Source: Neelides folsomi
Lineage: Eukaryota > Arthropoda > Collembola > Neelipleona > Neelidae
Assembly (NCBI GenBank): GCA_034687125.1
Contig: JAQGBZ010000142.1
Coordinates: 85,789-149,788, forward strand
Direction: 5' to 3'
Length of the DNA stretch: 64,000 nucleotides
Part shown: piece after piece, positions 1 through 64,000 of the stretch
Layout of the letters: every line of letters starts with the position of its first letter
Numbering within the stretch: position 1 is the first letter of the stretch
Program-made: the position numbers and the translations under genes
The notes under the pieces: generated by a model
Seen by the model: only the letters and a program-made list of their open reading frames with translations
What the model was told of the DNA's origin: nothing
Database searches by the model: none

Positions 1-3000
1 TGTCTTGTCGAGACTTCCCCATCCAGTTGGCATAAGTTTTCCCGATCCCTTTCCCATCCCTTCAATAACAAATTGACATTTAGATTTTATAAAAATTGAA
101 CTTTTGTTCAAATGAACTTTGAACCAATCTGAACTTACTTCAGAGTGTCTGTGACAGTTCTTATGAAAGTGCTCGACTTGTGTTTGGCCATTTCACCAAA
201 TCGAGATTGAGTCGTTACATGAGGCGTATAGGAGTCCAGAATTCCGTCGTGATCTTTCACTCCGTTTGAGGTCAATGGAGGAGAGGATCGGATAATGGCG
301 TTCAGAAAGAATTCCAAATCAATTTGGGCAGCTGAGTCATTCGGAGCCATTCCATTTCCTATTCAAAAAACGAAACAAAAATTATAGGAATTCCAATTCC
401 AAAGCTCAGTTATCTCATAAAATAAAGAATATTGTAATATTATATATTAACATTATATTTTAACTATTTTTAACATTTAATATTTTAATAATTCAACTTA
501 CCGCTTGAATGTCCAATGAATTGGGTGTGTTGAGAAGTCCGGAGAAGTTGATAACCTCTGAGAAGGAATGAAGAAGCTCGGAGTAGAAGAGTTCGGTTGT
601 TTGGATTCTTCCAAGTGACCACTGGGAGACGATGATGTTTAAACATCCTGGCAATTCTAAATGTTGAGTCTTCAGTGATACATCCGGGGAAGATAAAAGC
701 AGCCGGATACGTGCGACTTATGGTGTAACTCAGATTTGCAAAACTGATTCGGAAGGAATCAACTTTTAAGGCCATGTTGGACGTAGAATTGCTCGTCCCC
801 GTTCGGGTGAACAATCCCAAACGCTTCCAATCCTTTACGTAGTTTCTCTCTAAGACTCTTTCCATGGACTTTTCATAATTCAATTTTTCAGTCATCTTCC
901 CATTCAACATTTCGTCGTCGGAAACTGGAAAAAAGTTACAATGATTTGTGTTCATTTTGTTAATATTGTAAAGAGTATTTTTTAATAATCAATATTTAAA
1001 AGATAGTTAATAAAATATATTTAATAAATTGGGCTTACGAGAAAGGTCATCACCATCCTTAGGAGGAGCAAACTTGGCTTGGTTTTGGGTGTTGTTAGAC
1101 GAAGAGAGATACTTGGTCGGACTGGTTGGAAGAGTCCCGCCATGAGTTCCCCAGTCAAACACATATTTGTCTCGTTTGGACGCCTTAGTCTTGATTCCTG
1201 CTTTCTTTGCAGTACTCAGAAGTGTTTTCTTGGCCATGTTCCTGAGAAATACCAAGATTCAATTAGATATGCAAATACATAGAAATGACATTTATTTAAA
1301 AATGTTTATTTTTACTTGAAAGTCATGCTCTTTCTCTTCGTGTTTGGAACTGGCGGAGGATCCATATTTGAATTTTGACCAGCAAAGGCATAATAGCTGA
1401 AAATGTGCGGAGGGTGACGAAGTTTATTGATCGTTTTGCGCAACATGTCAATGCTGTCTGATCCAACAGAGTTATCAAATATGATCTTCATTTGCTAATA
1501 AATAAAATTAACAATAATTAACTAATATATTGTAAAAGTAATGATGAGTAGTGATTAAAAATTAAATCAATTGAGTGAGTATAATAATAGATTGTAAAAT
1601 TCTGCAACTGTAATGAACCTGGAAAGAAGTAGTTCGTAAATGAAGACCATATTGTGGGATATCATTGGCGATGTCAGAATGCTTCATGTTCATTCTTTTC
1701 TCTCTCGTAATTGAAGTAATCGGAAATGAGCGAATGATCTTGCGCTCAGATTGCACTAATTAAAAATTATTAATTAATACTTGAAATTCGTTCATTGAGG
1801 AATATAGATATGGAGCTCTAATATAAAATAAGTTAGTTGATATGATTAAATCTTTGGTTCAAAATCTTACAATCGTCCAAAGGCACTCCTTTGAATATTA
1901 CTCGGTAATTGGTCAAATACAAAATCCCCTCTGAAGGAAAATATTTCAATTGCGGCATGTTGACATCAACATAATCGGCCAAAAGGAAAGCTCGAATTTG
2001 ACCGTCAAATCCATTAATGAATTCTTCGCCACAAAGAAGAGTTGGTGCAGGGATTTTGGGCTAAAGGAAAAATTAATTCATATTAGTTAAATATGATAAA
2101 CTAATTACTATTACCAGTAGATTAAAATATATATGAATAAAAGAATGTAAAATCACTCGTTGAATTGTTGGGTTCCTCTGTGACTCTTTGTACACCGCTT
2201 CTAAGGTTTCAATTTGCATGTGCACCATGCCTGGAATCATCAAATGAAGTGAAGCAATGTGTTCACTCGTTACGCCGCTCTCATTGCATACCTAATAAAT
2301 GTAAATCATAATTAATTAGTCATTAATTAGTAAATATATGTCTAATCAATTTATATAATTGTAATAAAATTCCAAATTTAATTTACTTTGTCAACAAATC
2401 TTGAGATGAATTTGATTGTTGTTGAGATTGACTCTGCCATTGGGTCCATCTCTTCTATCTTCATTGACTCAGCACCAAGGCTATCCGTTTCCGCGATACT
2501 GAATGAAAAAATCCAATTTTTTAGTAATTATTTTATAATGAATTGATTATATTTAATACCTAGTTATGTTACTTCCTTTGTCATCGTCCACGTGCTTGAA
2601 CTCTCTGAAACGTCCAGAGTATGAATGAAGAGGAACCAAAAGCGAAACCATTCGTGTCACGTAATGAATGGCCTGGCTATAAACTGTTGATTCCTCGATA
2701 CCCACCATTTCCTCGAGTTTTTCTATTTAATTTTTCACAATTAAAAACTTATAATAATAGTAATTATAACAAGTTTGGAAATAATTATTGAAACCTGGCT
2801 CAATGGTTGACGCAATTCTCAATTGCTCAGCCGCAATCTCAAGGGAGGTTCTTTGATCAACGACCTTCGTTTCCTTCTGTTGATTCTATATAAGTAATAA
2901 TGATTAAAACATTGTACAATAATATTTTTATCTCTAAGTAAAATCATTGTTAACTTTGAGTAATTCTTACGTCATGGTGATTGTAAGGGCTTGAACTTTT

Positions 3001-6000
3001 CTTTTCCTGTTTAACGTACAAGGCACGGATATGTTGCTCAACATCAGAATAAAAGCACGTTTCCCAAAACTGTTGCGATTTCCAGACAAGATTGTCCTTT
3101 AGAATTTAAGAATAATTATTTGCTTAATGTATTTAAAAATAAAATTTGAAAAGTGAGGAATCTAAATTGGTGAATTACCTGAATGGAAGTGTAAGCGAAC
3201 TGAATCACCCCGGTGTTGAGTTTCCGGCAGAACGCCATGGCAAGGGGCAATAAAGCATATGCAATTCCATTCCCGTCAAGGACATGTACTCCCTATTGAA
3301 ATAGAAATTGTTTAAATATTCAAATAAAATTGTATTTTATTTAATTAAATATTAATTGATGTACCCTGAGTGCCGAAGCCATTAATTTTACTACAAAGTC
3401 GAATTGCTTTGGTTCAAGCATTGCTTTGTTCCCTTCAACATGTTCGTTGAGCTCTCGGCAAAGCATCAACTTGGCCTCTTTGTTGTCAAGGAATCGTGTA
3501 ACAGCGTCCAGGGTTTTCATCGCCTCCGACAACTTATTTTCAAAGATGTTGGTAATGCATTGGCGTAGAACCTAGGAAAAAATATTAAGTAAATAAGTCA
3601 CAAGTTTAATTATACTTAATTCAATTAAATTTAAATTACATTAAGACGAAGAACGGAATTATTAGCAATTGGTCCATTTTGACCAGAGTGGACGAGAGAC
3701 CCCATGGGAACATTTCGGGACAAATTCGGGGTCGTCGACTTTTGGTACCTATTCCACAAATTGGAATGTTTGAAAATAATTATCATTAGCTTAAACATTT
3801 CTTTAAATGTCGTGTTTTTATAAGATAATTTCAAACCGCTCAATTGACTGCTTTTGCAACCCTTCGTTCATAATTTTCTCCACTACTTCCTCTTCGAGCA
3901 ATGGGAAAAATGGTGCGCCTAGTTGAGAGGTTGGCTTTAAACTTTTTGGCACATACTCTTGAAAATGAGGGTTTTCGTTTAGGAACATCTTTGAGGCCAG
4001 TTCCTTTAAGTTTAAAACAAATTGTAATTTAAATTTCAATTTGATTCATTTCACAAAATTACCTGGATGTGAACCATGACTTTTTTGTGGTCTTGAGATT
4101 CAAGCCTTAGTTGTTCTGGAAGTGAACAGTAAAGTTCGTCCCAAATGTCACAAGGTCTCCATGGACATCCTCGCTCGTTGACAAACTTATTGAAGTACAT
4201 CGCTCCCAGGATCTTAACAAGAAGCTGATTTTGCGCCAAATCCAAATTCTTGACAATATGCTTGCACTAAAAGAAATTGAAAAATTGATTCATCATCATT
4301 ATAATGTCAAAATAATTTGGTCAGTTCCCAACCTTGTGAAATGTTATAAAGGGTTTGGGATGGATCCGGACTATGACGAGAGATTCTCGGTATCCCAAAA
4401 ACATCTCTGCAATTATTCTGAGAAATATCGCTCGAATTTCTTTGTCTAGTTGAACGAGATTCGAAGGCTTGATGGCAAGTGGGTGAAAGGCAAAGTCAGC
4501 ATATTTCAATTCTGGCTGAAGCACACTTGTGAGCAGTTCAGTTGCAAAGGCCACAGTAGAATCTGGGAGGCAAGGCAAAGATACGTCTGAAGGCACTGTT
4601 ATGGAACCGCCGTCCAAGTCAATCACGATTACTTCCTGAAAAAGTTAATATAAAATAAAGAATAATTAAGGATATTCAAGAAAAAAAATTAGGAGAAAAA
4701 ATGTATTTAAAAGAGATTGTGAGATAATATTACCAGATTATTGCAATCCATTTTGGTCGTGGAATGGACTCCAATAATGAACGGAGTTGGACTATCGGTA
4801 ACTTCAATGATCTTAGATGGAAGAATGGGCACATAAACATGGTCGAAGACAAATGGATACATCAATGAGCTAATGGCGTGGCAAGCTTCAGTTAACCTCA
4901 TTAAACTGTTCGAATGGAACAGTAGCTTCTGCTCATTCATAACAGCACAAAAAAGAACAAGAGAGTTCTTAATTCCTGATAAAATAATTAAAAATAAATG
5001 AAGTTGTTTAAAATGTAAATAACAAAATCGTGACAAGATTAAGAAACCAATATTTGGATTTGTATATTATTGTTATGAAATTGGCAGATTTTGTAAAATT
5101 TACCTATTTGAGCCAAGAGGTTTGCCACGGTGGTGTTTGTGACTGGAATCATTGGGTTCTGAGGCGGCTGGATGGCCTGTCGATCTCCACCCCCAATACT
5201 GTATCTGATTTGAGGACCCCCCGGAGGAGGAACCTAATTGAACAAGTGGAATGTAAAAGCTTCCTCATTAGATTATATTTCAAATTGCTTCAATTTTATT
5301 TCCAACTTACTGCCACTGAACCGATCATGTTCCCAATGAGTACTTCGAGCGTAGCATTGATCATGTTCGTATTGACCGAGAATATGGTTCCCAAACAATT
5401 CTAATACATAAAAGTAATCATAATTATTTTTAAATTAAAATCTAATTAATTTTATTTAATCTAAGATTTAAACAGCTTTCAAATTACCCGGAATGCATCT
5501 GGTAAATTGAAATTTGAAATGAGGACCAAACACTTCGGTGCATAATGAGTCTTTGTCTCTGAGTCATTTCCTTTAATAGTCAAATTCGGGTTCTCCTGCC
5601 CTTCAGCTTCGTCCGCCTAAAAAATTAATAAATATCATTAATCATTAATTTCATTTATTTTAAATTTAAAATGGATTTAAAAAGGTTTAAACAGTGACAG
5701 TTGTCATAGTAAGTTGGTTTATCACAACCATAAATTTTAATTTGGGTATCCATGGAAATATATTTATTAATAATATAGAAAAAAATTGTAAAAAATACCT
5801 CGTCGCTGGCTACTTCAAAGGTGTTGGATCTTTCCTCATGAAAGGTCAAACAACCGAAATATTTCCGACCTCCTTTGAGATCCGTGAGGACGGAAGTAAA
5901 AAACTTGGGCTCTTGGTAGTCTCTTTCGATTCTCCACCCTTGGGGTTGGCACACCTAAACAGACATTTAAATGAATAAATATTTGATAATATTATCCATT

Positions 6001-6202
6001 TCTAACCAGGCCAATGTCATCAAAGAACGGGTGGTCTTCCCAGTCTTTTTTGGGGAATCTTTGAAGGACGCTTCCCCTTGGCTCGTTGGCTACAAGAAAA
6101 CGAGAAATTAATATTTATTTATTTGACCAACAATTCATTGATCTTACTCGTCTCGTCGATAGTGTAGCCGACAACGGCAAAGTAATCAATGAGTCTTGCC
6201 AT
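1..6202 (-). CDS. Sbf: Set-binding factor / MTMR5-MTMR13 (DENN-GRAM-pseudophosphatase), 5' part, runs off left edge
   Basis: Large pseudophosphatase and DENN-type Rab exchange factor acting in endosomal phosphoinositide traffic. It starts [13 protein letters not shown], close to the vertebrate MARLADYF start. I could join 25 exons in phase (high to low): 6202-6148, 6089-6007, 5954-5799, 5616-5488, 5400-5311, 5233-5104, 4975-4734, 4635-4333, 4266-4063, 4003-3837, 3748-3640, 3571-3365, 3292-3179, 3096-2971, 2885-2795, 2722-2560, 2498-2387, 2291-2157, 2060-1871, 1755-1619, 1494-1316, 1241-1039, 924-502, 358-139, 59-1. This gives about 1342 residues. The DENN module (about 1-430) carries [13 protein letters not shown] and [14 protein letters not shown]. 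The SBF2 region (about 530-750) has [14 protein letters not shown]-like segment lies near 875-1000, and the myotubularin domain begins near 1110 ([12 protein letters not shown]). The phosphatase loop, remaining MTM domain and PH domain would lie left of the window. Identity is secure; individual splice sites are predictions. Confidence 0.93.
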
Positions 6203-6974
6203 GATGGACTTGGCAAGACTGAATATCAATCAATTTTTAATACATTTGTGTAGGGCCCGGAGCCTAACCCTTTAACCACCACCCTTCTATCCCAACCTAA
6301 ACGTCTCCTAATTCCCTTTAACCGGACTTTAACAAGACAATTAAAGTGAGGATAATGAGAGGAATCTGAGAAAATGAAAACGAAAGGTCAATGACCCTAA
6401 TGTTACCCTATGCTTTCACCAAAAGTGAGAGAAAATGAAAACGGGACAAAATTGTGAGAGCTGTGTCTCCTTCGAGAGTTCGACTGCGAATGAAAAAGTT
6501 TGCAGAAAATTAACACAAAGACTTTCTCCACACTATGGGTTGCATTGCGAACCAACGAGCCAATCAAAAACGACGGCTATGACACCAATGGTGGATTCGA
6601 GCATTGCGCTCGTCATGTGTCAGACCTATTCGCAAGTTTTAGATATTCCCTATCTAATATTCATTTTCTTTCTCTCTGACAATTGGATTTGGATGCCACG
6701 TCAAGATTGAAACAAAACCGTCCGTCTTGAGAAGAACCAAATTATTGGTAGATTATTAATTAAATATTATTAATTAATATGTTAACTTGACCCTTTAATT
6801 ATTTACCATTACACTCTTTTTCATATGCGGGTTGAAACTAGTAAAATACCATTTGGGAACCTTGATTAATTGATTTATTGAGTTTGATGGCAATTGGAAG
6901 GCCGGGAGAGAATTTAGGGAATTTGAAACCAGACGGATTAATTTATTTGTTCTTTAACTTATTTAGATTGTAAA
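6203..6974. promoter_or_regulatory. Divergent intergenic region between Sbf and beta-COP
   Basis: These 772 bases separate the Sbf start codon (minus strand) from the beta-COP start codon (plus strand), so they should hold both promoters and both 5' UTRs. I see no clear TATA box for either gene. A 91-codon open frame at 6435-6710 has no recognisable protein character and is more likely UTR or promoter sequence. Confidence 0.5.
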
Positions 6975-9900
6975 ATGAAAGAGAGGAGTCAATATAATTC
7001 GGCGGAGCCTCCGTGCTACACCATCATTAATTTACCAACAGATGTGGAACAACCAAGTGAACTTCAACTCCGGGCCGACTTGGGTATTTACAAGTTATAA
7101 AATTATAATAAATAAGGCCAGAAAATTATTTTTACAGCTTATTGTTTATATTGGAAATATTAGGTTTAACCCGAAGAGAAAAAGTAGCTTTAATTTAAAT
7201 TAAAGATTTTTGTGTTATTTGGTTTTAATAGAAAAGGGAGATGTCAAAGCCAAAACAGATGCTTTGAAAAAAGTTATTTTCATGATTCTCAGTGGAGAAA
7301 AATTGCCCGGAGTTTTAATGACAATAATCCGGTTCTTGCTTCCACTTCAGGTTCGTAAATCATTTCATCATCCCCCAAATTAATTATTATTTATTTAAAT
7401 AGGATCACACAATAAAGAAGCTACTTTTGGTATTTTGGGAAATTGTTCCTAAAACTTCAGCAGATGGGAAATTGCTCCACGAGATGATCCTCGTCTGTGA
7501 CGCGTATCGAAAGGTAAAAGGTGAAATAATGTCAAGGAGGAATTAAAACTTTTATTTTAATTGGCAGGACCTTCAACATCCTAATGAATTCATCCGAGGC
7601 TCAACATTGCGATTCCTCTGCAAATTGCGTGAGCCGGAATTGTTGGAGCCTTTGATGCCCGCCATCCGAACTTGCCTTGAACACAGGCACGCTTATGTCA
7701 GACGAAATGCTGTCCTCGCCATTTATACAATTTACAAGTAAATTAATACCTACTTATTTAATTATTTTAATTATTAATTTATGTCTTAATTTCATTATCA
7801 ATATAGGAATTTCGAATCACTTATACCTGATGCTCCCGAACTCGTTTCGAACTTCCTTGAAGCTGAACAAGACATGGCTTGTCGGAGAAACGCTTTTCTT
7901 ATGCTCCTTCAAGTCGATCAAAACCGTGCATTGAGTTATCTCACTTCCTGCCTTGATCAAATTGGAACTTTTGGTGACATCCTTCAACTTGTCATTGTTG
8001 AATTGATTTACAAAGTAAAAAGTCGATTTAATTAGAAAATTCATATAATTCATTATCTATATAATTTTATAAAGTATTGATTAAATGTTCTTACCATGTT
8101 TAGGTTTGTCATCACAATCCAGGAGAACGAACCAAATTCATTCGGTCCATTTACAATCTTCTCAATTCGAATAGTTCAGCAGTGCGTTATGAAGCTGCTG
8201 GGACTTTAGTGACACTTTCGAATGCTCCTTCAGCTGTTAAGGTAATTTAATTAAAAGTTTAATTAATGTTTAATTCAAAGTTTAATTTTCATTTCATTAT
8301 TAAAATTGAAAATTTCAGGCTGCTGCCACGTGCTATATTGACTTGATCATCAAAGAGAGTGACAATAACGTGAAGTTGATTGTTCTTGAGCGCCTTTCCA
8401 CTCTCAAGGAAGCTTCACTGAATGAGAAAGTGATGGAGGATTTGGTAATGGACATTCTCCGAATCCTCTCTTCCCCTGATTTAGAAGTCAGAAGGAAAAC
8501 TCTGAATTTAGCTCTTGAGCTCCTCACGACTCGAACTGTCTCAGAAGCAGTTTCATTCTTGAAAAAGGAAGTGACCAGAACTCACAATTCTGTTGAGCAT
8601 GACGATACTGGGAAATATAGACAATTGCTGGTTAGGACTCTTCATCAATGTTGCGTTAAGGTACTAGACATTTACATAATTCCTTAAAACTGTTTAATGG
8701 TTAATAAGATTGATTTCAATATGTTCAATTTAATGTTTACTTTAGTTCCCTGATGTTGCGACGAGTATCATCCCTGTCCTTGCTGAGTTTCTTTCTGATA
8801 CGAATGAATTGGCCGCTTCTGATGTTCTTCTCTTCATGAGAGAAGCTGTCCAGAAATTTCCATCCCTGACGTCAATCATCACTGAGCGGCTGTTGGAGGC
8901 TTTTGGCTCTATCAAATCATCCAAAACTTTGAGATCCACCATTTGGATTCTTGGGGAATTTGCGAGTGCTCGGGAGGACATTGAAAGTGTAATTGCCCAA
9001 ATCAAAGCCTGCTTAGGAGAGGTAAAACCAATCATTTAGTATCTTAATTCCAATCAATTCCTAATCTAATTGAATCACTAATTGTAATTGAGCATGTAAT
9101 TGAATCAATTAATATAATTAGGTACATAATGTTTTGTAATTAAATTTTAATTAAATTCTTAATGCCTTCAGCTTCCACTCGTTGAATCGGAGATGAAGAA
9201 ACTTGGCGGAGGGAAAGAAACAAAAGAGGAAGAAGAAAATAACAAAGAAGGTCAAAAAGAAAAGAGTCAATCTTCTCGACTCGTCACTTCTGATGGCACT
9301 TACGCCACTCAATCAGCCTTTTCCATGCAACAAACCAAAACCAAGGTAAGGATTAATTTCATATAAATATTGATCAATACTCTACATGTTTATATTAAAT
9401 TCATTTTGGAAATTGTTTAAGATTTCTCAATGTGTTTTGGCCATTCATTTCTTTATTTTTATAGGAGGAAGAAATTCCGATTTTAAGGAAACATTTTCTT
9501 GAGGGTGATTTCTTCATCGCAGCTTCCCTTGCCGCTTCCCTCACCAAGATGGTCAGGAGATTATGTCAAAGTCCCAAAGAAAGCGAAAATGTGAAGAATA
9601 AAATAACAGCTGAAGTTATGTTCATCATCACGTCCATTTTGAGACTCGGCACTTCTGGTTCAACCACAATTCCAATATTAATTTCTTTAATTAAAAATCT
9701 TTTAAATTTATTAATTTGAGTTTATTTGGGTAAATTAGGAATTCCAGTCAAGGCAGTTACAGCTGATGACATGGACCGAATGCTCGTGTGTTTGAAAATA
9801 CTTTCTGGGTCAAATGAAGCCATTTCAAGGATTGTGACGAAGGAATGTCGTGGTGCTTTGGCCCTCATGTTGATTGAACAAGCCGAGTATGAGGCTAGCA

Positions 9901-11426
9901 CTTCGAAGAATAAGAAAAAGAAGAATTTGAGTGTGGAAGCCGACGATCCAATCAGTTTCCTCCAACTCATTTCCAGGAATGACATCGTGAACGGAGAAGA
10001 TGTTTTTGCTACCAGCTTGAACCAAGCTGTGGGATTTAACGCCAACAAAGATCACTCAGATGTAAATAATATATTTTAATTCACTTTAAGTTATTTATAT
10101 TATTTACTTTAATTCATAAATTAAGATAATTGTTAGTTAATGTTTTATTTAATTCGTTTCATCGCTTCTAGTTCTCTTCTTCAAAGCTGAGCAAAGTATC
10201 TCAACTCACTGGATTTTCCGATCCGGTTTATGCTGAAGCTTACATTAACGTCAATCAATTTGATATCGTGCTCGATGTTTTACTTGTCAATCAAACGAGT
10301 AAGAATTTCTTTCTTTAACTAATAACTTAAATTGTTCTTTAAAGATTTTAATTTAAATGTACATTTTAAATTTATTCTTTTAGATGATACTTTGCAAAAT
10401 TGTAATCTCGAATTGGCAACTCTTGGAGATTTAAAATTGGTTGAACGGCCGCAATCGATTGTTCTTGGCCCGCATGATTTCACGAATATTCGTGCGAGCA
10501 TCAAAGTGGCTTCTACTGAAAATGGAGTTATCTTTGGGAATATTGGTAATTAATTATTCCAATTATTCTAATAATTTCATGAATATAGCTACTTTATATT
10601 AGGTAAAATGCAAATTGAAAATAATTTTTATATATAAAGTTTACGACGTGACTGGAGCTGCATCTGATCGCAATGTTGTGGTGATGAGCGACATTCACAT
10701 CGATATTATGGATTACATTCTTCCTGCTGCCTGCACTGATGTAGAATTCAGAGCTATGTGGGCCGAGTTTGAATGGGAAAACAAAGTGAGGATTTAAAGA
10801 CATATAGAGTTTATGTCATTTAAACGATAAAACCAATCCTAATACTATTCATATCTTAAATTTGAATTATGTTTGAATTAATAGGTTGGAGTAAATACGA
10901 CCATTACAGATTTACAACAATATTTGCAACATCTTCTCAAATCCACAAATATGCAATGTTTGACACCAGAAAAGGTAAATAGTGAAGAAATTAAAAAGTT
11001 GATCATTCAAACTAATGTTTTTTTTTTAATTTGAAGGCATTGATGGGCGAATGCGGTTTCATGGCCGCGACTCTTTATGCCAAATCCATATTTGGAGAAG
11101 ACGCTTTGGCCAATTTAAGTATTGAGAAGTCTCTTGAAAATCCTTCGTCCCCCGTTACAGGGCACATTCGAATAAGGGCAAAGAGTCAGGTAATTAAATA
11201 AATGCTAATTTATATTTTAATTTATGATCAATTAAATATCTTCAATATTCCTCATTTATTATCTTATTTATTAAATATAATTTTTTATTCTAACAAATAT
11301 TGTTTGGTTTAGGGAATGGCGTTGAGTTTGGGCGATAAGATCAATGTGTCGCAAAAACGAGTGACTCATACTGCAGCATTGGCCACTACAGCTGCTGGGA
11401 AAGGACAACCAACAGAAGCCAATTAA
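6975..11426 (+). CDS. COPB1: Coatomer subunit beta (beta-COP), complete
   Basis: Core subunit of the COPI coat, which drives Golgi-to-ER and intra-Golgi vesicle budding. Seventeen exons join without phase conflict: 6975-7083, 7232-7350, 7403-7513, 7568-7737, 7807-8014, 8104-8241, 8319-8660, 8746-9021, 9172-9345, 9465-9657, 9739-10061, 10172-10298, 10384-10545, 10640-10785, 10885-10974, 11037-11189, 11313-11426. The product is 984 residues; human is about 950. The N-terminal adaptin-like HEAT solenoid includes [31 protein letters not shown] and [10 protein letters not shown]. The C-terminal coatomer appendage includes [34 protein letters not shown] and [20 protein letters not shown] charged linker ([15 protein letters not shown]) joins the two halves. 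Introns are mostly 50-150 nt. Divergent from Sbf. Confidence 0.97.
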
Positions 11427-11558
11427 ATTCCATCAAGTTATTTTCCCCTCCATTTGGTTAAATTATTTGTAAAATTATTAATTGTACTTTCAGGGATTTA
11501 CCAAGTTGTTCTACCTTAATTATTTTCACCTTTGCAATCAATGATTTAAAATCTATTT

Positions 11559-11564
11559 AATAAA
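11559..11564 (+). terminator. Polyadenylation signal AATAAA of beta-COP
   Basis: A canonical AATAAA lies about 130 nt downstream of the beta-COP stop codon, the only one close behind the stop. Cleavage is expected 10-30 nt later. Confidence 0.6.
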
Positions 11565-12448
11565 GGATATTTAAATGTGTTTTGATAATTAGATAATATC
11601 ACACTTATTTAAATTATTAGAATTTAATAGGGACGCATACCAAGAATCTTTTTTTCGAGTACAAGGCTGTTAGTGAAAATGTTAACCATTTCATTTGTAG
11701 TACGAACTTAAAATACGTTGTAAAACATTTAACATGCGACTTGGAATGATAAGAATCTTACGATTGTTGACGATTAGAACATTGAGGAATTTATTTCTTG
11801 TTTATTTATTTAAAATGGTCTACCATTTGGGAGAGAAATGTTTAAGGGAAAATACGAGGAGTTGACGATCAATTCGAGGTTAAATGCCCTTTTGACTATT
11901 AAACGTCGTAGAGGCCATATTATCTAATTTGTATTTAACTTCTGTTACATCAATTTATAAAGTTATGGCAATTTATTACAATATTAGTTAATCGTGTTGA
12001 TCGTAATATATTCTACTGGTTACATGATTAATTCTACAATAAACTAAAACAACAATCTCACTACGAACATTCTAATGTTAAAGAGAGAACATTTGGCATT
12101 GAGATTCCATCGAAGGGATGAGTTGGGTTAACTATTTATTTACAGTGAGTTAGTTATAGAATTTACGAGCAAATATTTAGTTATTCTTGCTCTCTTGAAC
12201 TTCTTTGTTCACGAGTTCAAGGGCTTTGAATGTTTTTAACACATCAGACTACGAGACTTCTTCCAGTCTCAACTTGGATTCATACGAGAACGGAACTAAA
12301 TTGGAAACAAGTAAATAATTAATTATTCATATCTCAATTTATTAATATCAATAGATCTGCAATTATCAGCATTTATTAATAAAAGTATTATTTATATAAT
12401 CATAATTCTACAATTATTATAATTTTCATGATTGTTCCTTTTCCAGTA
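11565..12448. other. Intergenic region before the gonadulin-like gene
   Basis: About 0.9 kb of AT-rich sequence with no convincing open frame. A pyrimidine-rich acceptor (ttccttttccag) ends at 12446, two bases before the start codon of the insulin-like gene. A non-coding 5' exon of that gene therefore probably lies in this stretch. I cannot place its boundaries. Confidence 0.4.
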
Positions 12449-12998
12449 ATGGGGAATTTAAGTTTAACAATTCTGTCCATGGTGGGAATTTTTGTTTTGA
12501 TGTGTCCAAGTCCTTCCACTTCCAACAGCTCGTCTTGTAAAACGAAGCGCCATGAGATTTCACTTTTGGTAACAAAAGCTTGCAAATTTTCCAAACGAAG
12601 TTCTTCCTTCCACTTCAACGGGGCAAAAAACCAAGAAATCGATGTCAAAAGATTCTTCGACACAATTAACAAATTAGGTTAAATCTGATATAAAATTTTT
12701 TTACATATATATATACGAATGTAAATGTAAATTGAACAATTTTTACAACTTGTTTGAATTTGTAGAAGAAGATTATCTCAAGATATTGATGCTAAAAGAA
12801 ATTTACGAAGATCTTGAATATCCTGTTAGTCACATTGTTTTTTATCTTCTTCTTCCACTAAATTTAATGAATATTATTTGATAGACGGAGATGAGAAATC
12901 AGCGAGATTCCAAAAATGGCGAATATGATAAAATTCTCTCACAATGCTGTCTGAATGGATGCACATACTTAGACTTCGTGCCATTTACAAACTGTTAA
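12449..12998 (+). CDS. Insulin-superfamily prepropeptide, gonadulin (Dilp8)-like
   Basis: Three exons (12449-12677, 12766-12824, 12885-12998) join in phase into a 133-residue precursor. Residues 1-25 form a signal peptide (MGNLSLTILSMVGIFVLM...). A B-chain-like segment has Cys30 and Cys45, followed by a convertase site KFSKR at 46-50. A connecting region follows. The A-chain-like end carries Cys117, Cys118, Cys122 and Cys133, and the stop codon comes directly after the last cysteine. Thus there are six cysteines outside the signal peptide in the insulin order. The A-chain begins as the insulin signature (CC-x3-C-T-x3-F) but its last gap is ten residues, not eight; the B-chain gap is fourteen, not eleven. 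Such deviation, plus the neighbouring IGF-like gene, suggests gonadulin, a secreted ligand related to fly Dilp8. The acceptor at 12446 favours the start at 12449 over the upstream in-frame ATG at 12428. No transcript support is available; another divergent insulin-like peptide is possible. Confidence 0.68.
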
Positions 12999-13888
12999 TT
13001 TTAACCATTCATAATTTTTCTACAATGCTTATTACTTAAATATTAAAGGTTAAAATTATATTGATACTTTACAACCTTATTCAAATTTAATACAATTTGC
13101 AAATTAATACATATTGTATATTTTATACATTAGTTGGTGTATTTATTTACATATTTTGTACAGGTATGCTGACAATTTTAAGACCTTCATCTTTGATTGT
13201 TTCTTAACATTATTATCATACATCCATGTATATTATAATTATGACAGAGCATGTGTGGCTAGTGTAACAATTAGTATTACACCATATATATTATCTAAAT
13301 TACCTAATTCATTAAAAGGAGAAGTGGAATATTTTTTGATTTTTTTTACTTCTGGAGTCATTGTGCAGTCTATTCAAATACTTGATTAATACTGATTAAT
13401 ATCTTTAAACATAATCTAAGTATTATTTTAATATGTATTAATATAAATAATCTAAACACGTATTCTGTATACTTGTGCCATATAATCTCAATTACTATCC
13501 ATATTCCATATTTAGTAATAATTTTATTATTTAGGTGGACTATAATACATTTAAACATTTAACATACTTATTTGTTAGTAGAGATGAGACATATTTGTTA
13601 GTAGGCGTAGTGAGAAACCCTTGAGGTTCTCTTTTAAAGTCCCAAAGCTCTATCAAAGGTTTTTTATTTTCCAACTTGAAAAATTCTTAAGGGCCTCAAG
13701 GGTTTGATCACATTTAAATTTAATTAATAGAATGAATAAAATTTTCTTTTTCTTTTTTTTCTACCTGAGCATGATTGAATAAAATTAATACCTGTAGATG
13801 TAAAATCATGGAAATATTGAAAATATTTAACTTAAATCAGTTAATGGATCTTTTGCTCGGCCAATAAATGGCCATTTGACTTAAAGGA
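12999..13888. other. Convergent spacer between the two insulin-superfamily genes
   Basis: This holds the 3' UTR of the gonadulin-like gene on the left and the 3' UTR of the IGF-like gene on the right. The open frame at 13114-13389 is AT-rich and featureless. A 12-bp perfect inverted repeat (aaacccttgagg at 13615-13626, cctcaagggttt at 13694-13705) could form a hairpin with a 67-nt loop. Confidence 0.5.
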
Positions 13889-16800
13889 TTATTTCAAGTA
13901 AGATCCGTCAAAAGTTCCTGCCGTGAGTGCAACGACGTCCGGCAGCGGCTGCTCCGTGATGAATTCCATCGTAGAGGCCAATTTTTCTTCAACTTCAGCC
14001 GTGTTATAAGCCACGTTGTCCAACTTGTCCCGAATTGTCTCGTCCGACGAAGGAGCAACGGATTTTTCCTTTTGAACAAACTGAATTTGGTGAACGTCTC
14101 TGGTCTTCTTTCCGCTCCGCCTCACTCCCGGAGGAGGGAACTGGCTGAGGATCCGAAGCTCCCCGTTAGTGTTATCGCCCCAAAGTCGAAGCAATATAGG
14201 AACCAAAGATGCCCGACGTCGGGCCTAACCAATGTTAATCACAAAATCACAATATTAGTTTAATTATTCAAAATATTAATATTTTAATGAGAATAAGGAA
14301 CAATACTTAGTGGGGGCGTTTAATATTTTCACCTATATTTTTCATTTTTTTAAAAAACCACAAACATTTTTCCCAAGAGTTTTGTTTTGCCATTCCAGCT
14401 CACACCCACCCACACCATTACTGAACTCGGATGATGTTGTCGGGTTACATTTCTCACTGAGTTGGGAATGTCTTTTCGGGATTTTGCATTAATCATTTTG
14501 CTTATTTAAATGAGCTTCAACATTGAAGATTTTTTCATTTGTGAATAATATATTTTTATATCTTCCTCTTGAAAAGCGTCGGATGAGTTCTGCACATCGA
14601 ACTTTTCGATTTTTCTCTTGCTTCTCAGTCAAAAATTGGCAATAACCCATTTTCAATGGTTTTAAACCAAGATCTTTTTTCAATGCCTTGGCCATGGTCC
14701 GGGGCGACGTGTTCATTTGATTCGCCAGTGAGCGACGAGGGTTTCTTTGAATGCAGGCCTTTAAATTTTTAATAAACTTTTGAGTTCAGACCGTTTTTAT
14801 TCTTTTCTTGGTCTAAATTCGGCAGTTCCAGTTTCTATGAGTCGCTTAAGAGTTCTATTGACGAACATTCGATTCACACCGTTTCCCTCGAGAAGCTTGA
14901 AAATCTCCAACTTTGACTTTCCTGCCTCAAAGAATGCTTGAATTGCAGCAGCATTTCGCTTTGTGGTAACTCTGGAAACCATGTTTTTTTAATTTTGAAT
15001 GAAGTTGGCGTAGTGGGCGGTACAGGACGCTGCGGCTGCGCTGCGCTGCCTTCCCCAAATAAAGGGGGTGGTGAGAGTCGGGGGGGGGGGGGGGGAGAGG
15101 AGAAACTATAGCAAGGTAAAATGTAAAAAAATTGAACGAATTCGTGTTTTTCTCACCATTTTCACTCCGCTTCTTATGCTGAGTGTGAAGAACAGGGGAT
15201 GAATTTTCCAAAAAGTTTAATTTTCTTTTAATTGCCATATATCAAGCTTCATTTTGATGTATTACTCTTGGGAAAATTGTTTGTGGTTTTTTTAAAAAAA
15301 ATGAAAAAAATATAGGTAAACATTAAACGCCCCCACTAGGTATTACATATTACAAATCATTGAAATCATCAACGGATAAACTCCAGCATATAAAACAAAC
15401 AATATGGTACAAATTGCAACATGTATTATGTAATTTCTTAGAAATAATGGCAGAAATTGAAAGGCAGTGCATTTGTACAGTAATACATTAATATTGCAAA
15501 TCTCATGCAGAAATGCAAAAATGCATATAGATGTTATAGGTCTGTTAAAAAGTTATTAGTGAAAATTTAATAATGTTAGGGGATAGGCAGTAAAAAGAAA
15601 TAAATAAGGCAATGTCAGCAATGGTTGTTTCCTCTACTATTAAAATATATACTTATGATGAGATTCATGCACTCGATCAAGACAAATTAATATAAACTTT
15701 AGGGGGAACATTTTACATAAAAGGTAATGGTGGTAATATCCAATTAAATAAATCATTGTTCGAATTAAATGACTTGCTTCCCATCGTAAATGCTGTGAAA
15801 TGGTGAGATTTTAATTGCGCTTTCATTTTTCTTTCCAATGAGTAATAGAACTTGGTTTTATACGTGAGGAATTCAACTTTATTGAACCAAATCTACCTTT
15901 GTCGGTAAAAGGTGAATCAATGATGAAGTGAATGAACGAGAACAAATGGTGGAAGTTCAAAGGATCCCAAACATTAAATTATGGTCATTTAATATCACTT
16001 CATTCATGAGATGGAAAAAGAACAACTTTAATGGCTTTCTAATTTCTATTCAACTCATTCATATTATAAAATAATTGCAATTGAATGGAAAACATTTGTG
16101 ATCAAAATGTAAAAATAATTTTATGTTTTAAAATCCAAGCAATCTCAAATAAAAATTTTAATAAAATGAAAACGAAAAAGACCTTTTTTGGTCCTTCCAG
16201 CTCCACAAAGAAGAATTGGAGAGAAATTGAAAAAAAACTTTCCGTTTTTCCTTTCTCATCTTTCCTTCTCATTTCGCCCTGCCCCAATTGACAAAAATAT
16301 GTATAATTAAAAGCAAATAGAACATTTTTAAAGAACTAATTATGATTAGTTGCCAACAGTTAGAATAGACATTGATTAAAGTTTTTGTATTTGCAACAAG
16401 AAGCTCCAGAGGTTAACAACTTTTAAAATTTTAAACCAAATATCGGTTTTTAATTAAATGGAATCTCACTTGTTTATCTTGTAAGGATGTTAGAGCCGAC
16501 AGGTTTGAAAAATTCCTATGATTGTTTTAATTATTCATTTCAATATAACCATTAAAGATTTTACCTAATTAGTCATTAAAACACACCTGTCCAAATTCCC
16601 AGCGCAATATTTGACCATTTCGGATCTTGAACATGGTTTGAGACAGCATTCCTGAATGAGCCCTCGCGAAATACGCCTTAAAATATTGTTACCTTTCATT
16701 TTCCCTCCCCGCTTTTTGCTAGCTATTCAATTCAATTAAAATTAACAATTATATATTAATTAAATTAATCAATTAAAAATAAACTTAAATTTAATTGCCA

Positions 16801-17059
16801 AAAGTAATATAAAATAATCAATCGTTAAAATTAAAATTAAAATTAATAAAAAATACAATCCACCTTTTATCTGTTCAAAACGTTGACTTGTTGAGGAATC
16901 GGGTGAGTAAAAATTATATTTGCAGAGATGAGTGAGCATTTGGGAAAGCCGATGGCCGCAGATTCGTCTTTCAAATTGACGGTCGATCGGGCGAGTGGAA
17001 CAATGAAAGACGAAGATGAGGACAAGAATCAAAAGTCTCATCAATAAAACCCTGTCCAT
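13889..17059 (-). CDS. Insulin-like / arthropod IGF-like precursor with C-terminal extension
   Basis: Secreted ligand expected to act on insulin-type receptors. Exons 17059-16864, 16722-16587, 16515-16470 and 14224-13889 join in phase to a 237-residue precursor. A signal peptide covers about residues 1-22 (VLLMRLLILVLIFVFHC). The B-chain RRICGHRLSQMLTHLCKYNF has Cys34-x11-Cys46. A short basic C-peptide contains KKR and LRR cleavage sites. The A-chain GLIQECCLKPCSRSEMVKYC (86-105) matches the insulin A-chain signature CC-x3-C-x8-C exactly. After the A-chain come a 46-nt micro-exon (two possible N-glycosylation sites, NFS and NLS) and a 111-residue tail opening with ARRR. A chain-sized insulin fold plus a long C-terminal tail is the layout of arthropod IGF-like peptides. 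The insulin motifs are certain; the micro-exon and last exon are inferred from splice sites and phase. Without splicing at 16587, translation would stop eight codons later (at 16565). Confidence 0.82.
14310..15336 (-). mobile_element. Degenerate Tc1/mariner element in the last intron of the IGF-like gene
   Basis: Inverted termini of about 55-60 bp (gtgggggcgtttaat... and its complement) are flanked by TA dinucleotides at 14308-14309 and 15337-15338, the usual mariner target-site duplication. Inside, the minus strand encodes transposase pieces. A helix-turn-helix-like N-terminus lies at 14982-14797. A middle part lies at about 14790-14489, ending in ILFTNEKIFNVEAHLNKQND, which resembles the mariner motif around the first catalytic Asp; here that position reads Asn. 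A frameshift with stops separates the pieces and the rest of the catalytic domain is missing. The element is 1027 bp and cannot encode an active enzyme. A 16-G run (15080-15095) lies between the 5' end and the coding remnant. Confidence 0.85.
14489..14982 (-). pseudogene. Mariner transposase remnant
   Basis: Two minus-strand fragments in different frames. The first (14982-14797) starts MVSRVTTKRNAAAIQAFFEA and ends FRPRKE before a stop. The second includes ACIQRNPRRSLANQMN, then LTEKQEKNRKVRCAELIRRF and the FTNEK motif, then stops. Frameshift, internal stops, the Asp-to-Asn change and loss of the C-terminal half all indicate a dead copy. Confidence 0.8.
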
Positions 17060-17678
17060 TCTGTCCTATGAAATAGCCATTAATATAACTAGCCATTTAA
17101 TTACCAAAAATCATGATGTTATTTAAGTATTTATGTTAATGAAGATTAACTTTTACCTTCCTACTTTGGGGAACGTTTTCTCTTCTACTTCCCTTCAGTT
17201 TCACCCGGACTTGCGAGGGCAAATGTGAAGGTGGACGAAAGAAAAATTCCTTTTTATCTTTTTCCTTTCCCCTTCAATTCCCCTTCACCCCCACCGGGTC
17301 CCATTGGGGTCTTTAATTTAACCCTCATTAGAAATCAATTCACAACACTCTTTGACTCATTTGGAAAATCTTTCATCAATTCGTTCATTCCGGTCTGGTC
17401 AACATTGAAAAAATATTGAAATTTAAGACTTCGCAATTGAATTGTAAATTACCTTCGATTCCTTATTATTATTTTTATTTAAGGCATCTAATTATAACAA
17501 AGTAAAAACAAATTTTATATTCAACGTGCCTTCAATGACATTATTATTATAAATACTATCTATTCTATATTCTATATTACTTAATTGACATATTATTCAA
17601 TACCTAAAAATACATTTTTCATGTGAGAGAAATGGAGAAAGCAGAGAGAATCATTAAATTGTTTACCTTTTTGTCAAA

Positions 17679-17948
17679 TTGACACAAAAGCTCAATTTAA
17701 AATTTATGTGGAGACTTTTCTGCTTTCTTTTTCAACATGAAGATAGATCTGACAAAAGGATATTAAATGGTGTTTGGATCAATTCCAATCCCCATGTTGT
17801 CCTTTCTGGGAATAAAGATGAAATGCATTGTGTCAATTCCCAATCTGGATTTGTCCATTCAAAAAGAGTTGTCTTTGAAGGATGTGAAACATATGCGAAA
17901 GAGATGGAATTCTCTCATGACCAAATGACTTGCAACAAAAATATTTGA
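17679..17948 (+). CDS. Unassigned open reading frame
   Basis: An 89-codon frame downstream of the IGF-like start region, on the opposite strand. The second half (DKRILNGVWINSNPHVVLSG... to CNKNI) has less biased composition than the surrounding AT-rich sequence. A dibasic DKR precedes it and three cysteines occur, but the spacing does not match insulin or any other peptide family I recognise. There is no convincing signal peptide. It may be chance. Confidence 0.15.
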   Translation: MTQKLNLKFMWRLFCFLFQHEDRSDKRILNGVWINSNPHVVLSGNKDEMHCVNSQSGFVHSKRVVFEGCETYAKEMEFSHDQMTCNKNI

Positions 17949-18300
17949 TTTGAAAGACGCGATTTTATTTAATACATGTTCTTCCTTTCCTAATCAGTTG
18001 AGAAGAAGGTACATTACAATTGACATTCTGCTTATTACAAAATATGTACTATAATTTATAAGCAAATAATTTGTACTAATTTTTAATATACTTACTTTAC
18101 ATGTAAAAAAATGAGTACATTAAACAAGCTGACAACTGACAATCCACAAAATACCATATTAGTAAAAATGGAGTTTCACAAAATTAATTAATAAATCAAT
18201 TAATTAATTAATCCAAAGTGAGAAGTAAAAACTAAAGACTCATTAAAATTGTTTTTCAAGTTAACTCATTGAATACTCAATTCATAGAAAATTGTAAGAA

Positions 18301-18519
18301 AAGTTAAAATCCATCAATAGATTTTAAACGCAGAATGAGAAGGCTATTTGAATAACAAATATAAAATAAGGCATAATTGAGTTGTTAAAAAATTAATCAA
18401 ATTATGAAAAAAAGTTAAAACCCATCAATTGGTTTTAAACGCAGAATGAGAAGGCTATTTGAATAGCAAATAAATATAAAATAAGGCACAATTGAGTTGT
18501 TAAAAAATCAATTTATGAA
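18301..18519. repeat. Two-copy tandem duplication (~110 bp unit)
   Basis: Unit 1 (18301-18411) and unit 2 (18412-18519) share aagttaaaa.ccatcaat, ttttaaacgcagaatgagaa, ggctatttgaata and attgagttgttaaaaaa with few mismatches and one short indel. It is a recent local duplication with no open frame. Confidence 0.85.
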
Positions 18520-19460
18520 CCATAAAACGTTAAATGCAAGGTAAAAATTGTGAGTTAATTCAATAATGAGATCCTTGAATGAAATTAATAGTAAAAGAGA
18601 ACATACATGGCAGTATAAAAAATTAATATAGAAATTTAGATTATCAAAAATGAGAAAAAGTAAATTAACCAATTTCAATTAAGAAAACCAATTTACTATA
18701 TATAGTATTATACTAAAATAATATAAATTTGTTACCTATTTAACTAATGAATTATTGAAATATATGGTATACTTAAACTAACAAATATATATAAAGGCTA
18801 TGTATAATTAAATAAAATGCATTAACTATATATAACATATATATTCCTATCTGTAAAATCTATTGCTTATAGACCAATCTTATACCTATATAGTAAAAGG
18901 TAATTGAGTTGATCATTTTAATGTTGAAAATCTATTAGGTATTTAAAGTCGTTAAAGTATAGAACTTGAACTTAAAATTATTTTTAAATACTGAACAAAG
19001 ACATTCGGGATCATCTGACATGAAGTTGATATAAAAACTAATTCAATTTGGACCTATGAAATCATTGACTTGGATTTATACACATTTATAACTATTTAGG
19101 CATGAAAATGTCTAAATATGTAACCTTATGTAATTATTACGGCATTTCTCTGTCAAACACCCATTGAATATCGAATTTGGCAAATGCAAGTTTTTCAAAA
19201 TATCAAAATAATTTCCAATAAAAAATGTTTTCATATAGGAAATTTCGGGGTTCAGAACCCCTAGGAATTTACTCCTGTTTTAGTATAGATATTATTAGTT
19301 CGTATTCAATGTTTTAAAATCATTATTGGAATATAATTATATTTGTTATCTGCATAATCAATGAAGTTACACATAATATTTCAAGGTAAGCATCTAATTC
19401 TAAATATCAATTCTAATATTATATTTCTATACATTTACAATTTATAATATTACAATATTA

Positions 19461-19489
19461 CAAGACCGTAAAATAATTTTACGGTCTTG
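19461..19489. repeat. Perfect palindrome, 14-bp arms with a 1-nt centre
   Basis: caagaccgtaaaat and its exact complement attttacggtcttg are separated by a single a. The arms include the least AT-rich bases in the vicinity (gaccg), so this is unlikely to be simple AT palindromy. No T-run follows either arm. Function unknown. Confidence 0.9.
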
Positions 19490-19837
19490 TCCTTTAATAT
19501 GATTCAGAAGACTCAAAAATGGACCCTCCCATTTGGCCAATATTGAACATTAATTGCTACCGACTAAATATTCCAAAAACAAAATTGCCTTGAAAATACT
19601 TTACACACGAATGTATCTGTATAATATGAAATTATAGAATAGGATTAAAATATGAAAAGATATTCTAAACTATTTCTCTATTCTAAAAACAAATTTCTAA
19701 AAAATTATTTTAAAAACTATTAAATATGTCCAGAGTTGGAAGAATATTTTAAATTAAGCTCGTAAAGATTCCATTAACCTCTGGAGCCGATATGTGATTT
19801 ACATTTACACCCGAATTTGACTTTCCTCTTGACTTCA

Positions 19838-22800
19838 TTACTGGTACGGGTAGTGGGGATAAGCAAGGAGATAAGACGACCCGCAAATCGTCTGCGGCAT
19901 ATTGACATGATGCTGAATGGGCGAAAGTCCATGAGTGGTCAAATGGAGATTCCCTGGGTCGTTGGGATGAAGTCCATGAGAAAGGACATGGTGTTGATGG
20001 TGGTGAGTCATCCCTTGGCAAATCCCCCCAGTTTGGATTAAATGTGCCGGTGGGGCCGGGACGTGAATGGGAGGCGTGGGTGGGTGGGGACTGGGGAGTA
20101 TGGCGTGGGCCATCGGCGGGGTCGAAGGACTTCCCATGAATTGTGTAAGATGAACAGCAGAGGAATTGGCAGTTTCGGGCATTTCTTCTTTCGAGTCACT
20201 TGACCTTTCACTTTCGCCCTCATCGCACAAACTGTGCTTTTTTAAATGTTTCTTCAGGGCTTGTTTCCTCGCAAATTCCTTTTTGCACTCCGGACACACG
20301 AACTTGCCCTTTTCGGAAAATTGTGGTTTGTTGGACTCGAGCGGGACATTGTTGAGCGGCGGGGGCGGGAGGTCAATTTCTATTGCTGCCCCTGGGTGGA
20401 ACTTTTTAATATGGGCCTTGAGGCTTTGTCGTTGGATGAAATATTTAGTGCACAATGGACAAAGAAGAGTTTGGCCAAGGGCTTTGGCTTCTTCGTGTCT
20501 TGACATGTGCTTTTCCAATCTATCCTTCCCCGTGACAAACCGAAGACATTCCGGACATTGGTGTTTATTCCCCATCCCATGGAGCTTCACATGCTGTTTG
20601 AGAATGTCCGGTCTCAAGAATTGCTTTTGACACATTGGGCAATTGTGAATTTCCTCACTTCCGTGAGACTTCAAATGATCGCTCAATTTATCCCGTCTGG
20701 AGAAACGCTTTTGGCAAATGTCACAAGAGAACATTTTCTCTTCGGAGTGGACGTACATATGGCGCATGAGCTTGTCCTTTCGTGCAAATCTTTTCCCGCA
20801 TTTTTCACATTGGGAAGTTCGCTCGGAAGTGTGGGAAATTTTGTGATTTAAAAGCCGTCGTTCGACAGTGAAACCTTTCCCGCAGATATTACAAGCGAAA
20901 GGTTTTTTCCCACCTTTTTTAAATGGTATTTCTTCCTTTTCGAATTCTTCCTCATCGTCTTCTCCAGGGGAACAATCGGGGTTATTTTCAGGAGATTCAC
21001 TCGAGCCATCTTCGTCCTCTTCGTACTCGTCGTCTTCGGAGAGATCGTCTGCATCGGAATTGTCAGTTTTCATCCCTCGTCGTTTCTCCTCTGAGTCTTC
21101 AGGAGGATTTTCTTTATTGCCTTTCAATTCCTCTTCTTCGCTTTCTTTTTTCCTTCCTTTCCCGCCTTTACGTTCTTTTAGTGCCTTCTTGCAAGAATGC
21201 TTGGAGAGGTTTATGTGATCGCCAAACTGTAGGTCGCATCGCTCACACCTGAACGGATTCCCACTCGAATGACTTTTGTCCAAGTGGGATGTGAGGAAGT
21301 GTTTGACATTAAATGTCTTTGAGCAATGGTCGACCGGACAAGTCCATTTCTTCTTCTTGGCAGGGAATTTCTTTTCTGGTTCCTTTTTGACAAATGGTTC
21401 GATGTAGATGCTCTGAACGGAATCTTCTTCGCTCATTCCTTCGATCATCTCTCGAACCGAGTTTTGAATTTCTTTCCCATCGGACATTGAGCATTCGTGG
21501 TGAGATTCCATTTGATCATTGGTAATGTAGTCTTGGGAGCAATCTCCTTGCGAGCAATCCTTTGCCTTTGACCCTTCGTCATAATCCACGACCTGCTGTT
21601 GATGTTGTTGGTGTGTGAGTTTGAGATTCATAATTTGACAACATGAGTCTCCTTGGTTTTGGTTAGAATTCCTCCATGTGGCTTCTCCTTCCTCGTTTTC
21701 CTCTCCAGTCTTGAGCTCTTCTTCAGATTCGAAATCATCCAACCAACAGTCGGCGTCTGGGTGATTGTGGTCAGGAACTTTGTGTGAAGGTCCCAAGGGT
21801 TCAATTTCAATGTGATTCCCTTGCTTGGATTGGGAGTGGTTTGGCGGTAAGTAAGTCATTTGCATAGTTTTGTCTTCTTCAATGATTCGGATTTTCGAAG
21901 GCGGGGGATCTAGCCAAAAGAGAATTTTACTCAATTATTCCAAATTATACATTTATTGAATATTTAATTTAATATGATTTAAACTTAATATGAAATTATT
22001 AAATGGATTATTAAATAATTATAATTACCAGTCATATTATTAGGCTGGATTGGATGAGCCTCTTCTGGATAAAGTTCCACAATGATAAAATCCTCAAAGG
22101 TGAATAGAACAGCTTTCATCGTATGTCTGTGATTATCTTTATGACCCAAATGAGTTTCGTGTGGAGATTTGAGTCTGCAGACAGCACAGCCTGTCAATTG
22201 CCCCTTCTGGGGTGGAATTCCCCCACATGAAAACTCGTTGTTGGTCATGTTATTCCCATGGCCGTTGTCGGTCCATTGCTTCAAATGAAAGACGATCCGA
22301 TTCTCAAAGTACATTTTCCCGTATACGGAAAGGCCGGAATTTGGGTCGTTGTTGCAGCCGTCATGGACAACTTCGTTCCTTGGAGGTTCCCCTTGAAACT
22401 CTTCCATTGGAGAAATGTTAATCGGAAGGATTGGGAGCATGATGGGAATTTGGGAATGGAGATGGACGCGAGGGTTCAAAGGCCCCTTTTGACATTGGTC
22501 ATTGATGGACATGATCGTTGGGCCTCGTTGTTCAAGACCTTCTCCGCCCAGCTGTTGCTGTTGACAATCAACCAATGGGGCTGAAATTGGAATTGAATGG
22601 CCCATTCCTGACAAGTCTTCTTCTTCTTCTTCACTTCCTTCTTCTGACTCTTCAAGAACTGAAACCATTAAGAAACCATTCCAATTAATTTTTACCAATT
22701 TCAAATTAATTTTTCATTAACTTTAAGTTATTCCCTTTTAATTGTATTTTATACTGATCATTTTAAAATGTATTTAATTAATTTAAAATGTAAATTATAA

Positions 22801-23188
22801 TTTAATTTATCATTTTATTTCATATTTTATTTTCTAATTGAATACCATCTTCAATGGATTGGGTCATGGAATGAAGGTCGTGAGGCCCTCCGGGGTCATT
22901 GGTCACAGAGTCGGAGTTGGAGTTGTCTTGGCGGGTGTGAACAAGGGAATGTTGAGGAATGGCGGAGAGTTCTCCCCCAAGATGCCCATTATTGAGATGA
23001 ACTGTTGGATGCGGATGAAACCGACGGAATTGTGGAGGAATGATGTGACCTGACCCGCCAAACATCAGCGTCTCTCCCACATTCATCCCATTGAGGAGAC
23101 ATTCGACAGGAACGGAGTTCTGAATCGGGAAAAACGCTTCGCCCGTACTCCAACTCCCTTCCATTCCTCGATTCTCCGATTCGCCCAT
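19838..23188 (-). CDS. C2H2 zinc-finger transcription factor, nine fingers
   Basis: Three exons (23188-22846, 22658-22029, 21909-19838) join in phase to 1014 residues. The N-terminal 500 residues are Gln/His/Glu-rich and lack a domain I recognise. An acidic tract lies near 330-350 of the precursor. About residues 515-885 hold nine finger units. Finger 1 is an isolated C-x4-C type (TCPVDHC). Finger 2 ends H-x-C rather than H-x3-H (CERCDLQFGDHINLSKHSC). An acidic linker (EEDEDGSSE) follows, then an array with KPFACNICGKGF, CEKCGKRFARKDKL, CDICQKRFSRRDKL, CPMCQKQF, CPECLRFV, CPLCTKYF and CPECKKEFARKQAL. The tail is Pro/His-rich. Presumed nuclear DNA-binding regulator. I do not recognise the orthologue; no PR/SET, ZAD or BTB domain is evident. 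Confidence 0.88.
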
Positions 23189-24340
23189 TCTATCAAATCA
23201 AATTAGGTAATTATATAATTTTAATTCATAATTTATAAAATCATATATTAAATACAAGTATTTCAAAATACCTTTGTTTATTTTTTAACTTTAATTCAAC
23301 GTCGAAAATTATTCACTTCATTGTTTTGTTTACACAATGAATGTGTTAATGTAATGTATTAAAATGATTTAAAGTTCGTAAAAGCAAAAACGTTTGATTT
23401 TTTTCATAAAATGGGAATTTTAACTTCCTATACATTAGAACTTTTATTCCTCAAAAAATAAATTCTAAAATGTTATTACTAGAAAGAATACAGATGAATT
23501 TCCTTATTAAAATCGTTGAATATAACAAAGAAATATCTAATTATTACTTGACATGAAAATGAGAGTGAATTACAAAGAGTTTGTATTAAACATTCAAATC
23601 TCAATTAAAGTGTCCAAACTGCGAAATAAATGGAATCCAATCTTGTGCATAAACAATGAATTTCCACAAAGGTGTGAGTCGTGTGAGTTTAACAACAAAG
23701 AGAATCGTATTTAAAGTTGTAGATTTAACTCTCTTGAGTCTATTGGTTTTTTGGAATGAGTCGAAGAATAACTGTTGGTTGTCGGAGGGGACACGACCAG
23801 GGAATGAGGTTTAACTTTAACTCGCTTCCTTTTGTTCCAATCCCTCTGTTTTGATCCTCAGTCTGTTTAATGTGAGTATATATTGGATACTATGTCCGCA
23901 TATGACTCCACTGCAACTCTCATTCCCAGAGATGGTGCATTTCTTCAGCCGCTTGCTCTCTTTGCTTGCCTTGTTACAAATACAACAACAGACCACCAAA
24001 CCACGTCGGCCCATTTGTTCTTCATATATAAATAAGGTTTAAATAAACACAGTCCAAGAGATCGGGCTCAAATCGAAATTGATTCATTAAAATTTATTAT
24101 TGTTGCGTCTGCGATATTTTATTTGATGAATAATGAGAGAGTGAAACGACAAGGCGACAGTTGTCATTTGAGATTACTTTTGTTATGACTAGACCTGAGA
24201 TCTGAGAGATTCTTGTCGGGATAATAAGGTAATTGATAGGGATGGATAATTATCCTAATTGCTAAGACGTCTTTGATTCAATTGAACAACCCTTCATTTA
24301 TATTATTTTTCCATAGGGTGAGACCGAGACGGGGAGAATT
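23189..24340. other. Intergenic region between zinc-finger gene and nurim (divergent)
   Basis: About 1.15 kb serving two divergently transcribed genes. Open frames on both strands at 23817-24042 overlap one another and resemble no family. I see no TATA box or repeat. Confidence 0.45.
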
Positions 24341-26285
24341 ATGGGGGAAATGGAAGATTTCGACGATGAAGAAATTGAAAAATGTTACGGGATAATGACA
24401 CGGATGAAATCAATAGGGAAATTCCTATTTATACTTGGATCCTATTCATTTGCATTTGTCTCTCTCGCCCACTTTGGGTTCTTCCTTGCTGAATTCAAAG
24501 AGGAGGATCAAAGGAAAAGCAGTTATTTATTAGGTACAAAATTCCCTTTAACCCATTTAACTGATTGAGAATTGTTCATCTTTTCATTTTCATAAAATTT
24601 TCAAATTATTATTGGGACTTTATTAAGAATTTATTAAATTATTATCCAGACTGGGTAAAGAAATTGATGATTGAGGATGATTGGATGGAATACGGGAAAA
24701 AGACGACGATTGGAATCGGGATCAATTTGGGTCTTATTGCTTTATTCCCTCTCCAACATAGTCTGATGTCAATTGAGAAGTTGATGGGAACTTGGTACTG
24801 GGACAAATTCCGCAATGAACTTCAAATTGATAAGGCTATCTACACCCTTTGTTCCGCTTTGGTGATTCAGGTTAAATAAACAAAAATTATCTCGCTTTGT
24901 GTGTAAACAACATAAATTTGAATTAATGGCCAATTTACAACTTGGAAATTACAGGCCCTTGTCATGTTCTGGCAGCCGATTCCACTCCATATTTGGTCTT
25001 TTGAAGGGAATTGGATTTTGTTTAAGATCCCTCATTATCTCGCATGGGCCCTTTTGTACGGCTCTACTTTGATGATGGATCTTCCAGAGCTCATTGGATT
25101 AAATCAGGTTTATTTTAATTTAACCTGACTAACATTATACAAATGGGCTTATTTTGATCGATTTGATTTACGATGTTTAGGTTGTAATTACCAGCCCGAC
25201 CGTAACAATCAAATCTCCACATCTTCAACTAACCTACCGATCACAGAGGCATATGGGACTTTTACCATTCCTCATCATTTTCTTATCTCATCCCTGCATG
25301 AGGTAAAGGATAAGAAGTCTAGACTAAAATATATTTACAAAGAATATTAATTACCTCTTTAGGTATCAAATCTTGGAATCCGACCATGGGCAAAAAATTG
25401 TTGAACTTGGACAATTTGTAATAATTTACTACCATGATTGTAAAAGCAAGTAGGGGTGGAATTAATACCTTTAGGGGTCTGTTAACTGACCTGTTAACAG
25501 ACCTTTGTTAGTTAAAATTAATTTAAGGAAAAATTGAAAAATGTGAAATGGAAAGAAAAGAGAAGTAATGAAGAATCATAGGAGAACATTCTCATTCTCT
25601 CGTTGTCCAATCAAAGCGCAGAGCCGATCATTTCGAACTCCCTCCTTCCTCAATTCAACCAACAGACTAAACTACTTAATTTTAATTCTCAATTACAAAC
25701 TACCAATCTTCTCTAACGAATATTTAAATGCAAAAGATCCCAAAGGGCCCAGGTTTTTACCATTAAATGTCTAATTGGGGGTTGAAAGAAGAAGGGGAGG
25801 AATTGTATAGTTAGTTAAAGTTGAAGCATACAAAATACAATGTATTAATTTGAAATCCACGTATGAAAAAAGTTTGGAGGAGTAGAAGGGGAAGAAAGGT
25901 TTTTCAATACATTCAGATTCAAAGAGGTCTGAAAAAATATTATCACAATCACAAGGAATAAAAAAAGGATAAGTCGGTTTTGAGACTTATGGTTAGTCTC
26001 AAATAAAACCTATAAACAATTAAAGAGTCGGGCAACAGGCCCTAGCCCCGAGGGACCAGGGTCACAAATTAAATAAACGATAATATAACCCTTTGACCTC
26101 CCTATTCCTAATTTAATTATAATGTGTGACAATTGTCTTACATTTTAATTATTTATTAAACCTGTTTCAGCTTGGATCGGATGGTTTTGGCCGGATCTTC
26201 GCTGTTGTATATGTTGGCCAGTTGGAGATCGAGTCACACCTATGCTTATGCAAAAACTATGAAGAATGCAAAAAAGTACTTTTAA
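24341..26285 (+). CDS. NRM: Nurim, inner nuclear envelope membrane protein
   Basis: Multi-pass inner nuclear membrane protein related to isoprenylcysteine carboxyl methyltransferases. Exons 24341-24533, 24650-24870, 24955-25107, 25181-25302 and 26171-26285 join to 267 residues (human 262). Family landmarks in order are FPLQHSLM, MFWQPIPLHIW, LMMDLPELIGLNQV, KSPHLQLTYRSQRHMG, FLSHPC and the tail SLDRMVLAGSSLLYMLASWR. Several hydrophobic helices are evident. The last exon follows an 868-nt intron. A nearer acceptor at 25362 would give a different ending (25363-25453) that lacks the conserved SLDR...LA tail, so I chose the distal exon. Starting at MGEMEDFDDEE places an acidic stretch before the first helix. 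Confidence 0.88.
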
Positions 26286-27175
26286 ATGTATCTGTACATA
26301 ATTGTTGTTAATTTATAATTATAATTATATAAGTGAATTTAAATGTTTTTTGACCAATCGTGTACACAATTACCAAGAGATGAATCGCTTTAAAACTTAT
26401 GAGTTGTGAATAAGGAAGTTTTGTTACTTCCTTTTGTATTATTAACAAAATACTCGTGTATAACATTGTTATTAATGAAATCTAACCATTAAAGTAATTA
26501 ACATAAAAAGTATTTTATATTTTTGTATTAACCTGTTTAACAACTAATGTTACTGTTAAAAGCCTGCACAAAACTCTCATGCTTTTTGTATTTAAGAAGT
26601 TACCTAAATACTTACAAATATTATTAAATTGATTATCAAATTGATAAACTCCAAATCAAGGTATCATATTCATGTTTACTATTAAAGTATTATTATAAAT
26701 ACCATCTACCACTTAATTTATTTATATGAACTGTTAAATATTTAATAATTGTGTTTTCTCGTAAAGACGATATGACTTTTAAGGATGTAAATTAAATGAA
26801 CCGAACTTGTGTCTTTATAAATAATAATATTTATTTGATCAATAAAAAATCACATGAGAAAATGGCAAATATTTTCGACGAGTTCATCCCTAAATTTTAT
26901 CTCCAATTCTTTAGCACTCAATAGAACAAGTCTCGTGCTTAATCCTGCGAGGGATTTCAAATCATTTGCACGATCTTTTACAAGAAATCAAAATTAAACG
27001 AAATTATTCTTATAAAACATTAAAACTAAAAGTTTAAAACAAGATTAAATATTTAATCCATAATTTCATACAAAGTAATATAAATTTAGTTAATTAAATA
27101 TTAATGGAGTGTTTTACATGGTCAAATATTAAGTAAATGACTTTAAAACTTATTGGTGGAATTTATAATTTATAA
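26286..27175. other. AT-rich spacer between nurim and IMMP2L
   Basis: About 0.9 kb containing the nurim 3' UTR and the IMMP2L promoter region. No open frame, repeat or RNA gene is recognisable. Confidence 0.45.
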
Positions 27176-27914
27176 ATGTTTGGATTCAAGTTTTCAAATA
27201 ACTTTAAATATATTATCAAAGTTGCTTCCTTCGTCATTCCAGTTGGGATTGCCTTTGTGGACTTGGTTGGTTATGTGGCAAGAGTCGATGGACAGTCGAT
27301 GCAACCAGCATTGAATCCAAACACTAATTTGATCTCTGACTACGTTTTCCTCTACAATTGGCCCGTGGTTCGGAATCAATTTGAAGAATTCCACAGAGGA
27401 GACGTCGTAGCTTTCGTTTCTCCTAAAGATCCCAAAAGTCGATTAATTAAACGTATTGTTGGTCTTCCGGTAATTTCTTTTAAAATTGGAATATGTGAGA
27501 ATATGCTTTAATAAAATAGGTTTCCTCTAGGGAGATATCATCGAGTCAAGAGGAAAGTTTAATAAATTCAGATACGTTCAAATTCCAAACGGACATTGTT
27601 GGGTCGAAGGTTTCATTTTCTAAAATTATTTTAAAAATTATAAATACTTATAGTGTATATTAAATCAGTTAAAATTTATATAAAGCTAAAATTTACATAT
27701 TTTATATTTAGGGGACAATCGTGAGAAATCTTATGATTCAAATTACTTTGGCCCCGTCTCTCTTGGTTTAATTAAATCAAAAGCAACGATCATCGTTTGG
27801 CCTCCGACTCGTTGGAGAAGTCTTGAGAATTTCTTGGAAGAAGATCGAGTTCCAATCAATTTGAATCCAAATCGGGAAATTGACATTGGCCAGTATAATT
27901 CCGATCTCCTTTAG
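27176..27914 (+). CDS. IMMP2L: Mitochondrial inner membrane protease subunit 2
   Basis: Type I signal peptidase-like serine protease that removes sorting signals from proteins in the mitochondrial intermembrane space. Exons 27176-27469, 27531-27609 and 27712-27914 give 191 residues (human 175). A hydrophobic segment at 15-32 anchors it. The catalytic Ser41 lies in DGQSMQPALN and the general-base Lys92 lies in SRLIKRIVGLP, the expected spacing. HCWVEGDN and YFGPVSLGLI match the rest of the catalytic fold. A C-terminal addition of about 15-20 residues (VPINLNPNREIDIG) exceeds the human length. The stop codon lies only 5 nt before the ITFG2 start codon. Confidence 0.95.
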
Positions 27915-27919
27915 TCACA

Positions 27920-29561
27920 ATGAGGAAAAATAGTAAAGATGAGAAAACAGGTTTCGAAGAAATGAAGACTCTTTCCTTGGTCGACTTTATTGAGCTCAAA
28001 TTTCCTGGGAATATTCTCAAAAACGCCGTGTGTTTCGGCGATTGCGACAACGACGGGTTTTCCGAGCTCATTGTTGGGAATTCCAATGGAGAACTTGGGA
28101 TTTTCAGAGATGATCGATGCATTGGAGGTTGCCAGGGGCTTGGGACCATCGCGGCGGTTGCCGTTGGGGATCTCCTCAACATTTCCCGAAATGTCCTTGT
28201 AGTTGTCACAGTTGAGGGCTGGTGTTATCTTTTTGACCTTCAATCAGATGGGAAAAAGAAAGAAGACTCAGAAATTCCTCAGCAATTTCAACCCCATGAA
28301 GAAGATCTCACTATTTACCCTTTTCACTCACAGAGAATTCCTCCCAATTCAAAATCACTCCTTCTATTCGACATTAACGAGGTTCACTTCTTTTTCATAA
28401 AATTCTTATTAAACTTATTAAAATACTTCATTGCAATTGTTTTAAAATAACATTTATTTTTTTAAATATATATTATTCGTTTTTACCTATTAATTCAGGA
28501 CGGACTTCTTGAGATGATCATCGGTTTGACCGATCGAGTACTTCGAACTTATCAATGGCGCCCTCCTCGTGAAAGAGTACTTGATTTTAAACATTACAAT
28601 TTAATTATAACCTATTACTTTATGAATTATTATTTTATGTAAATGTAAAAAGCCTAATTGAGGTGTTTAACTTTTTAACTTTTCAGTTTGATGGGAGAGA
28701 CGACAAAGACAGCCTTGATGGAATTGATTGGAGAGGGAAAACCAATGAAGTTTACGAAGGTGCCTTGGTTGGGATGAACAAGTGGGAATTTGGGAACCAA
28801 ATTGGCTCAGTTGGGATTCATAAACTCCCCGGTGGTTCTGCTTCAATCATTGTCGGCCAACCTGGTGGAACCACGCAGATTACGGAAAGACCTGCTAAAC
28901 CTCTTTGCGACAATTCACTCAAATTCCCAGGGATCAGCACTGAACAATCATCTTCGTAAGATTTCATAATATTATCTATATTTTACTATAATCACTATTT
29001 TTTATATTTAAGGTTGAATAAAACTTCTAATATTCTTTATAGTTTTAGAAATCAATCTCCTTCGGAAAACATTTTAATTCAATACAACGGCCTCGAACCA
29101 AACTCTTCCCCTCGGAACGTGACGATTGAAGTGGCCGGGAACATTTTAATTGGGAATGACAATGATTTCTATGGGATTGGGACTTTAGACGGATCAATCA
29201 TTGTGGCTCAAGGATCAAGAGTTGAATTGTATTTACCTAATTATAATTACTTTTATAAGGTTTGGTCAAGTGATTAATTCTATATTCGATGTTTGTTAGG
29301 ACTCTTCAAGTTGGAAGCCAAATTCTCTCTTTGCGTGAATTGAACGGAAATCTCCTTGCATGTTTTTGGAATGGAGAAACTTATCTTATTCAGAATAAAA
29401 AGCCCACAAGATTTCACTTTGAAGAAAGCGTCGCTGCATTTGCAGCTGGATCTTACGCTTCCCGGAACGATCAACCTTCTAGCCAACTTTCAAATAAATT
29501 GTCATTAGCATACGTTACATTTAATGAGAAAATATATGTGTATCCAAATAGTCATCTTTAA
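27920..29561 (+). CDS. ITFG2: ITFG2, KICSTOR complex subunit
   Basis: FG-GAP/beta-propeller protein of KICSTOR, which tethers GATOR1 to lysosomes and restrains mTORC1 when amino acids are scarce. Exons 27920-28381, 28499-28576, 28687-28955, 29013-29264 and 29300-29561 join to 440 residues (human 447). Landmarks are KNAVCFGDCDNDGFSELIVG, GTIAAVAVGDL, VTVEGWCYLFDL, EMIIGLTDRVLRTYQW, LVGMNKWEFGNQIGS and the end CFWNGETYLIQN ... YVTFNEKIYVYP. Intron 4 is only 35 nt, but it is needed to give YKVWTLQVGSQ, which matches the family. The start codon follows the IMMP2L stop after TCACA. Met15 (MKTLSLVDF) is an alternative start. Confidence 0.93.
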
Positions 29562-30129
29562 ATTATCCATTGAGCTTTATTAGAAATATTAAATAATGGT
29601 ACATGTTATATACAGAAAAGACTTAGATATAATGTATGCTAGTATCGGCAAGATTTAAGGAGGTTGGCACAGCTTGCCTCATTGAATCTTGATAACTTAT
29701 TTACAATTTAAGATATTGAGATCATGAAATTGACGACTAATTAGAATGGAAAATAAATAATTATATTGAAAATTAAAGCAAGTCCCTTTTCTGAATAATC
29801 TGCGCCGTAATATTTTGTGCACTCCATTCCTTCATTTCAGGAGAGAATATAAAAGTTAACACGTGTTATGAGCTTCCCGTTATTAATTATTTACTCTAAT
29901 GGATTCCTCTTCCATGAAATTCACAAGATCAGGGGTAAATTATTCTATTGAATCTCAGAAGTTGAGAAAATTTACACTGGCGTTTCTCAATTTTCCTATT
30001 TAAGTCGAGCAAGTCCATTTTCAAGTTTTTCCAGTATCATGGTAAACAGTTGCTTAAAATAATTTACCGAAATTCTCGGTTTGCCGACTTTTTTTCGTTT
30101 TCAGTTTTTATTCAATAATTTTAACCTTA

Positions 30130-30675
30130 ATTGCTTTTCCTTTTTAAGGCTAGCGACCAATTCTTATAGTTCCCTAATTCTGTTCTTCTGTCGCACTCAG
30201 GTAATTTTTTAATTCAGGATGGCTGTAAACTTGGGGTCATCGGGATGGAGTTCTGCAAGCTGATTCGCCTTAAGATTTTTAGGCTCAGTGGCTACCTCAA
30301 TTGTTTGTTTTCCTTTTTAAGGCTAGCGACCTCTTCTTCCAGTTCCCTAATCCTGCTATTTTGCCGTTCTCGGGTTATTTTGGAATTCCGTGTCGCCTTG
30401 AACTTGGGGTCATCGGGATGAAGTGTGGAGAGCTCGCAAAAGTTTAGCTTTTGGGAGCAATGGTGGTATATTGACCATCCTGTAGCGAAATTCCCCTAGC
30501 TTCTGATTTGGCTAATCTCAATTGTTCATTTTCCTTATTAAGCTTAGTGCTGATTTATTCAGCTCCTTAATTTAGCCTTTCTCGAGTAATTTTGGATTTC
30601 CGGAAGACCTTAAAATTTGGGTCATCGGGATGAAGTTCGGCTAGCTTGCAATCTTTGAGCTTTTTAGGAGCATTG
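30130..30675 (-). pseudogene. Three tandem decayed copies of a leucine-zipper-like exon
   Basis: Read on the minus strand, three diverged units lie near 30675-30519, 30465-30301 and 30300-30130. Each encodes a version of LAELHPDDPKF followed by SKITRERQNSRIRELEEEV and ASLKKENKQL. The middle unit is open throughout. The outer two carry in-frame stops and small shifts. A basic stretch followed by spaced leucines looks like a bZIP or a coiled coil, though the basic part lacks the canonical N-x7-R spacing. The open frame at 30844-30641 leads into the rightmost unit. The source gene is not in this window. Confidence 0.6.
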
Positions 30676-31334
30676 TTGGAAAAATTGAACTTTTCCTCTT
30701 TCGGATGTAGTACCCAAATGGGTTTGCGCGCTTACTGTTTCGACTATCTTCGTTTCTTTCTAGTGAGCGAGCGGGGAGTACATCGAGCTCGAATTTCCAC
30801 ACTTGCATATTTTCCTCGTTACGTGCATTTAAAAAAGTTATCAATAATTGTAGTAATAAATGGTAAATAAAATACGTAATTTATTCACATTTTATTAATT
30901 TTTACATATTTCATTTGTATTACAAATTACAAGTTTGTTGGCTGGTCGCCTCAGAGCGCTATATATTTTGGAATATTTCAATAATGATTTTTGACTAATT
31001 TTCAAGTATATTTTAAATCATTTAAATAATTGCTGTTAACAAATCTTAAGACCGTTTGTAAATTCAAAATAACCAAACCTAATTCAAATGAACAATAAAT
31101 AAAGCTAACAATTAATAATAGGAAGCGCATACTTCGTTATAAACGCACTACACCCTCTATTCTCTCTCCTCCTGATAAATGAGGTGCACTAATATCGCGC
31201 ATTTAACCGAAATTCAAAATAGGGAATTTTAACTTACTTTAAATTCTAATGAAATTATTTATATAAATTTTGGATTCTTATTATTAGCCATCAGATTCGT
31301 GATCTCGATAAATTAAATTGTAAAAAAAGTCAAG

Positions 31335-31464
31335 AATAAGTTGTTCCCAATTCGGGACGCATTTTTCGACGCCCTAATTGCAGGAAAGTCGTTTAAATAC
31401 ACGCGGTGTCCCGAGTTACGACCAGTCCAATGTTAGGACGTGTCCCGAGTTGGGCAACTTACTC
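31335..31464. repeat. Imperfect palindromic element, possible MITE
   Basis: The left arm (aagttgttcccaattcggga, from 31338) is closely matched by the complement of the right arm (gtcccgagttgggcaactta, from about 31442). The motif gtgtcccgagtt also occurs twice in direct orientation at 31407 and 31440. It is GC-richer than its surroundings and has no coding content. Confidence 0.55.
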
Positions 31465-31566
31465 TTATATTTATGAAAATTTTAATACAAATCAATGTTA
31501 AGTACGTACATAATATAGATGTTAGTCAAATTGTAAAATGAATCAATTTTATAATTCACTTGTCCC

Positions 31567-34152
31567 TTAAATTCTAAAGGATTCTGACTTTGAATCAATG
31601 TGCTTCAGACGTAGGTAAATGTCCGTTCCGATGCCTTGAAGAGAATGAACCGTCAAACTTCCTCCCAAATATTCAGCATAAGCCCTGGAGGTCGGGAGGC
31701 CGAAACCATATCCGTGCATTGGGCCAGAAGTCACACTGTTCGCTGCATCCACCATGTTACTGAACAAATCCGCGTCCAAACGCATCTCAGTTGATAAATC
31801 TGCTGTGCTGAAGTTGTAATGCATAATTTTGGGAATTAAATGGTGGCTGATTCCCCCACCACGGTCAGAAATCCTAAAAAAATCAATAATCAGAATAATC
31901 ACATACAAATAACAAAAATCTAAATAAATCAATTTTTAAATTTTATTAAGTCGTTTATAGTCATATATTTATTAACTTTACGATTACATAATATTTACCT
32001 TACGATGAAGTCAATGTCATTGTTTGCAATTGTAATTTGAATTGGAGGAAGTGAACTTTCATTGAGGTCTTCGTGCGACTCCACGGTCGCTCGCACAGCG
32101 TTTTTCAATAGTTCTGGGAAAATGTAGTCAAGAGGAAGTTGAATATAAGGGAAAGTTGCATTGATGTGACCCGACATTTTGATCCGTGGAGCTTTTCCGT
32201 ATTTGTCCTGAGCCAAACGCGTGACGAAATCGGCCCATCGCTCAATGACATCTTTCAATCGCATGGCCGTGTTAATGATCCCAACATGATTCGGCTATAT
32301 AAATAATAAATACATTTTTAGCTCTCTGTGTTATCATTTATCATTGATGGATGGTTTCATACATGAGTGTCAATTACTTTATTTTCACCAAGAGCCAAAT
32401 GATGAGTGGCCAACATGCGAATTCCCAATCGAGACGTCAAGTTCCTATCAAGAAATTGTCGAACAAGATCCTCTTGCTGTCAACAACCAAACCAATTATT
32501 ACAAAAAATTTATTATTTAATATCTAATAAATATTTTAATTATATATTATTTACACTATAAAACTCAATTAAATAGTTTTTGTTATTAAAACCTTAATGT
32601 GTTTCCTCGCCGCCTTGAATCCTTCGGCTAGTTGTGTAACCACGTTTTTAAAGTCATTGAGAAGATTCTCTAAGACATGACTATATTCCTCTTCGTCTTT
32701 TGAATCTTGAATGACGGGGAATTCATTTAAAATTTGGAATGCTTTGATGTACATTTCATGCTGAAATACAATTAGTTATTTAATATTATAATTTTTCCAC
32801 ATATTTGATTGAATTCATATATTTAACACTATGAAATAAATTATTGTATGTAACCTAACTCGACCCATACAACCCAAGCATATCATACATATGCAGATGA
32901 ATATATTATATGTTTATAAGGTATATGCTATTTGTAACTCACAACTTGAAGTATCGTTGGATTACATCCGACGATAAATGGAAGACTTCTAAAGGCAGCA
33001 ATTCGATGAGCTATTCGGACCGGTAACTCTTTGTGAAGGTACTGTGCGCTTCTCTGGAAGTCATTAAGAACAAAGGTATTTAGACTCCACTTTGGATTAC
33101 ATACATAAATTGCAAAAATGGAGAATTGGGAATTATAAATGCAAATTACCAAAATATGCCCACTGTCAGTGTTTTTCCCAGCATACATGATGGTAGCAGG
33201 AGTGAGTCGAACCGAAGGCTAAATAATAAATAATAAATGTTATAATTGTTAATTTATAATTAAATAAGCAATATCTTAATAAAAGCCATATTTTGATGTT
33301 GTGAAGGATAGGTATTAAAATAATAATTCCAATGGGTTGATAAATGAACGTTAGAAGCATGTGATTCGTGTTTACTCATTAAAAACAACTCATTGCCTGT
33401 GTGCTACTTTGAGGTTTTAAAGGAAAGTGTATGTCTGGAGATGTCTTTAATTATATATCTTATTATATAATAAGCAAAAGACGTTCAACCCACGCGACCA
33501 AGTCAGAGTTTCTCATTGAGCCAAATGAGATTTGGACCTCATCTTTGTTGACATATAGGAAAAAGTAGGAATTCTTCGCGGTTGACTCAAACTATTTTAA
33601 GCTGGGGGAAATTGAAAGTGTGTGAGGTCCAAATGCCCATATGGGATTAAATGGGAAGTTAAATTAGCAGGCTCATCATTAAATGTCTCCCACCCACTTC
33701 AACAACATCCATTTAAAATAGATAGAAAGATTCCTTTTAATGGAATTCCCTCTGGTTCATTCAAGTTCATATGGCACGGATCAATATATTTATGGAAAGT
33801 AGGACGAAGGCGGGCGATATACTTTTACATATGTATAATATGGGTCTACAATACGTTGCAATGCACATGTCTCGATAACAAACGTATAAAAAGGAATTTT
33901 ACCAAACTGGGAATTATTTAATAATTAAATTATTGTGGAGAAAAATCTCACCTTGGCAGCCGCGAGGTCAATGGCACTCTGATTGTAGTAGGCGCTGACG
34001 GTCCTTGTCCTTTCTCTCGAGGACGAGGACGAGTCATTGCTGAACTCCAGGCGGTTTGGGACCGAGGAGTAGGACGCCACTGCTTGGAGGAACTTCGAGG
34101 CCCCCAACGTCCCCCGCCCGGGGAAGGAAGCGGAGAAACTCACAAGGGCCAT
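31567..34152 (-). CDS. BCKDK: Branched-chain alpha-ketoacid dehydrogenase kinase, complete
   Basis: Mitochondrial-matrix GHKL-fold protein kinase that phosphorylates and inactivates the E1-alpha subunit of the BCKDH complex, limiting Leu/Ile/Val breakdown. Seven exons (34152-33952, 33218-33150, 33053-32946, 32760-32593, 32476-32378, 32294-31999, 31873-31567) give 415 residues (human 412). The first ~35 residues are Ser/Arg-rich and suit a mitochondrial targeting signal. [34 protein letters not shown] and GCNPTI belong to the N-terminal helical domain. The nucleotide site shows the N-box [11 protein letters not shown]1 box DRGGGI and G2 box [20 protein letters not shown]. The end SESFRI matches the human EESFRI end. 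These features separate it from PDH kinases. Confidence 0.96.
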
Positions 34153-37100
34153 TTTCGGGCCGAGAAGATTCCGGCACGGCGTTTGGGCCCGAACTGGGAG
34201 CGACCTCCGCCTTCTTTTGCCAATTCCTCAGGACGCCGCGCAATCTCCGAGCTCTGCACATACCAAAATATTCCCCACACACCATTTAATACACCATTTA
34301 ATACACCAATTAAATAACATGGACTTTAGATTAAATTCTTACAATTAATAACAATTAAATTTACAACTCTGTAAACGGATTTACTTATAATTAATCCCGA
34401 TTAATTACAATCAATCTCATTTAGATACTCGCTTTACCTTATGGATGAAAATGGAAACCTTAATTTCCTAACTGCCAAACACCCAATTATTATAATTAAA
34501 TGACCGATATTTAACAGCGGTACTGTAAAGTTGTTTTCTATTAGGGAAATCGTTAACCCGAAACTTTCCGGAAGATTTATGCGATTTTCACACTAATTGA
34601 AAAACAATTGTACACGTGAAAGCTTCAACCATTCGAATGGCTGAATACTGAAACAGTCTTGTAAAATAGTAAATACGTATTTATGTATGAAAGTGCATAT
34701 GAAACTCTGTTTTACTATATATTGAACGTATTTACGTTAGTTATAAATCATTTACAAGTAAATATGAATTGCGTACGCTTTCTAATTATTAATACTAAGA
34801 AATTGCCATATAAATATGTAGTACGTGTATTTTACTTGATTCCTGATTTCGTTCGTTGCACTTTGCTTATGTTTACTTGATTTGTTACAAAAAGATCAAA
34901 ATATTGGTCGTTTGTGAATCTTTCATACCTATCATTCATTCAACGTAAATTTGTATAATTGAATTTAAGCAAAGCAAAAATGATCTATTTTAAACTTGGG
35001 CAAAATATCATTTCATACGATGGATTATAAATGTAATTGTCATATTAAAATTATGATTATTTAAGTAGTCAACTACTCAATAGATAAACTCCAACAGTGC
35101 AAATCTGAAAATGTGGATAATTTTGTATGCCAATTAATGAATTTCTTCTCAAGCTAAATAGAAATGAATGGGATCAGATTTTTAACTCATTTTTCACTTA
35201 ACATTTATTTATGTAATTCAATTCACATTACATTAAACCTAAAAGACTATGAATGCTAATTGGATTTATTATTTAATGATGATGCGTATATTTAATAGTA
35301 AAAAGGAAGGCTAATTTATAAAATAACAACTATTATAAGGTATTAATTGAATATTATTCTAACATTAAGTTAACTTCCAAACTATATTTTAATGCTTATA
35401 TTTCATAATGGTAGATGAATAAGATTGAAAGTATAATAAAATGAAGATTGTTATTAATTAATAAAATTTGGTTCGTTTCCTTTTTAGTTAAATGATAAAA
35501 ATTTGACTGAGGAAGGTAGAAATTTGACCTAGAGGTCAATGTAATTAATAAGGTATTAGTGAATCACAGGTGTAGGAATTGAAATGATTCTCACACATTC
35601 ATCTTATTTGTATTCGTTTCATAAAATCGTTTCATCACTTTGTATATTTGGCTTGTGAACTGGACAGACTTAAAATACACATTTGAGAGGTCAATAAAGT
35701 TAGCACCTGATTTACCTACAAGCGGAATTATTTGGCTAAAATCCTTAACTTCTTTTAAATACTTAAGAAGGTAAAGTAAGGTACGGAATTTTAATTGCAA
35801 TTTAATAACCAATGAGAAAGTTTCCTCATCATAATTGTAAGTTGTAAAGAACTACAATCTACAATCAGAATTAATTGAATGACTAGTAATTATATGAATC
35901 TGCCTTGTATTGGTTAACTTGAAACTAAAAACCTTATTATATTAATTTAATTTAAAGAATAAAACATTAGTGGACAAATGAGTTGGGAATTAAAATAATA
36001 AATCCTAATTAATATTTGCTATTTTATGAATTAATTTATACTCAGAGTGAATAATGTTTAACTTACGGGTCATTAACTGGGAAATGATGAAATGACTTAA
36101 GTCTAATATATTTTAATTGTAATTTAGAAGATGACAAACCAATTAATTATTATTTGTAATAAAACAAGAAGGAATTTGAATTTCATCTTTTTTGCTTTCC
36201 CAGGAAATAGGTAAATTAATTAATGGAATTATCAATTTGCACTGAACCAAGATGCAACAAACGTTTGTTAAAAGCTTTATAGGTAAATATTTTGAAAATG
36301 TAAAGGGTTACTTATTTAACTCACTGATCCTAATCATTATATTTACAATTAATTATTTCAGATATTCATATTTTAAGTATTGGAATAAAACATTTCAACT
36401 TATCTTTTTACAAATATTTACACACAAAACACGATGGATTAAAAAGGTTTGTTGGTTTTTCCTTTTTACTTAAACCAACTTACTTTTAATATTGATGGTT
36501 ATATTTGCGATAAGAGAAATGTTAAATACTTATAATAAATACGTAAGACACTTAAATTATATAAGGATATATTACACCTATTATTTCATTACCATCAATC
36601 CTTACCATAAACATAGTTTTAAAGTCAAAAGTAAATCCCTTTGGAGTACAAAATGTAAGCTAATATAATAATGTAACATTGTATTATATAGTTTATATTA
36701 TATTCATCTTAATTAAGTTTTCTATTAGTTAAACTAATAAGTAGCTCTAATAAGAATCCTGTATGACTCGGGACATTTAAAAGAAGATATAAAATATATG
36801 ACAATAATGATCCAAACTAATTTTTACAAAATCACATACAACTCGTTCTCAACCCTTAAAATTGTCTTTAAATGTTTGACTTTGGAGTAGTTTATATAAA
36901 TACATAATTTTTAAATCGTAGGCCATAATTAATTATATGTCTTTGGTTATACAAATAGAGATAAAGTTATTTTAAATACAAATTTTGAACCAAGTCAAGA
37001 GAAAGTAAATCAATTTCCTTCATTTCCAAATTCATTAAAATTAATAATATTGAATTTGTTCAAATAAGACTCATCTCTTCATTTTCCTTCTCTATTCAAT

Positions 37101-38384
37101 TGATAATTAAAATCATGGTTTTAAAGTGTTGATAAAGGTACAAGGTTTCAAATAGGAATTTCAAAGTCAAAGAACAAAAGAGGAATTGTTCTTAAATCAT
37201 TCCACCCGAAGGAGTTGGAATTTAATGGATCTGGCCTATAACAAATCGGAATGTCAGTTATATTAACATAATAACAAGTAAATTGATTAATATCCATCTT
37301 TAGCTTCATTTAACATCAATATTTAACATTCCCTATTTAATATTGTATACTTAACCATTATTTATTTATAAGATTTTAATGTTTACTTAAATTAATAATT
37401 AGACAACCATCTTACATTTTTTACATAGGTAAAGACAACAGGTATTCAGACATTACAATTAGACATACCAATTGGTATTTTGTCTTATTGTTTGGTTAAG
37501 GTTTGTATATTTAAAAGTTTAAATGTGCGCATTATAATTTTAAATTAATTAACGTATTTAATGTTAATGCTCGTTTCCTCTTGATAATGTCTTGTTGGTG
37601 TTTGACTAATTAAACTAATTTTTAAATATTTATAATAACTTGTATTTATTATTCACCACAAGACAACAACATTTAAGTATTCTATTGTGCACTAGAAATA
37701 CACACAACAATGTTTAATGTTATTTATTATGATTATTAAGAATGAAGCTTGGACTTTTACGAGTGAATGCCTTATTATAAATAATTATCTGTATAATACA
37801 TAATTTAATGGAAAATAACATTGGACTTTATTCTATGATAGTTCTAGGGGTTAAATATGGATCTAATTACCCGAAACTCCTCCTAATGACCAGACTAAAT
37901 GACCAGATTACATTATTAACAATCTCATAAAGAAATCAATTATTTGTATACTCTACTATAATACATAATATAAGATCCTGTGGATCTTGTCGAATATCTC
38001 TATAAGATATACCTTAAGTACATAATTACTAATATTGGTATTTTAATTACGAATTATAATTGAACAAGTAGCAAGGTTTCAACCACAATGAAATCACATT
38101 TAGCACCACAAGGGATCCATGACTTGTTAATAATACTCATATGTATCTGTATATGTATTCTACAAATACACGACTATAATATTAAATATTACATAAATAT
38201 TTTATATCAATAAATATTAGATTTAATCTTAAATGTGCAGTGTAGCAAATTACAAGTGTATTTTTTAAAGCTTAAAACCAGTGACTTTGAAGGAATGTTT
38301 GACTAACATTAAAATTTGAAAGGAATCGAGGGTACAATAAAATTATTAAATTTAATGAGAACAAGGGACCTATGGAAGTGTTTC
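34153..38384. other. AT-rich intergenic region, 4.2 kb
   Basis: The region between the BCKDK start and the NOS stop. A 73-codon minus-strand frame at 35812-35591 and a plus-strand frame at 36252-36473 are the longest, but neither has signal, domain or splice context that I trust. Much of the stretch is simple A/T-rich sequence. I see no RNA gene or defined transposon. Confidence 0.45.
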
Positions 38385-41300
38385 TTATTTGGCTTGACTC
38401 AACGTGTAATTTGATTCGATTTTGGTGAGTGCAGACGTTAAAGCTGAAGTGTGAACTTCGGCTGTCCGATGTGTAATCCCGAAAATATCTTCATGGTATC
38501 GATTGTCGTCCTGTGAATAATTCATTCATTGCTTGATTCATCCAATTGGGATCAATATTTGTATTTAAATAATAATGAGAAAAACGTTCGAACCCTCAAG
38601 GACATCATATATCCCTCAGCTTCGTTTTCATTCATCTGTTGGCGTTTTTGGAAAATGGCTTTAAGCGTTTGGTAAACATCTTCAGCCATGGTGCAATCCC
38701 CGCACACAAAAATATGACCGCCATTGTCCATCACTTGCTCGGAAATGCTCTCGCTCTCGCGGATCAACAAGTCTTGCACGTATGTCTATTAAATATTAAA
38801 TGAATCTTAGTTATGTTTAATTTCTACATTCACTTCTTCTCACTTTCCTTTTTATGGCAAATAATTTCAAGTTTGTTATAAAAATTTAATTGATATCAAT
38901 TTTTAATTTCGGTATCAAAATTTAACTTTGTTATCAAATTTTAATTTCGATGTGAAAATTTAATTTTGATATGAAAATTAAATAACCTTTTTAATGTTGG
39001 GTTCCCTTGAGAGGGCGAGGAAAATGTCCGCTATGACGCCTTGGGTTTTCATTTCCTCCAATTCGGATCTGTAGAGGATCATTTCCTTCGTTCTGCATCC
39101 GAAGAAAAGGGTCATTTTCCCAAATGACCCTCCTTGACCTCTTAGCAATTTCCGATGATGCCAAAAACCCCGAAAGGGGGCAATTCCCGTCCCAGGACCG
39201 ACCATGATAATTGGTCGAAGGGGATCCATCGGGACGTGGAAACTCGGAGCGCTGAAAAACCATTAATTTATTCAAACCCTTGCATGATCACAATTAGATA
39301 AACTGTAAAAAAAATCTCCATTTACTTTTCTTATTCCATAAATCAATTGATAAATGGTTCATTGAATAATTTATTAGTTTGGGAGTCTGAGAGAAGAAAT
39401 GAATTAAATGGGAACAGGTTGAGTTTTCTCTTACAGGAAGGATTGATTCATAAATGAATTGTTTATCTGTGTAGCACAACTCGTTTCCTATTCCCCTTCC
39501 AAGTCTCAAAGGGTTGAAAGCGGAAAATGAGAGTTAGCGGCTTAGAGTGAATCAAATACTCGTTATTACAGTTAGTTAAACATTGCTGCATTATTGAATG
39601 CATCTCAATGTACAATTAACAACTATGTACATTTATATATACAGAGATGAGAAAAAACGTTCAGACTGGCGCCATTCAACCCCATCAATACTTTTAATTC
39701 TTAACCTTCTCACAAAACACGGGACGAGGGTTTGGAGAGGAACGTCACTGAGGTAATTTGAACAAACGCCGTAGTTGAGCGGCCCATCGCCGCCTTTAGT
39801 GTGATACGCCACGACCGCGACAGTCAAATGCAATTCCTTCTCGTGAACCAACGGGGATGAGGAAACGCTGTAAAACCGAGGTTGGAGAATCGGAAGCATC
39901 GTACAAAGAATTTTGGCGTCTGGGCGAACAAATGGGAAAAGATCCAAGACGGTGACAAAGTTGGGCCAATGCCATTGTTTCCAATGTTCATACTCGTCCG
40001 GGTCCTGCAAAACCACATCATTAAAACAATTAACATATTTATAACATTTACAGTGTGAAATAAAGTCAAGTAACATTAAAAGTAGGAAGGAAGGGAATTG
40101 ATTAAATTAGCAATTTAGCATAATCTTACTAATTTTCATTTAATACTAAATTCTTAAATAATACTAATGTATTAATATAATAGCTAATATTGTATAACAT
40201 ATTACATAGTGTATTACAATTGTACATTTGTATTTGTACAATTTCCTCAATTTACAATTAATTATTATATCTAATTGGCTTAATTGGTAAATGCATAAAT
40301 GGGATTTTGTGAAGGTGACCTTTGCAAGTGTTGTGAGTGTTTGTTTTTCCTCTTCATCGTCGGTGCATCGGAGTAGGTAAAGGAGGAGATTCGGGCGCGG
40401 CGGTGTCGTGATGTCCAAGTAACGGGTGAAGAGTTGCCTTAAGCTGCATCGAGGAAGCCGCTCATGAGGAATCCAATGCTTCTGCACACCTAAACCCAAG
40501 TTGTTCCTCTCACGTTCTTCTAACTGTTCCCTCACCCATCGGCGTGTGTTTCTCCTGGAGGAGTTGAAGCTGAACCGGTTCGTCGCTGCTCTCCGGTTTG
40601 TTCACCAACCGAGTAAGAATGGCCTCCACCAGCTCGGTCCGATTGTCGGCCAAGATCCCAACATGGTCCCCAGAATGGTAACTCAGACCTTCGTTGTCCG
40701 CCCCCTTCCTCAACACGATCTTCATGGTGGATCGACTGGGAAAGAAAATGTTGGGCCCAAATCCTTCATCTCCTCATTCTCCTCACCTTCCTGTCTTCTC
40801 GTGGAGTTCTTCCTTCTCATCCAATGTGTAAAAACTAACTTTACGATTGTGGACCCGAGACAGAGCTGTTAATCAAATGAGTCAATAACCCAATTACATA
40901 ACCAATTAACTTTTGTTTAATTAGCTAGCGGAGGAATTAAAGCTCAATTAATTCGATTAGCTAATTAGGAACCTTCAATTTCTGGATCGGGGGCTGAGAC
41001 CGGAATGAACCGAACGTCTTCAGGAGACAAAGTGTCGGCCTTCAACGAGGCAGAAATTTCTGCCATGTTTTTGTCACAATCGAGACAAAAAGACTCACAA
41101 GCCACCTTGGAACATTTCATATAACACCATACATATTAGATAAAACGAATGGGTGAAACTTTTCCTCACCTGAAAGACCTGAGTTGCCCAAGTTCTAAAT
41201 GCCTGGTCCTGCCCTGCGAGTTCATCGCCCATTGTCAACTTGGCCAAACGCTCTCCGCCAAGTTCGCCCAATAAATTGTCCACGTAGCGACCAAAAGCGC

Positions 41301-44300
41301 AAAAGTTTGGATATGCGCTCGACCCAAGAGCAAAAACACCAAACCTGTAAACCCAAAAATGCGAATTTCAAAATTGTGACCAAAATGGAATTTCGATGAA
41401 ATTTCATTATACTTTAATAAATTATATAGGTAAATATCATTATTGTAGTAATGATGATACCGTATGATTTATATATTATTTTCAGTGGGTATTTGCAAAT
41501 TAGTATAATGTGTTTACGTAATGTTTCGTAAAGGGCCTGAGGTGTCGTCTGACATTACATCTGACATTTGGCTCCCTTTGAAGGAATCGTTCCTGTCGAA
41601 AGTCCTCCGATCGAAGACAGAGTCAGTTTGGCTGTTCATCTTGATGAAGGATTTGGATGTGGCCATGCTACATTCCAATGATTAGGAATTGTCTCATCCC
41701 AAGGGAACCTTACTTTATCCCGTGATCGTCTCCTGCCATGAACCCCTGGTTCATCTTGATTGCAAACAGGCTGTGGGCGAAGGACTAAAAAAACATTTCT
41801 CAATCAAACCGACTCTTTTTAGTTAAAGGTCAATGAGTTCAAAAATTGAGTTAATCATTTCTATTATTCTGTTCATACAATGGTAAAGATACATAAAGAT
41901 ATATAATATTTTAAGTACTTATATCCATGTAATAACAATTATTACGTTATTTACTTACTAACGTTATTTACTGTAGTGTTTACATATTGTACCTACTGAT
42001 ATATTTACATATAGGATATTACATGTAAATATGTACCTAATATTGTATGTTATATATACAACATGTTAGTTATTATTTTATTATGTAATGAATGGTTAAA
42101 TGGCATAATAAAATATTTATACGCATTCCTTGCTATACTTTATAAATGCATTGTACTCATTTTCCCTTGTGCAATCAACGATGTTTTGAAGATAATTAAT
42201 AAAAGTTGACCTCTCCGTTCTCGGGAGGGTCCCCATTTCCAAAAGTGGAAGTGACGACCAAAATCAGCGTCTCGTGCTCAATGTTGATGATGTCGTAGGC
42301 GTCCATGCAGTAAACCTAAAGGGAAGGAAGAACTTTAAAAAGACCCGGCTTTGTAGCGGGGACTAAAAGAGGAATGGACAATGGATGGGCTAAAAGGAGG
42401 AATGAGAGCGGGAATGTTTGGCTACCTGGGAATTAAAGGCGTGGCCGAATATTTCTCCAAGTCTCCTCGCGTACATTTCCGCTTTTCCCGTTTCCGTCCC
42501 GTAAAGAATTGTGGCTTTGATTCGCTTCGACAACGCCTTGCCAAAAAGCTTTGAAGTGAATTTGACCGCCTTGGCAATGTCTTTAAATTTCAGACGATTC
42601 ATTTTTTTCTGATTTTTTTGCACTTCCCCCCCGTCCCGGGCATTTTTCTTCCATATGTGAGTTTTCCATGCGGCGTCCTGGTACTCGTAATTTGGTTTAA
42701 GATGATACAAAGCCATTTCCTGGTGGAACACCGGCGTGGCGCTGCCGGACATTGGCGGAACGATCCAAACCCAATCAGCCGGGCAACCCCCGCGACTTCT
42801 CAGCTCATTCTCATAATGTTTCATGAATGATTCGGAGGCGCTGTGATGGTCAACCACCGTCACTCCCGACCTCTTTGAATAAACCTTGTTTAAGGGTGAA
42901 TTAAAAATGCGAAATTAAATACCTGGAAGCTGTACAAGACGGCAAGGTTAAGCTCGACCATTGCCCGATCCTTCCATAACGTAGTTGGGTTTTTGGTATC
43001 GAGATCCATCTGCAGAGCAACTTCCTGGAAAAACCCATTCATCTTCATTCTTTCCATCATTTGCATGAATTTGGGGGGAAGTGGAAGCAACAGCCTCTCG
43101 TAATGACCCGCCCTCAGAGAGAGGAAATTGGAAAATCGATGTCGGCTGTTGCTCGCCACTTCCCACCTCACTCATTTACATTGATTAGCATAAAGAGACC
43201 GGACCTCTAAGACATTGTAGCGGTGGGCGTCTCCAAGGTCCCTGGACCCGATCTCTGTCCCCATGTACCACCCGTTGAACGGAGCTGCTGTGAATTCAAG
43301 TCCACCGCAGTCAAAGAGCATTCCAGACACGGCGGGGAGCGCGTACCATCGGAGATCCAACTCTGGGAACCACTCGAAGCTGCGACAAACCGGATTAGAA
43401 AAAAGTTAAATGGATTACATCAAATGGATTACATGAAATTACATCCAATGGATCAAATTATTCCAATGAATTATAACTGGAATTTTATAACTTAACTAAT
43501 TTCTACGTTATAACTTTGTAATTACAAAGGTTTATATAGTAATAATACTGTATATAACTCCTACTTGGGATGGTGGATCGAGACTTCCAAGATGTATTCA
43601 GAAGGGATTTCAAAGTATTCGGGATCGTGGCCGTCGGCGGAGAGGACGAGAGGCAAAATGTCCCATCGGCTCATTTTCCCTTTCCAACCGAGCTTCATGC
43701 AGATCTAACCGGGTTTGCATAACTTCGTTAAAGATACATTGAAGTAAATAGAATGAGTCATTGGTATGAGATCTCGGGTCTGGTGGTGGTAATTGGGACG
43801 GACCTCTGTCAGCTCCACGTTGACAGGATCCCCCAAAATCGTCCCGTCAGGCATGTGGTAGCCGGCATAGCTCACAAGTTGAGGATTCCAAATACGGAAA
43901 TCGTGTTTCCCATCCGTCCTTTGAGGAAAAACCGAAATGGCCGATCTGAAATCCCAACAATGTCATTCTTGATAACTTTTCTCTTTTAGTACCTTCGTTA
44001 AATTATATTAGCCGAAATTGGGAAATTAAAATGGAGATTAGATTTAAAAATTATAAAAGTTAAGATTGTTGCCGAATGGAGGAAATCATCAGTTTATGAA
44101 ATGTTTCATTTGTCCATTCATAATATTGATATTCAGATCATGTTCAAAAGTGGAGGCATGTTGCATAGGAAATTCTCTCAATTGAAATTCAATAAATATT
44201 GAATCTCTCTATAATGCCCCATACATTCAAATGGGAGTTTATGGTTCAGAACTTGATTTTCCATTCCTACTTGACTTTATCATTATATTTCTCATCTAAC

Positions 44301-47300
44301 ATTAAGAAATAATTATTTCCAACGTAGGAATGAAGATTGGTCCATAGAGATGAGGAATTTTGGTTCCATTACAGAAGTTCATTTTTGTGAAATTGAATCG
44401 AGGGGCTTAATTTGAAAAAAGATTTAATTTTATTTATAATAAAAATGAAGGATTGGAGGATATTGGTAAATATGGGAATGTCTTTCTATGAGGAATTGTT
44501 GGCGATAATGGTGAGAGCGGAAGAGGGGAAATTGTTCCATAAAATTTGCTTTGATCATCAAAGTTTCTCCAAAGAACCTTAAAATAATCTCCGAAAAAGT
44601 CTTAAACTTCTTTCCCGTTGAGCGGGAGTTTGGGCTGACGGAGACGTTTGACTAAATCCTATTACTTGCAAAAAAATGAACGGGAAGTTGATAAGTATTG
44701 GCGGGAGTTGGTTTGAATGGGGGCGGGAGACTTGTAACTCCTCTTTAGCCCAAATACCCTTTTAATGCATTTAATCCTTCCCGGAGATTTGATCTCAGAC
44801 CAAAGTTTCTCCCTGTAAGCATCATATTCAATTATTGTAAATGAAGGATTAAAAGAAGTGAATCCTCTCATTTTACATTCAACCTCAAAGTTTCCAAGGC
44901 CTCTTCCGAGAAACCTCTCTCTTACTTACATACTTACATACTTACATTTAGTTAACTTGGGATATGGGAAGGATATGGAGATGTAATAAAGCAAGTAAAT
45001 TATTAAATTATTCCCTATTGAATTGAAAACCCCTTTCCCCCAAAGTTCATCTATTCATTTAAACATGAGGGAGTTTTTGAAAAGTTTTTGATTCACCTGA
45101 TGTTGCCTTTGTTCGTGGCGTATTTGATGTGTTTACAGATGGCTTCAAACATCCCCGTTGTCGTTGTGACCGACCGAGCGTCGAAAACCTCAATACACCC
45201 CACAATATTTTATTCATCCATCCGACAATATGAGACATGTCAAACATTGTGTACTTCCCATACTCCATACATGTTGTATGGATAAAAATAAGAAAGAACG
45301 AGTCTCAGGGGCTCACTTGTAATTTGGCCCATTGGATTCGCCCAATGCATCGGACGGAGTTTCTCCAAGCAAGCTTGGCCCCGTACACGAGCTCCGTCTC
45401 GGTCAAGTTGTAAGTCCCGGTCTCCTCCAGTTCCTTCAATACCTGTTCCCATCGTTGGGAATGAGATGAGGAGTTGAATCTATTGGAAAAACACCCAAAC
45501 CCACTTCAATTCCACTTACACACTTCGTTGACAATTTGAGTGCGGAAATGTTTTTCATTTTTCTCAAAACAACTTTCCCATTATTTTCTCTATCAAAAAG
45601 AAATTTTTTTATTCCCTTAAAGGGACTTCCTTCAAAATTGTATTTTAATATGATATTCTCCAATGTATAAAAACTTTTTAACAGATTCCATCTACCATAT
45701 AATATCTATCTGCTATCTTTCTTCGACAGATAATGCATATAAATATCTATGATTGTTATGGATTTATTAATGGGATTTTATGGTTTTGACCTCTTGATTG
45801 AAGTGAAATATTGGTCAAAGAAGTCTTTTGAAAGGACTTTGACTTCTTCAACAGATCTCGCTGCTCCTGATTTAGATCCAGAAAAGGCCACAAGACTTCC
45901 GAGGCAAACTGTGTCCGTGCACCGGCTATTCTGTAATTTAATAAACAATGTTTTAATTATATTATTCATGGGATAAACCACGTAGGACCAGATTGGAAAA
46001 CCAAATTGAGTAATCTTCTCAGGTGTATGATAAATTGGAATTTATTTGATCATCTTGTTGTGCATCTAACAGTAAAAACTCGGAGGGTTACTTTCAATCT
46101 TGCATGTAAATGGTATGCAAATTGATGATTGATGACTCGGCCGAGACATCCAATGTTACTAATGTTGCCAATGTATTTGCCCATCTTATGTAATCCAGAC
46201 TCAAATCTCCGACCTAGTTTAACAATGACTTGAACAAGTTGACCTTCCCCTAACAAAATATTCCAATGGAGTAATCTCTACGTGTTGATCTTTTTCTGAC
46301 TTCCATGTCCAGACAATGATTTCTTTAAAATGGTTCCCAGTCGGAGTGGCGTAATTGGAAATGAGTTTTCTCACCTCCTTCCATAATTAATTAAACCCTC
46401 CATGCGTAACAAAATATAAATCCATTGGTTTTGACCTTCTCCTCATTCACTCCGCGTAGCGGATGTTTCTCAATGGAAATTACAAATCCATTTTTAAAGG
46501 AGGAATTTTTGGACCTCGACCTCATCATTCTGCGTCCACTTCCACGTCTTCACGATTAGCCCATGTAATTGAGACAGATGAGTCAGCGGAATTTGAATCT
46601 TATCAATTCATCTCCAATCATCTCCATCTCTCCACCAGGACCAAATCAGCCAAAATTCAACAACTGTGAAGTTTCCAAACATGCAACATGCAAACTTCCC
46701 CAGTAAATTCATACTTACAATTTAATACAATATACAGATATATATATATATATATTTGTATATAAATATTTCTCCATTGGAAGGACTTGGAGGCCAACGT
46801 CGAGGATTTAGCCTTTTATTTTATTCCCATTCTGCGACAACTAAATTCTCCACAACCACAACGACATTAATTTTGTAGAATGGGAATTCACAACAGGAGC
46901 TGATGATCAGAAGATGACTTTTTTGAAATTTGATGACAAGCAAAATTCTATTGACAATTCCAAAGGTTGAGCGAAAACCCCTTTTGTCCATTCCTTAGAC
47001 GGAAGCTAGGAAATTCATTAAGAAATGTTCCCAGGTAAGATGATTTTTATGAATTAAATGAATTATAAATATTCCTTGAACCAGAGTTAGGAAAATGGTC
47101 AGGATTTTCCCCTCCTTCTCAACATTGTGAGGATAATGGGGGGAAAGAAGGCTTTTAATGTTCTTCTTTGAATGGAGCGGAAGTTGTAGAAGTTGACTAT
47201 TAAAAGTTTCTCCTTGTGGAGAAATGAAGTTGGGGATTAAGAAGGGGGTTGGATGAAACATAAATTAGGAAAAAGGAAAAGACAAATGCCGGTGGAGGAA

Positions 47301-50300
47301 TCTCAACCTCTCTCGAGAGACTCACTTTTAAGACTTGTAATTTAAGATGTAGAAAATAAAACCTGTATGATCCGAGCTGTAAGGTGCAATCGGTCCACGT
47401 TTTCCTCCGAGTTCTCCCAATTATGTAATTTGAGCATTGTCAGAAGCCCATAGGAATCTCCCGAGCCCAAAATCGGAATTCGGAACAGTGGAGGGTCATT
47501 TGCACAATGCGACCAAAATCAACCTCTTTCCCACATCATACATTTCCCCCATCCTTCCATATATATTAAGTGTAGTTAGCTAAATAGCTCTTCTCCATGC
47601 AATATACAAATTGGGGAATAAATACATTTCCAAATACTTGGTAAATACATAGGCGGTTATGCATAAGCTTTGTTTGCTCAAGATATTCCCAATTACAAAC
47701 TCATCCACTCAACTTATTTAATTGTTCTTATCTAACAGACCTGGAGGGAAGATAGAAGATATTATATACAGGAGATATATATGTATATATGTAATATATA
47801 AATACACACATGTACCTGTAGTTATTAGAACGATGCTCGGTTTTTATTATCTTTATTATCACTCCTTTTTTTCTTGTTTCGATAATTCTCTTCATAATTC
47901 TTCATTCCCCATTTCCTATTTAATAGCTCTCTGTTATTGGAAATTGGGCCGTTAATTCCACAATTGTTCGCTTATGAGTTATGAGTCGCACGACCTTATG
48001 AATGTTATGAGCAAGTTGCGGATTTTTAAATCTACACCAAAAGGAAATTTCTCATATGACGTCAACTTTACACCAATTCCTCTTTTTCATCCCCATTGGA
48101 TTTTATACAAATGGAGGTCGGACATTAAAAGTCACTTGAAATGAACATTTAAAAATGACGGCGGCTCTTGGTTTATCTCTCGCCAAAATTCCCTCAATTT
48201 CCAAGATAAACCAAATGACATGAATAATCATTAAATGGAAACACATTCCCAAGTTCAACACAAATCCCAATTAACTCACAATATTCTTAATGGGACCTCT
48301 GAAGGCTGTGGGTTGCTGGTTGGGGAAAGGGAAATGGATTTTTATCATCTTCATAAATCAATCAAACATCTTCGAGATTCTCTCACCCGAAAATAAAAAT
48401 ATTTTGTAGGATTTCTTCAACCATTTGATGATTCAATTCTCATAAATTTCATTGATTCCTCTCCGATTTCCATTTCCCCCTAACTCATTACCATGCATTG
48501 GAGAGATGGACAAGGAGATAGAAATGTGTTTACGACCATCTTCACCCTTTGATTGTTTTTCCTCTAACAGAATCCCACATATTTACATTACATGTTCCAT
48601 ACATACCTTGATAATACATTACATTGATACATTTAACTTAATTTACTATTTCCATATATTTCTATATATTTCATTTTTTCCAATGGTTGAGCAATTATGT
48701 AAGATATACTTGGATATCATATACTAGGAATATGGCTTTGGTATATTTCATGCGAAATTATAGGATATACAATATGTAATACTATATATTTACTTATACA
48801 GGTATATGTATATATTCCTTTTTTAATAATTATACACATATGCTAATATTTTCTTATTCTTTTACATACTTATATATCAACGTGTGTATTATGGAGAATG
48901 TGAGAAATGGAACTTAAAGGAATTATGTATATCTTGATATAAGTAATAATAATTTAAATATTTAAGTCTAGTCATGGTGTTTTATAAGAATTGTCCTCCA
49001 TATAGCAGTTGTACGGGCATTGTAGTTTATAGAAGATGAGTTTATTTTTGTAAAGTATAGATGTTGGATTTGATGTTTTTTGTACATTTCCTAGTCTTTG
49101 AAATTGCAAGGTGTAAGTATTGGATATAGAGATATATCTTTCCATGTTTGTGTTGAGTTGAGATGAATGAATGAGAGCTTAATCTTTTTGAATCAACTCA
49201 TTCCTCACACTCGAATAAAAATGTAAACTCGTGGAAAACAATTCTCATCGGATTCGAGAAGGATTGACATCAATTCTCGAGTTTTCCTCTTTTTTCTCCC
49301 AGGCTCCCCTCTTTCCTGAATATTCAATTTTATGGTTGGACAAGGTTCTGGGTGTAAATGGTCTGTCCATTTCCAAAAAATGCGGTGAAGGATCCTCCGT
49401 CTTTGGCAATAACAACAAACAAACCCGGCCCAACACCCTGAAAGATAACGACCAACACGGAGTTTTGTACTAATAAACTCTCGATCCGTTCTCATCCTCA
49501 CAATTAACGGCCTTGTGGGCATATTGATAAGGAACCTTCCACCTCCAGATGCAGACTTGTGGAATTTAATTAGGTTCCATTATGATATTCATGGCGGGAA
49601 ATGGAGAACATTGGGAGATTCCATAAAAACCCACTGATAATTAAGGAGGGGAAATGAGGATTGGGGAATGGCCCCGTTCCCATATTTCCCGGAATATAAA
49701 TTTTAACTCAGACCTCCGGGACTTTTAACAAATGTCAAATGTGGTGAGTTGGGGAGAGTTTTTAAAAAGGATGCTTTTAAGGAACGGCTTTGAGCTCCGG
49801 AGCGAAACTATGAAACCCATCAAGAAATCTTCAACCCTTCGACACCTCCCTTTCAAATGTCATTGGAATATTTTGACCTTCCTTCTTTGACTTCTCTTAA
49901 ACTATTTATCCCTTCCATAAAAAAAACTCTTTTCAAAATTACCCGCCTGTTTCAAACGCAACACTCCCCAGTTCCGATTTAGATCTATAATGTATCAAAA
50001 ATGGCACTCAACCCGGGAAACCCTTTTAAATAATTCTTCCCATCTCAAATAACACTTTTATGCCCAAACCGTCATACATTTATATCCCCTTGTTTTGATA
50101 AACTTCACCATTAAGATTAATCATGGATTTAAATTCATGATTTAAAATCATTCTCATAATTAAAGTATTCCTGAGCATCATTTTAATTCCCCATTCTTCT
50201 TCTTTCCATCCAATGGGCGGTGAAAGTGATTTTTTGATTAAAAAACTTTTAAAATTACCTCGTGGAATAAAGGGGGGTTAAAGGTCGTTTCTAAAAGATA

Positions 50301-50522
50301 GGTCGGGTCTATAAAAGATTGAGAGACGAGGGCTGAATTTGAATAAAAGGGGGATTAAGGGAGATTGAGGTGATCGGGAAAGTTTTTGGATCTCACCTGG
50401 CCCGAGTCCCTTTGCTTGGTGTGTAAAGTGTCGTAGACGTCCGTGGAGCCGGCCGAGTGATTCTTCAGCTTCAAGGGGCGTTTGGGTGAGTTTGAATTCG
50501 GCGGATTCGGCTCCCCTTTCAT
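38385..50522 (-). CDS. NOS: Nitric oxide synthase, complete coding model of 21 exons
   Basis: Makes NO and citrulline from arginine using O2 and NADPH. Exons: 50522-50397, 45930-45791, 45479-45317, 45188-45097, 43945-43804, 43704-43565, 43379-43205, 43024-42923, 42884-42426, 42315-42211, 41784-41714, 41667-41518, 41344-41170, 41105-40973, 40865-40787, 40735-40536, 40489-40320, 40004-39706, 39251-38987, 38785-38594, 38510-38385; 1167 residues. The zinc-tetrathiolate Cys pair is in CTDTVC (46, 51). Haem-ligand Cys133 lies in [11 protein letters not shown]. The oxygenase domain continues with [35 protein letters not shown] and [16 protein letters not shown] basic calmodulin-binding helix ([20 protein letters not shown]) precedes the flavodoxin part ([25 protein letters not shown]). 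FAD and NADPH motifs are [24 protein letters not shown] and [12 protein letters not shown] Ser-rich insert after GDDHGI fits the autoinhibitory loop. No PDZ domain is seen. A stop precedes the chosen Met in frame; an extra 5' coding exon cannot be excluded. Confidence 0.95.
45931..50396 (-). other. NOS intron 1 (4.5 kb)
   Basis: By far the longest NOS intron. It contains a (TA)n tract near 46739-46760 and two minus-strand open segments with non-AT-rich composition (about 47500-47365 and 49465-49355). These end at plausible donors or stops but match no NOS sequence. The plus-strand frame at 46463-46669 has no family resemblance. An intron of this size at the 5' end could hold alternative promoters or enhancers. 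Confidence 0.5.
46737..46760. repeat. (TA)n microsatellite
   Basis: A short uninterrupted run of alternating T and A inside NOS intron 1, followed by ttgtatataaatatt. Confidence 0.85.
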
Positions 50523-53500
50523 CGTCTCAATGATCCGAACTGGGGGGATTTCTCATGGTTGGGATCGTGTCATGTTTGGGTTTGCTCCGCTCTTCTTGGG
50601 CTCCTTCGGAGGACTAAGGACTCCGAGTCTCCTCCTTGGCAAAGGAGGCTGTCCGCACTTCATGAGAGGGACCACGCCTCCAGTTCCAGCCGCCCCCACA
50701 CCCAAACTATCCACTCCAGGAATAATTAAAAATACCCAAACACGCACTCAAACTTCATCTTCGGACAAACAAATTTACAAAAAACATTCTTTTCTAATTA
50801 CTTTAAAACTTCAAATAAAATAAAACTTTAGGAAGAAAAAGATCATTCGTTACAATTACAGATACAAATTTGTACTTTACTTATATTGGGAACTTCCACC
50901 TTCACAAAACCAGCTATACTATATGTTTATACAATATATATTATATTATTTGTATCCTATTTGTATAAAATGGTATATAAGTATAGTAAATAATATATTT
51001 ATGTAGTATATGATAGTATGTAATATATCTTTAATGCTTATAGTTAGCAAAAGGATATTTTTATAATTTTACACAATATTTTAATCCAAATATTGTTAAA
51101 ATGGATTTTCTCATCTTCTGGATATGGGCAATTATTAAGGGATTTTATCTTTGTATCGGGGATTTGTGAATGAAGATTTGTTGAATGTGTAAAAAAAAAA
51201 TTTTCCTCGGCTTGTTCACATCTTTGCACAATTTTGATGCATTTTTTTGATCTATTTCCTTCTAAAAGGATCTTGGGTTGTGTAAAAGAATCAACTTGTC
51301 CTTCTCAATTTCTTTTTCTCACACACCTGTTCAGTGAGTCTTGCAGAGGAATCTCATTACAATCTCCGATTCTCAAACTTTATTTAATTTTCCCAAAGCA
51401 TTGTTTTCACAAATTGCATTTCCTTCCATTTCATTCACAATACCCGTATTGGGAGATTCTGGGCTTAAATCTCGTCTTTTTCTTTCAATTCCCTTGTTTG
51501 AACCTCTCGACGTTGAATGGAGAATTTTCCACTCTCGCCCGTCTCATCCGCCCTCATTCCTCAATTATAGGGTTGGGGAAACCCTTGGATTTTCTCCGCA
51601 ATCTCCTCCAAGAGAAAAGGAGAGCCCACCTGAGTTGGCCGCCCATTAAATGATTCATTGGTCCTCCTGGTTGGATTTAAAAAAGGAGTTTAAAATTCCC
51701 TCCCTCCACCCGCCCTAATTTCCAGAATCTCATTAAAACCTGGGCGAGTCCGGAGGAGGATTAGGAAGTTGAGGGGAATTGAGATGCTTCATCTGTTTCA
51801 AACCGGATTACTTCTTCATTGGAAGAAGTTTGAGGAATTGACAGGGCCGATCCGGCACGACCACACGTATTTACTATTTCTCCCCGACTTTTCCTCTTTG
51901 GGGCTCCGAGTCAGGTAGGTGCTAATTGTGGACTTCTTCTCCACGCCCTCAAGAAATGATCAATCAACTGGAGGGGAAAAAACTTTGTTATGACATCTTG
52001 ATCGAACACAAAGTTTCCTCCAGACTTCCATGAACAAAGGGATCATCCCAAGTGACATTCCCCCTTAATCCCCATCACATCATCCAATTGAAATGAGGGG
52101 CAAATTGAGGCTCAATCTTCATTCCCACACACCTCAACCTGTCAACACCAGATTGAACCTTTGAATTATTCCATCTTTATCAAGTGACAAGTCATTGGAT
52201 TCAAATTTTACATTCACCGCAAAAATTCAATTTATTTAATTTTAATATAGATATATCAATTTATCAGATATTACATTTTGGTTATAAAATGAACCAAATT
52301 TACACAATTGGATTTCCCGCGTTCAAAATTTCCCAATCGGAGATTGATGTCAATTTAGAGCTCATTATTGTCAAGAGTGATTGGAATGACGCAAGATTTG
52401 AATTTGATGAAAGGAGGGAAATGATGTGTGGGAGATCTGTCGCTCCTTTTATGTAAATCCATCACTCACTCCCCCCCAACTTGTCTCTTTAGATTTAAAT
52501 TGAGCAACTGTCGGGATTAACAAGTGGAATGTTCACCGACATCAATTACTTATAACACTTGAGAGTTATTTCTCAAGTACAACAAATTTCACCCAGGAAA
52601 TCGCCATTGGATTATTAATCTTGAACTTTATATCATTACAGTTCTATCTAATTGAGATTTGAATAAAGAAACTAAAAGAATTTCCTTCATAATGTTCCCT
52701 TAATGGTGAAGACATATACTCATATACTTATTATTATACATTGGAGTTATTACATGTGTGCGGTAGGTGTGAATTGGGAGACGGTGAGTTCCCATTTCAT
52801 ATTTGAACTTTGTGGCTCCGGTAGTGGTCAATTAGGGAGATTTGTTTACAGGCAAGGGGCGTCCGACAGCCCCAACGACGACCCTCAGTTGGCCAAAGGG
52901 AATTTTCCCCGAAAAAAGTAGAGGTAAAGAGGTTTTCGCATAAGAGGAGTCGCGGCTCACTCCCCATCTGAGCCCAGTTGTTAATCGCGTTCTTCACCAG
53001 CTGCAGCCTCTCAGCTGCTCCAAGACCAAGGAAGACCAAGAGTAGCTCACTTTTGATACAAAAAAGAACATTCCACTCCCGTCCGTTCACCTTACCCACG
53101 AGACGATTCGCATTTACATTTCCTGCGAACCTTCGAGGACCTCAAGGGCCGTCGGTAAGCCGGTTCACATTTTATACATATTTCATACTGTCCATTCCCA
53201 ACACCCAATCTTTGACACTTCAAGAACAATCCAATATGTAATGTAGTAGGAAACATGTTTCATGGGTTGACCCTTACATGTGGATTCTTATGTAAATTTC
53301 ATAGAGGGAAGATTTTTATAAAAGTAAAAGACTTGTCTGACTTTGAGAGATGTTTGAAAATGTCTGAATTTATTTATTGAAAAGTGAGTCGAAATAAGCA
53401 AAAATCTCTCAGGTCCCATTTGGAACATGAATAATTAACCGGGGCCTTTTGGGATTGTTGTTTAATTCTTGTAGGTTTGTGAGAGATTTATCCATCTTTC

Positions 53501-53895
53501 CTCCCAGGTTGAATTAGGTGAGGGCGGAGGGAGTTTACGGCCTTTGGTAAAGCGAAGGGCGATTAAAAGTCTTGGGAAGCCCTTTGGGAGGATCTCGTAA
53601 ACTTTTCCTCAATTTATCTCTTGGAGAAACTGGGGGGGAAATGACTCCCACAGACGACAATGACTCTTCTCCATGCAACAAACATTCCTCGCTGCCCAAA
53701 GACCTGTTTCCATCCGGACCTCAATTTGAAGAATCCATTTGGAAATATTTAAGTTTACGTGTACATGGGGTGAATTGGGCAGTTTGTTTGTCCTTGTCGC
53801 AATCTGTGGGAATGGACATGTCCACATGAGGACGCTGACCTTCCCATTCAAAAGATCCATTGAGGAGGAATTAAGGTTTTCTTTTGCAGGGTGTG
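50523..53895. other. Divergent spacer between NOS and the VWC gene
   Basis: 3.4 kb that should contain the NOS promoter and that of the secreted VWC protein. The 50.5-50.7 kb part is GC-richer and carries overlapping open frames on both strands; it may be 5' UTR of NOS. Open frames at 51234-51653 and 52797-53099 have no family resemblance. Confidence 0.45.
53000..53154 (+). other. Possible non-coding 5' exon of the VWC gene
   Basis: A strong donor (gtcg|gtaagc) lies at 53155. The coding first exon of the VWC gene is preceded by a strong acceptor (cttttgcag, ending 53889). Together they suggest a 5' UTR intron 53155-53889. The left boundary is a guess. Confidence 0.3.
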
Positions 53896-56800
53896 ATGAC
53901 TCCGGTCGCTTCCCTCTTCCTACTTGCCATCTCTGCACGAGGAGTCCTTGCAGGTAACCGAATTTCGGATCGCTTAGGAGCTCTTCCGCCCGGCTGGGCC
54001 CGGAGCTGAACCACTGGAATAAAACCGCTCATTGAAGCCTTTTGTTAATTACCGCTCACTCTGTCTAGATATGTCTGGAGAAATATACAATATTATACAT
54101 TGTACTCCATGTATATCTTTAGATCAAATCTTACAGGATGTGTTTAATATACTACGTAGATTCCCTTAGTGGGGTTTAAAGGCACTGTTAATTAAATATG
54201 ATTCAACATGTCACTTTGTATGTAATATACCATGAGGGCAAGTAATGGGGAAATTGATGAATTTCCTCTTTGCATTTCCTTAAGGCGTAAAGTTGAGTGG
54301 CGTGTTATTCCAGTTGGGGGGATTGTGGGATTCTTCACGGTTTTAGGTCTCTGACTCTTGAAGTGAAACAAAGTGTTTTTCCTATTCCAGGGCCTATAAA
54401 TAGGCAGGTTGGAATCAGCGAGAATGTCTTCATCACTGTGCAAAACGACACGTATGGAAACGAACAACGAGGTAAATCACCTTTTTCAAACTCATGAGAA
54501 AATTTGGACCAAAAATCCCTCTCGATTTAAAAGAAATAAACATTAATTAATATTTACATAACATTTGTACAATTAAAAAAGTAAGTGAGCAACTTGAACT
54601 TTTTATTCAATTCAATGACTTGCAGAAGAATGGATTTGAATTGAAATTTACATATGAATTGTATTATGTAACGACTTGTGTTTTTCTAATTCAGATACTT
54701 ATAATGTTATAATACTTTAACTCAGCGTAATATAAGATATATTATCTTATCACAGTAATACATTATGTATGCAATACATTGATATATAGTTATTTATGCA
54801 AGGAATATGGTTGAATGAATTGGGTGGGAAAAAGATATTAAATTTCATTTTTCAATTGAAACTCAATAAACCGAATGGAATTGAGATTCAAAGCTCAAAC
54901 ATGAATTTGTAATTCAACCAATGTAGGTTTCAAGACAGAAGGGAAAACAATATAAATGTTTTTGAATCATTTGGAGTTTCATTTTTGCTTTATTTCATTT
55001 CTGGTTGGAAAATGTTGCAAGGATTAAATGAATAGAGGAAATGAAATTGTGGTCGTAAACAAAGAGTTCAATTTTTTAAATCTGTGAGTGGCTGTAAGTG
55101 GAAAAACAAGGTGCTTGAGGGATGTTTAACCTTTGAGTAAAACTTTCATCGTTGACTCGAGAGAGGAATTAATTGGAGGGAATTGGGACAATAAATGAAG
55201 TGGAGTGTTTGAAGAAGAATTATATTTATTGTTGTTTTATTTCCAGTTTGTTCGATTGATTCTGTGACTTACGTGGACGGAGATTCCATCCCGACCTCGT
55301 CTCCTTGCGAACATTGCATTTGCCGTCCTCCGGGATTCGCCTGTACAATAATTAGTTGCGAGTATCGTCCCGGTTGCAAAGTTCTGAAAAGATCCAACCA
55401 ATGCTGTCCGGAATATCAATGCGGTGAGATTCAAATCTTCTCATTCCTTTTGGATCAATTTCCGGCCCTATAAAACTATGAAAATAATTTGTAATACAAT
55501 ATGAAACATCAATTTCAATCAGGGACCCAAAAAAATGTCAAATTTTGTCCCATTTTCATTCCGCTCCGATTCATTCCCGATGAATTACAAAAAAGTTTTA
55601 ATTCTTTTTTAAAAACATATTCCCCCCACCCATTCATGAATTCCTTTTTCGCGAAAAGGCTGACAACTTGGAAAGCTCCGTTTTAATTTAACAATATTTG
55701 AAACTTTTCCTCCTCGCGTTCACCTTTCTCTATATTTAATTAATTTACTTTCCTCGCTCTCGAAATAATTCTAGAAGAAAGTTATTTAATTCGCTTTTTT
55801 ACCTTTTCTCAAAACACTCGATGTTTACAATCCATTTCGACTTGGGTCCAAACAAAGGCAATTTGGAGTTATAAACATTAAATCATTTCCTATTTGAATT
55901 ATTTTAGCAAGGGATATACCAACATTCGCACCTGTTTTCAAACCAGGTTTTTAAAATTTCTAGCATAATGAGCCCAAGAAGTTCCATAACTTATCTAAAC
56001 TCCAATTAGTATCCATTGTTTCCAATGAAGGCGAGAGTGAGAAAAGATGTTGAACATCGAGTCGTCGTTGATGAGATCTAATCGTTTTCCCAACTCCTAA
56101 TGAAATGGATAACGAAGGGGGTGCTTTGAATAAGGAAGGAATTCCATAACCCGATCCCTTGTGCAAATATCCAAAACTTCAATGTGTTAATGAACAAGAT
56201 CCGGAAAATTTATTTTCCTCTTTAAAATTTCCTCTCGTTGAGGTTCATCTTTACAAAAGGAACTTGGTTCCATAACTTAATATGTATTAAGTTTAATACA
56301 AAGCTTATAAGATATCCCAAACTTGGGTTTTTTTCTTTCCCCAAGATCCATTTGCTAAATGGAATTCCTAATGTTTTCGCAAGTTTGTCCCATTTGTCCG
56401 CATAGTGTTTTTATACTCATATTAGCTAAATGTGAGTCTTGTGATAAACCGGGTGGTAAATAGTTAATTGGCCTTTCGGTGAAGAGATATTTCCATATGA
56501 GAAGAGTGTGAGGAGTTTGAGGGTTTTTTCCTCCTGTTTTGGTCCCTCGAGTGTCCTGAAAGGAGTTTGTCGGTTTGATTAGCATTCGTCACTGGCCTCA
56601 GGCTCCCCATTGTTTCTCTGTGTTATGAGCCCAAGAGAATATATGATGAATTGGGGAGAACAGTTGAATGACCAACCCTGGGGCGGGAACTCCTTCTTCA
56701 AAAGTAACATTGGGAATGAAGTTAATAAAATAGTACAACTTTGTATGTATTTCCGGGTATTAGAGTGTAAATAGGTGGAGGATCTCATCATTCTCTTTTT

Positions 56801-59800
56801 ATATCCCTCCTTCCTTGGTCCGGGATCTTGAAGGGAGAGAAGTTCTAACTGTGCCTCCAATTCCGACTCTCATGAGGAAATGGCCAAAATCCCTTGAATG
56901 ATTTATCCATTCATTCCTTCCCAACGTACTTCAAATTCCCCTCCTTCGACTCCCATCCCAACTAATTATATAAAGAGAATCAACTAATTAATTCCCAATT
57001 CCTCGCCCCAATTCCCCGACCACACAACACTCAATTCCGCCCAATTCCCCATTTACCAATTTACAAGAGCGAGCCAATGGGCAGCAAAGAATTCCCTATG
57101 TCTGGTACAGATATATTTACATAAGTAACTAGAGATGTGTGCAAAATGCATCATATATGCAAAACAGACATATTTGCAGGATTTGCCTAACGGAACTCCC
57201 GTTCCTTCGTCTCATTATGATTAGTTAGTTAAATAGGAGAAGGGTTTAAAAAGTGTTGGAACAGTTAGGAAGCCTCTTTGAGGTCCTTAACCATTCACTC
57301 CCTTTAAGACCCAAATGAGCCCATTAATCACACCAGCCCTTCATCGCTCCTTTCACTCATTTAATTCACCATCGACCCTATACTTAACCATACAATTTAT
57401 TAGCATTATTACTCCTATGTAATACATTATTACTATCACAATTCAATGTATGATGAAACATTTAAAAATATTAAATCTCATTCATCAAATACACAATGTT
57501 ACACTAATGCTCTCAACTATTTTTAATACACTACTCCTACTAATATTCATAATAGGTCATATACAATGTCTATAGAAGATCATATACATATATATTTGTA
57601 GATCATATGCTTTTGTATTAATATGTTAATTGTAAATTTATACTGTTGATTTACTCACTAATTTTGTTTACATTTATAATTAGCCATATTATTTATAGCT
57701 ACCATGAATAATTATTTAAATTGGGAGTTTCCGCCACTTTGGTAATTAAAATTATCTTTGGGTTTCTCCATCGTGTTTCAAATGGAGGAAAGGAGGAAAT
57801 CAATTTTTGATTAAATTCATTTTCAGAGTGCGAGAAAGATGGGAAGATTTACCAAAATGGGGAAAAGATCTTGGACAACAACAACCCTTGTGAAGTTTGT
57901 TACTGTCAAGGGGGAGATGTCATCTGTGCTGTCATTGATTGCTACTGGAGGAGCGACTGTCAACCGCGTTACATTGAAAACAGATGTTGTCCACTCTACG
58001 ACCATTGTCCGCCCCCTTCGGGTAATCAACTTCCAAGGTCTAAAGGGCCCATTCAATTTTTAATTTATTTCCAGGAGATCTCGGCCCTCTTCGCCCCACT
58101 CACCGACCAACGACAACGACGACGACAACAACACAAGTTCCTCTATGGTTCAATCAAACCATTGTGGAGTCAAAACCTCCACCAGCCCCTCAGGATGAAG
58201 TTCCGATAAAGGAAAATCTTCCTCTGGGTCCAATTGAACAAATCCCTCCTGTTCCGATTGAACAACAAAATGAAAGCTCAGATTATGACCAATTTAATGA
58301 AAACAATGAAAATGAACGACCGAATAAAATTGTTCCACCTATTAAGATTATTCCTTCCCATACTCCTTTAAAAATAATTGATGAAAAAGTGTTGAGTGAG
58401 CCAGTTACAGAAAAGGGCCAAGAAATGGAAGGATCAAATCCCTCAGTTGAAGGAACTGAAGGGAACGAAATTGTCCCACCTGTCTTCACTCACCCCATTG
58501 ACCCCGTTTCTGTAGAGGTCAAAGACACTCCAGGGCCGAAAGATCCTCAACCCATTTCACTTGTTGAATTGAAAGGAGGAGAAGAAAATGCTGAAATTAC
58601 CACAGTGAAACCACAGGAGGAGGAAAATTCAATTATTGAGGAAGCTCCTGGAATTGTGGAATTTACAACGACGATTAAAACTCTGGAGTTTGTTGAAATT
58701 CCAAGTGTTGATCTTTTGCCGCCGAAGGAAGATGAGAATGAAATTGAAGTGACGACGATTGAAAGAGAAGAAGAAACCACGCCGGTTCCCGTCCATTTAC
58801 CAATTGGCCATAAAGTTGAGGAGGAAATTCCTCAAACAACTTTCCCTCCAGAATCCGCCCAAATCCAAGTGACTCAAATTTCTGTTGTTGAAGATGAAAA
58901 GGTTGAGGAGTCAAAGGGAGAATTCACCACGACACGAAATCACCTGGATGAAGAAATTGAACAAACGACGGAGAAAGCGACAGAGAAAGGAGAAAGTTAT
59001 CAAACAACAAACAAAATATTCACTGACCAAGAAATTCCTTCTGAGACGGAAATCTTCCCGACGACGTCTTTGCCCCAAGATGAAAAAGTGGAAGATGAAA
59101 AAGTGGAAGACGAAAAAGATGAAAAATTGGAAAATGAAAAAGTTGAAAATGATGTGGAAAATGATGTTGAATTGACCACAATCCGACCATCCCACAATTT
59201 CCGTCTTGACCCTTCAATATTTGATGATGAAGAAGAGCAAAAAACAACTTCGTCAATTAAATTCATCGAAATTTCCGCCACTGACCAACCCAATATTGTT
59301 GAAATGCCGAGGAAAGACGTCGACGATGTTCAAACAACTGTAGAGCCCAAAGTTGAAAGTGGGAGAAATGAATTCAGAATTCTTTCATTTGACTCGGAAG
59401 AGGAAACGACACTTTCTGGAGTTGAAAAATCTGAAAAAAGCGATTTTGGATCTGCAGCTACCGTTGTGACCGAAATTCCTCTCCATGATGAAGGAAAAGA
59501 AGAAACGACGGTTGAGGTCAAAGTTGAAGGTAATTTAAGGGACGATGTGGTGACTACAGAAATCCCTCATTCGGACGACGTTGAATTTCGAGACGAAACG
59601 ACTGTTGTTCCCATTCACAATGTCCAAAGCCTTTACCGTCATCATCATCCCGACCATCACGGCCATGAAGAGGAAGCGACAACTCAAACGCATGTTTTAA
59701 ATGACGAACCACAAGAGGAAAAAATTGAATTTGAAGTTCGGGAAATTGAAGGTGAAGTGACGACGATTTCTCCGGATGAAAAACCAAAGGAGGATCAACA

Positions 59801-60314
59801 TGTAGGGATTAGTGAAAAACCATCAGGGCAGGAATTAGTAGATGTGAAAGAAAACGGAGCGAGACTTGATTTTGGTATTGAAACGACCACGGAGAATGTT
59901 GAGCCGCAAACGGGGGAAAGTATTGTGGAGGAAATCGCAACTACAAATTCTCCACAAGAGCAAAAGAATGAGACAATGAAAAAGACGAATATTGTCATCC
60001 CGGCAGAACTCATTAAAAAAGCTGAGCCGATTTCCGACGATATTAATTTAGTGGAAGAGCGAGGACGATGGGGATTGTACGACAACGGGGCAACGAACGA
60101 AGTCTCAAATACGGACGAGACTTGGCTTTGGCGAAATCGAATTCGCAATATTCCCCAATTTCCTGCTTTGAGAAGAAGGTCGAGGAAGCCGAGGGAAACA
60201 ATCAAAGTGGACGAGCTGTTGATGGAAAAAGCGACCAAAATTAAAAAGCCGAGTTTTCACCACAAAAAAGTTAAATGGCCGGTTTACAAACAACGGGAAT
60301 CAATCCTTAGTTGA
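53896..60314 (+). CDS. Secreted protein with two VWC domains and a long acidic Thr/Glu-rich tail
   Basis: Exons 53896-53953, 54391-54471, 55247-55423, 57827-58021 and 58075-60314 all join in phase 1 and give 916 residues. Exon 1 is a signal peptide (MTPVASLFLLAISARGVLA). VWC-1 (about 47-105) and VWC-2 (about 106-170) each have ten cysteines in the VWC order, including PCEHCIC / PCEVCYC and CCPEYQC / CCPLYDHC. Each domain is one exon. From residue 171 a single exon encodes about 746 low-complexity residues rich in Glu, Thr, Pro and Val, starting with a threonine run and repeating EE-TT units. The last ~90 residues turn basic (RRRSRKPRE, KKPSFHHKKVK). Paired VWC domains typically bind BMP-type ligands or matrix, so an extracellular matrix or ligand-binding role is likely. 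I do not recognise a named orthologue. Confidence 0.9.
54472..55246 (+). other. Intron 2 of the VWC gene
   Basis: 775 nt, AT-rich, no open frame or repeat of note. Confidence 0.7.
55424..57826 (+). other. Intron 3 of the VWC gene
   Basis: 2.4 kb between the two VWC exons, much longer than most introns in the window. Open frames at 55501-55686, 56355-56585 and 56579-56860 show no family resemblance. Its size leaves room for regulatory sequence or a skipped exon, but I see none. Confidence 0.65.
59083..59175 (+). repeat. In-frame 15-nt tandem repeat in the VWC gene tail
   Basis: Copies of gatgaaaaagtggaa, increasingly diverged, encode DEKVE-type units (VEDEKVEDEKDEKLENEKVE). This is replication-slippage expansion inside the acidic tail exon; the frame is kept. 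Confidence 0.85.
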
Positions 60315-62937
60315 TTTATAATCAAACAATATTAATTAGGAAGAGAAATGAATTTAAATTGTTAATGAGAGGAATCGTAAAATATTTCTTGCTCATTTTA
60401 AAAGACTCAATGCGACTTTGCCAAATTCCACTATGCACGTAGTTACATTTATAGAGTTCAATTCTTGACCAATTAATTGTCAAAAAGTTAAATTAAAATT
60501 AATTTAATTATAAGTGTTATAATTACTTATAATTACCTATTAAATATAAATGTAAGTACGTAAAAGCTCAATTTGGAGAGAGAGGTAAAAACGAGGTTTA
60601 ATTTATAAAAACATTCCCTAAAATGTATTTCATTTTAAATCCATTCCCAGCAACGATTCTGCACCATAGGAATAAATATATATGAACTATTTTGTATATG
60701 TAAATATATAGGGAGAAGGAGGTGAGTGGAACTTGACTTTAATAGCACTTTAATTACATTGGTCATAAATGGATTTGAAATGGAAATGGGATTTGTAAAA
60801 TACTTTCGCGGTTCGTTTAACATACAATTACTTTAAGGTTGAATTGTTTAAAACTTTCGAAAGTTAAAAGTCCAATTTACACTCTTGGGCCTTAATTTAT
60901 AAATCTCATTGTGATCAATTCATAAATTAAGTTTAGGATTAATTTAAGTTTTCGCGATTGAACGCAACTTAGTTTCTTAACTGGTTTCTGTTTAAACTAA
61001 ACATTAGGGGTTAAAATATGGGTGCTTATTTATAATGGGGAATAATAGGGATAGGAAAAGACTAACAATTTTTAAATTACAATTTTGTTCTAATTGAGAG
61101 GTCCATTTAATAAAATTATCATTTTTATAAAAAATAAACATTTTAGTGGAACTAATTTGTGGATAAAAACTCAAAAATAAATATTCATAATTTTTTGTTT
61201 TTTATTAAAAGTTAAGTTGGACAATTTTATATTTGTGTGTGCCTTCATGGAATTCATTGAGGAAAAATTGTCTTGAATCATCCCAATAGAGCTTTTTTAA
61301 ATATAAATTGGTCATTGAAGGGGGCAGGAAGTTGAAGGGAGCGGGCGAGTCAAGGGAAAGTACCTATATAATATGAAGGAGATCAGAAAAATCATTGAAA
61401 TTAATCCGAATGTTTGTTCAAAAAATCCCCCTTATTTTGTACCTGTGGATCCAATGCCCCAATCTCCTAATCAAATCCAACTCTAATGACGTGCAATGAA
61501 TAAATCATAATTAACCACCATGTGATTATTAAAGTACTTTGATTGTCATAGCCATCATCAGATCATGAATCATACATTCATACATATCATCATACAAATT
61601 ATACATATTATAAATTCATACATATCATCATATACATATACTCATATGATACATATCATATACATATTATCATATACAGTACATATCATTATGGGAAGAT
61701 CAATCCAAACCTGTGTGGAGTGAGAGGAAGTGAAGGTGCTCGGAGCGGCGTCAGTCCCAATTACCGTAATATTTCATTTTGCCTATGATCCCCATGTGGA
61801 GAAATGACGCAATTTCTCTTGTCGTGATGGACGAGCCAATTACCCCACCTCATATAATATTCCTTCAATATTGTTGTCTAAGGGAGCGGCTGCATTTGCT
61901 TAATTGATGGAATGCTGTTGGGGCGAGAAAGATCTCTCTTTGCCCCATCAAAGTCCGTGTTGATGGATTTGTCGAAAAGTTTGCGAGCTGTGAAACAGAA
62001 ATCAACGGCCTCTCGGCCACAACAATGGGAAGAGGCCGAAAAGGAAAAGACCTTTCAATGGATCCAAAAAAAACTTTCCCTTTAAACTTTCAATATTTTT
62101 TTCCATGAGTGCCGTAAGGATTTTGTGTCTTCATGATTACACAAAGAACAGACGTCACTTTGCCTTCCGCTTCTTTTCCTCCCATCAATTGTCCAATTAA
62201 TCCTCATATTGATCACACATCCCCCCTTGGGCTCATTTCTAATTCCTAATTATATACCTAATGAGTGTAATGAGCTAATTACTCCCAGGCAATTAATTAC
62301 GTCTGAGGTGATTTCAATTTTTCAATCCGGTTGAACCACCATAGGTTTGGTCAAGGAGTTTGGTAAGGGTTCTATACAACAAGACCATTACGAGAGTTTG
62401 CAAGACCCAATATATTTGCAAAATATCTGTAGTTATTGAGATTTGCGTATTTTTGTTGCTCTTAAGTTTATGCAAAAGGGTGTTTAAGTAATTGGACATC
62501 TTGTTGAGGAGGATGAGTCTTTTGCATATATTTACAGAGCCAAGTGGGATGTTTGTCATTTGTGTGGATTAGTAGGTCAACTTTCTCAATGTGTTGTCTG
62601 ACTTGGAATTTGTTCCCCGGTCATTGGCTGAAGGGATGAGGAAGTTTGTCTAATCAGAGCTTCAACACTCCTCGGGCTCTCATTAAACACCTTTCATCTT
62701 CCCCTCAAACGACCCCAAAAATCCCGAGAAAAAACCCCAAATTGGAGCCAACGACGGAGTCGGAAGGAGCCGCAGGTCATCCCCTTGGGCCTCCTCATTT
62801 GTCTCTTGAGCAGGAGCCAATTGGAGGTCCATGCAAATGAATCCCTCCCTTTTTTATGAAGGAAATCTGATGTGAAGGGGTGAAAGCTGGAGTTGTATGA
62901 CAACCAACAGAAGAAAAAAATCCCCTTTACAACTCCC
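60315..62937. other. Intergenic region before the small secreted peptide gene
   Basis: About 2.6 kb. It contains the VWC gene 3' UTR and the microsatellite at 61556-61690. Open frames at 62314-62559 and 62646-62984 lie on opposite strands and look non-coding. Confidence 0.45.
61556..61690. repeat. Degenerate CATA/ATCA microsatellite
   Basis: Irregular repeats of catacatatcat and tatacatat units cover about 135 bp. Confidence 0.8.
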
Positions 62938-62941
62938 TCCA

Positions 62942-62949
62942 TATATAAA
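62942..62949 (+). promoter_or_regulatory. TATA box of the small secreted peptide gene
   Basis: TATATAAA lies upstream of a 5' UTR exon that ends at a good donor (tcaaag|gtcag, exon end 63036). The intron runs to an acceptor that abuts the start codon at 63174. A tcactta initiator-like sequence sits about 40 nt downstream of the box. Confidence 0.6.
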
Positions 62950-63173
62950 TGAAAGTGAAGTGAAGAGAGTTTAATAAATTTCACTTAGTCGCTCGCCAAC
63001 TCCCAAACTCAACACATCAAATCCAAGGAATCAAAGGTCAGTTTACATAAACTGTGGAAATTCATTTTTATTATTTTTCACCCATTTGGTAGTGAAAGTG
63101 GATTGCAGATTTAAAAAAGACATTTAATTAAAAAAGTCATTTAACAATAGTGGGTTTGTAATTGTGATTTTAG

Positions 63174-63516
63174 ATGCGTCAGTTATTTGTTATTGCTCTG
63201 TTTGCCGCCGCTCTGGTTGGCGTCATGGGAATGCCGAGTCCTCAGTACTTGGAGGAAGCTGTGAGACAAGCCCAAGCCATGCAGATCCTTCCAGCTTATG
63301 CCGTCGTCGACAAAACTGCTCCTGGAATTCAAGTATTTACAAATTTATTAACAATTAACTGAATCAATCCTAATTGGTTAATTTTACCAGGTGGCGTATT
63401 TCAAGCTTGGCCCACATGACCGTGTGGATCTCCAAAATGCTTTGGGAGGAGCTGTCCCTTCCGATGTCGTCGCTTCACTCGAATCTCAAGTTGACTCCAT
63501 CGGGAGAAAATTTTAA
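63174..63516 (+). CDS. Small secreted peptide, 94 residues
   Basis: Coding exons 63174-63332 and 63391-63516 join in phase. A 19-residue signal peptide (MRQLFVIALFAAALVGVMG) is followed by a 75-residue mature chain with no cysteine and no dibasic site except near the end (GRKF). It contains QILPAYAVVDKTAP and KLGPHDRVDLQNALGGAVPS, then an amphipathic-looking ending. The start codon directly follows the acceptor tttag of a 5' UTR intron, and the promoter has a TATA box, typical of strongly expressed arthropod secretory or cuticle-associated genes. I do not recognise the family. Confidence 0.82.
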
Positions 63517-63625
63517 ATCACAAGCTTCGCCAATAATAAAAATGCCAAATTTTTTATCTCAGTAGACAAAATACCTTGTCTACGAAAATATACCTTCAGA
63601 AACAATGACATCATATATTTTTGTT

Positions 63626-63631
63626 AATAAA
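63626..63631 (+). terminator. Polyadenylation signal AATAAA of the small secreted peptide gene
   Basis: Canonical AATAAA about 110 nt after the stop codon, followed by A/T-rich sequence. Confidence 0.55.
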
Positions 63632-63917
63632 ATATTAAAAAAAACTCCTTGGGTTTTCTCTTTATTTAAATGAGAGTTTCTCATATTCAAATCTCATATT
63701 ATAAATATTTAATATTAATAACTATTCATATAATACCTATTATTTGTAAAAATAACATATTAAACATAATGTCCAGATAAATTACAATTAATATATAAAT
63801 ATGATAAATACAATTAAATTATAATATTATAATGCATTATTGTTTAATTTTTACATTCCAAATCCTGTATATCAATTTCCTGTGTAATCTGTAATTATTA
63901 ATTTTAAAAAATAGGTA

Positions 63918-64000
63918 CACTCGACCTCGGTTAAGATCACCCCTCGGTTAAGATCACCTTTTTCTATGTTCCCGGCATAGGTATAGGAATTCTAATGCTT
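63918..64000. mobile_element. End of a pogo/Tigger-like DNA transposon, cut by the window edge
   Basis: After a TA dinucleotide (63916-63917) comes cactcgacctcggttaagat, then a second cctcggttaagatcacc in direct repeat. CCTCGGTTA-type termini next to TA are characteristic of pogo/Tigger elements. The interior and other end lie outside the window, so direction and coding capacity are unknown. Confidence 0.5.

Follow-up and report, generated by a model that had tools for sequence, protein, structure and literature searches.

A divergent insulin-superfamily gene, probably a gonadulin, next to an insulin/IGF gene in the springtail Neelides folsomi

In the genome of the springtail Neelides folsomi we found a three-exon gene that almost certainly encodes a member of the insulin superfamily and that is probably the springtail orthologue of gonadulin, a relaxin/Dilp8-type hormone, whereby the likeness to gonadulins was judged from published descriptions. 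The gene is located on the plus strand of the stretch of 64,000 nucleotides that was analysed as a whole (hereafter the window; C142:85789-149788, contig JAQGBZ010000142.1) and has an insulin/IGF gene as its neighbour. The first-pass annotation had termed it a divergent insulin-superfamily gene, which is well supported by the architecture of the precursor and by chance controls, and a probable gonadulin, which we regard as likely in view of the adjacent insulin/IGF gene, the gene structure, and a relaxin-type hint in the A-chain. Gonadulins are hard to detect, since their sequences are barely alike. This kind of hormone is already known, and it is Collembola as a taxon that appears to be new; a search of open-access full text yielded no paper on gonadulin in Collembola and, judged by the titles listed, none on springtail insulin-like peptides.

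The three exons join in phase exactly as had been noticed from the sequence alone (Table 1). Spliced together, they give 402 nt in frame, which run from the ATG at 12449 to the TAA at 12996-12998 and translate to a precursor of 133 amino acids; the two predicted introns of 88 and 60 nt are both of the GT-AG type and lie in phases 1 and 0, respectively. We enumerated the in-frame models between this ATG and this stop (5 one-intron and 75 two-intron models), and the present one obtained the top splice-site score, whereby the scoring used simple consensus scores of our own making and the enumeration retains the six cysteines by construction. Exon 2 is supported by no known protein. Just in front of the ATG there is an acceptor-like site, which suggests an intron in the 5'-UTR; sites of at least 11 pyrimidines within 10 nt occur at 33 of the 1240 plus-strand ATGs of the 64-kb window. 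The translation also bears out the signal peptide, which was called by eye and by hydrophobicity, and the six further cysteines in insulin order. The cysteines of the precursor are at positions 19 (within the signal peptide, with 10 residues between it and the first B-chain cysteine), 30, 45, 117, 118, 122, and 133, so that the spacing is, as originally described, x14 for the B gap and CC-x3-C-x10-C for the A-chain, with the stop right behind the last cysteine. The canonical insulin signature is C-x11-C and CC-x3-C-x8-C, compared to which the A-chain has two extra residues before its last cysteine. From C45 to the A-chain the distance amounts to 71 residues, which makes for a long C-region. 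The convertase site that had been proposed after the B-like chain is present as KR at 49-50, and further KR pairs are found at 33-34 (within the B gap) and at 67-68, while there is no dibasic pair between residue 68 and the A-chain.

Table 1. Features of the gonadulin-like gene and of the neighbouring insulin/IGF gene (positions in the window; a slash marks the exon-intron border).
Feature	Position	Strand	Content	Signals and phase	Basis
Gonadulin-like gene, acceptor-like site	12431..12446	+		12 of 14 pyrimidines, then AG; ends 2 bases 5' of ATG
Gonadulin-like gene, exon 1	12449..12677	+	signal peptide, B-like chain C30-x14-C45, KR site, start of C-region		translation
Gonadulin-like gene, exon 1 donor		+		TAG/GTTAAA, phase 1
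Gonadulin-like gene, exon 2	12766..12824	+	59 nt, C-region alone	acceptor TTGTAG, donor CCT/GTTAGT, phase 0	predicted
Gonadulin-like gene, exon 3	12885..12998	+	end of C-region, A-like chain CCLNGCTYLDFVPFTNC, TAA stop		translation
Gonadulin-like gene, possible poly(A) signal	13042..13047	+	44 nt past the stop	ATTAAA	single six-base match, weak
Neighbour, exon 1	16864..17059	-	signal peptide and B chain, C-x11-C
Neighbour, exon 2	16587..16722	-	short C-region and A chain CCLKPCSRSEMVKYC, CC-x3-C-x8-C
Neighbour, likely exon 3	16431..16515	-	C-terminal extension past the A chain		putative, no homology

Similarity searches returned little for this precursor. The Pfam family Insulin (PF00049) scored 15.1 bits against the joined precursor (E 0.046), which is below the curated cut-off of 23 bits, and two unrelated Pfam families, also weak, slightly outscored it. 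In a genome-wide Pfam Insulin search, which was carried out exon by exon, the gene is absent from the three hits at E <= 10 (three candidates scored); these hits, all over the cut-off, are located at 16604-16966 on the minus strand of the window and on contigs C258 and C330. The protein-database search with the joined precursor gave no homologue at E <= 10 (five word-sharing candidates), whereby springtail proteins were included in the database. When the whole precursor was compared with the PDB, no insulin was retrieved, and the sole match at E <= 10 was an unrelated kinase coiled coil (E 1.1). The A-chain alone, compared with 177,635 distinct PDB sequences, gave two matches at E <= 10, both of them INSL3 A chains (E 0.39 and 0.41), and in the alignment its start CCLNGCT stands opposite CCLSGCT. 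INSL3 acts on a relaxin-type LGR, and the match may be taken as a weak but unprompted relaxin-type hint. Besides this CC-L-x-GCT start, the gene would have in common with vertebrate INSL3 and the relaxins that it likely belongs to the GPCR-ligand class, whereas its B gap is longer and the similarity is only weak. A second genomic copy was not found at E <= 10; the three matches all lie within the gene itself. Very low similarity to other insulins is described for gonadulins in passages of Veenstra (PMC7357564). Against a gonadulin it would count that no springtail homologue was found and that the KR inside the B gap could be cut by a convertase.

The neighbouring insulin/IGF gene extends from 17059 to 16431 on the minus strand, 3.4 kb from the gonadulin-like gene and tail to tail with it. 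Its joined protein reaches 41.7 bits against PF00049 (cut-off 23), and 27 PDB sequences match it at E <= 1, among them chains of insulin, IGF-II, bombyxin, and DILP; the protein database gave nothing at E <= 10 (seven word-sharing candidates). If the donor after the A chain (CAG/GTGTGT) is used, the neighbour has a C-terminal extension like the arthropod IGFs, whereby this donor and the acceptor ATAG preserve the open frame. Without splicing after the A chain, the frame stops six residues past ...NLDR. The extensions of arthropod IGFs have been overlooked when such a donor was ignored, as a passage of the same article points out (Veenstra, PMC7357564). The neighbour is thus probably an arthropod IGF (aIGF), an assignment for which we rely on the putative C-terminal exon. 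Passages of Veenstra (PMC7357564) give four arguments for gonadulin orthology, namely clustering in similarity trees, expression in the gonad, an LGR3 in the genome, and a syntenic aIGF gene, and report that gonadulin adjoins aIGF in three insects and two spiders (cockroach, termite, stick insect, and the spiders). The synteny argument would apply here too, provided that the neighbour is an IGF gene. The tail-to-tail orientation of the pair was counted against the gonadulin reading, as was the outcome of a Pfam scan, which detected no third gene (relaxin) beside the pair.

The adjacency allows for another explanation, in which the gonadulin-like gene is a fast-diverged, springtail-specific tandem copy of the insulin/IGF gene and hence belongs to the insulin superfamily without being a gonadulin orthologue. 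The short distance between the two genes and the phase-1 C-region intron that they have in common would fit such an origin, and local duplication of IGF genes is known from spiders and the stick insect (passages of PMC7357564). However, the likeness to aIGF ends with the superfamily, this intron, and the adjacent locus: the gonadulin-like gene stops at the last A-chain cysteine, whereas aIGF, and seemingly also the neighbour, carries a C-terminal extension, and the gaps are longer in both chains. In addition, the A-chain with its CCLNGCT start matches only INSL3 in the PDB, whereas the neighbour matches insulin, IGF, and insect insulins. We therefore consider a tandem copy unlikely. Overall, four insulin-superfamily genes were found in the genome, of which only the gonadulin-like one departs from the x11/x3/x8 spacing. 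The two further ones, L003 (C258:77418-80498) and L004 (C330:9157-12363), were examined as candidates for a Dilp7-type relaxin; both show canonical spacing. The C330 gene seems to be intronless, and its A-chain (CCHQGCT) weakly matches IGF-II, relaxin, and INSL3 in the PDB.

The gene structure bears on a further alternative. According to sections of PMC11863921, genes of the relaxin/Dilp8 type carry a phase-1 intron within the C-region, and their signal peptide and B-chain are not separated by an intron; in genes of the Dilp7 type, a phase-2 intron and a spacer lie between the two. The predicted model agrees with the relaxin/Dilp8 type, as its C-region intron is in phase 1 and exon 1 is unbroken from the ATG through the B-chain. 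This evidence weighs against a Dilp7-type gene more than it speaks for gonadulin, because the insulin/IGF neighbour has the same phase-1 intron. With arthropod gonadulin and Drosophila Dilp8 the gene otherwise has in common that the B-like chain directly follows the signal peptide, that there are six insulin-type cysteines, that similarity to other insulins is very low, and that an IGF-like gene is adjacent; it differs from them in its host, a member of Collembola, and in the predicted second C-region intron (phase 0). A diverged arthropod relaxin of the Dilp7 type is nevertheless worth weighing, since it would also belong to the superfamily, relaxin is part of the same gene triplet in some arthropods (passages of PMC7357564), the A-chain carries a relaxin-like GCT, and the sole relaxin-receptor-type GPCR found (see below) could be an LGR4. 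However, the intron and the spacer that would be expected of it (PMC11863921, in the sections cited above) are missing from the continuous exon 1, and passages of PMC7357564 describe arthropod relaxins as much better conserved than the other hormones of this group, whereas the present gene is poorly conserved and stays below the Pfam cut-off. A Dilp7-type relaxin is hence highly unlikely.

The insulin-like arrangement of the gonadulin-like gene is more than chance. For the controls, a loose A motif was defined as CC-x3-C-x7-11-C with a stop within 12 residues and an AG upstream in frame, and a B-like partner as a frame with hydrophobic start and Cx10-15C at most 1.5 kb upstream of the A motif; these limits were chosen after the finding was seen, but are wide enough for canonical insulin. 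The A motif occurs twice in the real 64-kb window, both times with a B-like partner, and the two occurrences are the gonadulin-like gene and the neighbouring insulin/IGF gene. When the window was shuffled 200 times with its dinucleotides preserved, the A motif appeared on average 0.02 times per 64 kb, and the combined A and B arrangement never appeared (0/200). Neither the motif nor the arrangement was present in 36 control loci from the same genome (167,364 bases, whereby L030 with its 3.6 kb sits within L041 and is thus counted twice). Of the two further insulin genes, the same scan recovers that in L003 but not that in L004, where the tail past the last cysteine exceeds the limit. Codon-usage scores are low for the gonadulin-like gene (-0.017) and for the Pfam-supported neighbour (0.016), like those of open non-coding stretches, and codon usage is uninformative for both genes alike. 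A decayed gene, or a chance set of open frames without a product, would agree with this codon usage but is scarcely credible, given that the arrangement is missing from all shuffled windows and control loci, that 133 codons are intact with canonical splice sites and an acceptor before the ATG, and that the neighbour scores equally low.

A candidate receptor for the gonadulin-like hormone, as judged by its domains and relatives, is a relaxin-receptor-type GPCR encoded on the minus strand of contig C234. The gene comprises at least one LDLa (37775-37897), leucine-rich repeats (33.8-33.2 kb), and 7TM exons (27.3-25.5 kb), whereby the LDLa and LRR scans scored best candidates only and the counts are thus lower bounds. 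Among solved structures, relaxin receptor 1 comes closest to it (E 3.5e-89). Among the 120 listed of 175 proteins at E <= 0.001, a tick receptor had the top score (42% identity over 90% of the query), while the highest identities were those of partial proteins from Allacma fusca (69%) and Folsomia candida (64%), each over 48%. On two trees, for which 38 and 31 proteins were taken from the 120 listed, the receptor falls within a springtail clade (support 100/99 and 100/100), which marks the host as a springtail and speaks against a mite; the arthropod receptors form one clade. Vertebrate RXFP1/2 served as proxy for the LGR3 type and the mollusc Lottia for the LGR4 type; the latter receptor was so taken because molluscs are said to be without LGR3 in sections of PMC11863921. 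Four AU tests did not separate a placement of the arthropod clade beside the one from a placement beside the other (p 0.17 to 0.54). The same sections name introns in TM2 and TM5 as marks of LGR3 genes in humans and starfish (PMC11863921). In the C234 gene the TM2 and TM5 introns are absent, and an LGR4 intron after TM7 was not identified. The C234 receptor is therefore only a candidate and is not counted as support for LGR3.

Searches with the C234 exon and with Xenopus RXFP2 gave, besides C234 itself, matches on C127 and one weak match on C52. On C127 (G000:C127:118200-119531, minus strand) lies the 7TM region of a second LRR-type GPCR, which we take to be of the glycoprotein-hormone type by its ERW motif. 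Thus, one relaxin-receptor-type GPCR was found in the genome, the one on C234, whereby in the 7tm_1 survey the frames were inspected for 30 of 148 listed matches. The assembly has 75.1 Mb in 840 contigs, a size that we assume to be small for a springtail in comparison with Folsomia. It may be incomplete, which weakens the absences of a relaxin gene and of a second LGR.

As read from the sequence, the gene encodes an intact secretory precursor with a signal peptide, a two-cysteine B-like chain, a long C-region, and a four-cysteine A-like chain, whereby the chains would form three disulfides of the insulin type. Cleavage is possible at the KR behind the B-chain, and the product may remain a single chain or be cut elsewhere, because a dibasic site just before the A-chain is absent. 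For locust gonadulin, the authors leave open in a passage of their paper whether there are one or two chains (PMC8220825). The hormone would probably be secreted constitutively from the gonads, and perhaps from growing tissues too, and would probably act via a relaxin-receptor-type GPCR with leucine-rich repeats, for which the C234 receptor would be the obvious partner, and not via the insulin receptor kinase. In this way it might convey the status of gonads or growth. With only one GPCR of this type found in the genome, a simple test of ligand and receptor is possible.

With a springtail gonadulin, the published synteny of gonadulin and aIGF would reach a lineage of hexapods that are not insects, and its sequence would be of use in searching other springtails for the gene. 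Tentatively, and with less than even confidence, we suggest that springtails retain the gonadulin-IGF pair of the ancient triplication, with both gonadulin chains lengthened (x14, x10), no recognisable relaxin gene, and one relaxin-type GPCR that maybe serves a single ligand. If true, a basal hexapod would offer this ligand-receptor pair in reduced form, and Dilp8-type signalling in growth and gonad could be studied there alone.

Between the two insulin-family genes of the window there is an element of about 1.04 kb (14302-15344) with terminal inverted repeats of 56 nt that are 86% complementary. Its minus-strand open frames resemble by eye a broken transposase of the Tc1/mariner type; Pfam gave no hit on two of its frames. 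Across the genome, 37 chitin-bind-4 cuticle hits were obtained, as well as three hits of the odorant-receptor family over the Pfam cut-off, the best of which reaches only 36 bits. Finally, a nitric oxide synthase gene is represented in part in the window, at 39633-42914 on the minus strand, with the Pfam domains NO_synthase, flavodoxin, and FAD-binding.
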